A DNA stretch of 64,000 bases, taken from NCBI GenBank assembly GCA_964036665.1, contig OZ038529.1, positions 10,920,060-10,984,059 of the forward strand, read 5' to 3'. The stretch is from Gordius sp. MW1 (lineage: Eukaryota > Nematomorpha > Gordioida > Gordea > Gordiidae). The position numbers and the translations under genes are program-made. The notes below the pieces were generated by a model that did no database searches, was not told the origin of the DNA, and was given only the letters and a program-made list of their open reading frames with translations. This document shows, piece after piece, positions 1 to 64,000 of the stretch (position 1 is the first letter of the stretch; the number at the start of each line of letters is the position of its first letter).

Positions 1-137
1 CTCAACCTATATATAAACTTATAGCTACGGCTACGCATAAAACACCCTTTTAAACCACAGTATCTCCACATTGTCTATGGATTCTTATATTCTAAGCGTC
101 TAAAAGTTTCAAAGTTGATGTCAGGCTAAAATTAAAA

Positions 138-206
138 TCTTGTTGTTCGCTCGGGTCGGGTTTAAACAAATAAACATCGGGCTCGGGTCGGTGAAAAGCG
201 ATTTTA
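138..206. repeat. CGGGTCGGGTT-type repeat fragment
   Basis: Two GGGCTCGGGTCGG-like blocks in a clu intron resemble the subterminal repeats of the hAT element at 30840-31635. No ends or target duplication are visible, so this is probably a decayed hAT terminus. Confidence 0.35.
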
Positions 207-271
207 ATGACCATTCTTTAAAAATTTACGGATAGAGGATCAATGTTTTAAAATATCCTTTAATCGATTAG

Positions 272-3200
272 AAAGCGGCGACAAGCATTCTTCCTCGAAA
301 ACAACATCCTCCATCTACGATCCCGTGGACGAGACCTTATTGCCGCACGACTATTTACTCCCGAAATTCACCAAAGACTTGCCCCTGGCACCGCTGCATC
401 CAGTATCCGAAAAGGAAAAAGTATATCAGCATTTTAAGCTCTTATTTATTATTCATATTTATTTAAAATTTTATGAAATTTCCTTTTATTTAGCCCATAA
501 AATGCGTCAAATCGATCTCTTTCAATCATTGGAATCCTCCGCCCGGACCTTTAAAGATGAAAGGTAACTAAATAACAAGCGAAAAAATGGATGTGAAAAA
601 TTGAACCATGATGAGGCGGGCACTATGCTTATATAACTTATATAATGTTATATTTGCAATCAGCACCCATTTCCATATGAATTAAGAAATTCGCAATTAG
701 TTTATCCTAAAGCATTTTTATTTTTAAGGTTTATAATGTTCAACTATCCAAGAAATTTTATAATGAGGACGGATAAAAATAATATTTCGGTCAAATTAGC
801 CGAATAGATGAAAAATAGTTTAAAACGATTCCAGTATCAACCATAGGCCAAAATGTGATTTTAGTATACAAACAAATATATACCTGGATGATTAAGGTTA
901 GAATAGCCAATTTCTCATCTCTATTTTATGGATATACTTAATAGGTGATCTCGCATATTTATCAATCGCTACCCTGGAAGACAAAGAGTTCCAAGTTACG
1001 GCCTGTACCAAAGGATTTTTCGTGAACCAGTAAGTAAATTTTAGCTCTTTGGGTAAATGTCATTTGGAGTTATTTCAGAAGTCTCTGACTTAGTCAGGGT
1101 TTGAATAAGGGGCTAGAGCAAAAAGTTTAGAGTATTTTTGTAAATAATTTATTTTTATTATTGGACATGAAGTTAGATTTAGTGGTTATGTTTTAAATGT
1201 ATACTTTTTGGATTAGTATAAGCACATGGGCGTAGCCAGCATTGGAATTAGAGGGGAGCAATAATGATTTAGGGAGGGGCAATATTATTATTTTTTAAAT
1301 TTTAGCCTTAGTTTTAATAAATTTCAACAAATTTATTGGATTTAGAAGGGGCAGCCATTCTTCCTGCTCCCCTGGCTACGCCCGTATATAGGCATTTGTT
1401 TTCTTTAGCGGCGATGAGTCTAATTACAATAGACAATTCTTAAGTATACCATGATGCTTAATCTATTTTTTCATATATTTTTACAGATCTACAGCTGGAT
1501 TGTTCAACCCTCGACCCAGTCCCGAATCTTCCACTTTCCATTCTTTGGTTGACTTACTGAATAAAGTACATTAAATTATATTACAAAACCAAAATTTTAG
1601 TTGTTTTATATATTTTAAAAGTTTTCAAATATTGGCAAACGTCAAAATATCTTCTTATATAAAATAATATTTTTGTGATTGTTCAATTAAACAATCTATA
1701 ATCAAGATGCTGACTTAAATTTGTCCATGCATGATAAACATATTATTTTATATTTTGGTTCATTGAATATCACGCACGAATCAATTACATTTTGCGCATT
1801 ACGAATTTAGATTAGCCCAAATTTCAAGCGTAACTTTTCTAACCTGCTTAAAAAGAGGAGCTCTCAGCATTCCCTCGAAAAGGTACCGACGCCCTATCAA
1901 ATCTATCCCTGGATCCTCCCCTACCTCGAACACAAAGAGGATGCTCTAAGGGCCGAAGATGGTTTTACAATTATACAAAGCTATAATTTATCAAACATTT
2001 AATTTAGAAACGGAATATTAATTAAAATAATAATAAGTTGAAACTTTATTAATAAAACCTACAGAGAGGCTCGGGAAAGATGTGAGTACAAAGCTAAAAC
2101 ATAAACAAAAAAACTTAAACGTTTGATTTTACCAACTTGGTTTTGACAATATTAAACTATATAATTCTAGCAATATTACAAAACCGATATGCATATGCAG
2201 ATAAGGATACATAAATGAAAAGTATATTGGTAAACGATTCGTCATATATTTACACATTTATGACAAAAACCCTAAATTGACTTATTGTCAATAAATTCGA
2301 TTGATACTGATTAAAAAGTGAAGGTTAATAACTTTGCTTTTAAATAAAGGTGCAGTTAAAAACGGAGACTTTAATTAAAACGTTGGCAAAAGACTTTAAA
2401 ATTTAGCATAATTAATTAAATAAAGCGTTCGCTTGCCGTTTGGGATATGAAGAACACATCCCCGGCCAAACCCGGGATTGGAACGAAGAACTTCAAGGAA
2501 CCCGCGAACTGAGTCGCTCCACCCTACCCGAACGCCTGTTGCGGGAACGTGCTATTTTTAAGGTTAATTCCGATTTTGTGGCCGCCGCATCTAAAGGTTG
2601 TCAAGCCGTAGTTGATGGAAATATCATGCCCATTAATCCCGGAGAAGATTCAAAGTAATTATAATATGCCCGGGTAGAGAGAACCCTGTATAATGGAATT
2701 TTAAGTCCCGAGCCCTACCGATTTTTTAATTAAATTTTGCCCGAGCTCGGCCCAAACTCTCTCGGGTTTCGGGCGGCTCGCGTGAGGAGAACTTGAAATA
2801 GGGATTGGTTTATAGGTAGAGACGTAAACACGGCTCGGGTTTTTAAAGTTAGAAATACGAAAATTCAGAATCTAAGATTAAAAATGAACTCAACCTTAAA
2901 ATAAGCTTAATATTCTAATTTAATATGCTAGAGGTGTCTTCTTAATTATAATCGTTAAATAGATATTAATGCAATTAACTTGTAAATATATTTTAATTAG
3001 TACACATTTTCGTTAACTTTAAGGAGAACTAATTTATTCAATTATTATATGTATTATTATTAAGGGGAGGGAGTTCCTCCTTATAATTTTTGTGTTATGC
3101 AGGACGCACATGTTTATCTGGAACAACATCTTTTTCAGCCTGGGATTCGATATTCGAGATCATTACAAGGATTTGGGCGGAGATGCGGCTGCCTACGTGG

Positions 3201-6200
3201 CACCAGTAATATCCATGGATTGTTACAATTTGCAAAATTATTATAACATTTGCCTTCTAGGGAATATTTTGTGTCATGAAATTGTTTAACCTCTGCGATA
3301 ACCCACATATAAGTCTTGAATCATGATTTTATTCATTGTCCTATTTCGTTTTTTTTATTAAATTATAAAATTGTACCGTGATATCCTTCCCCCATTTTAT
3401 AAGATCCCTCGACCGATAAAAGAAAATCTAAAATTCATTTTAGCACGAAATATTTTATTATAATATTTCCGAATGTTCGCAATAGCTCATCGAGACAGAT
3501 TTATTCAACAATTATTATTACCTACGCCAGGCTAACGACTTAAAAGGGGTCGAAGCATTCAACGATTTGGATACGGAGAAACTTTATACCCTAGGGACCG
3601 TTATCATGGATTACCGTGGGTTTCGTATAACGGGACAAAGCATAATACCCGGTACTTACTTATTTCAACTCATTAAGGCCAAAACAACAAATTTTTGCAC
3701 TAATACATTTAGAAATTATCATCTTAAACGATTTAAGCTTGAAAATTTAATTTTAAATTTAATGATTAATAATTACATTGTTGAATTTATCTTACAAATC
3801 TAAATAGTTTAGTCAGATTTAGATTACCAGATTAGAATAACCCTGATTAGTGTTATGCTATCCTATAAAGTCAAATTGAAATTTGTCATTTTGGCCTATT
3901 CATTTCTAAAACTTAAGGTTTATACAACATCTTATTTGGCCAGGATGTTTTTGTTTCATAATATATTGACTTGATGCTAGGAATTTTGGAGAGGGAGCAA
4001 GATCAATTAGTTGTGTATGGGTCTATTGATCCTTCACCGCCCACCGATTCTCCCAACAATCGCATGATTATAGGTACTTAATTTTGCCCATTATAAACTA
4101 ATTTTAATTTTGTCAGTTCGGCTATTAATTTGAAATTCACATTTTTGATCGTTTTCTATTCCTAGGCTAAATTCCTAATTATTGACTCAGGAAATTTTTG
4201 GCATCAAACGATCATCATAGTGAAAATTAATATAATCATAAATTATTTCGTGGTCTATAGTCATTTATATTAAATGTATAAAACTTTAGATCAATTTTAT
4301 TTTTAAGTAGAATTTAAGGACATTATTAACCATTTAGCTATCCTATAAGATGCACCATGTTTTTAAAAAGGGATCATGGGCGTACCCAGAGGGTGCCACC
4401 CCCCCCCCTTTACGAAGAAAAAGAAATTTCAATGTAAAAACATTGAAAAATTAAAAAATTTATGTTTTGCCCCCCTCTAAATGAACTTTTAAACGTTTTG
4501 CCCCCCCCCCCTAATTTAAAACCTGGGTACGCCCATGAAAGGGTTAAACATTCTATTAGTCTGTTTTTTTTTGGGGGGGGGGCAAGGCGTTTCAGCTTCC
4601 CTTTTTCCCAAATCAAAAAAATTTAAACTAGAAATAATTATATTTAAAATTATGAAGATTATTAATCCACTCATTCAAATCCTAGCAAGATTATTTATTA
4701 ATTTACCTCACTCTTTGCGTAAAGTTTCAGTCTACTTACTTTTGGGCTAAAATCAAATTAACTGCTAAACCATTCTGACAAACGATCGACAATTTAAAAT
4801 TATTTAATCGAACATTAGAGCTCATTGTAAATAAACCGCCTTTAACTTAATCATTTTGCCGAACCGCATTAAAGGTAACGAGGAATATGCGGAAATACTC
4901 AAAACGCCATGCTCTAAATTGAGGCTCGCGCCTCACAAAATAGCCTCCCGGTGTTGTATCACGAACACTGATCGAAATGGGGATGTCACTCATGTTAAAG
5001 ATCCTCAAAAATCAACGAGCTCTCCTTCACCCAATGATTCTTTCCCTACCACTTGGGTCGAACTTCAGACTTCGTACGAATGCAAGGGCATAGTGGGAAA
5101 CGACAGGCGCCATTACCTCTTGGACCTGTTGAGAACCTACCCTCCCGACCTCAATTTTTTGCCTGGTATTTTAAGTTTATGCTCTTTTGCGTATCTTTTT
5201 TAAGTTCGCGGTATCTAAATAAATGGTCTGTTTATATTGATTTTTAATGTTCATTGTTTTAATGCACCTATTTTAGCAATTTTATTTAGGATCCAAATTG
5301 AAAAATATGAGCCTTACTAGCAAAAACATTAATAAGTGGTTTAAATAATGATATGTCTACATATTGGAATGAATAGTCTACTTATAACCTTTGGCACATT
5401 ATTGAATTTTATGTCAGCTATTTGAACTAAGGTGTGAGTTATGGACCTTTTACCACCTACTCAAATGGTATGTTTCAGATTAGTTTGGAGTAAAACTAGA
5501 TTTTTAATAAACCAATAACCATTGTAATTTCTCACAACGACCTATGAAGCCATGAATATTTAAATAGCTTGACTTGCTAATCAAAATGAATTGAACATGA
5601 TAAACTTATTTTATATAACGTCCATCTGAATTTATATGACTATTTCCAAACCTTCTTATCTGTAGCGATGACTTCCTTTTAATCATTTAACGTTATAAAT
5701 TAAAATACTTAGACATAATGGAAAAAAGTTAATTTAACGAGGGTTGCAAAAGGCTCTTAGAAGACAAAATATACTTTAAAGATGAAAAGAAATGCATCTC
5801 ACTTATTAAAGATTCACATGAAAATGATTGGCAAATAGATTAAAATTGTCTAAAAATTATCAAAATCAAAAAATTTATTTTTAAGATTAATAATTCAAGC
5901 TCTAGTTGTTCCCATGTACTGTGTCTATTTTTATAACTAAAAAAACGCTGTAGGCCTATTGATTTATTTAGTTAAAAGCCAAGGTGTTATTTACTATTTA
6001 AATGACTTAACCTATAATTAATATTGGTGCCTGGGGGAGGGAAGGAGGTACAGCTGCCTCCCCCCCCCCCCCAACAAAAATGAAATCGTAAATTATATAT
6101 AAAATTAGGGTTAAATTACATATAAAAACATCTTTTTGTCTCTCTTTAAATTACGATTGCCCCCTTTAATTACAATCCTGGCTACGCCCATGAATTTGAA

Positions 6201-9200
6201 CAATACCATAATTGAGCATTATGGTTCTTCTCGTTGATATCATTAGTGGAAGGCTTCAAATTGAGCAAAGATTCCCGCAAAATGGGATTTCCCCGATCGC
6301 ATCGTCATAAATTATGCTGTTTGAGGGCAGAGCTGGTGGAAGCATTTGTCGAGCACATACTCCTAGTCAAAAATATTGAATGTTCTCATCGTCGGGCAAC
6401 AAATACCGAGTACAGCAGCCAAAATGCTATCACTCCCGCACCCACGACCACGCACGAGGCGCTACCCGAAGTCGAGGTAAGTGATGGGGATTAGTCTTGA
6501 AAGACAGTCTTTGCCCGATCCTCTTAACAATTACATCGTGCATTAATGTTTCAATATGATGCACGAATATTTGAAATCCGTATAACTAATGCAAAAAAAC
6601 CCTTGTTTAGAGTGACTTTTGTTTCGACCAAACGTTATTATCAAAATTGTAAAGGGAATTCAAATAAATTAGGATGGTATTTAAAATGAATTCATTCCCT
6701 TTTTAAATTTACAAAATTAATCAATTGTAGTTTTATGCCTGTTTTATCGAAATTTTTGAATAATGGTTTGAACGGACGGTGTTTGAAGTAGATGTTAACT
6801 ATAAAATTGTTGCTCATTCAGCAAAGAGGATTCATCCCCAGGTCACCCACCATACATATAGTAGGATGTAAACTTACCCGTAGTGTTGTAAAAATCGCTG
6901 GATTTTGTTTGATCTACCTTTTGTTTTAGTCGACTAAACATAACAGACCAAAAGTTTGATCGGTGGGTTATGCGACTAAGAATAGTCGACTAAAATTAAA
7001 GGTCGACCAAACAAAATCCATGAGAAGAGCAATAGCTATAACCATGGGTGAACCTTGATTTTTGCAATAACTATTACTTCAAAACTATTAATAGGTAGAA
7101 ATAAATAAAATTTAATTGCAATTTATTAGTTTCAAAAATGTTTTTAAACTTATCTTAAAACAGACTATAAATCAGAAGGATGTTACTTTCCATTATGTTA
7201 TATATATATAGATATAGTCTTGTGCTATTACAAATTGTATCGTTCCAAAGTTGTAGATGTCAAAATTATTAATTTGACAAATAAAAATTTACGGTGGCGC
7301 CTTAAGATTTTAACTAATATCATACGTATAGGTTGATAGTACACCGGCCACCACACCTAATTTGCAACAAGAAAATGAAGTTGGCACCGAAGAAGGGGCT
7401 TGCACAATTGCACCTCAGGTTGAGAAAGACGAAGAAATGGTTGAAAAAAATACGTCAGGTCGTTCTTCCTTGTCCGGTGAAACGAATTTAGCTTCCTCCA
7501 AAGATAGCGCCATAGACTCCCTAGTACTAAAATAAATTCGCCAACTCGCTCGAATACTATTGCAAATTCGTTTTAGATTGAGGGCTTCTTAATTTGTTGT
7601 TTAATCCAAAGGCTATTATAATCTGTTCTTTTCAAGGCCTCGCTTTTTTATTTACCGCAATTTTTTTCATTCATTGTACGCCATGCGATGCAGGAAGGGC
7701 AATCGTTTCTTGGACAAATACTATGTTTACTAGGACTTAGCGAGCATATCTGGCATACCCCGTGAACTTAAGTTTCAGATAATACTTGTAATTTTGCTAA
7801 TAACGCTTTTACTTTGTCTAAACTAGTCCTAATTTTTGGGTAAGTAATAGAGCTCTTTTTGCGTTTTTAAAATATTTATGTTTTATTATATGTGCCATCT
7901 TAAAAGGCATAAACTTTTAAAAATGCCCAATAATCGATTTGTGGGGATCAATTTTTCATGCCACATCATTTATTATCGGACGTTTGGCTTATAAACTTTT
8001 CAAAATACATTAGGACGTCAACGCTACTGAAGACACCGACGATGAGCCAAGCAAAGGTGTCTCAAATGAGGAGCAACTTGCAGGTTCATATATTTGTTTT
8101 TATATAAAGGCCGCTAAACCCTTGATTTGGACATTTCTATAATTGGTTTGTTAATTGGAACTTGATATTCAAAGGCGAAGTCCTCGCCAAGTTTTGTAAC
8201 AATAATATGAGATTTAACTTGAATTACTGAATAACAATTTCCCTTCGTTCTAATTTTAATTTATTATTTATAATAGACGAGTCAGGGATGGGTTCGCAAT
8301 ACTACAACTCCCCCTTTTCGCCTAGGACAATGAAATTTCGATCCACGTTTCCTTTGCTCTCCGACGAAATTTGTTTTAACCCGGATGCCTTCTTGGACAC
8401 TTTGACCTATGATCCCGCTGAAGTATTTTGTGCTGATATCAAGCGACTATTTGTAATCTTATATATAAAAATGAAACTATGTGTGTGTGTGTGTGTGTAT
8501 ATATGCCGCCACCAATTTTGGAAAACTACCAGACCGATTTGGCTCAAAATTTCACAGTTTGATCCTGACACTCCGGAGCATGTTTTAAGATTTGTTCGAG
8601 CCAAATCGGTCCAGTAGTTTTCGAGTATTCGTACGCGTTGCACTGTATATAGAACAATAGAAGTAGAACTTATAGACATCAAACTTTATTTTTACTTCAA
8701 TAACCGCTTTATCATCATATATTCCCTAATATTCCAAGATAATTTAATAAACCCGGGTAAATGGCAAAACAACGTTTGCCGGGTTCATCTAGTAGCTTAT
8801 AATAAAGAGTTAAGGGCACTGCGATATTTCTTAATTAATTTTTTTTGCTGTTAAATTCTTAACTATGTTTTCTGATTGTATTAAACTTTTTTAAATCTTA
8901 AGCATAATTTGGGTTAATCTAGAGTATCCTTCTTTTAAACAATTTTATTATATCTGTTAAAATATAACAAATTAGTATCTTTTTTTGATTTTATTACGTC
9001 TAATTATTAAATAGTATAACGAGGGTTTGCGTTATACGTTTATAATCTGAATATGAGCTTTATTCGGAATTAAAGGGTGCGTTAAACCCTTAAAAAAGCT
9101 GTTTATCTGATACAAACCAATGTTGTATTGACGCATAAACATAATACCTCATTTTTTTAAAAAAATGCTTTTTTGGTTAGCATATGAAAGTGCTTATTCA

Positions 9201-12200
9201 TTTTTTAATTATTGTACTGTGTCTCGATATGTGTTCATGGTTCTCAAACTATTATTTAGAGTTTTTTACGAAGGGCTCTTTATTAAATTAAGTCTCATTT
9301 TGACGCATATAATTTGTAGGAAGAAAAGTTGAAACGGGAGAAGGAGCTATTACTAGACGCGGCCGATTTTATTATATGCGTTCAAATCCCAGAATTGGTA
9401 TGTTTTGCTGTTAATGTCCTTGTTAGATCAAATAAAAAATCTAATTTATTAACACCCTGTTTTCAACGTGATTTTATCGACAAAACATTTTTTATATTAA
9501 AATTTATAATGTGCATTTTATTTTATTAGTAAAATAAAGCATATTATTTAACTTCAAAGTAAGCCTTAAATGAAAATAATTGAATTCTATTGAATCACAA
9601 TGAAAGGTTATAATATTCAGATAGGGGAATGGTTAGATTACGTTTCGGTGCCCGTAGACGGCTTCACCTTAAAAGAAACGCTGCATTCCAAGGGTATTAA
9701 TATGCGTTACCTAGGTGTGATCATTGACAGGCTGGGACCTGTGCAAAAATTGGAATATATCAGGGTGAGCATTTTTTTTGTTTATTATACTTTCTATTAT
9801 TTCCGGTTAGTTTACAGAATGGTAATAGAATCCTCGGTTTAACACTGATTCATATATTCAGGGTTTTAAAATGGCTTTCACCATTTCTATTCGATTTTGG
9901 TCATTAATAAACAGATGGTCAACAAGTTGATTATTATTAAATCAGGCGCCTGGCCGTAAAATGTTAATTCTTTCCAAATTTATTAATAAATGTATTGTGA
10001 TTGAATTATACAGAACATCGCTCTGAATGAGATGATTTCGCGATCGGTTAAACACGTTTTCAAGCTGATTATACAATCCCTCGATCTGTCTCATCTTTCC
10101 AAAGCTACCGCTCATTTCTTGAATTGTTACTTGGCCGCTTTCCCCAACCCCTCACCGAATATATCCTCCCACGATGTAAGTTAACTCAGAACTAAAAGGC
10201 ATTCTGCTTAGGGCTAAAGTTTTCTTCAGAGGATTATGCAACCCAAGCAACTTGGCCCCCCCCCCGAATTATATCCGTTACTTATACTTTTAATATTAAG
10301 GTAAAACTTTTTAGTTATAATGGTTAGGGAAATAAATATGTTTAGTGGGCTTGGATAATAATTTATAAAAGACCTAGCTAGAATCAAGTTCTTGAACCTC
10401 ACATTTTCTAAATAAATCACTCTACCTCTCACTCTCTAGTGTAACTTTTCAAATTTTTATCGCTTAAGATACAATAACTCGAGCGTTGTAATATTATCTA
10501 CCTTATGTTAATCTAATATTTCTGGCAAACATAGCAGTGAAAAATTGAACTATATGGTATATAGGGTCCACACCAAATTATTATTTAATCAAAAGATTTA
10601 AACTCTTAATAATGCAATTTTTATTTTTTGTAACTACATTGTTGTCCTATATTAAGTATTTGTCTCTTTATACATCTCCTTAATCCTTCTAGATGGTGGG
10701 CAAAAATGGGAAGAGAAAGAATCGAAAACGAAAAAATTTTCATCTCTACTCAAATAATTGTAAGATAATCGTTGTGCATTTACAATAATTTGTTAAACTT
10801 GTTATTTCTTAATTACTTAGCAAACGAATGGATATCCTTAACACCCCCTTCTCTGTGGAAGATGATCGTCAAAGATGTCAAGCAAATCTACGGCACCAAC
10901 ATATCCGAGTAAACACTATCATTGCAACACTTATGCTACCTAAATTATGTATATTTGTCGAGTCTTTAACATAAATGCAATATTTTGTGATAAGCCTATG
11001 ATTGATTTAAATTGTTGATTACCAGAATGAACTGTTTAGGTATTATTTGTCAAATATCTGCAAGATGGAATTTATTTAATAATAAACCAAAAATTTAAGT
11101 CTTGGCCCAAAATTATTAATTATAATGGTTATATGCCAGGATTAATTTTTTTTAATTTTGTCAAACAATTTGAGGCGATAAAAGTTACTAACAAAACTAT
11201 GAATTATTTAAATTTATATAATGACTATTTTCATGCTGCACAATTTTACAATTTGACAAAATAAATATAATGTTTTTGTCCTTTTCATCAAAGACGTTAT
11301 AGAAATAAAAGCATTGTTGTTAAAATATTTTTAAATTAAAAGTTTTTTCTCTACGAGAAGGAATTAACTTTTTAAAAAAACTAATTTGACTATAGATGTG
11401 CAATAGCGCGAACAAGATATGACCGTCCACAAAATTTATCAACTTTAACTAATGAAATTAAAACGTTTTTTCAACTAGTTTAAGAGTCAAAAAAAAGTTT
11501 TGGCTAAAATCTAACATAGTTTTTAATATTTATTCCGGACGCAGTCTAATTTTACAAAATATTTAAAGTAGCGTTTAAAATCCAGGACAAATTTTTCCCT
11601 AATTACATCGCTTTCTTTTGTTAAATTTGTTGAGGAACGCTTCCTATTTAAATTTAATTACGATCAAGCAATGATTGATCTTACTTGCATTAATCGTTTT
11701 ATTTTTGCAAATTTCAAATGACAGCCTCACACTAACATGTCCAAAACATCAAAAACTTTGCAGTGAAGGACAATATTTTTGTGTGCCAAACAAAGTAAAT
11801 TTTGTTCGGGTTGGCAATGGTCATGTTTTTTAAGCCCTCACTTATCCAAAATATAAACGTTCTTATTTAGTATTTTTTATTCAATTACAAAAAAAAAATC
11901 AGGGCCTCGTTGGATGACCTAATAACCAAAAATGGCTTGAAAAAAATTCAACTTCTCCGTCAATTTTGCCTGAAATGTGGGGTTCAAATTGTTTTGAGAG
12001 AATATGCCATGGATCACAGGCATCGCGTTGCCTTCCTCGAAGACGACATACTCAACATGTTCCCAATTATCAAGCACGTTTCTCACAAGGTAAGCTCTAC
12101 CATAGTTTATTTATTGAGTCAACGGGATAGACTTATTTTAAGAAGCATTTTTGAAATTATAGGTAGATGTTTCATGTTATGCAGGGTCGATTGTTGCTCG

Positions 12201-15200
12201 TTATTTCTTCTGAAACTTAAGCTAAAATGACCTTGTATAGTGAAGGAGTAGTGGATTTTTTTATTTTCCTTTACTGTTGGTTTCCTCAACATTTTATGAA
12301 TTTTTAGGCTATTCTCATGTGACTATTTACCTGTTCCAAAATTTCATTGAGGGTCAGATTTAAATTCTTACCCAAAAGTAAAATTTAAAAACAATAATTT
12401 TGAATTTGAATTTATAGAGAGAAGAGTTAGTTAACTAAACTTAGTAAAGAACCTATAAAAAGGTAACTATAACTCCTGTCGTCCGTTTTTTTGACAGGCC
12501 CTAGATGCTCACAGTTTTTTCCTCGCCGGACAAACCAAAATTCAGCAGGGTTGTTTGAGGGAAGGGTTCGAACTCATATCAGAATCCTTGAATTTAATGA
12601 CCAATGTCTACGGTCCCTTGCACACCGAAATAGCTTCCTGCCTCAGGCTCCTGGCTCGGATTTGTTACATCTTGGGAGATCGAACTCAGGTACAAACTTT
12701 TGGGAACATAGTAACTCGGATAAATTTGCTTTTAAATTATTATAAAATAATATATGAGAGCTATGTTTTATATTTTTGCAGCAATAAAATTGGACAATTT
12801 AAATTTACAAAATGCTCTTATTTTAGAAGGAATTAATACTTATATTATTAAACTTAGTATGCATTAATATTTGACAAAAAATATTGAAATATAAATCGAA
12901 ATTGACTAAGTAAGAGTTGAACTTAACATTTTCACGTCCATTTTCGTTAACTATTAATTCTTAATCATATTTTATTGAACACGTTACATTTTCTCCGTCA
13001 TATGATTCTCCCTTGTAGGCTCTATTGTTTCAACATAAAGCTACCATCATGAGCGAACGCTTGTTCGGAATCGATCATTCTAACACGGTCACCGATTACG
13101 TGAGGAACCTTATGTTGCTACTCTTTAAATGATATTTTTCATAACTCAATCAATTTTTATTCTTAATATGTAGATTAATTTAGCACTCTATTACGTGGCG
13201 AATTTTCGCACGCAATGCGCCCTCAAATTGCTGTATCGTGCCAGGTATCTCATGGTTCACTTGGCTGGGAATGATCATCCCGAACTTGCGGCATTAGACG
13301 TAATCAATTATACCAAATTATTAATTAATATTTATTTATATTAATTAATTTTTTAATGTAATTATTGTTTATATTTCCTATTCGTAGAGTAATTTGGGCT
13401 TAGTCCTATACTCCAACGGAATGTACGAAGAATCCATGCTGTATTTGAACCACGCCCTCGAACTGAGCATAAGGTATAATTAGCGAAATACATTTATTAT
13501 GTGGTAATATTTTTGGCATTAAATTAAACTAACGCTTAATAATTATAAACATCTCTTACATTATCATATATTAAGCCCTAACACCATGTTGGTATGCCAT
13601 TCTGCTACTTTTCTAATACGGATAAACGCGTTTAACGAGTCCGCGAATGCAATAATAATTACATTTTTGTAAATGCCATCTATGGGAAATTTTAAATTTG
13701 AGACTAATTCGATGAAATTTAACGTAAATTAAGAATTTAAATTATTTGTAAAAACAGCATACAAGCAATACTTTTCCCTCTTAAGCCTCATCATTTCTCT
13801 AGTTACAGTTCCACCCCCATTCATGCGACCTTATTTAAGGCCTTTCCTTAAATTATGTTTTTTTCCAAATAGGTATTTCGGCGATACGAGCCTAAAAACG
13901 GCCGTGATTCACCATCTCTTAGCGGGCGTGTATTCATGTCGGGGCGATTTTAGGACGGCCATCAACAAAGAGAGACAAGCTTTGGCCATTTACAAAGAAT
14001 CAGTAAATTCCTCCTTCCTCATTTTTAGTTAGATTGCAACGCAATATCATCCTTATGAAACTGCACTTTCGCTGTCAGGGATAAATAAATACCTGAGATA
14101 AAGGATAATGGTTGCTGCGTTGCCTTTAGTTTTGGTGATATTAATTTGAAATATACATTGATACAATATTATGGGAAGTATCGTATTATTACATATCACA
14201 AAAATTCTGTTTACCTCTCGAGAGCTACAAAATGCAATTTATTTAAGCTTTGTAGCGGTGTTAGTATTTTAAATAAATTCACAATTGTATCCTATATTAA
14301 ATAAATCGGGATTAGCTGAAATCCTTAATTCGAGGGTTTATCCATAAATAATTTTTAATATATTGAGCATTATTTTAGAAACTTCCCATACATTTTTCTC
14401 CAAACTAACTGGTTAAGGATTACATTAGATTAAAGGGCACTCTATCTTGTCGACATATAATTTATGAATTTTACTTTAAACGTCATATATATAGTTTCGA
14501 AATTTTTACCGATAGCTCGGTGAAGCGCACGAAAAGACGTTGGAAAGTTCGGTCTGTTTGAAGCACTTGACGCAGCAAGCGGTAGCTATGCAACGTTGCA
14601 TCAACACGGCCATAGTCAAAGGTGCTGGTGCTAATAATTTCCCTTCGTTACACATCCAAAAACCATCTCTCTCCGCCATACTCGACCTCATGAATCTCAT
14701 CAATGGCATTTTGTTCGTGCAAATTAAGTAATTTTGGGGAATTTACTTATTATTTGATCAAGGAGTTGTATTGGTTCCATTATTGTACAATCTAACTTTT
14801 TATTAACCTCTACTCTTAGTTATTCAAAAATTGATATTTCTCGCATTTTACATCGTGTCAAATATTAAATGATTATATTAAAGGTCTGCAAAACACAAAT
14901 TTATTTCGCTGTCATTCGCACTACCTTTGCTTACTGCATCTAATCTACACTTTTAATATAGGAACCGCAGCCCTATATCTTTATGTCAATTAATTTTTCT
15001 ACCGGATTTATTAAGGGCCTTATAGCCAACAGTTTAATAAATAAGTTATCATTGAAAAGTTAATCACTAAAATTTATCCTATTTGCGAGGTGTCACTTCT
15101 GTAAATTTTATTTTTCATTTCTTAGACCGAGTGAACTTGAGAAATTTAGGGAGTTGGAGAAGCAATTAATCATGGCGATGACCAGTGGTTTTGGTGAAAC

Positions 15201-15632
15201 GTCCTCGCACAAAAATGAATCCCTCCAATGTAAAGGTGACGATTCTCATGTCACTAACAATCATGCCGCCGTCGGCTTGGTTAATTCGATTTCTCGAGCC
15301 ATGGCGGATTCGAAGAATATAGTGCCATACATAATCATGAAATCGGCTATGGACAAAAAATCGCAACCGGAAGAACGTTTGAATGAGAGCCTTGAAAAGG
15401 GTATACAAAAATTTACTTTATTTATAATGCTTTAAAAGGCACAAAACTATCCAATAACAATCACGGTTTTTGTATTAATTTTAAATATATTTTAGATTCC
15501 GATAATCTATTCAAATCCACGGAGGAAGAAGAAATGCGTGGCAGTGTTAACGAAATTCCATGCCCAAACTCGATTTTGGACTACACCCGTAACCATATGG
15601 CAATAGACCCCTCGTCATCTATCAATACTTAG
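272..15632 (+). CDS. clu: Clustered mitochondria protein (clueless/CLUH), 3' 28 exons; 5' end outside window
   Basis: Cytosolic RNA-binding protein of the CLU family; known members bind mRNAs of nuclear-encoded mitochondrial proteins and control mitochondrial distribution. Exons read from sequence with GT-AG borders: 272-420, 494-563, 945-1029, 1487-1565, 1811-1961, 2426-2654, 3103-3205, 3531-3651, 3981-4073, 4875-5165, 6247-6476, 7332-7523, 8014-8083, 8277-8422, 9320-9397, 9621-9764, 10014-10175, 10693-10759, 10821-10908, 11903-12089, 12498-12689, 13019-13099, 13174-13299, 13388-13473, 13873-14002, 14516-14727, 15126-15400, 15496-15632 (stop TAG). They sum to one open frame of about 1,323 residues. 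Landmarks in order: WNPPPG and KMKGDLAYL; the CLU core with [49 protein letters not shown] and [11 protein letters not shown] (about residues 130-460); [19 protein letters not shown]; an acidic low-complexity stretch (exons 11-13); an eIF3p135-like region (exons 15-19); TPR-like helices (exons 20-26); and a divergent tail. The N-terminal CLU domain must lie upstream. The first exon start is inferred from an acceptor. Exons are GC-richer than the introns. A possible AATAAA lies at 16019. Confidence 0.93.
1225..1386. mobile_element. MITE with CATGGGCGTAGCC ends (clu intron)
   Basis: Starts CATGGGCGTAGCCAG and ends CTGGCTACGCCCGTA, an imperfect terminal inverted repeat. It is flanked by TATAAGCA and TATAGGCA, a 7/8-matching 8 bp target duplication. 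It carries GC-rich tracts near the ends and no coding potential. Same family as 4375-4537, 18789-18939 and 49121-49242. Confidence 0.7.
2660..2840. repeat. GC-rich CCCGAG/CTCGGG repeat remnant (clu intron)
   Basis: A cluster of CCCGAGC, GCTCGG and CTCGGGTTTCGGG blocks lies inside otherwise AT-rich intron sequence. It resembles the subterminal repeats of the hAT elements in this window. No intact termini are seen. Confidence 0.35.
4375..4537. mobile_element. MITE with CATGGGCGTACCC ends and poly-C blocks (clu intron)
   Basis: Left end CATGGGCGTACCCAG, right end CCTGGGTACGCCCATG. Flanking octamers AAAGGGAT and AAAGGGTT form a 7/8 target duplication. The interior is two poly-C blocks separated by an A/T segment, closely matching 18789-18939. 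An 8 bp duplication fits hAT- or P-type mobilisation; the autonomous partner is not identified. Confidence 0.75.
6025..6192. repeat. Decayed copy of the CGTAGCC MITE family (clu intron)
   Basis: The right end CCTGGCTACGCCCATG is clear and a long poly-C block lies inside. The left end is degenerate (begins near GCCTGGGGGAGGG). No target duplication is recognisable. Confidence 0.55.
6899..7020. repeat. Fold-back element, ~40 bp arms (clu intron)
   Basis: Starts TGGATTTTGTTTGATC and ends with the near-complementary GGTCGACCAAACAAAATCCA. TTAGTCGACTAA-like motifs lie at the inner ends of both arms. The short loop gives a strong hairpin. Probably a small MITE; no clear target duplication. Confidence 0.6.
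8457..8793 (+). mobile_element. Helitron/Helentron-like non-autonomous element (clu intron)
   Basis: Begins TCTTATATATAAAAATGAAA followed by a (GT)n tract. Contains an inverted pair (ACCAGACCGATTTGGCTC and GAGCCAAATCGGTCCAGTAG, within about 8530-8618). Ends near AACGTTTGCCGGGTTCATCT. This start/microsatellite/end layout recalls Helitron-derived INE elements of invertebrates. The family assignment is from remembered consensus features only; the inverted pair and microsatellite are directly visible. Confidence 0.5.
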
Positions 15633-17780
15633 AGAACTTCGCTTATGATCGAGTTTTTTAAATCATTACCTCATACAATACACCCATAATCACAAAATTT
15701 TGTCAGCCTCTTACTTATTTTTTTACCCAATCTTGCCCGGTAGGAAGACCATTATTTTTTACCGAAGTTAGTAATTTTATTACGCTTATATTTCGCACAA
15801 TATGGACTAAATCTAGCGCACATTGAACCTCGGCACATAAGTTGTTTATAACATGCTTTTATAAAAATTCTTCTAGGATTCCCGTTCCCCTCCTATACTT
15901 GTCATCGATCTAAATTTACTTCCATCTATAATAATAATCTTTCCCATCAGTTTTAGTAGTCATACATAATACAACTTTTTTAAAGTCCTCCGCTGCAAAT
16001 TCAATTATGTGTGACTCTAATAAAATTTGCGGGACAACTATTGAAATTGTTGGGAAAAACTTAGGCTCTCGAATTTATATGGTGCACACACAACGATCAC
16101 AAACGATCTTTTTTGTTAAACGTTTTATAGATGCCGTTTTTCCAACTTACTTTGTTTTACCTTGTATTTTGCACGTTAAAATTTGTTAATACTAGTGATC
16201 ATATATAATACATAAAATGTATACTACGTTTATCACCTCGTCCATCAAATTAATTTTACGTGCGAATTTGATTATGGATGTATAATAAACGAGTAATTAG
16301 CTGTTTGTTAGGCAATTTTATGCGAGGAAAGGAGTTGAAAATAAACGCGGAATCATTCTTGAATGTGTTATAACTCGATTTTATTTTGAGGATTAATTAG
16401 AATGGCTTAATACCAGATCTGCAGGGAATATATGTAAAAATGTATTCCCCGGTCGAATAACGGGCGGACCTGACATTAAATGTTCCTTTAAAAACCGAGT
16501 TTAGGCACATTTTCTTTGAACATAAATTACATGATACATAGGACCTGAACTGATTGCACACGTTTCAACGACATGCCCAAATATGCTTTTCAAGTAGTTT
16601 TAAATTAAAATATGAACTGAAATATACTAAGATCATTTTAAAAATCAGGTGTGGATTGTATTATCATCTTTTGGTCTTTAGAAAACTTTGAATAATTTTT
16701 TATTTCGGGCGGACAGGGCCGACAAAATTTAAGCAAAGCGGCGTGTTGGGACAGCATAGAAATGATTTTGGACTGGGTTCGGACTAAATTTCTATATTTT
16801 TGACATCCGCTTCTTGCAGTTAATTCCAAAGTGGGCGACCCTGAGATCTAATAATTTATTAAAGAGGCGTGGTGAGGGGTGACGTTATGTAAATTCTTTG
16901 TTAGGAATCTAAAATTTTACGTAATGCAAATTTTTCATCGATATTATAAATATCTAATTCTACAGGAAGATTAAATCAAATCTAATTAGATTAAATCGAA
17001 AATTAAGCCAGGCAACATTTATATTTTACTTAGATGGTCCAACTAAATTAAAAAACTTCGAATTTAAAGACATTGTTAATAAGAATTTTTATAAACAATA
17101 AAGTCTATATACACATGCATTCCTTTCCCAAATGATTAAATCAAATAATTTAATAAAGGACTTCAATGAAAATATAGTTTGCAAAATTATGTTTGAAATG
17201 CTAAAAACATTATACAAAAACAAGTTATGGTTTTGTTGGGAAATTTGTTTTACATCAAAATAAAGTGACTCAACCAGTTTTAGGGATCATTTGATAGTTA
17301 AAATAGATTAAAGATTTTTAATGAAATATTGATACACAAAAGCGGCATGGCCTAAATGGGAAGTTATAAATTTGCATTTTGCATCGTAAAAGAAATAAAT
17401 TGAAACCAACTTAGGCGAGATGAGATCAGCTATCACTGGCTATACACTCTTATTGTTTAGAGCTAGATTTACTAAAGGGGTTTTACAGCGATTTTCTAAC
17501 CTTGCAATTTTATAAAAATTGGCGAACTTTCATCACAGCATAAAATTTGTAATAAAAGTATAATCATCAAAACTTAAATGAAAGGTTTTCTGACATTTTG
17601 ATTCACAATATGTTTGATTAATCGCCAAAGGAGCAATTGAGAACCAAAATCAAATAAAGAAATCCAAATATATTAAAAAATGACTAGCATAAATTTTGGT
17701 TACAAAGCCTCTAATGAATCGCGATGTGCAAGCGTATCCTTTGAAATTTTATTAACATTACGCTGGTCAAGTTGAACTAA
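15633..17780. other. Gene-free AT-rich stretch downstream of clu
   Basis: Contains the clu 3' UTR and candidate AATAAA signals (for example 16019-16024). Short ORFs here are AT-rich and resemble no family I recognise. Confidence 0.6.
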
Positions 17781-17782
17781 AG

Positions 17783-17900
17783 AACTGCGAAGTCACTTTT
17801 TTTAAACACGAACCCGACCCGAACATTTTACGACTCGAAACATTAATTTTGTAACCGAGTCCCTTCCGAACGCGTTTCAAATTTTGGTATCCGACGCGAG
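17783..17900 (-). repeat. hAT terminal fragment (CGAACCCGACCCG type)
   Basis: The segment CTGCGAAGTCACTTTTTT followed by CGAACCCGACCCGAA matches, in reverse complement, the right end of the hAT element at 30840-31635 (GGTTGAAAAAAGGTGACTTTGCAGGG). A decayed terminus with no target duplication found. Confidence 0.55.
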
Positions 17901-18024
17901 AGTAATAAAAATATAATGGTTAATTGCATTTGATGAAAAGATTTATCGCAAAAGAGGGGATAAAGGGTTTAAACCTTCTAAAGACTTATTAATTGCTATG
18001 CAATTTATGGGCTCGCTTTTCGTT

Positions 18025-18063
18025 GTCCGTCCGTCCGTCCGTCCGTCCGTCCGTCCGTCCGTC
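18025..18063. repeat. (GTCC)n microsatellite
   Basis: Nine to ten uninterrupted tandem GTCC units. Confidence 0.95.
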
Positions 18064-18254
18064 GTTCAACTTGTAAATTTTGCATAATTGCTATGGAGAT
18101 TTTTAATGGCTGTGGACTTATGCTTCTGTAAAGACTTTTATTTGGCTTTTGCTTATACTAACTTATGACCGCTGGTTGGCTTTAATTTTTTTAATTTCGC
18201 CCGAACCCAATATCCATTATTGTTGTTGTGCCCGACTGACTAGCTTTATACCTA

Positions 18255-19230
18255 GATTTCTTTGGGCAACGGACAACTTGTCTAGGTTGTTGCTATATAT
18301 CGAATAATTGCGAAACTGGCTAAGTGATGATTCTTAGCAAGTTATGATGACCGTTGCTTACCTCTACTTTATTTGACCCCGGCCAGAGGCCAAAATTCTG
18401 GGTTATAGATATTTATATTTGCTGTTTTGTAATTTCTTTTGACAATTTGTCTAGGTTGTTGCTTTATAACAGATGCTTGCGAAATTGGCTAAGAAATTCC
18501 CTGCAAATTAATGATGACCATTGCTCTACTTTATTTGACCCTGGCTGAAGGCCAAAATTATTAATTTGGTTAATTGCTTTTTAATTGTATATTTGTTCTT
18601 GTTGCTTCGTGGATTTTTTTAATTTTTGTTATTAACCTAAATTTTGTATTGATAATATACTGTTATTGTTAATAAGATTAGACATATACGCTTTTTGGCC
18701 GTCTGCTGGCTACTAATCTTTGGAAAATATGACCACTGGCCAAAGTGTGATTGGAATTTTTTTAGTTTTTTAATATTTGCCCCTTAAACATGGGCGTACC
18801 CAGGGGGGCAATTTACGAAAAAAAAATTTTCAATGCAAAAACCTTGAAAAATTAAAAAAATTTATGCTTTGCCCCCTTCTAAATGAACTTTTAAACGTTT
18901 TGCCCCCCCCCCCTAATTCAAAACCTGGGTACGCCCATGCCCTTATATAAATATTTAGACGCTTCTTGACCGTCTGCTGACTGCTAACCATTAAAAAAAG
19001 AACCCCTGGCCAAAGTCTGATTGGAATTTTTTTCGTTTTTTGAATATTTGGCTCTTGTGTATTTAGACGCTTTTTGAACCTGCTGACTGCTGACCATTGG
19101 AAAATGACCACTGGCCAATTGTATATAATTTTTTTTTATATATAATATAATTTATAGGCTATTTGGCCGTCTGCTGACCAATCAAAAAAATGACCACTGG
19201 CCAAAGTGTGATTATAAATTTTTTTCGTTT
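18255..19230 (+). repeat. Two families of degenerate tandem repeats
   Basis: A ~170 bp unit containing CTAGGTTGTTGCT and TCTACTTTATTTGACCC occurs twice (about 18268 and 18439). A ~90 bp unit containing GGCCGTCTGCTG and TGACCACTGGCCAAAGTGTG occurs about four times (18688, 18958, 19065, 19155). The second family is interrupted by the MITE at 18789-18939. Non-coding. Confidence 0.7.
18789..18939. mobile_element. MITE with CATGGGCGTACCC ends
   Basis: Left end CATGGGCGTACCCAGG and right end CCTGGGTACGCCCATG are exact complements. Flanks CCCTTAAA and CCCTTATA form a 7/8 target duplication. The interior has poly-C blocks and is closely related to 4375-4537. It is inserted into the degenerate tandem array at 18255-19230. 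Confidence 0.8.
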
Positions 19231-19239
19231 TTTAATGTG

Positions 19240-20130
19240 TGCTAATAGTATTGGTTTTACATATCAATTGAATAGAAATTATTATAATATAAATGATTAT
19301 TTCTACTATTTGATAATTTGTTATTTAATTTTTTTCCACTTCTTACCGCACCCCACACCCCTCACATATACGCATGATTTGAATAGAGTCTATAGTCATA
19401 ATTCAAATTATGGGTCGCCTACACCAAAATTGTTTAAATTTATAAAGTATCAAAAAAACTCTCGTACGTTTTGGAAGGATGACTATTGGCTTTTCCAAGA
19501 CCTCCCTTCTAGCTTTCTCTTCGCCATTTTGATTAGTTTAGAATTTGATAAATAAGAATGAGAGAAAGAAAACCTATGTCTCAAAATAAAGTATAAAATG
19601 CAAAATGATAATTTAGTTTTTTTGTATAAAAAGACTTAAAAAGCTAAATTTTTGTAATAATAAACCACCTAAAACATTTATGAATTACTTTATTTATTGA
19701 CGTAAATTATTAATTTGAAAATAGTACATGTAAAAAAACAATTATAACGCGTTACGAGTATTATCTGACTTCCTGCTTGACCATTGCCCCTCCCCCCGCA
19801 TAGACATTCTCGCCCCTTCCCATCTATCTCCCCATAAATTGCATAGCAAATGTGCTAAATTTATACGAAGTAAAGATGAGTTTTGTATAAACAATACCCC
19901 AAAATTAGGCGCATGTAACAAAACGACCTCCAAGTCGGACCCTCGGCGGAGTGTTGAAGGCGCATCCCCCAACGCCCCTCCCCTCCTCCCCCTCCCCCCT
20001 CCCACCAGGGGCAAAGCCCCTGGTTATAAATTATTATTGATTTTCGAAAACCTATGTTTATTTCTGATATTATTCAATCGCTGATAGGATATGAGAATCA
20101 AATAATAAATTGGTAGATTTATAAGGGTAA
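19240..20130. other. Gene-free stretch with a C-rich block
   Basis: No recognisable protein. Around 19780-20030 there is a C-rich segment ending in the short palindrome CCAGGGGCAAAGCCCCTGG. ORFs of 80-120 codons here look fortuitous. Confidence 0.5.
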
Positions 20131-20470
20131 AAAGTGTCACAATTTTTTGATTTAATACGTAAATATAAAATTAAAAGCTAAATCTTTCCCCTTATTATAA
20201 AGAATGGAATTATGTCGACTCAAAAATTTTATAAAATTTGCATCCTTTATTGTCTTATACAGCATCTTTATTTGTAATAATAAAATAAAGGTTCTAATCA
20301 AAAACAAATAATTATAATCAACATATTGTTTCTTTATTAAGATAATATTAAAAAAAAAATCCTTAAGGGGCGGAGGGGCCCAATCTTTTTCCCTTGGGGG
20401 GGGGGGCTTTGGGGTCCGGTTTTTGCTCTTGGGGGGGCCTCGGCCCCCCTCTAGCTACGACATTGTCTGG
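20130..20470 (-). repeat. Dispersed repeat, inverted copy of 57925-58230
   Basis: ATAAAATTTGCATCCTTTAT, the phrase TTTTTCCCTTGGGGG and TTTGCTCTTGGGGGG all recur in reverse complement at 57925-58230. Contains a long poly-G run. Probably an unclassified non-autonomous element. Confidence 0.6.
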
Positions 20471-21282
20471 AAAGTAGATAATTACCCATAATTGGCTAGG
20501 AAAAGTATGGGTAGGGTAACTTATAAATTCATTTTCAAGCTAAATTCTTCTAAATTATAACTTAAAATATGCTCACATGCCAAAATACTGAACGCTTTTT
20601 ATCGTTATCATCATAAAAAATGCATATTGTGCATATTTTTTTCTTGGCCTAGTTCTTGACAATATATTGGTTGAATGAAACTATAAAAATTATTTATGAA
20701 ATAAATTGTAGCGAATATAAAGTTGCATTTCTAGAAGCTTTATGACAAAATTACCTTCTTGCAATGTTTATACAAGTGTAAGTTTTAGAAGATTTTTACC
20801 CTCGTAAATAATGTTTTTCATAGATTTATTTTTATAAGATGCCATATTTTTAGTTGGATTAAATAAAGTACATTTAGATGAAAACATTTAAATTAAAATT
20901 GCAGAACCTCAATAAAGACATATGCTAATATTCTTGTCATAATAATTTAATGACTCTAGCAATAGGGTTCAGTCAGTGGTGTAAATGAGAGTCCCGTCCC
21001 CCCCGGCAAAAATTGGAAAAGTTTATTGATTAATAACTAAGTCAAATGGGTTAAAATATTATAGTTTACTTACATCAAAGACTTTAAGATAACTTTAAGA
21101 TACTTATAAAAATCTAGAAACATAATGTATACATTTAATTTTTGACAAAATGCATTGTAAAATTTCCGAATATGATTGTGAAATGCTATAAAAAAACTAT
21201 TTTGAAAATTTATTTCCCGTGAAAACACCAGACAGCCCCAGGAAGTAGATAACTAAGCGAGTATTAGAATATTCCTCATTCT

Positions 21283-21640
21283 ATATGTCATATATGTGAG
21301 TTATGGGGAAAGAGACGTTGAAGACTAGCAACCAGATGCAAGGGATAAGTACCAGATGCTAGCCGATAGTAAGCGGTGGACAAAGGAAATCTAAGAAGAG
21401 TAACGTAAAGGACGCAAGGGAGAATAACAACTGGCGCAAGATACACAAAGCAAGAGATTATTATCAGAGACAAAAGACCTGATACACATTCATTAATTAA
21501 TTTCCCTCAAGAAACCTCATACCACTTTGTATTATCCTACATCCTAAGCACGGATTTGTAATATTTATGTAGTTTGAATAGTTGAAATAAAGAGTGAATT
21601 TTATATACGCTCTTTATTTCAACTAGCGTTTCATGCCCGA
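21283..21640 (+). repeat. LTR-like dispersed repeat (copy 1)
   Basis: Starts near TGTCATATATGTGAGTTATG and contains GCAAGGGAGAATAACAACTG, CAGAGACAAAAG and GTTGAAATAAAGAG. A related copy lies in reverse orientation at about 36860-37377. A TG start and internal AATAAA suggest a solo LTR, but no TSD or coding interior is seen. Confidence 0.45.
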
Positions 21641-21667
21641 TCTCTCCACATTTGTAGCATTTAGCTA

Positions 21668-21905
21668 GTGATGGGGAAATAGCGTTTTTAAGGAGCTAAA
21701 GCTATAGCACCCATATGCGGCTATGTCTACTAGCACATAGTCACTTTAAGTGCTATAAGCTATAGGAGATGGAAGGTTTGAGGCGCTAGAGCTATGGGAG
21801 GTTTGACGTGCTATAAGCTATAGGAGATGGGAGGTTTGAGGCGCTAAAGCTATAGCCGATAGCACTTAAATGCGCTAGAGCTATAGCACGGCGCTAATAC
21901 TGGGA
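21668..21905. repeat. Cluster of CGCTA-GAGCTATAGC inverted motifs
   Basis: Repeated AGCTATAG, GGCGCTA and TAAGCTATAGGAGATGG motifs in both orientations, preceded by TAGTGATGGGGAAATAGCG. This has the appearance of hAT subterminal repeats. No complete element is seen. Confidence 0.4.
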
Positions 21906-22079
21906 ATAATTTTTTTAAATTGTTTATTAGATAAAATACATTTGTTGTGCGCCACCACCTTTCACTATGAAAATACAATTTTTTTGCCCTATCTCACCAT
22001 CTAACTACGACTTATTTTAATATAAATATATTTAATTAAGTGTATGACTTAAATTTAAATATTTTGCATTGCTTCTACA

Positions 22080-22545
22080 TTTATTTTATCAATAACTCGC
22101 CTTCCCCCCCCCCCTCTGAATGACGGAAATTTTTTTTTCCAATGTAAAAAAACCCTCACAAAAATAATTTTTTTTGCCCCTCCCTAATTGAACTTTTAAC
22201 CGTTTCGCCCCCCAAGCTGTCCGAACAGCCGGGCCCAAAACACGATTTAAACTTCAAGAATTAATTTTGCCTTATTTTCAAAATTTTTGGTCTGATTCTG
22301 GAATTTTTATAAATAAAAAGTGACAAAAACATAGTAAACTATATAAAAATCTCATAATGGTGCCCGCCCAGGCTTGAAAATCTCAATTTACAACGGCAGC
22401 CTCCCCGACCCCTTAGCCGAGTGGGCCCAGCAGCGAGCCCGGCTATTTGGTTGTTTAATTTTTACTTTTAATCACAAATAAAATGTAAAAAAAAATTTTT
22501 TTGCCAGCTTTCCCCTTCCTCAAGAAAATCCTGGCTACGCGCCTG
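22080..22545. repeat. Remnants of C-rich MITEs
   Basis: Contains poly-C, AATGTAAAAAAACCCTCAC and TAATTGAACTTTTAACCG, matching the interior of the CATGGGCGTACCC MITEs, and a degenerate right end near AAATCCTGGCTACGCGCC. Apparently two overlapping decayed copies. Confidence 0.45.
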
Positions 22546-23128
22546 GGTTCAGTTCCAAGTACATACAATAGTGTTATCCATTTTCATATAATATGAATGA
22601 GTATTCATGATGTGCATTTTGATGAAGACAGCAAAAATTAATATTTGCCATATCTAATATATTGCATCACCATTTGAAACAACAGCTATATAAATACTTC
22701 ACAAAATTGACAGATCACCTAAGTCTTAAGTTTCCAAATGCTTTCATTATGTTATATAAGACATAAAATTAAAAATGTAAGGAATTTAAATTAATATTTT
22801 TTACCAATCCATTTTACTAATCTCTAACATGCACCCAGTGTGTCAATATATAAAAAATTAAAATACTTTGTAAATTAACTAAAATTAGATAAACATGGTC
22901 ATGACCCATTTCACTTTATACCAAAATAAACTTCACTTAAAGATGCTTAGAAATACAATTAATCTATGTAGATTATAATTAAGCAAGTTATTTTAATGTA
23001 TATAGTAATATAATAAATCTTGAAAAAACAATAGAATGCATAGGTCATTAAGAAGCTTTAACTAAAATACAAGCTAAAAAACACTGCACTTCAAAAATAA
23101 GTTATTTATTAATAATAGCTCATAACAA

Positions 23129-23749
23129 TTATGCAATAAATTCATAAGGTATTGGTTCTACCAATTGAATTGGAATATCTTTCATCCGTACAGTATGACT
23201 TTCCCTTGGTTGAATTGCCTTAAAAAATTTAAATACACCCTTTGTAAAACTACCTGTCTCTTTAAATTAGTTTTGGAACCAATTTGCTTTGAATGCTTTT
23301 TGATTTCTTCATTTAGTTTTACTCTTTTTTTGAAATCAACTTGACATTTCGATGGTTTAACATGCTCAACCCTTATGTTTATCTTCTTAGCCATAATTCT
23401 ACCTCTATATTTAATAAATAATAAGATATGTTTTAAAGTAATTACCTAACTCTTTTATTTACAACTACACCTAAAGCATGCTGTGTAACGTTAAAGACTT
23501 TGCCCGTTCGTCCATGGTAAGATTTATGAGGCATACCTTTGTGAAATGCTCCATTTGCCTGTAAAAAAGGTATATGAGCTCATGAAGTTTACAAATATTA
23601 TGCAAGCCATTATAACTAACTTTTATGTCTACAAAATCTCCTATCCTGAACACGCGTAAAAAGGTAGATAATGGTTCAACTCCATGTTTTTTATATTTTT
23701 TTGCAAATAAATATCTGGTTCCTCTTCTTATACCTTTAGAATTGGTCAT
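23129..23749 (-). CDS. RPL21: 60S ribosomal protein L21 (eL21), complete, four exons
   Basis: Large-subunit ribosomal protein of the cytosolic ribosome. Minus-strand exons: 23749-23621, 23558-23446, 23404-23254, 23218-23129 (stop TAA). They join into a 160-aa protein, the same length as human eL21. Conserved stretches: [23 protein letters not shown] start, [48 protein letters not shown], and the C-terminal [10 protein letters not shown]. Introns are 62, 41 and only 35 bp, all GT-AG. Reading through the 41 and 35 bp introns breaks the frame, while splicing restores a perfect family match. A polyadenylation signal (AATAAA, complement at 23105-23110) lies about 20 bp past the stop. It looks like a functional host gene rather than a processed pseudogene, because it retains introns. 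Confidence 0.96.
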
Positions 23750-24112
23750 TTTCGAATATCAGCACGCTAGATCAGGAAAAATCAATCCAATGTAGACTCG
23801 TATCCAAATATTTCAATATTTATTAAAATTAAATTTTAAGTTATAAACTATTGCTTGTAAAAAGAAGTTTGCGGAACTAATATTAATAATAAAAAATACA
23901 TTTTAAAAAGATTATATACGTAAACTATCTATTTATAAAGATTATTGATAAATTTCTTATAATATATCAGATATTTTCTATAATATAACATATATGAAAT
24001 GTTAAAGCAATTTTGATAAATAACCTATTATCATTGGATAGTAATGATATTTGTTTCCCTATTTTTTTGATCATGACTAAACCTACTAAGCCAAACTTTA
24101 TAACAACCTGTC

Positions 24113-25005
24113 ATGTTTGCCTTAGAAACGTCTCCCTTACACAATCATGACTTATTCACATTCATGGATCTCATAAAGCTCGATGCAAAGGGTCAGGAAA
24201 CCAGGGAAACCTCTAAACCTAAAATTTTGGACCCGATAGCCTTCCCCAAATCAGACACCCCCTCAGGCATTACATTAACAACTTTTAATAAAATAATAAA
24301 AAGTATTCCTAAAGGTGCAAGATACCTAGTATCTCAGACACTTTTTGAGGCCATTTTAAAACTCACCAAAAATGTAAACAACTATGAAGATTGGCAAAAT
24401 TTTTACTTAGCATCTCGTGTTCTTTCGGTGCCGCCCAAATCATATACCGGATCTCTTACAAGTTGGGTAAAAACAAATCTAAAAAGTGGCAAGAATTCAG
24501 TTAGCCAATAACTTATGATAGCCAGGAAGAGCGAGCTCTTTCGTCCCTTAAACATAGAGCAAAAATAGTCTCCACAAAAATCAATAATTGCGACATTCAA
24601 GGTGCAATCCGCATTGCTTCCTCTGATAATAAAATATCCCCAGACAACAAAGACACCCTAGAATCTCTAATAGCTAAGCATCCTATAAGGCCAAACCTGC
24701 CTTTACCCAACCCAAATCAGCAGGCCCATCAGAACTTCTCCACTTCAGAAGTCCTTGATACTATCAATACTTTTAAGCGCTCTTCGACAGGCGCAGGGCT
24801 CGATGGCTTGCGCCCAGCCCACCTTCTAGAACTATCAAATCCCTTAATAGACCGCTCAGGAGTTTTCTTGAGCTCCTCACCACACTCATTAACATCATTA
24901 TGAAAGGCCAAATCCCCGAAGCAGCCCCACATTTCTTCGGCGCTACTCTAGTATCATTTTCAAAATCTGATGGCGGAATCCGACCTATAGCAATGGGGTT
25001 AGAAT
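24113..25005 (+). pseudogene. 5' half of a non-LTR retrotransposon RT ORF, truncated
   Basis: An ORF of 132 codons (24113-24511) continues after frameshifts into a second frame with STGAGLDGLRPAHLLEL and, after another shift, GGIRPIAMG. These are the conserved start of the fingers/palm of non-LTR reverse transcriptases. The coding stops abruptly after RPIAMG. The rest of a similar protein, beginning at ISIDFKNAFNSVHR, lies at 45411-47163. The two fragments do not overlap. At least two frameshifts and a truncation make this copy dead. Same-family membership is inferred from motif style, since there is no shared segment to compare. Confidence 0.7.
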
Positions 25006-25009
25006 AAAA

Positions 25010-25510
25010 TTAAATTATCATGAATATCTATTAAACAAATCATTAAGATGCATAAAAACATTATTTTTACAAACATGACTTAAAAAAATTGAATTTTTGA
25101 AAACTTATCAAATTTTCTCCTTTCATTTCAGCACAATATTGCCACAACCGTAATTAGCCTTAAAATTAAAAATGCTTGATAATACAGACAGACTCATTTT
25201 AATTAGAATCTTTGCATTTTATATATGAAATTAATTAATTAATTAATTGCAAGTTTGTTAATATTTGGAAGAAGTTAATAATAAATACATTTTGGAGTGC
25301 TGCAATTAACTTAAAACTATACTCTAATAAGGGCCATTTATAGGCAATTTTAATTAGAGACTAATTTGACTTTTTATATATACCTACCTATTTTTTTAGC
25401 ATGTGACCCGAAAATAATAGTCATATAACGTTTTATCTTTTTGGGGAGATAATTTTTGTTGTCATTTAAAACCATTAAAATCAATTTTACAATCATAACT
25501 TTTTTTAACT
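25010..25510. other. AT-rich stretch, nothing recognised
   Basis: A short (TTAA)n run lies near 25230. No coding or repeat match within the window. Confidence 0.5.
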
Positions 25511-25514
25511 TTCT

Positions 25515-25637
25515 CGTCAATTCGGATTCTGTTTAAAACGCTTTCGGGTCGGGTTCAGGTTGAAAAATGTAGAAAGCATTCGAGTCGGGTTGGGTTCGGG
25601 TTGAAAAAAAGTGACTTTGCAGGGCTCTAACTTAAAC
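25515..25637 (+). repeat. hAT 3' terminal fragment
   Basis: CTTTCGGGTCGGGTTCAGG then GGGTTCGGGTTGAAAAAAA and GTGACTTTGCAGGGCTCTAA reproduce the right end of the 30840-31635 hAT element. Only the right end is present. Confidence 0.7.
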
Positions 25638-26094
25638 ATCCTTAATTAAAACACCTTTGCAAATATTAAATTTTCTTCAATAAACTCACTACGGCCCAAA
25701 CAATTCCAGCACTTTAGAGTGAGTAACTTCTTTTTTTGTCTTTTTATAGGGTTTACACAATTTTCTGTTTATAATGATTCTTGTACGATTTATGGATAGA
25801 AAAGTCAAATTTTTCAAAAATGAACAATATTACAAAGCTGCAAAATTCCAATTTCATTATTATTATATTTATGTATATACCGGCATTAATAAGCAGCTTT
25901 ATTTATATATTATTAAGCTGTTTTACACATTAATTCAAGATAATTAACTTTTTTTAACAATGTAACAACATGATTCTGTTGTGTAAATATAAATGATTAA
26001 TTTGACATTATATAAATAATTCAAATATTTAAAATTTAACTAAGGTAAAAAATATTCAAACAAGTTATTGAATAATTATTATTATATATCATGA

Positions 26095-26800
26095 TCGCAA
26101 AAAAGATTTTTCCTATGGACGTTTGTCAATGGTCATCTCCTTCAAGTAGTTTTTCCACGTTCTCCTGCACTACACCAGCTTCGCTTTAGCTTGTATCTTT
26201 TCAAGTCCATATCTATTTTATGTTTCCATGTCAGTTTAAGCCCCCCTCTCTTTCGGTTAACTTCGACTTGCACCTTCATGACACGCTTTGCCGGGTTACT
26301 TTCCCCCCATCTCTCCAGCCATACCATTTCTATCTTCTTACAACCAACTTTCTATGAATCGGAACTAAATTTAGTTTATCTCTTATCTCTTGAATCCTTA
26401 TATGGTCCTTCTTGTTCCAAAGATCCAACTTAACATCATTCGCATCTACATTGTAGCCAAGCTTTGCTCTTCCTTTGCCTTGATCGCCCATGTTTCCGCT
26501 CCATGCATTGTTATATAATCATCTTTTAACCTAAGTGGTATGTATTTGTCATAGTATACCACTCAACTCCCTGAATTTTAGCGAGCCTGCGTTCACTCTT
26601 GCCTTAATTTTGCTTTCCACGCTCTAATCACAATGTACCTTTAAACCAAAATATTTGAATTCTTTCTTACTGCTTAAACCTTAGTCATCTATGATGGGTT
26701 TTCTTGTATTCATTCCCGACTCCAATCATTATTCAGTTTTATCTCGGTTGACCCTAAGACCATTGCTTTCAAATAGATCCATCCCATCCATCCATACTTT
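26095..26800 (-). pseudogene. 3' end of a second non-LTR RT (decayed)
   Basis: On the minus strand, broken frames read FESNGLRVNRDKTE, then MHGAETWAIKAKEEQSLATM, MRMLSWIFGTRR-like, and WGESNPAKRVMKVQVEVNRK. This is the order at the C-terminal end of widespread invertebrate RT proteins (SKGLRI..KTE, YGAETW, EMRMLRW, RP..R). Several stops and frameshifts are present and the 5' part is absent. Confidence 0.65.
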
Positions 26801-26829
26801 TACATGCATTGCTATCCACAATCATAAAA

Positions 26830-27345
26830 AAGGTAATAAATATATTTTATCATGAGAGGTGAATTTGAGATTGACCCTTTAAATTTAGAGTGGGTCAAAA
26901 ATGTACATTCTTTAGTTACTATATTCAAAATTGAAATAAGGCAAAATAAATTGGAATAATTTTAAATAGTTGGCCAACCTGATCCGCACATTTATTCAGC
27001 CCTTTTTTGCCCGCCCCAGCCCATGCAGACCTAATACTCAATCAATATGAGCGTTAACTAAAATGTATGTATTCTATAACATATCTTTCATTTAGATTTA
27101 ACAAATCGTGAATCTGTTCGAACGACCCGTGTAGCACTTGACACCCTATATAGTAATTATTATAGTAATTATATGATTAAAAAATATTAATTATTATAGG
27201 AGTAGGTAAAAGATTAGCCTCCCCTCAAACTTTGGATAATGGTGTTTCCTCTTATTTCCATTCTACCCGACGTGATCAATATCTAAGATGTTACATATTG
27301 TTATTGTTTTTCGTCCTTTTTGATTCATACTATTATTAATATTTA
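26830..27345. other. AT-rich stretch, nothing recognised
   Basis: No coding or repeat signal beyond simple AT-richness. Confidence 0.5.
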
Positions 27346-27351
27346 ACAAAA

Positions 27352-29154
27352 TGTGGCATATGTGGCATATGCCGATCTTTAACAAATACTAAATCATATC
27401 AGATTTTATTAAAATACACACGCACTGCAAAAACTACTAACACGCAACAAATCAAGATCCGTATATGAAAGCTTATATTAAATGAATGTCAACTATATGT
27501 AAATCATTTATGATTATTAATTTGGATATTGGATAATCATACATATCGATCAATATACCTCGCTTACCAAGATATAATATTATTATTATCGACTATTATA
27601 TACAGATCACTTTTCACGTTTACAATCATATATTATTATATTTTCACTGAAATAGTTACGAACGAAAAAATGTAGCTTCAAAAAGGGTGAAGATAATAAA
27701 CATTATTTCGCGTAAGTCTAGAAACAAATAAATTAGTTTAAATATAAATAAATTATGATTATAATTTACGAACCGCGAAGATTCATTATTGGTGTCATCG
27801 TAAAAATCATTATTGGTGTCAGATCAAAGGAAATTATACTCGCGCCAAGAAAAACAATTCGGTAAAAAAGCATATACCCATCCACAATTACGCCGATTTA
27901 TCGAAAAACGAATCCAACAAATGGGAATTAAACAACTGGAGCCGAAAATTTTGGTTAAATTAAGAAAATATTCCGTTCTTTAATTCACAAGGAAATAAAC
28001 ATCATTTGAGAGTGCAGAAAAAATTACACGGTAATCCGAAAACAAATGATATTCAGACACACTGGAAGTACTTACATACAATAAATTAAAAAAAAATGTT
28101 ATTTAACCCCTCATATCGTTTTTTTGTTATTATAATTTAGCGGTTTACTTATGATTTTGATAAAATTAGGAAGGGACGGTGAGAGTAATTATAAAATGTA
28201 AAATGGCATGGTACAGTCTAGGAATCAAAATAATGTTGATAATTGTAAAATGGATTGTATTAATGTTTGAGAGAAATGCCAGAAATATTTTTAAAAAATT
28301 GATACTACCAAACTGGTTATTTACAGGGCACTGAACTCAGTCAATGAGTCAACCTTGGTTTTTGGGGCACTGAACTCAATTAATGAGTCAACCTCGGGTT
28401 TATGAGGAACGGGATTTTGCTAAAAATCCGTATCCTCGGTTTCGGTAAGTGGTGTCAATGGATATAAATTTGGAAGTATGGCATATTAAAATTAAAAATG
28501 TCGATAGGCATAAATTTAAATTATGGCAAAAGTATAAAGATAAATTGTATTAAATTTTGGATTAAAGTTAGAAAATGTTTGAAAATTTGGTTGTTTGTTA
28601 TACTTATGGTTTGTCAGGATTTTGTTGAATAATAAAAAAATATATAATATATAATAAGGTAAATCTCGACCTCTAACTTAATAAGTAATTTTCGATAAAG
28701 AGTGAGGTGTGGCATATGTGGCATATGCCGATCTTTAATAAATACTAAATCATATCAGATTTTATTAAAATACACACGCACTGCAAAAACTACTAACACG
28801 CAACATTAATCATGATCCGTATATGAAAGCTTATATTAAATGAATGTCAACTATATGTAAATCATTGATGATTATTAATTTGGATATTGGATAATCATAC
28901 ATATCGATCAATATACCTCGCTTACCAAGATATATTATTATTATTATCGACTATTATATAGATCACTTTTCACGTTTACTATTCATATATTATTATATTT
29001 TCACTGGAATAGTTACGAGCGAAAAAATGTAGCTTTAAAAAGAGTGAAGATATTAAACATTATTTCGCGGTAGTTTAGAAACAAATAAATTAGTTTAAAT
29101 ATAAATAAATTATGATTATAATTTACGAACCGCGAAGATTCATTATTGGTGTCA
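27352..29154 (+). mobile_element. LTR-flanked element with ~910 bp non-coding interior (TRIM-like)
   Basis: Direct repeats 27352-27797 and 28708-29154, each starting TGTGGCATATGTGGCATATG and ending CATTATTGGTGTCA, bracket about 910 bp without a coding frame. The repeats differ by scattered substitutions and small indels. The motif TTGGTGTCAGATC just inside the left repeat resembles the start of some Ty3-type interiors. TG...CA ends fit LTRs. No target duplication was found, so a simple segmental duplication remains possible. Confidence 0.6.
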
Positions 29155-29489
29155 TCGTAAGAATTCTTTACAAAAACTATGTTAAAAACGTCGATATGTT
29201 GATTAATAAACCCATTTGTAATTTTGAAATATTTTAAAATTTGACAACTAATTATATATGACGCGATATAGAATAAAACGAATTCTAATTTTAGTTTGTC
29301 GAGTTAGTTTATAAACTACTTTTGACGATTATAAGTAAATTTTATAGCATTGTTCATATCGATAACTTTGGCCTAAAAATATAAAAATTCAAACATGTAA
29401 TTAACTTATTCTATTCTAAAAATCTACTAAACAACCTATGGTAAGATTTGAGAAAACACCTGTTAATATAAGACTCCCCATCATGTGAA

Positions 29490-30450
29490 TGTAGTGTTGT
29501 GAATGAACGCTTTCAAATTTTTAAAAAAAAATGATGCACGGCGTTCCTTTTTTTGGCGAACTTTGAACGTGATGCGTTCATTTTGTTTGATGAACGCGTT
29601 CGAATTTAACGTTCGTTCAATTTTAAAAACCCTTTTTCATTTTTGTATATTTGGAAAATAATGTTAATCCGAATTTTTAAACAAAAAAGTCTTATATTTT
29701 TTAATCGGTATTCGATTCGGATTCGAATTTTTTTTAAAAAAAAATATTCGATTCGAGATTCGACGAAAATGAAGATTCGAATTCGATTTGAAACAAATTT
29801 AATGTTAAAAATCGATTGGAATATTTATTAAGTCTTTTTTAATTATTAAAAAACACATTAAAAAGGCTACTATGAATTTTAATTTGCATATACATTTGAA
29901 AGATTTATTTAAAAGATTTAAAAAAGTGAACACATAAAAGATAAAAATAATAAAGGCGAACAAAAACTATGATATGTTTAAGACAATCAAGAACCGTTTT
30001 TAGCCAACAAGGCAAATTATTTTCCTAACACTAGTTCTTTAAACGAAATTGGTTCCGGTTAAAAATATTCTTTTGCACGGGGTAAATGATCCAGGTATAG
30101 AAAGAAGATTTTTTGCCAATTTTGGATGGCTGGAAAACGACGTTGATTCGATTTCCACCATTGTAAAGGCTCAACAAATGTCTCCAATGATGACTTTGCG
30201 TTCATGTTGCTCTTAATAAACGATCCAGTGTTGATACAAAATCGGGCTGACTTCATATAGCAGTTTTCCAGTCATCTTTAATTTCTCTACAGGATATGCC
30301 ATGTACTGGTGAATCACCCCAGTGGTGATAAACACTCAAATTTTGAGCCTTAAATCGACGACACTCGCTAATAAGGCTATCTTCTTATTGAATGCCATAT
30401 ATCTTCAATTTTCTGTTTGGCCATTTTGACAGCATGATGTGCCTGGTTGA
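29490..30450 (-). pseudogene. Decayed hAT transposase remnant
   Basis: On the minus strand, 30256-30059 reads EPLQWWKSNQRRFPAIQNWQ, the pattern preceding the hAT C-terminal dimerisation motif (D/EPL.WW..N..RFP). GAACGCGTTCG-type repeats at 29500-29620 could be a terminus. ATTCGATTCGGATTCGAAT repeats at 29700-29780 resemble those at 48890 and 55990. Multiple stops; no intact ends. Confidence 0.5.
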
Positions 30451-30586
30451 TAATATACCGGTGTAGCGTACAGAAATGACGAAGGTTGTAAAATAGCGAA
30501 CGTCTTATACGAATTGCTATTGGTTAAAAACACGAAATAATGAGTTTTGACGTTTATCACGTCTTTTTTTACTAGCAGGGAATTGG

Positions 30587-30785
30587 GTGGGGATTGGGAA
30601 AAAGCATTGTTACTTTTGACGATCCCATTGTTATACCATAGCGTTTTTAAATTTGAACGTCAATTATCCCATATTTGAATAGAGATAGATAACTAATATA
30701 TTTAAATTGATATAATTATATTCATCTTAATAACATTTTGTAAGGTAGATGCTAATTGTGTTGTATTAAATATTAAGTTAAATAG
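30587..30785. repeat. Left copy of direct duplication flanking the G/C minisatellite
   Basis: AGCATTGTTACTTTTGACGA, CCCATTGTTATACCATA and AGAGATAGATAACTAATA recur in the same order at 35852-36140, on the other side of the array, with small differences. Confidence 0.8.
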
Positions 30786-33700
30786 AATAATATTATTTTT
30801 TACCCTCTTTTTGTCCAGGGGGGAGGGGGGGGGGCGATTAAGAGCCCTGCACGGGTGACCCGAAACCCGACCCGACCCGACGCCAGGGTCGGGTCGGGTT
30901 CGGGTTGAAAATTTTAAAATACCTTCGGGTCGGGTCGGGTCGGGTTGAAAATTTTATAAAAGTTTTGGGTCGGGTCGGGTTGGGGTTTAAAAATTTAAAA
31001 GGCTTTCGGGTCGGGTCGGGTTGAAGGTTATAAATCTTATCTTGAGGAATATATTCATTATAAACTTACAAAAAAGGATGATGAAATATACGACACAATA
31101 GAATGGTGGAGAATATATTCTTATAAATATCCTGCTTTAGGGTTATTGGCTCGTAAATTTCTGGCCATACCTGCCTCCTCTGCGTCCAGTGAGAGATTCT
31201 TTTCTACAACTGGACGATTTTAGAAGATAGGAGGTCGAGTTTACGGCCTGAAATTGTAGACGCTATTATTTTTATACATAATTATAATGATTCTCTCAAA
31301 TAAATTTATTATTTAAATTCGTGGTGTCAAATTGTTTCTGAAAGCTGCCAATTTATTTTGGCAAATCAATTTAAAATATTTAAAACGCTTTCGTGTCTGG
31401 TCGTTTTTAGGTTGAAAATTTTTTAAACACTTTCGGGTAGGGTCGGATTCGGGTTTAAAAATTAAAAACGCTTTCGGGTCGGGTCGGGTTGAAAAATTAA
31501 AAACGCTTACGGGTCGGGTCGGGTTCGGGTTGAAAAATTAAAAACGGTTATAGGTCGGGTCGGGTTCGGGTTGAAAAATTAAAAACGCTTTCGAATCGGG
31601 TTCGGGTTGAAAAAAGGTGACTTTGCAGGGCTCTAGGGTGATTTGCCCCCCCCCTTATTTTTTACCCTTTCTCACCAGGGGGGAAAGGGTGATTTGCACC
31701 CCCCCCCCCTTATTTTTTACCCTCTTTTTCACCAGGGGGAGGGGGGGGGGTGATTTCTCCCCCCCCTCTTATTTTTACTCCCTTTCTTAACCCCCCTCCC
31801 AACCTAATTTTTACCCTCTTTTTCACCAGAGGGGGGGGGGAGTGATTCCCCCCCCTCTTATTTTTACCCTTTTTCTCACCAGGGGGGAGGGGGTGATTTG
31901 CCCCCCCCCCATTATTTTTTACCCTCTTTTTCACCAGGGGGGAGGGGGGTGATTTGCCCCCCCCCCTCTTATTTTTACCCTCTTTCTCACCAGGGGGGAG
32001 GGGGGTGATTTGCCCCCCCCCCCCATATTTTTTACCCTCTTTTTCACCAGGGGGGAGGGGGGTAATTTTTATCCCCCCCCCTTATTATTTACCCTCTTTT
32101 TCACCAGGGAGAGGGGGGGGGTGATTCCCCCCCCCCCTCCTACCCTCTTTTTTTACCTCTTTCTCACCAGGGGGGAGGGGGGTGTTTTCCCCTCCCCCTA
32201 TTTTTTACCCTCTTTCTTACCAAAGGGGAGGGGGGTGATTTGCCCCCCTCCCCTTATTTTTTACCCTCTTTTTCACCAGGGGGAGGGGGGGGGGGGTGAT
32301 TTGCCCCCCCTCTTATTTTTACCCTCTTTCTCACCAGGGGGGAGGTATTTTTACCCTCTTTCTCAACAGGGGGGATGGGGGTAATTTTCATCCCACCCCC
32401 CCCCCCCCCCTTATTATTTACCCTCTTTTTCACCAGGGGGGACGGGGGTGATTTGCCCCCCCCCCTTATTTTCTACCCTCTTTTTCACCAGAGGGGACGG
32501 GGGTAATTTGCCCCCCCCCCCCATTATTTTTTACCCTCTTTTTCACCAGGGGGGGGGGTGATTTCTTCCCCCCCCCCCACCCTCTTTTTTTACCTTATTT
32601 CTCACCAGGGGGAAGGGGGGTGTTTTCATCCCCCGCCCCCTATTTTTTACCCTCTTTCTTACCAGGGGGGAGGGGGTGATTACCAGGGGGGAGGGGATGA
32701 TTTGCCCCCCCCCTTATTTTTTACCCTCTTTTTAACCAGGGGGAGGGGGGTGATTTCACCCCCCCCCCCCTCTTAATTTTACCCTCTTTCTCACCGGGGG
32801 GGGGGGGGGGTGATTTGCCCCCCCCTGCTTATTTTTTACCCTCTTTTTCACCAGGGGGAGGGGGGTAATTTGCCCCCCCCCCCAAATTATTTTTACCCTC
32901 TTTTTCCCCAGGGGGGAGAGGGGTGATTTGCCCTCCCCCCTTATTTTTTACCCTCTTTTTCACCAGGGGGGAGGATGGTATTTCCCCCCCCCCTTATTTT
33001 TTACCCTCTTTTTCACCAGGGGGAGGGGGGTGTGATTTCTCCCCCCCCCCTATTTTTTTAGCCTCTTTCTCACCAGGGGGAGGGGGGTGTTTTGCCCCCC
33101 CCCCTAATTTTTTACCCTCTTTCTCACCAGGGGGGAGGGGGATGTGATGTTTCCCCCCCCCCTCTTTTTTTTACCCTCTTTCTCACCAGGGGGGAGGGGG
33201 GTGTTTTCCCCTCCCCCTATTTTTTACCCTCTTTCTTACCAGGGGGTAGGGGGGTGATTTGCCCCCCCCCCTTATTTTTTACCCTCTTTTTCACAAGGGG
33301 GGAGGGGGGTAATTTCCTTATTTTTTACCCTCTTTTTCACCAGGGGGAGAAGGGGGGGGGGGGTGTTTCCCTCCCCCCCCCCCTCTTATTTTTATCCTCT
33401 TTCTCACCAGGGGGGAGAGGGTGATCTTCATCCCCCCCCCTTATTTTTTACCCTCTTTTTCACCAGGGGGGGGGGGCTGTGATTTCCCCCCCCCCTCTTA
33501 TTTTTACCCTCTTTCTCACCAGGGGTAGGGGGGTGATTTGCCCCCCCCCATATTTTTTACCCTCTTTTTCACCAGGGGGGAGGGGGGTGATTTTTATCCC
33601 CCCCCCTTATATACCCCCTCTTTCTTACCAGGGGGGAGGGAGGTGTTTCCCCCCCCCCCTATTTTTCACCCTCTTTTTCACCAAAGGGAGGGGGGGGAGG

Positions 33701-35600
33701 TGATTTCCCCCCCCCCTCTTATTTTTACCCTCTTTCTCACCAGGGGGGAGGAAGGTTATTTCCCCCCCCCCTTATTTTTTACCCTCTTTTTCACCAGGGG
33801 AAATTCCCCCCCCCTATTTTTTTTAGCCTCCTTCTCACCAGGGGGAGGGGAATGTTTTGCCCCCCCCTTATTTTTTACCCTCTTTCTCACCAGGGGGGAG
33901 GGGGAGGTGGTGTTTCCCCTCCCTCTTTTTTTACCCTCTTTCTCACCAGGGGGGAGAAGGTGATTTGCCCCCCCCCTTATTTTTTACCCTCTTTTTCACC
34001 AGGGGGGAGGGGGGTAATTTCCCTTATTTTTTACCCTCTTTTTCACCAGGGGGGGAGGGGGGGGGTGGGGTGATTTTCCCCCCCCCTCTTATTTTTACCC
34101 TCTTTCTCTCCAGGGGGAAGGGGGTGATTTTCATCCCCCCCCCTTATTTTTTACCCTCTTTTTCACCAGGGGGAGGGGGGTCTTATTTTTACCCTCTTTC
34201 TTAACAGGGGGGATGTGGGTAATTTTCATCCCACCCCCCCCCCCCCTTATTATTTACCCTCTTTTTCACCAGGGGGGACGGGGGTGATTTGCCCCCCCCC
34301 CTTATTTTCTACCCTCTTTTTCACCAGAGGGGAGGGGGGTAATTTGCCCCCCCCCCCATTATTTTTTACCCTCTTTTTCACCAGGGGGGGGGGGGTAATT
34401 TCTTCCCCCCCCCCCACCCTCTTTTTTTTACCCTCTTTCTCACCAGGGGGGAGGGCGATGTTTTCCCCTCCCCCTATTTTTTACCCTCTTTCTTACCAGA
34501 GGGGAGGGGGTGATTTGCCCCCCCCCTTATTTTTTACCCTCTTTTTAACCAGGGAGAGGGGGGGTGATCTCCCCCCTATCTTATTTTTACCCTCTTTCTA
34601 ACCAGGGGGGGGGGGGGTGATTTGCCCCCCCCCCCTTATTTTTTACCCTCTTTTTCACCAGGGGGAGGGGGGTGATTGGCCCCCCCCCCCCCTATTATTT
34701 TTAGCCCTCTTTCTCACCAGGGGGAGGGGGGTAATTTGCCACCCCCCTTATTTTCACCAGGGGGCCACCCTTATTTTTTACCCTCTTTTTCACCAGGGGG
34801 GGGGTGATTTCTCCCCCCCCCCCTTTTATTTTCACCCTCTTTTTCACCAGGGGGGAGGGGGGTGATTTGCCCTCCCCCCTTATTTTTTACCCTCTTTTTC
34901 ACCAGGGGGGGGGGTGATTTCTCCCCCCCCCCCCTTTTATTTTTACCCTCTCTTTTTCACCAGGGGGAAGGGGGTAATTTCCCCCCCCCCCACCCTAATT
35001 TTTTACCCTCTTTTTCACCAGGGGGAGGGGGGGGGGGTGATTTCTCCCCCCCCCCTTTTTTTTAGCCTCTTTCTCACCAGGGGGAGGGGGTGTTTTGCCC
35101 CCCCCCCTTATTTTTTACCCTCTTTCTCACCTGGGGGGAGGGGGAGGTGATGTTTCCCCCCCCCCTCTTTTTTTTACCCTCTTTCTCCTTAGGGGGGAGG
35201 GGGGGAGTGATTTGCCCCCCCCTTTTTTTACCCTCTTTCTCGCCAGGGGGGGGGGAAGTGATTTGCCCCCCCCCCTTATTTTTTTACCCTCTTTCTCACC
35301 AGGGGGGAAGGGGTGATTTGCCCCCCCCTCCTTATTTTTTACCCTTTGTTCATCAAGGGGGAGGAGAGGTGATTTGCCCCCCCCCCTTATTTTTTTATCC
35401 TCTTTCTCACCAGGGGGGAGGGGGGTGATTTGCCCCCCCCCCTTTATTTTTTACCCTCTTTTTCAACAGGGGGAGGGGGTGATTTGCCCCCCCCCCCTTA
35501 TTTTTTACCCTCTTTCTCACCAGGGGGGAGGGGGCGGGTGATTTACCCCCCCCCCCTTTTTACCCTCTTTCTCACCAGGGGGGCAGGGGGCGCGGCTCCC
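30786..35600. repeat. G/C-tract minisatellite, ~55 bp unit, about 70 copies
   Basis: Each unit is: TTATTTTTTACCCTC, TTTTTCACCA, a G-tract split by one A (about G6-A-G6), TGATTTG, then a C-tract of 7-13. Unit length drifts with homopolymer length, roughly 50-58 bp. The G- and C-tracts flank a 6-7 nt spacer, so each unit can fold as a G:C hairpin. One unit precedes, and the rest follow, a hAT insertion (30840-31635). The ORFs of 65-140 codons here are frame-shifted translations of the same unit and are not genes. Confidence 0.97.
30840..31635 (+). mobile_element. hAT element with CGGGTCGGGTTCGGGTT subterminal repeats
   Basis: Ends AAGAGCCCTGC and GCAGGGCTCTA, flanked by GGGCGATT and GGGTGATT (8 bp, 7/8), inserted in the minisatellite unit. 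Each end carries many CGGGTCGGGTT(CGGGTTGAAAA) repeats. Internal coding (31045-31303) reads WWRIYSYKYPALGLLARKFL then IPASSASSERFFSTTGRF, the hAT C-terminal dimerisation domain. It has one frameshift just after this point and then RRSSLRPEIVDAIIF in the next frame. The rest of the transposase is missing, so this is a non-autonomous derivative. Confidence 0.85.
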
Positions 35601-35639
35601 ACCCCCCCTAATTTTAAAAAAAAGATAAAATTTTAATAC

Positions 35640-35851
35640 AAAAACCCTCTGAAAATTAAAAAAAAATTAATGCCACCCCCCCCCCCTTCCAATTGAACTT
35701 AACTCAAGAACATAACTCAAGGTAAAATGAAAAAATAGTGGAGACCTTTTTTTTGCTCTCAGAAAAGTTTTTATATAGTCAAGCAAAAATTTTTTAATAA
35801 TCTGCCCCTCCCCTAATTCAAAACCTGGTCAAAACCTGGGTACGCCCATGG
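35640..35851. repeat. Right half of a CATGGGCGTACCC MITE at the end of the minisatellite
   Basis: Poly-C blocks, AATACAAAAACCCTCTG and the terminal AAAACCTGGGTACGCCCATG match the right portion of 4375-4537 and 18789-18939. No left end is present. The minisatellite takes its place. Confidence 0.7.
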
Positions 35852-36300
35852 GTGAGGATTCGAAAAAAGCATTGTCACTTTTGACGATCCCATTGTTATA
35901 CCATAACGTTTTTAAATTTGTACGTCAAATATCCCAAATTTGAATTAGAGATAGATAACTAATACATTAAACAAGAATTTCAGAAAGGTATTATATGAAT
36001 TTTTATATTTAATATATTATTTTATTCAAGATTTGATAACAAACAAATACATTAAATTAAACAAGACAATTGAACCTTTTAACATTTTGTAAAAGATTAG
36101 TAACATTTTGTAAGGTAGATGCTAATTGTTTTGTATTAAACATTAAGTTAAAATTTGATATCAAATTTATTTTCAGAAACTTATCAATATTTATAGTTAA
36201 ACAAGACAATTGAACCTTAATAACATTTTGTAAAAGATTAGTAACATTTTGTAAGTTAGATGCTAATTGTAAACATTAAGTTAAATAACATAATATATTA
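35852..36300. repeat. Right copy of the flanking duplication plus a local tandem duplication
   Basis: 35852-36140 repeats 30587-30785 but is longer. Within it, a ~145 bp segment (AAACAAGACAATTGAACC ... AGATGCTAATTGT) occurs twice, near 36060 and 36200. Confidence 0.75.
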
Positions 36301-36484
36301 AAGTAAAACATTAATTTTCTGCTTTTTATACAGATCTTGGCTGTCTTTTAAATTGATATAATTATATTTATAAAGATCTAATAGTAATAGTAACAATACA
36401 ACCTTTTTAGCCTAGCAACTTATCTCTTGTATTTTATGCAATAATTCCTATTAGCATCTTTCAATTTATCAATATTTTACTAGC

Positions 36485-39010
36485 ATGGCAAATTTTTGTT
36501 GTGAAGAAATAAAAAATTATTTGGAGAATGGAACTATTCCAATGGGTGTAGATCCTAAACAAAAGTACTACTTTGTTAAAAAAACAAGTAGCTACTTTGT
36601 AAAAGATGGATTCCTATATGTTAAGAAAATAGGCAAATTTTGTGGACAGAAAACAGGTATTTGTATAAAAATATTTTTTATTTTTCTTAGAAAAAATTTG
36701 TTGAGTTGTAATGGATGTTAACGAAAAAAAAGGAATTTTAAGTTTATACCATAATGGTATAGAAGACACATTGGTGGGAGAGAGCTTGGCTTCACATCTG
36801 GGTATTCGCGAGCAAAGATTTGTGAAAGGTATTTATTTATTTTTTATCGACTTAAGTTTTTATAAAGCTATTGGTGGCCACGCATTAGGAGGATGTAGCG
36901 TAGCGACTATTATACCTCCAAATATATTTATGAACTATTCCCTTTATTCAAACTCCAATACAAATCAAATTCAAATTGCGTTGTTCACATAATACAAAAA
37001 TAGTATATCATTTGTAGGGAAATTAATTAATGATTATATTCGATGATATTAACTCCTTTGTCTCTGATACGAATCTCTTCCTTTCTATGTCTTGCGCCAG
37101 TTGTTATTATCCCTCGTGTCTTTTACGTTACTGCGCCAGTTGTTATATTTCCTTTGTTCCCCGCTACTTATCGTCTAGCATCTGGTAAACACCCCTTGTA
37201 TCTATGACTGCTATTCTTGACATATACGTGTTAGGCTCCACGCCAGTTGCTCTTCTCCTTTGCGTCCCTTACGTTGCTCTTCTTCGATTTCCTTTGTCTA
37301 TCTCCTACTATCGTATAACTTTGGTATCCCCTGCCATGCTAGCTACTCTTCACATATATGTCATACATATATGACAGCGACCTATATTAATTCTTGCAAT
37401 ATATGTCAAAAATATGCTGCAAAAATTGATAAGGCAACTCCTGAGTTGCATCCTGTTTCCATCCCTTCATCGCCATGGCGATTACTAGGGATGGATCTGT
37501 GCAATATGCCCTCCAGTGTGTCTGGCTTCAGCTGCTTTTTAGTCGTTATTGACTACTTTACAAAATACGCGATTGCAAGGCCTTTAAAAACCCACACCAT
37601 GCAAGAGGTCATTAACAACGTTTTGCAGATATTCTCAGAATGGGGATATCCTAAGGTATATTAAATTATAATTATGATCACATTTTAATAGGCTATAATA
37701 AATGACGAGGGTAGGGAATTTGTTAATTCCGTTACCGAAGAAATTTATAAAGTCACAGGTATTCACCAAAGGGTCACCACGGCCTACCACCCCCAAGCAA
37801 ACGGCCTTGTGGAACGGATGAATAGGACTTTATTGACGGGCCTCAATTAAGGGCAATTGTGATAACTGGGAATCCGCGTTACCTGGGGTAACATATGCTA
37901 TGAACACGGCGGTCCAATCATCAACAAAAATGACCCCCTATTTTTTGATGTTTAATCGGTATATTACAAAACGTATTATTGTACATGCACCCTAATATTT
38001 TGTTATCTATTAGACCGCCTAGGCCCGTTTTTAAAACAAACTTGGAGATAGCGGCTGAATCCGGTTGCCGTTGGCATAACACCTGAAGTCGATGTTAATC
38101 TTGACAGCGTAGCCACTATCGCTCGCCGTGCCTATGAATGCGCTAGCATGAATATTATGAAAGCACAAGGAAGACAAAAGAAAGACTACGAGAAAAGGCA
38201 CAAAGTATCATATGCCTTTAGAAATGGCGATATGGTCGCCTATAATATGAAAAGGGCTGATAGGAAAGGAGATAAAACCTCTCCTTCATGGTTGGGACCC
38301 TACAAAATTCTAGATTCTTTTAAAGGTTAGACATATTTTGAGTGTTTAATTTTTGATTTTTATTTAGGCACTTATACCGTAGAAAATATGTTAGGAATAA
38401 CTTTTAAAAAAAAGATTCCATGGAAGCAATCTTAAAAAATATAAACAAAATTTGGATGAGGGTATATATTCTTTCATTATTTATTAATTAATATTTAAGA
38501 TTTGCCTAGCGAGAGGGACACTAAGGTGAATCCCTTGGTTCAACCAACAGGTTGCTCGACATTTAAACCATTTTCTGTTTTATGCTTAAATATAATTATA
38601 CTTTATGTGACTTATTTTATTGCAGCCGAAATAGAAGATCCTATAATATAATAGATAAATCTAGGGTTGTAGAAAGAAAAGAGGGCGAACAGCCAAGTAA
38701 ATGAAACTTAGCAATTTAATCCACTACTCTTAATGATAAACATTTTTTAGGTGACGATGTAATATTTCTATCGTCAGAAGTGACACAAACACTCTGGTTT
38801 AAGTTGCCGGACACTCAATGGAAAAAATGGGTTATGGCTAGGTAATATATGGAAATTATATTTTATACTAGATTGGAGTGTATTCGCCCCTTACCAAAGG
38901 AGGCACCAATCAAACAACTTAAACGAGAGTATGGGGTCCATGCTATTAAAGGCGACGGTAACTGCTTCTACCGTTGCTTGAGTAAAGCAGTGTACGATTG
39001 TGAATCGTAT
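36485..39010 (+). pseudogene. Ginger1-like DNA transposon: integrase + GPY/F + OTU (broken)
   Basis: Starts MANFCCEEIKNYLENG at 36485. Exons visible: 36485-36656, 36706-36828, about 37378-37655, 37692-37958, 38014-38325, 38368-38461, 38500-38550, a weaker exon before 38700, 38751-38841, and 38872 onward. Features in order: an HHCC-like finger (YHNGIEDTLVGESLASH ... CNICQ), integrase core with GMDLC, VVIDYFTKYAIARPL, INDEGREF and TTAYHPQANGLVERMNRTL (D, D, E of the DDE triad), the GPY/F module SWLGPYKILDSFKGTYTVE, and an OTU cysteine protease start KGDGNCFYRCLSKAV. Ginger1 elements are known to add OTU and other domains to a gypsy-type integrase. No reverse transcriptase, gag or protease was seen, arguing against an LTR retrotransposon. 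Defects: frameshifts near 37850, 38060 and in an A-run near 38410, an LTR-like insertion, and a split OTU exon whose remainder is at 45069-45259. Introns are 30-55 bp. Confidence 0.82.
36860..37377 (-). repeat. LTR-like dispersed repeat (copy 2), inside the Ginger gene
   Basis: The reverse complement matches 21283-21640: CTTGCGCCAGTTGTTATT, CTTTTACGTTACT, TTTGTCTCTGATAC and GGGAAATTAATTAATG. It ends at ATATGTCATACATATATGAC. It lies between the HHCC half and the catalytic core of the integrase, where the usual RYYW...Y linker is missing. Confidence 0.6.
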
Positions 39011-39109
39011 CACTATATCATACGTTGGTATATATATAAATATTATTCAAAAAATGATCTTCCATCAACGGTTACAACGTTGATACGTCCTCGAACAATA
39101 ATTCAATAT

Positions 39110-42075
39110 GGGATATAGGCTAAATCCCGAAAAGGCACAATCCCGAAGCTACAATAATGCTACTGCTACGATTTTCAAATTTCCATATGTTTTTTAATTT
39201 TAAAGTTTTATCCATAATCAAGAGCAAGATTTGGGTGCCCCTTTACAATTTACTTATGTAAGAATCACATTTAATTAACCTCTGCACCAAGTAACATAAT
39301 ATAGCTTTATTTACAGATCACTGATGAGTATTAATATTTAGTGACAAGGTATAAATTAAAGGATGCCATTAATAATAATCGTTTGGAATCAATATCTAAG
39401 GTAATTTTAACGTATTTAAAATCAGGGAATCATTAATCCTATTAGGTATACAATAATGTTTGGGTATTATGTACTCAAGAGCTATATTTGGGTGGAACCT
39501 TTACAATTTACTTATGTAATAATCACATTTATATTGTTAAATTTATACAATTTAGTACACTAATCTCTTCAAATATTAATTATAAATTTATGCAATAAAC
39601 CATTTAGTACACCCTTTACAATTTACTTATGTAATAATCTCATTTAAGTTGTTTAATTTATACAATTTAGTACACTAATGTCTTCAAATATTAATTATAA
39701 ATTTATGCAATAAACCATTTAGTACACTATATCTACAAACAATGCAGTCTTAATAGAGTTTATTGATTTACATATTAATATAATTACAAATGGAATCTAA
39801 AAATTCAAAACAATCTATTTCATCTCTTTTATAATGTAATTGTAAACACCTAATTCTTTGGGCTTTAGCTTCCAGCTTTCTTTGAACTTGATATAAAATA
39901 TTGCCATTGTTTATTTGTATAATTTTTGTTTCCATATTCCTTTGGTGTTCTTTTAAAGTTTGGATAAAACTATAAATATTTGGATGTGGCTGCTTTACTA
40001 ATTTCTTCATGGCATTATGAAATCCTTCCAGATGGTTATTAGTACTCATACCAGGAGCTTCATACTTTTGCCATAAATTATATGGAAATTTTGCATTATC
40101 ATCCACCCAAACATTTTTAACGTATCTCAAAAATCTTTTCAAATTGACATTATTGAGATTTTTTGAGGAAGTCATACATTTGTTATAAACTATATCAACA
40201 TCTGTTTTCCTGAGATATGGTGTATTGCATATTTCCTTGATAACTGTTCTGATTGTTTTGTCTTCAATGTATAGTTTAGCAAGGCCCAATTTCTTAGCTT
40301 TGCCAATTACAGCCTGGGAGAAGTGGAAGTAGCAACCTAGTAAGAATTTATTTTACTACATAATGTATAAATTTTACCTTGAATTATAATGTCAGGGAAT
40401 ATGATTTTTAGGGCTTTAATGGAAGCCATCTCAAAATCCACTTGCCAAAACATAGGATTAAATGTAAGTCCTATAGAACTGCACACTTGTCTAAGGCTTG
40501 TAAGAAATTTTACGTATGTCTTTGAAAATTTATTGGGGAGAATACCATAAATTGTTGGTATCATGTGGTTCTTATAAACAACATGAATAGTGTACACCTA
40601 AAATGTGTGAATATAAAGTTTAGTTTATGTACTTGATAAAAAAGGTCAGGGGTTATATAGAAGGTTCCATCTGAATAAACTTTGTTGGCATCACACATAA
40701 TCTTCAAAAATTTAGGTGTTCCAAATATAAACAAGCTATTGTCCAAATTTTCTAATAAAAAGGGAGTTCCATTCTTCAGATAGTGGCAGTCTAGGGGCAA
40801 TATTATCTCTTCAATAGTTCTTGGAATTTTGGGTCTATTTTTATGCAATGTTCTCTTCATTGTTCGTTTCATTGACTTAAAAGATGGTAGAGCATGTGGA
40901 TATTGCCATATATCTTCCACTTCTTCACGTCTTTGGTAAAGTACATCATTGTATACCTAATTGGATTAATGATTCCCTGATTTTAAATATGTTAAAATTA
41001 CCTTTGATATTGATTCCAAAGGATTATTATTAATGGCCTCCTTTAATTTATACTTTGTCACTAAATATTGAATCTCATCAGTTTCAGGTTCATGGTTATG
41101 ATTGTTTTTTAATTTAGCTATATTTTTACAATATATTAATCTGCAAGGACATTTTGAATTTCTGCATCTATAGTAAGTTGTAATTTTTGTAGTTTTGTCA
41201 ACGACATATAGATAATCATTGAGCCTCAAGATTGTTTTTCCTTTTTGGGATGGGATAAATTGTATATCTAAAATATTTGGGGGTTATACTAATTAAAACT
41301 AAACAAATCTACTTTGTGAATTTTCAGCTAGCGCAGGGGTTGGTTCATCATCACCCTGTTTAGGGGTCTCCTCATTAGCATCTAGTAACAATTCTCAGTA
41401 ATAAAATTTCAACTTCTTAAGAATAATTTATAAAATGTTTTTACTTTGTTGATCCCTTATAATTGTAGAGATGTTTTTAACAAGTGTGGTATTTGTTCCA
41501 TTTAGTTTTTCATTTGATGCTAAATTTTATAAATAAAGCTATATTATGTTACTTGGTGCAGGGATTGGTTGATCATTACCCTGTGTAGGGGTCTTATCAT
41601 TAGGTTCTAGTAAGCAATTATCAGTAATAACTCGACTTAGTTTTTCATTTGATGCTAAAATTTTATAAGTAAAGCTGTATTATGTTACCTTGAATACAAT
41701 TTTCAGAATGCTCAGTTGTGACTTTGAAATTACTATTCTTCAGTATACCCTTTCCTGGGCAATGACATATAGTACATTTCCTGCACTTGTAATACACCTG
41801 TCCAAGTTTTCCATCTTTAATTTTGGTATAATCCAAGTCTTTATGGGTCAGAATCAAATTTTTTCTACTCGACTTTTTAAATTCTAAAGATAATTTATAA
41901 ATATTTAGATATTAAGCTTACTTATACTTTCTGTATTATCTTGATTTGTTCTCTCAACCAAATATTCATTAAAAGCTTGATTATATGATTGCATATTTTT
42001 TACCATATGTTAATTGCCGTAAAAGTGTAGCATTAAAATTCGGGATTGTGCGCTTTCGGGATTTAGCCTAGGAAC
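39110..42075 (-). mobile_element. MULE (Mutator-like) element, left arm of inverted pair
   Basis: The outer end begins GGGATATAGGCTAAATCCCG. The inner end, on the other strand, begins GTTCCTAGGCTAAATCCCG. Both ends share TAGGCTAAATCCCGAAA and a following CACAATCCCGAA, so the element has terminal inverted repeats. It carries one transposase gene read toward the left, plus about 650 bp of non-coding sequence on the outer side with internal duplications. No convincing 8-10 bp target duplication is seen around either arm alone. Confidence 0.85.
39768..42006 (-). CDS. MULE transposase with FLYWCH-type fingers, intact (left copy)
   Basis: Exact mirror image of the gene at 42172-44410; coordinates of paired positions always sum to 84178, with no indel. 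Nine exons, 638 codons, start at 42006 and stop at 39768. The same catalytic residues and zinc-finger motifs are present. Its start codon is only 165 bp from that of the right copy, so the two genes are divergently arranged around the palindrome centre. See the right copy for the domain description. If only one copy is real, an assembly or cloning inversion would be the explanation. Confidence 0.88.
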
Positions 42076-42171
42076 ATTCAATATATGGGAATTAAAAAAT
42101 TGGTTCCTAGGCTAAATCCCGAAAGCGCACAATCCCGAATTTTAATGCTACACTTTTACGGCAATTAACAT
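42007..42171. promoter_or_regulatory. Shared head-to-head promoter region of the MULE pair
   Basis: 165 bp between the two divergent start codons, made of the two inner terminal repeats and the 27 bp unique centre (42076-42102). By symmetry each half must contain the promoter of its own gene. No TATA or initiator is assigned with confidence. Confidence 0.4.
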
Positions 42172-44410
42172 ATGGTAAAAAATATGCAATCATATAATCA
42201 AGCTTTTAATGAATATTTGGTTGAGAGAACAAATCAAGATAATACAGAAAGTATAAGTAAGCTTAATATCTAAATATTTATAAATTATCTTTAGAATTTA
42301 AAAAGTCGAGTAGAAAAAATTTGATTCTGACCCATAAAGACTTGGATTATACCAAAATTAAAGATGGAAAACTTGGACAGGTGTATTACAAGTGCAGGAA
42401 ATGTACTATATGTCATTGCCCAGGAAAGGGTATACTGAAGAATAGTAATTTCAAAGTCACAACTGAGCATTCTGAAAATTGTATTCAAGGTAACATAATA
42501 CAGCTTTACTTATAAAATTTTAGCATCAAATGAAAAACTAAGTCGAGTTATTACTGATAATTGCTTACTAGAACCTAATGATAAGACCCCTACACAGGGT
42601 AATGATCAACCAATCCCTGCACCAAGTAACATAATATAGCTTTATTTATAAAATTTAGCATCAAATGAAAAACTAAATGGAACAAATACCACACTTGTTA
42701 AAAACATCTCTACAATTATAAGGGATCAACAAAGTAAAAACATTTTATAAATTATTCTTAAGAAGTTGAAATTTTATTACTGAGAATTGTTACTAGATGC
42801 TAATGAGGAGACCCCTAAACAGGGTGATGATGAACCAACCCCTGCGCTAGCTGAAAATTCACAAAGTAGATTTGTTTAGTTTTAATTAGTATAACCCCCA
42901 AATATTTTAGATATACAATTTATCCCATCCCAAAAAGGAAAAACAATCTTGAGGCTCAATGATTATCTATATGTCGTTGACAAAACTACAAAAATTACAA
43001 CTTACTATAGATGCAGAAATTCAAAATGTCCTTGCAGATTAATATATTGTAAAAATATAGCTAAATTAAAAAACAATCATAACCATGAACCTGAAACTGA
43101 TGAGATTCAATATTTAGTGACAAAGTATAAATTAAAGGAGGCCATTAATAATAATCCTTTGGAATCAATATCAAAGGTAATTTTAACATATTTAAAATCA
43201 GGGAATCATTAATCCAATTAGGTATACAATGATGTACTTTACCAAAGACGTGAAGAAGTGGAAGATATATGGCAATATCCACATGCTCTACCATCTTTTA
43301 AGTCAATGAAACGAACAATGAAGAGAACATTGCATAAAAATAGACCCAAAATTCCAAGAACTATTGAAGAGATAATATTGCCCCTAGACTGCCACTATCT
43401 GAAGAATGGAACTCCCTTTTTATTAGAAAATTTGGACAATAGCTTGTTTATATTTGGAACACCTAAATTTTTGAAGATTATGTGTGATGCCAACAAAGTT
43501 TATTCAGATGGAACCTTCTATATAACCCCTGACCTTTTTTATCAAGTACATAAACTAAACTTTATATTCACACATTTTAGGTGTACACTATTCATGTTGT
43601 TTATAAGAACCACATGATACCAACAATTTATGGTATTCTCCCCAATAAATTTTCAAAGACATACGTAAAATTTCTTACAAGCCTTAGACAAGTGTGCAGT
43701 TCTATAGGACTTACATTTAATCCTATGTTTTGGCAAGTGGATTTTGAGATGGCTTCCATTAAAGCCCTAAAAATCATATTCCCTGACATTATAATTCAAG
43801 GTAAAATTTATACATTATGTAGTAAAATAAATTCTTACTAGGTTGCTACTTCCACTTCTCCCAGGCTGTAATTGGCAAAGCTAAGAAATTGGGCCTTGCT
43901 AAACTATACATTGAAGACAAAACAATCAGAACAGTTATCAAGGAAATATGCAATACACCATATCTCAGGAAAACAGATGTTGATATAGTTTATAACAAAT
44001 GTATGACTTCCTCAAAAAATCTCAATAATGTCAATTTGAAAAGATTTTTGAGATACGTTAAAAATGTTTGGGTGGATGATAATGCAAAATTTCCATATAA
44101 TTTATGGCAAAAGTATGAAGCTCCTGGTATGAGTACTAATAACCATCTGGAAGGATTTCATAATGCCATGAAGAAATTAGTAAAGCAGCCACATCCAAAT
44201 ATTTATAGTTTTATCCAAACTTTAAAAGAACACCAAAGGAATATGGAAACAAAAATTATACAAATAAACAATGGCAATATTTTATATCAAGTTCAAAGAA
44301 AGCTGGAAGCTAAAGCCCAAAGAATTAGGTGTTTACAATTACATTATAAAAGAGATGAAATAGATTGTTTTGAATTTTTAGATTCCATTTGTAATTATAT
44401 TAATATGTAA
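42172..44410 (+). CDS. MULE transposase with FLYWCH-type fingers, intact (right copy)
   Basis: Cut-and-paste DDE transposase of the Mutator superfamily. Exons: 42172-42256, 42295-42489, 42524-42625, 42659-42733, 42785-42865, 42911-43176, 43222-43545, 43581-43800, 43842-44410. They total 1,917 nt, giving 638 aa plus stop without any frame break. Introns are 33-51 bp, all GT-AG. Two Cys/His zinc modules: about residues 38-92 (KCRKCTICHC ... EHSENC) and about 193-236 (FLYWCH-like: YYRCRNSKCPCRLIY ... NHNHEP). The MULE catalytic domain follows: D364 in SDGTFY, D430 in QVDFEMA, the GCYFHFSQAV motif, and E553 in NNHLEGFHNAM. Exons 3 and 4 begin with the same words (ASNEKL/TSNEKL) after near-identical introns, an internal tandem duplication. 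AATAAA lies 3 bp past the stop. Open frame, intact triad and intact ends suggest it is or was recently active. Confidence 0.92.
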
Positions 44411-44719
44411 ATCAATAAACTCTATTAAGACTGCATTGTTTGTAGATATAGTGTACTAAATGGTTTATTGCATAAATTTATAATTAATATTTGAAGACAT
44501 TAGTGTACTAAATTGTATAAATTAAACAACTTAAATGAGATTATTACATAAGTAAATTGTAAAGGGTGTACTAAATGGTTTATTGCATAAATTTATAATT
44601 AATATTTGAAGAGATTAGTGTACTAAATTGTATAAATTTAACAATATAAATGTGATTATTACATAAGTAAATTGTAAAGGTTCCACCCAAATATAGCTCT
44701 TGAGTACATAATACCCAAA

Positions 44720-44925
44720 CATTATTGTATACCTAATAGGATTAATGATTCCCTGATTTTAAATACGTTAAAATTACCTTAGATATTGATTCCAAACGAT
44801 TATTATTAATGGCATCCTTTAATTTATACCTTGTCACTAAATATTAATACTCATCAGTGATCTGTAAATAAAGCTATATTATGTTACTTGGTGCAGAGGT
44901 TAATTAAATGTGATTCTTACATAAG
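44720..44925 (-). repeat. Inverted duplicate of transposase exon/intron sequence inside the MULE
   Basis: The reverse complement of 43095-43232 (exon 6 end, intron, start of exon 7), followed by the reverse complement of about 42615-42660, is present downstream of the stop codon with a few substitutions. The mirror copy is at 39253-39458. Confidence 0.8.
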
Positions 44926-45068
44926 TAAATTGTAAAGGGGCACCCAAATCTTGCTCTTGATTATGGATAAAACTTTAAAATTAAAAAACATATGGAAATT
45001 TGAAAATCGTAGCAGTAGCATTATTGTAGCTTCGGGATTGTGCCTTTTCGGGATTTAGCCTATATCCC

Positions 45069-45259
45069 TAGTCGGCACATGGTCCAACCATATCGAAATT
45101 TTTTTATTCGCCCATGCTTTCGACATTACCATACAAGTTTATTCAATAGAACATATAAAATGGGCCTCTTTTCCACTCCATTTTCCCCCAGATCGTCCCG
45201 CTATTTATTTACAACATAACATTAATCACTATAATTATATTTATGACTGCGGATTATAA
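45069..45259 (+). pseudogene. C-terminal half of the Ginger OTU protease domain
   Basis: Immediately after the MULE pair the frame reads WSNHIEIFLFAHAFDITIQV, YSIEHIKWASFPLHFPPD, then INHYNYIYDCGL and stop. The W/I/V pattern and terminal HY are those of the C-terminal half of OTU cysteine proteases, with the H of NHY as the expected catalytic histidine. It completes the domain begun with DGNCFYR at about 38960, split here by ~6 kb. Confidence 0.75.
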
Positions 45260-45339
45260 TTTTTTTTATCTACAAATAAAACATTTTCTTTTTTGGTATA
45301 TAACTTATAGCAACGTAATTTATTTTTGCCAAACATATT

Positions 45340-47215
45340 TATAATGTTTTATTTATTAAAATCGAGTGTAAAAGAGTCCAATTAAAAATATTTCGATAAG
45401 GTTACACCATATGACGACTACGTTTAATTTGTTAATTTCCATTGACTTTAAAAACGCTTTCAACAGCGTCCATAGGGCGGCGTTTCTAAAACCCTTCCAG
45501 GAAGCGTACCCCGAATACTACTCCTATGTCCTCAATAGTTACGGTGCCCCATCATACCTTCTATTTGGGGACAAAACAATTCACTCTTCCAGAGGGATAC
45601 AGCAAGGTGATCCCCTAGGCCCAGCTCTTTTCTGTCTAGCCATCCAAGGGATAATTGAAAAAATTTCTAACTCAGGAAATTTTTCATGCAACCTTTGGTA
45701 CATGGACGACGGTTTTTTGGTGGGACCAGCCAGCGAAATACAAAAAATTATGAAAATCATCGAGTCCTTCTCAGATTTAGTAGGTCTCCAACTGAACCAT
45801 TTAAAATGTAAAATTTACTGCAGGGACACCTCAATCGACCCCTCATCACTCCCATTTCCCGTACTCTCCTTAGACCAGTTCAGCTATTTAGGCGCTCCAT
45901 TAGGAGGGCCCATCTCTTCGCAACGTTTTCTAGCAAAATTTTCGACCTTTATTGAGACCGTCAAACCCACCTTGCAAAAACTTACCCCTCACCACGCTTT
46001 CTTTTTGGCAAAAAATTTCCTGCTAATCCCAAAAATAAATCACGCCTTGCGTGCATCACCTATCTACAGCTGTCCCGAACAACTCAATATGATCAAACGG
46101 GGGCATTCAATCACTTTTTGAGTCCTGTCTCAATATAAAATTTAGTCCCGCCCAATGGCTCCAAGCATCCCTCCCTTCTAAGAGAGGGGGGATTGGCATA
46201 AGATCCCCGAGACAGATTGCATTAGCGGGTTTTATATCGTCGCGTATGAGTACCGACCCGCTAATCACCGCTTTGACATCTCTCTCAGACCCGCACCTTC
46301 AGGAGGCTCTACGCCTCTGGGATACGGAAAAGCTCGAATCAGCCGACCGACCACTTGGAGTGACCCAGAAGGAATGGCACCTTCCCTTGATAGCACGTTC
46401 CCTAGCTTACCTCTCTCCGAACGACCTATCTCAAGGAGAACACCTTTTCAACTGGGCTTCTTCCAACAGCGGTTACGAATGGCTCGAGGCAATCCCTAGC
46501 AGGAACCTGGGACTTCACATGTCTGGCGAGGAGCTACGCATTGCCATAGGCCTGCGTCTCGGCTGTGACATTGTTTCCCCATTCGTATGCGACCAATGTA
46601 AACAGCCTGTCCAACCCAATGGCCATCACCCCCTCCACTGCAAATACAGCAAAGGGCGCAACCCCAGGCACACGGCGATTAACAAACTAATCGGCCAGTA
46701 CCTAAGGAAGGCAGGCTTTCCAAATACCTTGGAACCCGTCGGCCTCAGCACACTAGATGGAAAAAGACCCGACGGCGTTACGCTCATCCCCTGGTCCCGC
46801 GGACTGAATCTCACTTGGGACTTCACCACGGTCGACATATTCGCCCCCTCCAACTCCTCTCCTGACCTTTTAGTCAGCACTGAAAGTAGGAAGTCAAATA
46901 AATACTCTTCCCTTTCAGAAACAATATTTATTCCCTTAGTGGCTTCCACAATCGGAAACCTAGGCATCCAATGCCTCTCTTTTTTAAAACAAATTGGGAG
47001 AGCAATTTCTATGGTCTCATCGGATTCGAAAGAGTCGTATTACATCAGACAGAAGATTACAATGGAAATCGTTAGATCTAACACGATTTCCATTCACTGC
47101 TCGATGCCATCCGTTAAGTCTTCGCGCGTTTATACCTTTCTTATTATACTTTTTAGTCGTTAATGTAAATTTGTATACAATTAAAGCTAAAATAAAGTAT
47201 TTTATGAATATATAT
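45340..47215 (+). pseudogene. Non-LTR retroelement fragment: RT palm + Cys/His finger + restriction-like endonuclease
   Basis: ORF 45411-46121 starts within the RT core: ISIDFKNAFNSVHR, RGIQQGDPLGPALFC and WYMDDGF (catalytic YMDD), LGAPLGGPIS. A frameshift near 46090-46120 leads into ORF 46246-47163 (the same frame is open upstream, QASLPSKRGGIGIRSP): CDQCKQPVQPNGHHPLHC zinc motif, KRPDGVTLIPW and LTWDFTTVDIFA, consistent with the PD-(D/E)XK endonuclease of R2/CRE-type elements. The 5' part of RT is missing. An AAAATAAAG tail is seen near 47190. The C-terminal domain order fits non-LTR elements with a restriction-like rather than APE endonuclease. Confidence 0.8.
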
Positions 47216-47216
47216 T

Positions 47217-47450
47217 GAATTATTGATAGAGTACGTATCAAAGCTGTAACCGTTGATGGGGGCACTGCTTTACTCAATCAATGGTAAAAACAGTTGCCGT
47301 CAATTTCCCCCCAAATCGTACAGCTATTTATTAACAATATTCTGTTAATCACTATAATTATATTATGACTGCGGATTATAATTATTTTATTCATATTACA
47401 AATAAAACATTTTCATTTTTGATATATAATTTATATCAACGTAATATGTT
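47217..47450. repeat. Duplicated OTU-exon pieces on the far side of the retroelement
   Basis: 47217-47285, reversed, matches 38979-39110 (TTGAGTAAAGCAGTG and CCATCAACGGTTACA) with ~66 bp missing between the two blocks. 47295-47450, forward, matches 45180-45330 (TAATCACTATAATTATATT, ATGACTGCGGATTATAATT, AATAAAACATTTTC). Confidence 0.75.
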
Positions 47451-47499
47451 AACGCCATTAATTTATAATATTATATCATATTTATTATTTTCCAGAAAT

Positions 47500-48345
47500 A
47501 TATAATCTAGCTCTAAGTAAAAAATAAATTAATTAAAAATTAACTTAATATTAAATTTATTATTCATTTCATAAATTAAGCATAAAAATAACATAATATT
47601 ATTGATGATTGACGTTTTTATCCGCCAATAAGAACTATTTTAACAATTTTAATGAAAATAATAAATTAGTTAAAATTTTCTAAATGTTAAATTTATTATA
47701 CATTTCATAAATTAAGCATGAAAATAACATTACATTATTGTTGATTGACGTTTTTATCCGCCAATAAGAACTATTTCAACAATTTTAATGAAAATAATAT
47801 ATTAATTAAAAATTTACTAAATATTAACTATATTATCCATTTCATAAATTAAGCATGAAAATAACATTATATTATTGATGATTGACGTTTTTATCCGTCA
47901 ATAACTTTTTCAACAATTTTAATGAAAATAATAAATTAATTAAAAATTAACTAAATATTAAATTTATTATTCATTTCATAAATTAAGCATAAAAATAACA
48001 TAATATTATTGATGATTGACGTTTTTATCCGCCAATAAGAACCATTTCAACAATTTTAATGAAAATAATAAATTAATTAAAAATTTACTAAATGTTAAAT
48101 TTATTATTCATTTCATAAATTAAGCATGAAAATAACATTATATTATTGATGATTGACGTTTTTATCCGCCAATAACTATTTCAACAATTTTAATTAAAAT
48201 AATAAATTAATTAAAAATTTACTAAATATTAACTTTATTATCCATTTCATAAATTAAGCATAAAAATAACATTATATTATTGATAATTGGCGTTTTTATC
48301 CGCCAAAAAGAACTATTTCAACAATTTTAATGAAAATAATATATG
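47500..48345. repeat. Tandem satellite, ~135 bp unit, six copies
   Basis: Unit marked by ATGATTGACGTTTTTATCCG at about 47607, 47743, 47880, 48013, 48150 and 48282, with TTTCATAAATTAAGCAT and CAACAATTTTAATGAAAATA in each. Copies differ by a few substitutions and small indels. Non-coding, very AT-rich. Confidence 0.93.
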
Positions 48346-48880
48346 ACGCTTGATTGACATTTGACTTCGCTATTACAACGTTCGCTGACTCCAATATTAC
48401 ACCTGTAATACCAAGTTAATTGTCGGATTTGCCCCCCGGATTATAAATTAGTTGCACTGTAAAAGTGAAAAAGTAACAATTTAACCTTTTCAATTTGTTT
48501 CCCATTCAATGTTGGATAGCAATTCCTCCTAAGAGGAATTTAAAGGCCAAATCCAATGCCTGCCTTACTAAAATAGCCTTTTCTATCATTATATAGTTGC
48601 TGTTCCACCTGACTACCATGTCAAGTTTTGCCTTTATGTAATTAATCGGTGGGTCAAATTCTTAACATATAGACTTTAATCGTAAAATATTTTTGTGCTA
48701 TCTAATTTAATTAAATTGTGATCCTCATTCTCCATAACTTATGTAAGTTTGAAAAATTTTAAAGTAAGCTTTTTCATTGTAGCAGGAAAAATAACTAAAA
48801 TGCGGTAAGATAAAAATAGCTAAATATTTGAATTTCATCTATTTAAATTAACTTAAAAAAATTGGAATTTTCAAGGATTT
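48346..48880. other. AT-rich stretch, nothing recognised
   Basis: No coding, RNA or repeat signal that I can name. Confidence 0.5.
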
Positions 48881-48884
48881 GATT

Positions 48885-48980
48885 CGAATTTTCGAATCCT
48901 AGCAGTGTAAATATTCGATTCGAAACTTACACATATGGATTCGGATTCGATTCGAAAGAGGCGTACCACTGGGTAAAGCT
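48885..48980. repeat. ATTCGATTCGAA-rich repeat (copy 1)
   Basis: GAATTTTCGAATCCTAGCAG, GTAAATATTCGATTCGAAA and AGGCGTACCA recur at 55965-56085 in the same order. Probably subterminal repeats of a decayed hAT-like element. Confidence 0.55.
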
Positions 48981-49120
48981 ATATTACCTGCAAATTTCAT
49001 GGGTTTTGTCCCAATATTTTTGAAGATACAAGCGTTTGGGGTACCACCCCATAAAGTCGCTTAAGAAAGTTTTATTTTCAACAATTTTTTTATTTTTTAT
49101 TAAAATAAAGTAATTTAAGC

Positions 49121-49242
49121 CATGGGCGTAGCCAGGATGAGGCAGGGAGGGGCTCCCCTCTCAATCCAAAGATTTCAAAATTATTCTGCCCCTTCCTAAA
49201 ACATTATTGCCCCATTTAATTCCAATGCTGGCAATGCCCATG
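49121..49242. mobile_element. CATGGGCGTAGCC MITE
   Basis: Starts CATGGGCGTAGCCAGG and ends near GCTGGCAATGCCCATG, an imperfect inverted repeat, with GC-rich inner flanks. No matching target duplication (ATTTAAGC versus GGTATATA). Confidence 0.65.
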
Positions 49243-50045
49243 GGTATATATCATTTGAAAGGAATATTGATACTATATTTTTTCATTTTTATAGTTATTG
49301 ATACTTTTGTGGAAGTATTTTTATAATAATGAATATATTTTAATTTATGATTGCTTTAATCAGACCTATAGGTAATATATTTCAAACAAACCTAACAAAT
49401 ATGACCTCAAAATTGATTCTCTTGTGATTGCAAAAATGAAGCCTCCAGCCAGAGGGTCCTTTTAAAGCTAGTAACAAGCCTAAAAAATGACCATTTTAAA
49501 TTACTCCTGTTTTTTCTGTATAATCTGTAAATGCATGATTTCTATATTTTTCTTTAAAAAATATTTGACAAAAATAAAACATTGCATTTTGATTTTCATA
49601 ATTATTCTTTGGGTTTAGTAAATTGCATATAATTTTTAAAGTACTATTAATTTATAATCAAATAATTTTTTCACCTAAATTTCATTTACTGTATGGTGCC
49701 CGTGACAATAGCCTTTTGATTTTCATAAATATTACATTGGGAATGTTTATTTTTTTATATAAAAAATAAAATCAATCCAGAGATATTTGTTAGCTATTAG
49801 AAAAATTAAAACAATATAATACAATAACATACCTTATCCTCAGCACATGCAAAGTTATTGATTTCTGTAAAATTCTTTAATAAGTGGAGAAGATTATATT
49901 TCTCCTTACAAGTTTGACAAATGCTGTAATGAGCTTGTTTTAACAATAGTTTATTATCACCAAACTTGAATATTATTAGAAAAGGCTCTAAAAACTAAAT
50001 AATTATGGAAGCTTAGATGTTTTATTTACTGTATATAAAATATAC

Positions 50046-50219
50046 GGTGCCCTATCAACTCGCCGAAAACAATCTCGCCGAAAAATAATGTCCCCCAGCT
50101 AAAAAAAGGCCCCCAAGCTTATTAACCCTACCCATCAACCAATCACAAATTTGGGGACATTTTTTAGCTGGGGGACATTATTTTCGGCGAGATTGTTTTT
50201 GGCGAGTTGACGGGCCACC
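50046..50219. mobile_element. Fold-back MITE with 9 bp target duplication (MULE-type)
   Basis: Long terminal inverted repeats of about 60 bp: GGTGCCCTATCAACTCGCCG at the left, complement ending GGCGAGTTGACGGGCCACC at the right, both with AACAATCTCGCCG and TAATGTCCCCCAGCT. Flanked by perfect AAAATATAC duplications (50037-50045 and 50220-50228). A 9 bp duplication and long terminal repeats fit the Mutator superfamily. The ends do not match the MULE pair at 39-45 kb, so another transposase is implied. Confidence 0.8.
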
Positions 50220-50228
50220 AAAATATAC

Positions 50229-52627
50229 ATATGCATTGAGATCATCTGTTTCCATGCATAAAATTATATGAGATATGCATTTGCTTGTTAAATATGATCA
50301 AATTTCTATAAGTTATAAAGTTGTGATTTGAATTGACACCTTATACATCATAATGACATCTTTATTTATGATTGTCCTATGAAGGTATTATGGTTGCAGG
50401 TATGAACCTGAAAATCTTTTATCCTAATTATATGAAAAAAATTGTTTTGTAGATAAACTTGTATTTGTGAGAAAATAAAACTAAAAACATAAAACAATTG
50501 TCATGACATTTATTCCTTATAATCTTGATCTAATAATAATTTGTATGCAAGTTTACAACTTGATCCATAAGTAAATATTAGAATTGCAAGTTCCAATTTC
50601 TTAGTATCAAAATTTAACAATTTTAAGCAGTTTAAACAAATAATATACTTTGCAGCTTCCCCTTATCTATATTCAATCGCAAAATGCCTTGCAAAGTATT
50701 TATGTGATATATGAACATATTTAACAAAACAAGACTAATCTTTGACCAATATTTAAAACTATATAAGCAGATCAAACCATCAATTTGCAAACGCCTAATT
50801 TATAATTGCATAAAGTCCTGCAATAATTGGCTTTATCTAATTTAACAAAAACTACTTTATAAATATCAATAATATAAATAACCAATTAATTAACATGCAT
50901 TTATACAATATTTTACTACATTTTTAAGATTATATAAACAAAAAAACACATTATAACTAATCTTTGTCAAATTAATTAAATTACTATGAGCTGGATATGC
51001 TAAGTGTTTAAAATTTTGATATGCACTTACAATTATTCTCAATAAAAAGCACTTAAATGTAAAATACGTTATGAGTGAGGTTAATCTTCGACTTTCCAAC
51101 GTTTATCGCTGTGGTGTCATTACGTGCAATGTAGCGTTTTGAATGATTCTGAGTACTTGAAATTAAACAATGTATAGAGTTAAACATTAATATTAAGCAA
51201 TAACAAGTTATCGAAGGATTAAAATAATAATATTTTGGACAACAAACAATTTAGAATTATTACCGATAAAACTTATTTGTTGTTTCAATATGTTTTAACG
51301 TGATATGACGTTTTATGTCAAAATTATGGCTATTTTTGGATGGAAAAGGCTAAAGACCGCAAGTCAGTCTAATTTTTGTACTATATTTTGAGGACAGTAG
51401 TTTAGTACGCGTAACACACGATTGTTTATTAGCTTATTTATTTTTCTTGGTTTGTACTAAGGTCGAGGTGGCGATTTACCTTATTAATTTTAAACAAAGT
51501 CTAAACAAACCATAGGTATAAGTTTAACCAACATAATTTTTCAAACATTTCATGAAATCTAGGCCATTAAGTCTGACATCTAGTGGAAGTTTATGACCTT
51601 TTGCTTGTCCATTGCTGTGGGCGTGATTTTGTTTCCACGTTTTCTGACACTTCAGACATTGAAGAATTCTATATTTGAATCATCTGTGAAATATTGAAGA
51701 ATATTTCTTGCACTGAATTAAGGAACGGAATAGTTAAGTGGTTCAGGATTTTCATTCGTTTGAAGAATTTTGCCAGAATTTTGTTTTGGAGTTGGTTGCT
51801 GCAGGCTTCAATTGATCTAGTTCGCGTTCGATTGCTTTTTAATCCAGCGCCACTAATAAATTCCCGCACATAGGTTTAAAAAGGGATTTGTTTAATCACC
51901 ACTTTCGAATATTTTGGTTTTATAACACTTTATTTTAATTCTCTAATTTTAGAATTTTGTCCGCGATAAATATTCGCGGAAGAATATTAATTAAGTTCTA
52001 TATTTAATTCTACATTTCTCGATTTATTTTCTACTACACCAAAAAAAAATAATAATCGATAACGCGATGATAATTTAAATCGCTCGCTCGAAAATGGGTA
52101 ATGAAATTTATTTTTATCGTAGAGGGATTTGGCACAATAGCGTATATTTATATGCGTGTGTGTGGGGGGGGGGAATAAAGAAACCAACAAAAGATGCAAA
52201 GTTTTTTTTAAAATTATTTTTAGGGTTGTATTAAATCAACGGCTACATTACATTAATCGATACAGATAAATCGACACATTAAATAGTTTGACAGGAAATG
52301 GTTTTGTGTGGTGGATGAGGGGGGGGGTATTAATATTTTTATATAACTTAGATCAGATTATAAGAATTTCTCAACTTATAAATTAAAATGGGTGGAGGCA
52401 AATGTATAGAAAAAGCCTTATTTAATTTGGGCAGAAAATGCGCACAGTAACAAAAAGTAGAGTTGCCATAACCGCACAAGACACTGTAAGTGACGTGTAT
52501 AAAGTTAAATAAGGGGAACAAAAACAAAATTAACAAAAGGCAATATATTTAAAGATAAAAAGTACGGGAGGATTTATACAAAAAACAATGGTAGATGAAA
52601 TGCATGGTTGTGGTATAAAAAAGCAAT
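50229..52627. other. Gene-free stretch
   Basis: AT-rich with no recognised protein. A few short minus-strand ORFs (for example 51669-51869) resemble nothing known to me. Poly-G runs occur near 52160 and 52318. Confidence 0.5.
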
Positions 52628-52635
52628 GTTATACG

Positions 52636-52914
52636 CATAGACTAATAGACTGCTCATCTCTTGTATATTCACGCATCAAAAGTGTTGCCAAAAACGACCG
52701 CCATTTTGATTAGTGATGTAGAGTTTGTATAGCGATGGATTGTATTGAACAATAATCATTGATATTATAACATGAAACAACCCATATTAATCATAGCGAT
52801 TTTAAAAATTCATCAAACCATATAAATTGGCCAAAATTCATGTTTCACTTTTCAAAATGGCTGCCAAAATGTGGAACACTTTTTAAAAGGGAATGAGCAG
52901 TCTATTAGTCTATG
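52636..52914. mobile_element. P-type MITE (279 bp)
   Basis: Ends are CATAGACTAATAGACTGCTC and its complement, flanked by perfect 8 bp duplications GTTATACG (52628-52635, 52915-52922). The terminal sequence is identical over about 24 bp to the start of the P element at 62922. CCGCCATTTT and AAAATGGCTGCC lie just inside. Non-coding. Confidence 0.9.
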
Positions 52915-53211
52915 GTTATACGTAATGGTGTTTTACTAACATTACTAAAGGCCATAAATTTAATATTCGAGCAAAGGTTAGTTGTGGAAAGGGGGCCAAA
53001 AGTGGGAAGGGACGAAGCAATTTATCTTATTTTTGAGAAGTTGAAGGGGGCTCTGAGCTTGCAGTTACTCTAGTTCTAAGATTTACTAATTACTGACATT
53101 TTACAAATTATTATTTTATTAGCGTGAAAGTTAAATCAGGGAAGGGAAACAAACATCCGTATTTAAATAAACACTAAGATTTCAAAATCATTTTTAAGAC
53201 CACTATATATA

Positions 53212-53656
53212 CTTAGACTATAGACTGCTCATGCCATATGTTGAATATGAGTAATTGTGTGTCTAATTTTCCTCCATTTTAAAGAGTGTATTTGGTGTAT
53301 TTTAACCTGTAATTTTGCCCTATAACAGTCAATTTACCTTCCTCACTAGTTTATAAATTAAAAAAACGTCAATAAATTAATATTATACAAAATATTGGTG
53401 GCACTATACTATTAAACAAACTTTAATCGCAGATTTTACATTTTTAATTTTTATGTATTTTTTTAATGATTTTTATTTTAAAATGCTGTTTTTGATATCT
53501 ACCCACTTTAATATTTTTTTATTTACCTTTTTAAAATTATTTAATTTGCGAAAATTACTAATTTCTATATGCTCACAACGTTACAATCCTCGTTTCAAAA
53601 TGGTGGAAAAAAGGGTACACATTTTGTGCGTTGATGAGCAGTCTATCTAGTCTATG
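53212..53656. mobile_element. P-type MITE (445 bp), inserted next to Penelope-like sequence
   Basis: Left end CTTAGACTATAGACTGCTCA, right end complementary to CATAGACTAGATAGACTGCT, flanked by perfect TATATATA duplications (53204-53211, 53657-53664). Inside the right end, AAAATGTGTACCC and TTCCACCATTTT match the P element's left end. Non-coding. Confidence 0.85.
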
Positions 53657-53736
53657 TATATATAATAATATTAACGGTTATCTTGCACAATTTTTTAATA
53701 CGGATGGATCTACATCTACTCGTATATACCAATTAA

Positions 53737-54198
53737 TAGTAAATAAATTTCCTAAAAGAAATCAAAAAGATTTTACATGTTCACAAAATAGACAATTTCA
53801 AGTTTTCTCAGAAAACCACATCCAACCTATTCTCATTAATTAAGCCCATTAATAACATTACAGATAAAAATCTTGTTTCTAATTTAATTTATAAAATCTC
53901 CTGCGCCGATTGCGACCAATTTTACGTTGGAGAAACTAAAAGAACCTTAGCACAAAGAATCCAAGAACACAAGGCCCCGTTAACAAGATGCGCAACAGAC
54001 TCCGCCGTGGCCGAACACTCGCTAACCAATCAACATAGCATTGATTGGGACAACCCGACCGTTCTTTACAAAGCACGATTCAACCAAGAAAGGAAATTCG
54101 TAGAAAGCGTCCTGATCGATCGCCTCAAGCCGAAAATCAACGACCAACCCGGCCAATTTCGAAGCTACAAGCACACCCATCCTCACCTACCTTTATAA
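53737..54198 (+). pseudogene. Penelope-like element: GIY-YIG endonuclease C-terminus
   Basis: Penelope-like retroelements carry RT followed by a GIY-YIG nuclease. The frame 53737-54198 reads QKTTSNLFSLIKPI, NLVSNLIYKISCADCDQFYVGETKRTL, AQRIQEHK, then VAEHSLTNQHSIDWDN and FVESVLIDRLKPKIN, ending in a stop. It shows the Y..., CxxC, Y(V/I)GET, R..EH pattern of the PLE nuclease. No RT is present upstream; a P-type MITE ends at 53656. A 5'-truncated fragment. Confidence 0.85.
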
Positions 54199-54204
54199 TA
54201 TCAT

Positions 54205-54560
54205 AACAGATAATACTCTAATTTTAATTAATATATTCTCCTGTGTCGATTACCATCAATTTTTAGACTTGGAGAGACAACAACAACAACAAAAAAAGAA
54301 CTCTGACACAAAGCTCCAAAAATGCGGGACCTACTCCGCCTTACCCTAAGCCTAACTATCGTTAAAGATTCAACATGGCAGATTGGATAACTCGACTGCC
54401 ATTCACATAGCGTGATACAACAAAGGAATTTCGTAGAAAGCGTTTTAATCGACCGCGTCAAGCCCAAAAAACAAACAAACAAAATCAACGACCATCCAAT
54501 TTCTTTACCACAAGCCCATACATCCACACATATTTTTTTATTATTCACTATGTCTACCTA
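54205..54560 (+). pseudogene. Second, decayed GIY-YIG copy in tandem
   Basis: TTCTCCTGTGTCGATTACCA and GACTTGGAGAGAC echo the preceding copy. 54412-54500 reads FVESVLIDRVKPKKQTNKIN, almost the same as the first copy. Stops and indels abound in between. Head-to-tail arrangement is typical of Penelope-like elements. Confidence 0.7.
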
Positions 54561-54619
54561 CCCGTTCAATACTCAAAACTATAATTTGTTAAGCACAGTT
54601 ATTATACTTATATATTAAA

Positions 54620-54910
54620 TAACTCTGTTCCCCCCTTTTCTCTTATTATTTAGCTATTTACTTTTTTCGCACCTTTTTCCTATCTCCATATGTATCTACT
54701 CTATTCTTATAAAAAACATCCATCCCTACAATCGCTATTGTTAATTTCTCGCTATAACCAGTTTTTGTAATTTTTTTTGTATTTATATCATCGTTGTTAT
54801 AATCACTTTACTTCATTTTTATTTTTTGAGACTTCATCTTCTCCTTTTTTTTTTTCCTGAAGATGGATTATAAGTGTCCGAAATATTGCGTTCCATTTCC
54901 CTCTATCAAT
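54620..54910 (+). repeat. Penelope-like 3' UTR/terminal region (copy 1)
   Basis: TTATTATTTAGCTATTTA, AAAAAACATCCATCCCTACA and TAATTTCTCGCTATAACCAG recur at 55725-55850. CCTGAAGATGGATTATAAG followed by CCGAAA resembles the phrase at the 3' end of many Penelope-like and related elements. Confidence 0.6.
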
Positions 54911-55689
54911 CCAAATCCACCGTATTTATACAATGAAATTTATATAAACGGATTGAAAATTATTGATTATATATCATTCGTTTACATTATAGAAAGATTT
55001 TATCGACGTGAAAATAGATTGGGGATAGGGTGGCAAAGATATTATTATAAATAAACACATGGTTGTTTAATGTTTTTATTAAATTAATTGATAATAAATT
55101 ATATATTTAAATACTTTTATTTAAACATAATTTTAGAAGTATAATAAAATTGTCAAGCGCGTAGGGAAGGGGGGTTTCGGGTTACGACCCCCCCCCCCCT
55201 CATTGACAAAAAAATTCATTTTTTTTTCAAATTATACGGAAAAAATATTAATAGAGTCTTGTGTGTGTTGCGCATATAGAAATAATATATTATCTTAATT
55301 AATTTGATATTTAATTTTAGATAAAATCCTAATTATAACATTATTTATACAAAAAATTTATGTCCCGAGTGCGTGTTTTCTAATAAGAAGAAATTTAATT
55401 TTTAATTATTTCTCTAAAAAACTATCTCAACCTCTAAATTAAACGAGGAAGATGTTGATACAAGCCAAATTTTAGCAGCGGGGCGAACTTGGGCTAATAA
55501 TTTAATTTAAACGGTCCCGGGCAGGACAATTATTGGTTCTGGTGGGAGATTTAAGCCTAAAAGGCTAATGCAAGTGTTTAGTTTATACAATGCCCCTAAT
55601 TAGCGCAAACAGAAAAATTGGAAAGAGCTATTTGCAATTTGCGTCGCTTAAGATATTATTAATGCATTTTTTACCAAAACCCAATCATA

Positions 55690-55935
55690 TACAATACCTG
55701 TGATCCCCCCTGTTTCTCTTTTTTCGCCTTTTATTATTTAGCTATTTATTTTTGCACCTTTTTCCTAACTCCTGTGTACCTATTATATTGTTATAAAAAA
55801 CATCCATCCCTACAATCGCTATTGTTAATTTCTCGCTATAACCAGTCTGGTAATTTCTATTGTTTTTTTTGTATCTATATCTCCGTATTTTCTCACTTTA
55901 CTTCATTTTTTATTTTTCGCGCTTCGTCTTATATA
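55690..55935 (+). repeat. Penelope-like 3' terminal region (copy 2)
   Basis: Second copy of the 54620-54910 sequence, with small indels and no coding region attached. Implies at least two insertions of the family. Confidence 0.6.
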
Positions 55936-55964
55936 TTTAAAATAACTTACAAATATAAGTAATT

Positions 55965-56085
55965 TTTCGAATCCCTTTTTAAAAATCGATTTGGATTTTC
56001 GAATCTCACCAGGTAAATATTCGAATTGAAATTTAGACCCAAGGATTCCGAATCGATTATTTCCCAGAGGCGTACTTTCCACCAT
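55965..56085. repeat. ATTCGATTCGAA-rich repeat (copy 2)
   Basis: TTTTCGAATCTCACCAGG, TAAATATTCGAATTGAAA and CCAGAGGCGTAC parallel 48885-48980. It directly abuts the hAT fragment beginning near 56090. Confidence 0.55.
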
Positions 56086-56089
56086 ACCA

Positions 56090-56397
56090 ATATTTCTATT
56101 TTTTCTCGTTGATCTATAACTTTATGTAGGTGTCAGTTTCCTTTACTTTATAAAATTCTTTCTGAATATTTTCAGCTATTAGGAATACTTTTTGAATAAG
56201 CGCAAAATGAATGAATCCATAACTTGTAATTAATTAATTTTTTGTAATTATTGTTTTAAACAGAATAAAAGACTACTTAGGCTACTACTTCTAAATTATT
56301 CAGGGCCGGGCTTATAATTTATGAATTAGGCCCGGCCCGGAATTTTAAAGTCTCAAAATTTGGGGCCCGGCCCGGGGGCCGCCCGTGCTAGTCTCTA
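56090..56397 (-). mobile_element. hAT terminal fragment with GGGCCGGGCC repeats
   Basis: In reverse complement it starts TAGAGACTAGCACGGGCGG, continues with CGGGCCGGGC blocks and AAAGTCTTTTATTCTGTTTAAAA-like sequence, and parallels 60287-60650 base by base with substitutions. The hAT C-terminal coding part is absent. Confidence 0.75.
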
Positions 56398-56399
56398 GT

Positions 56400-57255
56400 G
56401 GTGGTGCTGTAAGATCAACGTACACTATTTAGTCATTTTAAGACTATTGTTTGTGTGGGTACCACTTGTTACTCCTTTCACCAGCGTGGGATTAATATAG
56501 AGCGCCCACTAACATCATTATAAGTCAATATCAACAATCTTAAAATATCGCTTCGGCTGTAAAAAAATTATTTAAATCATTGTTTTGAACCATTATATTT
56601 TAACCGATATATGACCTTAGAGTTTCGAGCACACAGGTAATAAGTAATTAAACAAAAGTTTTCAGCTAGCTTTAGTTGATGTTTATACCTGTTTTTATTG
56701 TTTTTTATTTCATAATAATAAATTGAGTAAAACTTTTCTTGAGGGGAGCCAAATGCGTGATATTTGACAATGAGGTCACCTCTTCTACACCTAAATAATA
56801 AGCCACTTCTGGAAGGTAAGATTAAATAATTCTGTTGGTTTGTGCACGTCTATTAACATGGGCCAAAGGCGGGTATTAAGGTGTCCCCAAAACATTGTTA
56901 ATTGAAAATAATTATTATAATTGAGCGAAGTACCAAGAATTTGTTCCATGTTTATTTTATTAGATCATAATGTATAAGTTTATTTATACGATAGTTTAAC
57001 AATTTTAATATATTATGATGATATATTTGTACTAATTCACTTTCGTTTTGTAAAATATAGATTTTCGGCTAATTCATAATATCATATTAAAAGCCTACTT
57101 ATTATTAACAGATTATTGCCATTATTAAAATAATGGTAAACAAGTATTAATTGAATCGATTTTTGGAACAATTTTGTAATATTAAATAAGGAAGCAGTGG
57201 AAAAATGTTGTCATAAACATGATCGTATAATTATGATTAGCAAAAATAGGCTAAA
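56400..57255. other. AT-rich stretch, nothing recognised
   Basis: No coding or repeat signal beyond AT-richness; lies 3' of the minus-strand Pro-rich gene. Confidence 0.5.
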
Positions 57256-57263
57256 CGGATGTT

Positions 57264-57638
57264 TTAACCATATGGAGGAGTTGTAATTGAAGGTGTATTG
57301 GGAGGTGTACTATATGAAGAAGGAGTATAGGGAGGACTAGAAGTTGGAGGAGTATAGGGAGGACAAGAACATGGAGGAGTATCTGGAGGACTATAAGGAG
57401 GAGTGACTGGTGGACTCGAAGTCGGAGGAGTATAAGGAGGACAAGAACATGGAGGAGTATTGGGAGGAATTGAAGATGGAGGAGTATCGGGAGGACTATA
57501 ATATGGAGGAGTCGTTGGAGGTTTAGTAGATGTTGTAACTTGAGTTGTCGTATATGTAGTCTTATAAGTATACCCAAATCCTGGCTGTACCAGAATGGCT
57601 ATTGGTAGGATCAATGATATAAGGAACATCTTATACAA
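57264..57638 (-). CDS. Small Pro/Thr/Ser-rich secreted protein
   Basis: 124 codons, single exon, ATG at 57638. The N-terminus MYKMFLISLILPIAILVQPG is a convincing signal peptide with probable cleavage just after FGY. The mature part begins with a Thr-rich TYKTTYTTTQVTTSTKPP, followed by repeats of the pattern (S/D/N)TPP(C)SxPPYTPP. The block DTPPCSCPPYTPPTSSPP or a near copy appears twice. This suggests an O-glycosylated mucin- or extensin-like extracellular or cuticle/tegument protein; I do not recognise a specific family. A TATATATAG box lies about 25-35 bp upstream of the start codon. The opposite-register ORF on the same strand (57251-57577) is repeat shadowing. Real expression is unproven, but the signal peptide joined to an uninterrupted repeat is unlikely by chance. 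Confidence 0.6.
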   Translation of the reverse strand: MYKMFLISLILPIAILVQPGFGYTYKTTYTTTQVTTSTKPPTTPPYYSPPDTPPSSIPPNTPPCSCPPYTPPTSSPPVTPPYSPPDTPPCSCPPYTPPTSSPPYTPSSYSTPPNTPSITTPPYG

Positions 57639-57654
57639 TATTTGGAATTAAACA

Positions 57655-57675
57655 TTTTGCTCTATATATATGTTT
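57655..57675 (-). promoter_or_regulatory. Candidate TATA box of the Pro-rich secreted protein gene
   Basis: CATATATATAGAGC (minus strand) sits roughly 25-35 bp before the ATG. Position is plausible for a short leader, but the background is AT-rich. Confidence 0.35.
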
Positions 57676-57924
57676 GATTTTAATCCGGGTACAATAGCCA
57701 AATTGAATAAATTGTTACTTTTGGCACCTAATTCAAAATATTTAGATTAAAAGTTCGCCTTTAGGCAATGTTTTTGACCATTATTTAACTATATAGTAAG
57801 GAGTGTTATAGTTGGACTAGTTTTTATAGTTGCATAATATGATTGATTCGAAAAAAATAAAGCCAAGGTCAGCCAAATTTTAAGCAAATAAGATTTATCC
57901 CCTTTACACAATACATATTTTCTG

Positions 57925-58230
57925 AAATCAAGGGCGTAGTTGGTCCCCCCCCCCTAAGAGCAAACCCCTGGTTCCATGTCTCCCCCCCCCCAAGGGAAAA
58001 CTCTTTGGCCCCTTAAGTAATTTTTTTAAATTATATCTTAATTAAAAACACAATGGTGATTATAATTATTTGTTTCTGAGTAAAACTTTTAATTCTAATA
58101 TTACAAAAAAATATACTGTGTTAGACAATAAAGGATGCAAATTTTATAAAATTGTCGAGTCGGCATAATTCCATAATTTAATATTAATTCTTTCAATTAA
58201 AATCCGAGTTTTTCATTGATTTCAAAATTG
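57925..58230 (+). repeat. Dispersed repeat, inverted copy of 20130-20470
   Basis: AAGGGCGTAGTTGG start with poly-C blocks, CAAGGGAAAACTCTTTGGCC, and AATAAAGGATGCAAATTTTA. The same words occur in reverse order and complement at 20130-20470. Confidence 0.6.
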
Positions 58231-58286
58231 ATTTATATTATCGTATCATCGATAGAATAATAACAGAATTAAACAATTAATACAAG

Positions 58287-59428
58287 CAGGGGTTTGAACC
58301 CGCCCCAAAAAAAATCGGGTTCGTGTTCGGGTTCGTGTTCGGTTTAAGGAATTGGGTTCGGGTTCGGGTTCGTGTTCGGTTTAAGGAATTGGGTTCGGGT
58401 TCGGGTACAGGTTCGGGTTCAAGAAATTTTATTATACTAATAATACATTTTTACCTTCAAAAAATTATTGAATAGTTAACTTAATTTTTAGCACCTAATT
58501 AAATTCACATGCCAATTATTTCAGTGCATATGTATTTCCAATCTTGTTACAGCATCAATCTTTAGAGAAACAAGTCTCCCCTTTATTTCATTTTTCATAC
58601 CTTCCCTGATTTTATAAGCAGTCTCCATAACCTTTTCCCGAATTATATTTGTAATAATGCATATTTCTTTATTCATACCCTTGAGAATAGGGTTAAGAAT
58701 CTTTCTAAACCCACTGTCATCTACACAAGTAAATGGTCTCCCATTTAATGTTACCATCTCAATAAGTCCTTCATATATTTGTTTCTCTGTAATCTCCACT
58801 TTGACTGTCAATTTTTCAAATAAATTGTCTAAAGTTGACTCTTGATTGGATTTGAGTTTTTTCGGAGAAGGAGAAATACAAAGTGCCTTCTTTTCTTCTT
58901 TATATTTGTCAAAGACAGTTGAATGAAATCTTTCTAAATGTTTTTCAAGATTGGTTAAATGTGTCCCTTTCATTTTTTTACCACAATCTATGGCAAGGCA
59001 TTCTGAATTATTTGATAATGGAGATATTTTATAATATTTCTTAATGGGGTTATTTTCCCTCACCATTTTAGACTATATACCATAACTAATATATATCAAT
59101 TATATATATAATACTTACAAATAATTCTTGAGATAATTAGTATTGATTAATGAATGAAAAATGCCGGAAACATAAAAATATTGAAATTAAAATCATATGG
59201 TTTTCTTCGTTTCGTTACATTGTCATGAAAGAGAAAACTGAGATATTCAATTCACAATATATTTTTGAATTAAAAACCCGAACCCGAACCCTTTTTTGTA
59301 TTTATAGGGTTCGGGTTCAGGTTTTAAGGGTATTTTTAAAAATGGGTTCGGGTTTGGGTTCGGGTTCTGTAAATCATCGGGTTTTACCCGGTTCGGGTTC
59401 ACGGGTTCGGGTTCGGGACAAACCCCTG
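58287..59428 (-). mobile_element. hAT element (1,142 bp) with perfect ends and target duplication
   Basis: Terminal repeats CAGGGGTTTG and CAAACCCCTG are perfect complements, flanked by identical AATACAAG octamers (58279-58286, 59429-59436). Subterminal GGGTTCGGGTTCGTGTTCGG repeats lie at both ends. Contains a truncated transposase ORF (58521-59066). Internally deleted, hence non-autonomous. Confidence 0.93.
58521..59066 (-). pseudogene. BED finger / hAT transposase N-terminus, truncated
   Basis: 181 codons, ATG at 59066. A BED-type zinc finger (SECLAIDCGKKMKGTHLTNL with following EKHLERFH: C-x4-C ... H-x4-H) is followed by the typical hAT linker with FEKLTVKVE, IYEGLIEMVTLNGRPFTCVD and GRLVSLKIDAVTR. 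The frame ends just where the catalytic domain should begin, so about 400 residues, including the DDE residues and dimerisation domain, are missing. An intact BED protein of this kind could still bind the ends. Confidence 0.8.
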
Positions 59429-59699
59429 AATACAAGTCTTTAGAAGGTTTAACATCTTCAACTTCTTTTTTTGCGACAAAGTAACTGCAAGACGCCGAAA
59501 TAATAATGGCATATGTTATATTTTACAATTTTTTACCTTCGAATAAAATATAATGTTATGATATTTTTTCACTTATTAAAATTTCACCCTCAACAGTACT
59601 TCCAAATTTTATTATTTTAAATACAATCCTTTTAACTATCCTAATAACTTCGTGTTCGTGCAAAAAATCATTCTCATTAAAGGTTTAAAACTTATCCTT

Positions 59700-59835
59700 T
59701 TTCCACAATTGGACAAGAATGGTTATCGTCATTAGCAATATTGAGCTTAGACATGACTTTATGGATGTTATTCCCTCGGATGATATTTTAATAGGCATTT
59801 GCGGCATCAAGTAAAAGGCTTAATGATCTGCTATT
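59700..59835 (+). pseudogene. Possible hAT/ZMYM-type C-terminal remnant
   Basis: Reads TIGQEWLSSLAILSLDM before decaying. Resembles the QERLSSLAILSIE motif near the C-terminus of DUF4371/hAT-like transposases. Short and frame-broken. Confidence 0.35.
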
Positions 59836-60286
59836 ATCTAAAAAAGACTAATTTTAATATTCAATAAAGAAATATCTGGGCTTTGAAACTCGCTTTGAAC
59901 TTTTTAACACTTTCAAAATATATTCCAACATTATTAAAATATATTCCAATATTACTAAATTTACGAAAATCTCATCCTGGACTTAAATTTTTGTCCATCT
60001 CATATGCTTATTGTTTAACAAACATCTCCTGCATGTTTTTATACATATGCACATATAAATCCATTGATTCAAAATATGGCGTGCACACCGTTTTATTCCC
60101 TTCTTTAGTGATACCCCATCATAAGTTTAAGCAGCACATAATGCTTTTAATTAATGTTAATAATAGATTGTTGGATTTTATTGACAATTGTTAATGCATT
60201 AAAGCTTTCAAGGGATAAAAATCCTAGTTTATTCTATGTGTCGGATTTGATAAAATGTCCACAAACACTAAATTGTTCTGTACATC

Positions 60287-60990
60287 TAGAGACCTGCACG
60301 GGCGGCCCGAGCCCTGGCCGAGGCCCCTTTTTGAGGCTTTACAATTCCGGGCCGGGCCTAATTTATAAATTATAGGTCCGGCCCGGATTAATATAGAAGT
60401 AGTAGTCTAAGTCTTTTATTCTGTTCAAAACAATCAACAAAATTTCAAAAAATAAATTAATTACAAGTTATTATATTAAGATTAAAAGTTTATCTGTTAA
60501 ATTCATTTCTCTTTTTCTAACATACAAATAATTGAGTTGGAACAAAAAAAATCTACTGCTAATAGCTGAAAACTTTCTAAAAAAAATTTATGAAGTAAAA
60601 GAAAAGATGACACCTACAATAAGTTAAGGATCAACGATAAAAAAAAGAATTATTTGAATTAGTGGTCAATTTCCAGCGCTTAGCTCCCTTGTTTGTAAGA
60701 TTTTTTCGACACCTGCTTTATCTGCCTCGAGTGAGGGGTTTTTCGTCAGCGGGCCGCATTTATGAAGAGCGGAGAACAAATTTAAACATGGAAATTTTGG
60801 ATGCCTCTGTTTTTTTGCATCAAAATAGTTCCATATCGATTTATAGTTTTATTATATATGTTTTATTTTTTAATAAAAGTTTTTCCAAAATTAGTTTGAT
60901 TAAATTTCTGCAATCATTAAAATTTCGGGTCCGGGCCGGGCCCTGTTTATAAAGATGCTGAAATTCGGGCCTGGGCCGGGCCTGATTTTT
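60287..60990 (+). mobile_element. hAT element fragment with GGGCCGGGCC ends and C-terminal coding
   Basis: Left end TAGAGACCTGCACGGGCGG with CCGGGCCGGGCC repeats. At 60700-60830 the frame reads FSSAGRIYEERRTNLNMEIL then DASVFLHQN, the hAT dimerisation tail. More CGGGCCGGGCC blocks follow at 60925-60985, but the right terminus GTGCAGGTCTCTA is not found. Same family as 56090-56397 and probably 62339-62921. Confidence 0.78.
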
Positions 60991-60999
60991 TTTCATTTT

Positions 61000-62030
61000 A
61001 AAAATTTATTAGTTTATTTTTAATTTTTGGTGGCCTAAAAGGGTTTGTGCAAAAAAATCTATAATATCATCAGGGTCAATAACTTTTAAATACTCATTCT
61101 CGCATTTGTTAATTTTAATTTCACTCTTAAATTTTATTATATTTTATGTTATAATTTTGCTTATTCAGGATCTAACCTTAAAAAAGGCTTTTAAATGTTG
61201 TCATTGATTTCTTGATATATATGCTGCCTGAAAATGCTGCCAATATCGTATATAAAAAATTTATATATGGCCATTTTTGGGGAGTTACGACAATACAAGA
61301 TTTTTATAAAAATTTTGTTGCATAGTTTTTTTAATATTTGTATTATTTTTTAAAATATCAAAGTTTTTTTGTTAATATATCGGTTCCACTTTGTGCTCTT
61401 ACAATTCCTTTGTACACAAACTTACTATACCTTGAAATTTTTTTATATTGTATCGGTATAATCGTTTCAACTACATTACTTTGTTTTATTTATAAATATT
61501 TTTATTAGTATTTTATGCCCTATTCATATGAGGGATCTGAGACATGGACTTAATTAGATTAAACTTTAAGCGAGTGTGATGTTAAAAGAAAAAATACACT
61601 GTAGTAGCGGAATTATATGTTTGACGAACGTTTATGGGTGAACATTTTGACCCATTCTCACTTGTGGGAAATCTAAGCTCCCCCCCCCCCCCCCCCAAGG
61701 CAAAGAGGCTAGCTACGCCACTGGCTGAAATTTTTGAGAAAATCACAATGTACTACTTTACTTCTAAAAGGTTTAATCAGGTAGTCTAACAATCAATAAC
61801 ATGTAAACCCGAAGTTATTTTTCCATTCTACGCATAAAAACTCACATATATAACTATTCTCTACCCAACACTTTTCTTTTTGCATTTTATTTATTTTGAA
61901 TTGGGGTCGCTTCAGATGACAAAAAGGTCTGGCTATTTGATAAAATTGAATTTATCTATAAACTTTAGAAATTATAAAAAAAATTTAATCGCTCAAAGGT
62001 CGCACGCCGGAGATTCTTAATTTTGTATAA
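61000..62030. other. AT-rich stretch with one C-rich MITE end
   Basis: No gene recognised. At about 61678-61725 a long poly-C run followed by GAGGCTAGCTACGCCACTGG looks like one end of a MITE. Confidence 0.5.
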
Positions 62031-62160
62031 GAAAACGTTGCCATTAGAATTATTCGCCACGTGAAATACGCATTCTCATTGGTTAAAAATATGAAATGAT
62101 GGGTTTTTGACATATCGCGTGTTTTTAGAGTAGCGTGATTGGGGAAAAATTTGCCAAATC
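62030..62160. repeat. Repeat shared with 30495-30600
   Basis: ATTGGTTAAAAATATGAAAT, GGGTTTTTGAC and GATTGGGGAAAAA parallel ATTGGTTAAAAACACGAAAT, GAGTTTTGACG and GGGGATTGGGAAAAA near 30520-30600. Confidence 0.5.
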
Positions 62161-62338
62161 ACTTGTTGAATTTGTAGACCATATCAAGAATTCGCCTTCT
62201 TGTAATCATGCCTCATTATCAAAATTAAGTTATTTGCATTACACTTAACATTTCAAATAGTTGTTACATTATAATGTATAATTATTCCGATATATGATCT
62301 TAAATATTCCTCAGTATTAAAATTAAGTTATTTGTAGC

Positions 62339-62921
62339 TAGAGACCTGCACGGCCCGGCCCGGCCCGCGGGCGGCATGAAAAGCCCGGCCCGCGGGCCGG
62401 GTATGGGCGGGCTTTGGACTTTAAAAAAAACAACGGGCTTCGGGCCGGGGATGGGCGGGCTTTGGACTTTAAAAAAACAACGGGCCGGGCTTGGGCGGGC
62501 CGACAAATCAAGCGGGCCGGGCCAATATTTAGCTAGGCCCGTTAAAAGCTCGTTGCAAAATAGTTAATTTTTTATTTGTGTAGTAATAAATACTTTAAAA
62601 TAATTACAACTTAAACAAAGACAAACGTCTTATATTTATACTTAAATTTATTTTTTTGTGTCCTAATAAGCAACACAAACACACTTACTTTTCATTTTTC
62701 ATTCATACATTTACAAAAAGTACTGCGATATTTGAATTGTACTCAACTCAATTGAAATAAAATGGTGGAAAGGCAAAGAAGCTAAGTAAATAAAGTAAAA
62801 TCAATATAACCTTTAATTAGGTACCCAAAATTATCTCATTTGGCATCTATGGTTTCATGTATCCCGGCTACAAGTGCCACAAGTGAACGAAATTTCTCTA
62901 CGGCTTGTTGCTTATTAGAAG
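62339..62921 (+). mobile_element. hAT element fragment interrupted by the P element
   Basis: Left end TAGAGACCTGCACGGCCCGG with extremely GC-rich GGGCGGGC repeats. C-terminal coding at about 62855-62920 reads IPATSATSERNFSTACCLLE, the hAT dimerisation motif. It is cut at 62922 by the P element terminus; the right part presumably lies beyond the window. Confidence 0.75.
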
Positions 62922-64000
62922 CATAGACTAATAGACTGCTCATCGAAGTGGCATTCATTTGAAAAATGTGTACCCAACATTCCGCCATTTTAAAAGGTGA
63001 ACAGTCATAAGTAAGTTAATTGTTATTTGCTATGTTTAAACTATTTTTTAATAATACATCGACTAAAACATATTTATTTTATATGTTTTGTGTATATATT
63101 TGATTATATGAATTTAATCTTGCTTGTTAATTAATTAAGTAAGTACAATTACTATCAAGTCGTATTGTGACATCATGATGTGAGGTGTTAAATGATTTTA
63201 AGTTTGATAGGAATAACTAAAATAACATAATGGCATATTGTGCTGCTTATGGATGCAACAATTCTAGACCTAAAAATAAGGATCTTTCCTTCCACAAGTA
63301 AATTTAAAAATATATTAAACCATCATACACTTTAATATATAATTAACATTTTTTATATATTCTTATGTTATTTTTTATATATATTATTTGCTCATCAACT
63401 AACTAATTAGGTTTCTCCTAAAGAACAAACCAATTCTTAAGAATTGGCTTCATAATGCCTAAAGAGATTTTATTCCAACCAAAGAATCCCTAATGTGCAG
63501 TGCCCATTTTACTCCTGATTTATTTTATCCCACCCCCAATAAGCAACTTAGAGAAGGTGCAATACATACAATTTTTAATTTACCAGAGCATCTTCAAAAA
63601 GTATTTTTAAATCAATTATTGTAATTATAAAATTTTAGAAACCTGCACCGACAAGGAGCACTAACAATTCTTTAGCCAACCTTTTAAACAATTAGCCCTC
63701 ACATTGCACTATTATTCAGCAAATGCATATAGGCACCTTAGGAATATTATTTGCCTCCCTTCAGAATCATCATTAAGAAGGTGGAGCATTTGTCTTGATG
63801 TTAATCCTGGTAAATTCTATAATGAGTTGATAATATTTTTTAAGGTTCTTAAAATGTTCCATTGAAAAAATCAAAGATCTTATTTTGAAATCCAAATCAC
63901 CTGTATATGTAATTATTGAAAATAAAATTTTTTCTAAAATAATTGGCATCTCTCTTTTTGATGATTTGTCTCAACATATATTGGAGCAAGATAATTTGTC
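62922..64000 (+). mobile_element. P element (THAP9-like transposase), 5' part
   Basis: Begins CATAGACTAATAGACTGCTC, the same terminus as the two P-type MITEs. A transposase gene starts 309 bp in. The element runs off the window, so its right end and 8 bp duplication cannot be checked (expected repeat of ATTAGAAG). Confidence 0.85.
63230..64000 (+). pseudogene. P-element transposase with N-terminal THAP domain (stop and frameshift; continues past window)
   Basis: Exons 63230-63297, 63411-63600, 63639-63809, 63845 onward; introns 113, 38 and 35 bp. The THAP DNA-binding domain spans exons 1-2: MAYCAAYGCNN (C-x4-C), KNWLHNA (conserved W), LMCSAHF (C-x2-H), LFYP, and GAIHTIFNLPEH (AVPTIF-type box). 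Exon 3 contains LALTLHYYSANAYRHLRN and LPSESSLRRWSICLDVNPG, matching the start of the catalytic region of THAP9/P transposases. Defects: an in-frame stop at 63460-63462 inside the THAP domain and a frame change near 63690. So this copy probably makes no transposase. The splice sites are intact. Confidence 0.85.

What the first reader, a model, noticed from the sequence alone, without database searches (positions are those of the whole stretch)
39110..45068. Perfect head-to-head inverted pair of intact MULE transposons
Seen: 2,966 bp arms around a 27 bp unique centre (42076-42102). All ORFs mirror at the same axis (paired coordinates sum to 84178), with no indel and no mismatch in any stretch I compared. 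Each arm has its own terminal repeats and an open 638-codon transposase. Inference: a very recent event such as an inverted local transposition, a fold-back composite transposon, or an assembly inversion. As a pair, the outermost ends could move as one 5.96 kb unit, and read-through transcripts would form near-perfect dsRNA of ~3 kb, an obvious trigger for silencing of the whole family.
Basis: partly seen in the sequence, partly recalled or inferred. Interest (0 to 1): 0.88.

Follow-up and report, generated by a model that had tools for sequence, protein, structure and literature searches.

The report
Mirror-image twin of a jumping gene
Two identical copies of a recently active animal jumping gene sit back to back in one short stretch of DNA, apparently because each landed there separately, and most copies of this element that still carry the jumping enzyme come in such mirror-image pairs while its enzyme-less relatives do not.

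Summary
The pair is real. Arms 39110-42075 and 42103-45068 match with 0 mismatches in 2,966 bp, and identity stops at the element ends. Each arm is one 2,967-bp MULE (left copy lacks its last base). The 638-codon transposase is open only after removing eight short predicted introns.

It is not a fold-back unit or assembly flip. Paralogous sites without the elements are colinear with both flanks. The left copy has a 9-bp target duplication; the right copy sits 17 bp further on, with no duplication and apparently 5 bp lost.

A transposase probe hits the genome 12 times at 7 loci; 10 of 12 lie in five inverted pairs. Of 84 other loci with an exact element end and no probe hit, none is paired (27 read in full; Fisher p about 5e-7), though they look equally young. 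Inverted close pairs also occur among other MULE-domain hits and in piggyBac.

Best reading: repeated re-insertion of a transposon beside or into its own copy, as in "double P" and "double Ds". Why only coding copies pair is unexplained. The silencing claim is weak: both genes read outward from the centre.

The parts
39110..42075 (-). left MULE copy (GGG end outside, GGTT end inside, final C missing)
42102..45068 (+). right MULE copy, complete 2,967 bp
39101..39109 (.). target-site duplication ATTCAATAT, left side of left copy
42076..42084 (.). target-site duplication ATTCAATAT, right side of left copy
42085..42101 (.). 17 bp of target DNA between the copies (two closest paralogous sites: ATGAGAATTAAAAAATT followed by AAACG, which is absent here)
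42172..44410 (+). transposase gene of right copy, 638 codons after predicted splicing
   Evidence: FLYWCH at aa 183-238, MULE at aa 363-457
39768..42006 (-). transposase gene of left copy (mirror)
42257..42294 (+). predicted intron 1 (38 nt)
42490..42523 (+). predicted intron 2 (34 nt)
42626..42658 (+). predicted intron 3 (33 nt)
42734..42784 (+). predicted intron 4 (51 nt; a 63-nt alternative also keeps the frame)
42866..42910 (+). predicted intron 5 (45 nt)
43177..43221 (+). predicted intron 6 (45 nt)
43546..43580 (+). predicted intron 7 (35 nt)
43801..43841 (+). predicted intron 8 (41 nt)
39110..39129 (+). outer terminal repeat of left copy, GGGATATAGGCTAAATCCCG
45049..45068 (-). outer terminal repeat of right copy
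42102..42121 (+). inner terminal repeat of right copy, GGTTCCTAGGCTAAATCCCG
42057..42075 (-). inner terminal repeat of left copy (19 bp, last base lost)

Best explanation
Two copies of one recently active animal MULE (FLYWCH + MULE transposase, 8-9 bp target duplications) were inserted separately, in opposite orientation, about 20 bp apart in one target site. Shown: both flanks and the centre are colinear with sites lacking the elements; the left copy has its own duplication; the copies are identical; and four more loci hold the same arrangement or its nested form, one of them (C4) with a separate duplication for each arm. Inferred: the second copy came from the first, or from its sister-chromatid copy, by self-proximal ('local') transposition, and integration or later repair of the right copy lost the duplication and 5 bp. 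Also inferred: direct-orientation neighbours are rare because homologous recombination removes them. Not explained: why copies lacking the transposase gene, with the same ends and similar apparent age, are not found in pairs.
For: Three paralogous sites on C1 and C2 (92%, 92% and 82% over the left flank) are colinear with both flanks. In the C4 pair each arm has its own 8-bp duplication (AATACTAG, CTATAAAA) with 14 bp between them, and an 86% paralogous site on C2 runs straight through. In C8, C1 and C2 the second copy lies inside or at the end of the first; all 5 loci are inverted. A 68-bp transposase probe (up to 3 mismatches) gives 12 hits, all exact, 10 of them in these 5 loci. Seven full-length copies differ by 1 substitution in all. 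Of 27 transposase-less copies read, 19 show exact 8-9 bp duplications, so the family inserts normally. Inverted close pairs recur among other MULE-domain hits (14 of 15 intervals under 8 kb) and in piggyBac, one of them a copy inserted inverted into another copy at an internal TTAA.
Against: Simple local hopping should also pair the transposase-less copies; none of 84 loci shows it (57 of them not read in full). The right window copy has no target duplication, so a regular insertion is not shown for it. Copy B of the C2 pair carries an extra tandem unit also seen in the unpaired C8:8862456 copy, so it may not be the sister of its partner, although that unit could arise repeatedly. Near-complete identity prevents proving donor and recipient. 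5 of 5 inverted is only p = 1/32 one-sided. Direct close neighbours do exist: 1 of 15 MULE intervals and 3 piggyBac intervals in one array on C1.
Confidence: 0.68

Rival explanations
1. Insertion is attracted to resident copies (bound ends or their chromatin) by any free copy in the nucleus, not from the sister copy.
For: In 4 of 5 loci (C3, C4, C8, C1) the second copy lies within about 700 bp of the partner's GGTT end; the C2 partner may be a different variant.
Against: Possible targets and donors are mostly transposase-less copies (84 of 92 end clusters), yet none of the five pairs contains one.
Confidence: 0.13
2. Survivorship: transposase-coding copies are converted or lost unless an inverted partner provides a repair template or silences them, so pairs are what is left.
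For: Would explain why only coding copies are paired; one unpaired full-length relative (C8:8862456) has an internal deletion.
Against: Two unpaired copies keep an intact transposase sequence, and 20 of 28 listed piggyBac hits of one family are unpaired (116 of 671 candidates scored, so partners may be missed). Near-identity leaves little time for loss.
Confidence: 0.12
3. Fold-back composite transposon that moves as one 5.96 kb unit.
For: Outer ends are both GGG-type and correctly oriented; another MULE family here does have long mirror arms.
Against: The left copy has its own duplication, the outer flanks share none, the centre is target DNA; the five loci have different junctions and flanks.
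Confidence: 0.04
4. Assembly or chimeric-read artefact.
For: Not tested with reads.
Against: Identity stops exactly at element ends; target duplication and colinear paralogous sites; five loci with different junctions.
Confidence: 0.03

Closest known systems
Double P elements / local P transposition (Drosophila) and double Ds (maize); recalled, apart from passages on self-insertions in PMC4744444
   Same: a second copy of a cut-and-paste element lands in or beside the first, often inverted
   Different: here a MULE; five loci in one genome; coding copies only
Phantom-type MULEs, e.g. Tm1 (PMC3169594, passages)
   Same: FLYWCH plus MULE domains; 9 bp target duplications (8-9 bp here)
   Different: short terminal repeats here, not Tm1's composite fold-back repeats; eight short predicted introns
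Muta1, Aedes MULE (PMC5225508, passages)
   Same: animal MULE with 8 or 9 bp duplications; imprecise excision sites occur
   Different: no inverted pairs in the passages seen
Mu killer, maize (PMC3440606, passages)
   Same: inverted duplication of a MULE transposase gene
   Different: Mu killer is described with both ends derived from the mudrA side and partial inverted genes; here the gene starts are in the centre and genes are complete. The C2 pair (genes convergent) is nearer to it.
Sleeping Beauty / piggyBac autointegration (PMC3952818, passages)
   Same: an excised transposon attacks its own sequence
   Different: autointegration is intramolecular; here two copies are present

Membership tests
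Mutator-like element (Phantom-type) | MULE transposase domain | tested here: met
   PF10551 35.1 bits (cut-off 27.6) on the spliced protein; the unspliced piece alone stays below cut-off (23.3 bits)
Mutator-like element (Phantom-type) | N-terminal FLYWCH zinc finger | tested here: met
   PF04500 42.2 bits (cut-off 23.6)
Mutator-like element (Phantom-type) | 8-9 bp target-site duplications | tested here: met
   19 of 27 short copies exact 8-9 bp; left window copy 9 bp; C4 arms 8 bp each; right window copy none
Mutator-like element (Phantom-type) | phylogenetic placement within Phantom | not tested
   no tree built; 7 homologues
Double-element (double P / double Ds type) | two copies of one element adjacent or nested, each with its own insertion signature | tested here: inconclusive
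   met for C4, both arms; in the window only the left arm has a duplication
Double-element (double P / double Ds type) | second copy derives from the first by local transposition | not testable with these tools
   copies identical
Fold-back composite transposon | one target duplication flanking the outermost ends | tested here: not met
   outer flanks ATTCAATAT versus TAGTCGGCA
Mu killer-like silencing locus | promoter ends outermost so that own transcripts form a hairpin (model recalled and from passages of PMC3440606) | tested here: not met
   transposase 5' ends in the centre
Mu killer-like silencing locus | small RNAs from the locus | not testable with these tools
   no RNA data

The most novel reading that the evidence does not exclude
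In this genome, cut-and-paste elements of unrelated superfamilies re-insert preferentially beside or into their own copy in inverted orientation, and for this MULE only copies that encode transposase do so. That would imply a cis-coupled step: the element that makes the enzyme is the one that lands on itself. A side lead is the C2 locus, where copy B is a circular permutation (positions 10-2967, 4-bp ATAC, positions 1-9), as if an excised circle with joined ends had been re-integrated.
Probability: 0.25. Interest if true: 0.78.

Novelty: new variant of a known kind. Interest (0 to 1): 0.56.

Why it matters
Inverted twins of whole, near-identical transposons are substrates for chromosome breakage and dsRNA silencing in known systems (recalled). 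A genome in which five of seven transposase-carrying loci of one family are twins, while none of its 84 other detected loci is seen to be, gives a natural test of what decides where an element re-inserts, and whether a eukaryotic transposase can act in cis.

Tried and rejected
Ectopic recombination or inversion as the cause of the right arm's missing duplication was rejected: the paralogous sites are colinear. Age as the reason why short copies do not pair was rejected: 23 short copies carry 13 substitutions in all, 16 of them none; the 4 other read copies (L029, L030, L040, L047) were left out of that count because of their length. A broken transposase was rejected once the introns were placed. 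MULE-only pairing was rejected by the piggyBac search. Literature: eight searches listed no paper whose title or abstract start reports this pattern in MULEs; the lists were capped and the library holds only open-licence papers. Passages of eight papers were read, none of them whole; those of PMC13359780, PMC3903597 and PMC8277862 had nothing on inverted pairs of one element. Organism: a window LINE-like ORF is closest to Gordionus (nematomorph) proteins at 51-62%; one search gave nothing useful, so the host is not settled. Rfam: 0 matches at gathering score in the window.

Full report
Observation. The mirror arms 39110-42075 and 42103-45068 are 2,966 bp each with 0 mismatches, and identity stops at 39109/45069. 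The element is 2,967 bp, with ends GGGATATAGGCTAAATCCCG and GGTTCCTAGGCTAAATCCCG. The left copy lacks the last base at its inner end, the right copy is complete. A chimeric read that folded back would be expected to carry the mirror into the flank; here it ends at the element.

Transposase. Raw frames are broken. Six introns were placed by me, two were found by enumerating GT-AG pairs; one alternative (63 nt) gives 4 codons fewer. Pfam finds FLYWCH (aa 183-238) and MULE (aa 363-457), both above cut-off. D364, D430 and E553 sit in motifs that I recall as the MULE DDE triad (positions). The protein search gave 7 homologues, the named ones from Rotaria, Gordionus and Microplitis, 26-40% identical.

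How the pair arose. Three paralogous stretches without the elements were found and read: C1:19240782 and C2:6876304, each 92% over the left flank, and C2:17030119, 82%, where only 136 bp of the right flank align. The two close ones read ...AATTCAATAT|ATGAGAATTAAAAAATTAAACG|TAGTCGGCA.... The window reads ...AATTCAATAT, left copy, ATTCAATAT ATGGGAATTAAAAAATT, right copy, TAGTCGGCA.... So the left copy made a 9-bp duplication, the right copy sits 17 bp beyond it, and 5 bp (AAACG), judged from the paralogues, were lost without a duplication. Both flanks are in place: no inversion, translocation or composite jump is needed.

Other loci. An internal 68-bp transposase probe (up to 3 mismatches) gives 12 hits, all exact, at 7 loci. 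Ten of the 12 are in five inverted arrangements; the two others are C2:5065499 (one substitution, 9-bp duplication GTTTTTTAC) and C3:10608919 (GGG lost). C4: two complete copies, 30 bp apart, each with its own 8-bp duplication; a paralogous site on C2 (86%) is colinear. C8: first copy cut at position 2264, second copy complete and inverted at that point, first copy's tail and 108 bp of flank missing by comparison with two nearby paralogues. C1: second copy inverted inside the first, with a tandem duplication and deletions, outer duplication TTTTAAAA. C2: GGG ends face each other; copy A lacks its first 42 bp; copy B reads 10-2967 (with an extra tandem unit), ATAC, 1-9, then the duplication, which looks like a re-integrated circle (inference; a deleted third copy is an alternative). 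Orientation is inverted in 5 of 5; the transposase genes diverge in 4 of 5 and converge in C2. Only C3 and C4 have two (nearly) full copies.

Identity. Six full-length copies compared with the left window copy show 1 substitution in all. The pieces in C1, C2 and C8 are 100% over the long stretches; short pieces show 99.5-99.7%: 575 bp with 2 mismatches and 1 gap in C2 (and in C8:8862456), 301 bp with 1 mismatch in C1.

Relatives without the transposase. Exact-end searches give 93 GGG and 83 GGTT ends, in 92 clusters, of which 84 are not full-length loci. Of the 84, 70 have exactly one of each end, 13 a single exact end, and one (C1:16213443) an additional GGTT end 163 bp from the first, in the same orientation. 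No cluster shows two elements, and the nearest clusters are 11 kb apart. Fisher test 5 of 7 versus 0 of 84: p = 4.5e-7; counting the internally deleted C8:8862456 as full-length, 5 of 8: p = 1.1e-6. Ends with any mismatch were not counted, so a diverged partner could be missed. That the 84 lack the transposase rests on the missing probe hit and on the 27 read in full. Of these 27, 19 have exact 8-9 bp duplications and 8 do not. Twenty-three of them carry 13 substitutions in all, so they look as young as the full-length copies; against those they show 4 shared differences in the first 414 bp.

Beyond this family. 128 MULE-domain hits (150 of 202 candidates scored): of 15 neighbour intervals under 8 kb, 14 are inverted and 1 direct; of 11 intervals from 8 to 30 kb, 4 are inverted and 7 direct. 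Neighbours were taken whatever their family, and several are not independent (the C4:7533622-7546073 group is a duplicated pair). Two were read: L056 has mirror arms of at least 4.4 kb at 99.6% with a repeat-rich centre and L059 arms of about 4.3 kb at 99.7%; their ends were not reached, so fold-back elements are possible there. A piggyBac search gave 122 hits (116 of 671 candidates scored). It has 17 neighbour intervals under 8 kb: 8 inverted, 9 direct. Six of the direct ones join pieces of one reading frame, the other three lie in one tandem array on C1. In one family of 28 hits, by my count from score and frame length, 8 hits form four inverted pairs and 20 are unpaired. L057 is one copy inserted inverted into another at an internal TTAA, and L058 is two copies inverted 91 bp apart. 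C3:956887 has the same spacing as L057 and may be the same event copied.

Mechanism. Two separate insertions are shown for C4 and, for the left copy, in the window. Local self-proximal transposition is inferred, by analogy to double P and double Ds (recalled) and self-insertions (PMC4744444, passages). Direct neighbours may be lost by recombination. The absence of pairs among transposase-less copies is not explained by age or ends, and is the reason for the interest.

Silencing. In the window pair the gene starts face each other in the centre and the genes run outward, so own transcripts do not fold into the mirror. Mu killer is described with both ends derived from the mudrA side (PMC3440606, passages). 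The C2 pair and the two piggyBac pairs read are convergent and would be better candidates.

Limits.

Noticed in passing
L017 1021-3575 and about 70 two-ended loci: An abundant 2,555-bp transposase-less derivative (43 of 77 end-paired elements have exactly this length) keeps 414 bp and 273 bp of the MULE ends around about 1.87 kb of unrelated filler without an ORF of 50 aa; shorter versions (1665, 1871, 2139 bp) recur.
   Followed up: partly
L012 5450-8620 (C2:1986950-1990120): Copy B is a circular permutation of the element with a 4-bp ATAC joint between its two ends, suggestive of a re-integrated excision circle.
   Followed up: partly
L056, L059: Other MULE-domain loci with mirror arms of more than 4 kb at 99.6-99.7% and repeats, possibly fold-back elements.
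   Followed up: partly
G000:C1:7008645-7096915: A tandem array of piggyBac-transposase hits, all on one strand.
   Followed up: no
window 45411-47163: LINE-like ORFs (one with a reverse-transcriptase domain) beside the pair; the second ORF is closest to Gordionus proteins (51-62%), a hint that the host may be a nematomorph or relative.
   Followed up: partly
L018, L019: Two short copies have flanks that look inverted to each other rather than directly repeated.
   Followed up: no
window 42172-44410: Predicted introns of only 33-51 nt in the transposase gene.
   Followed up: partly
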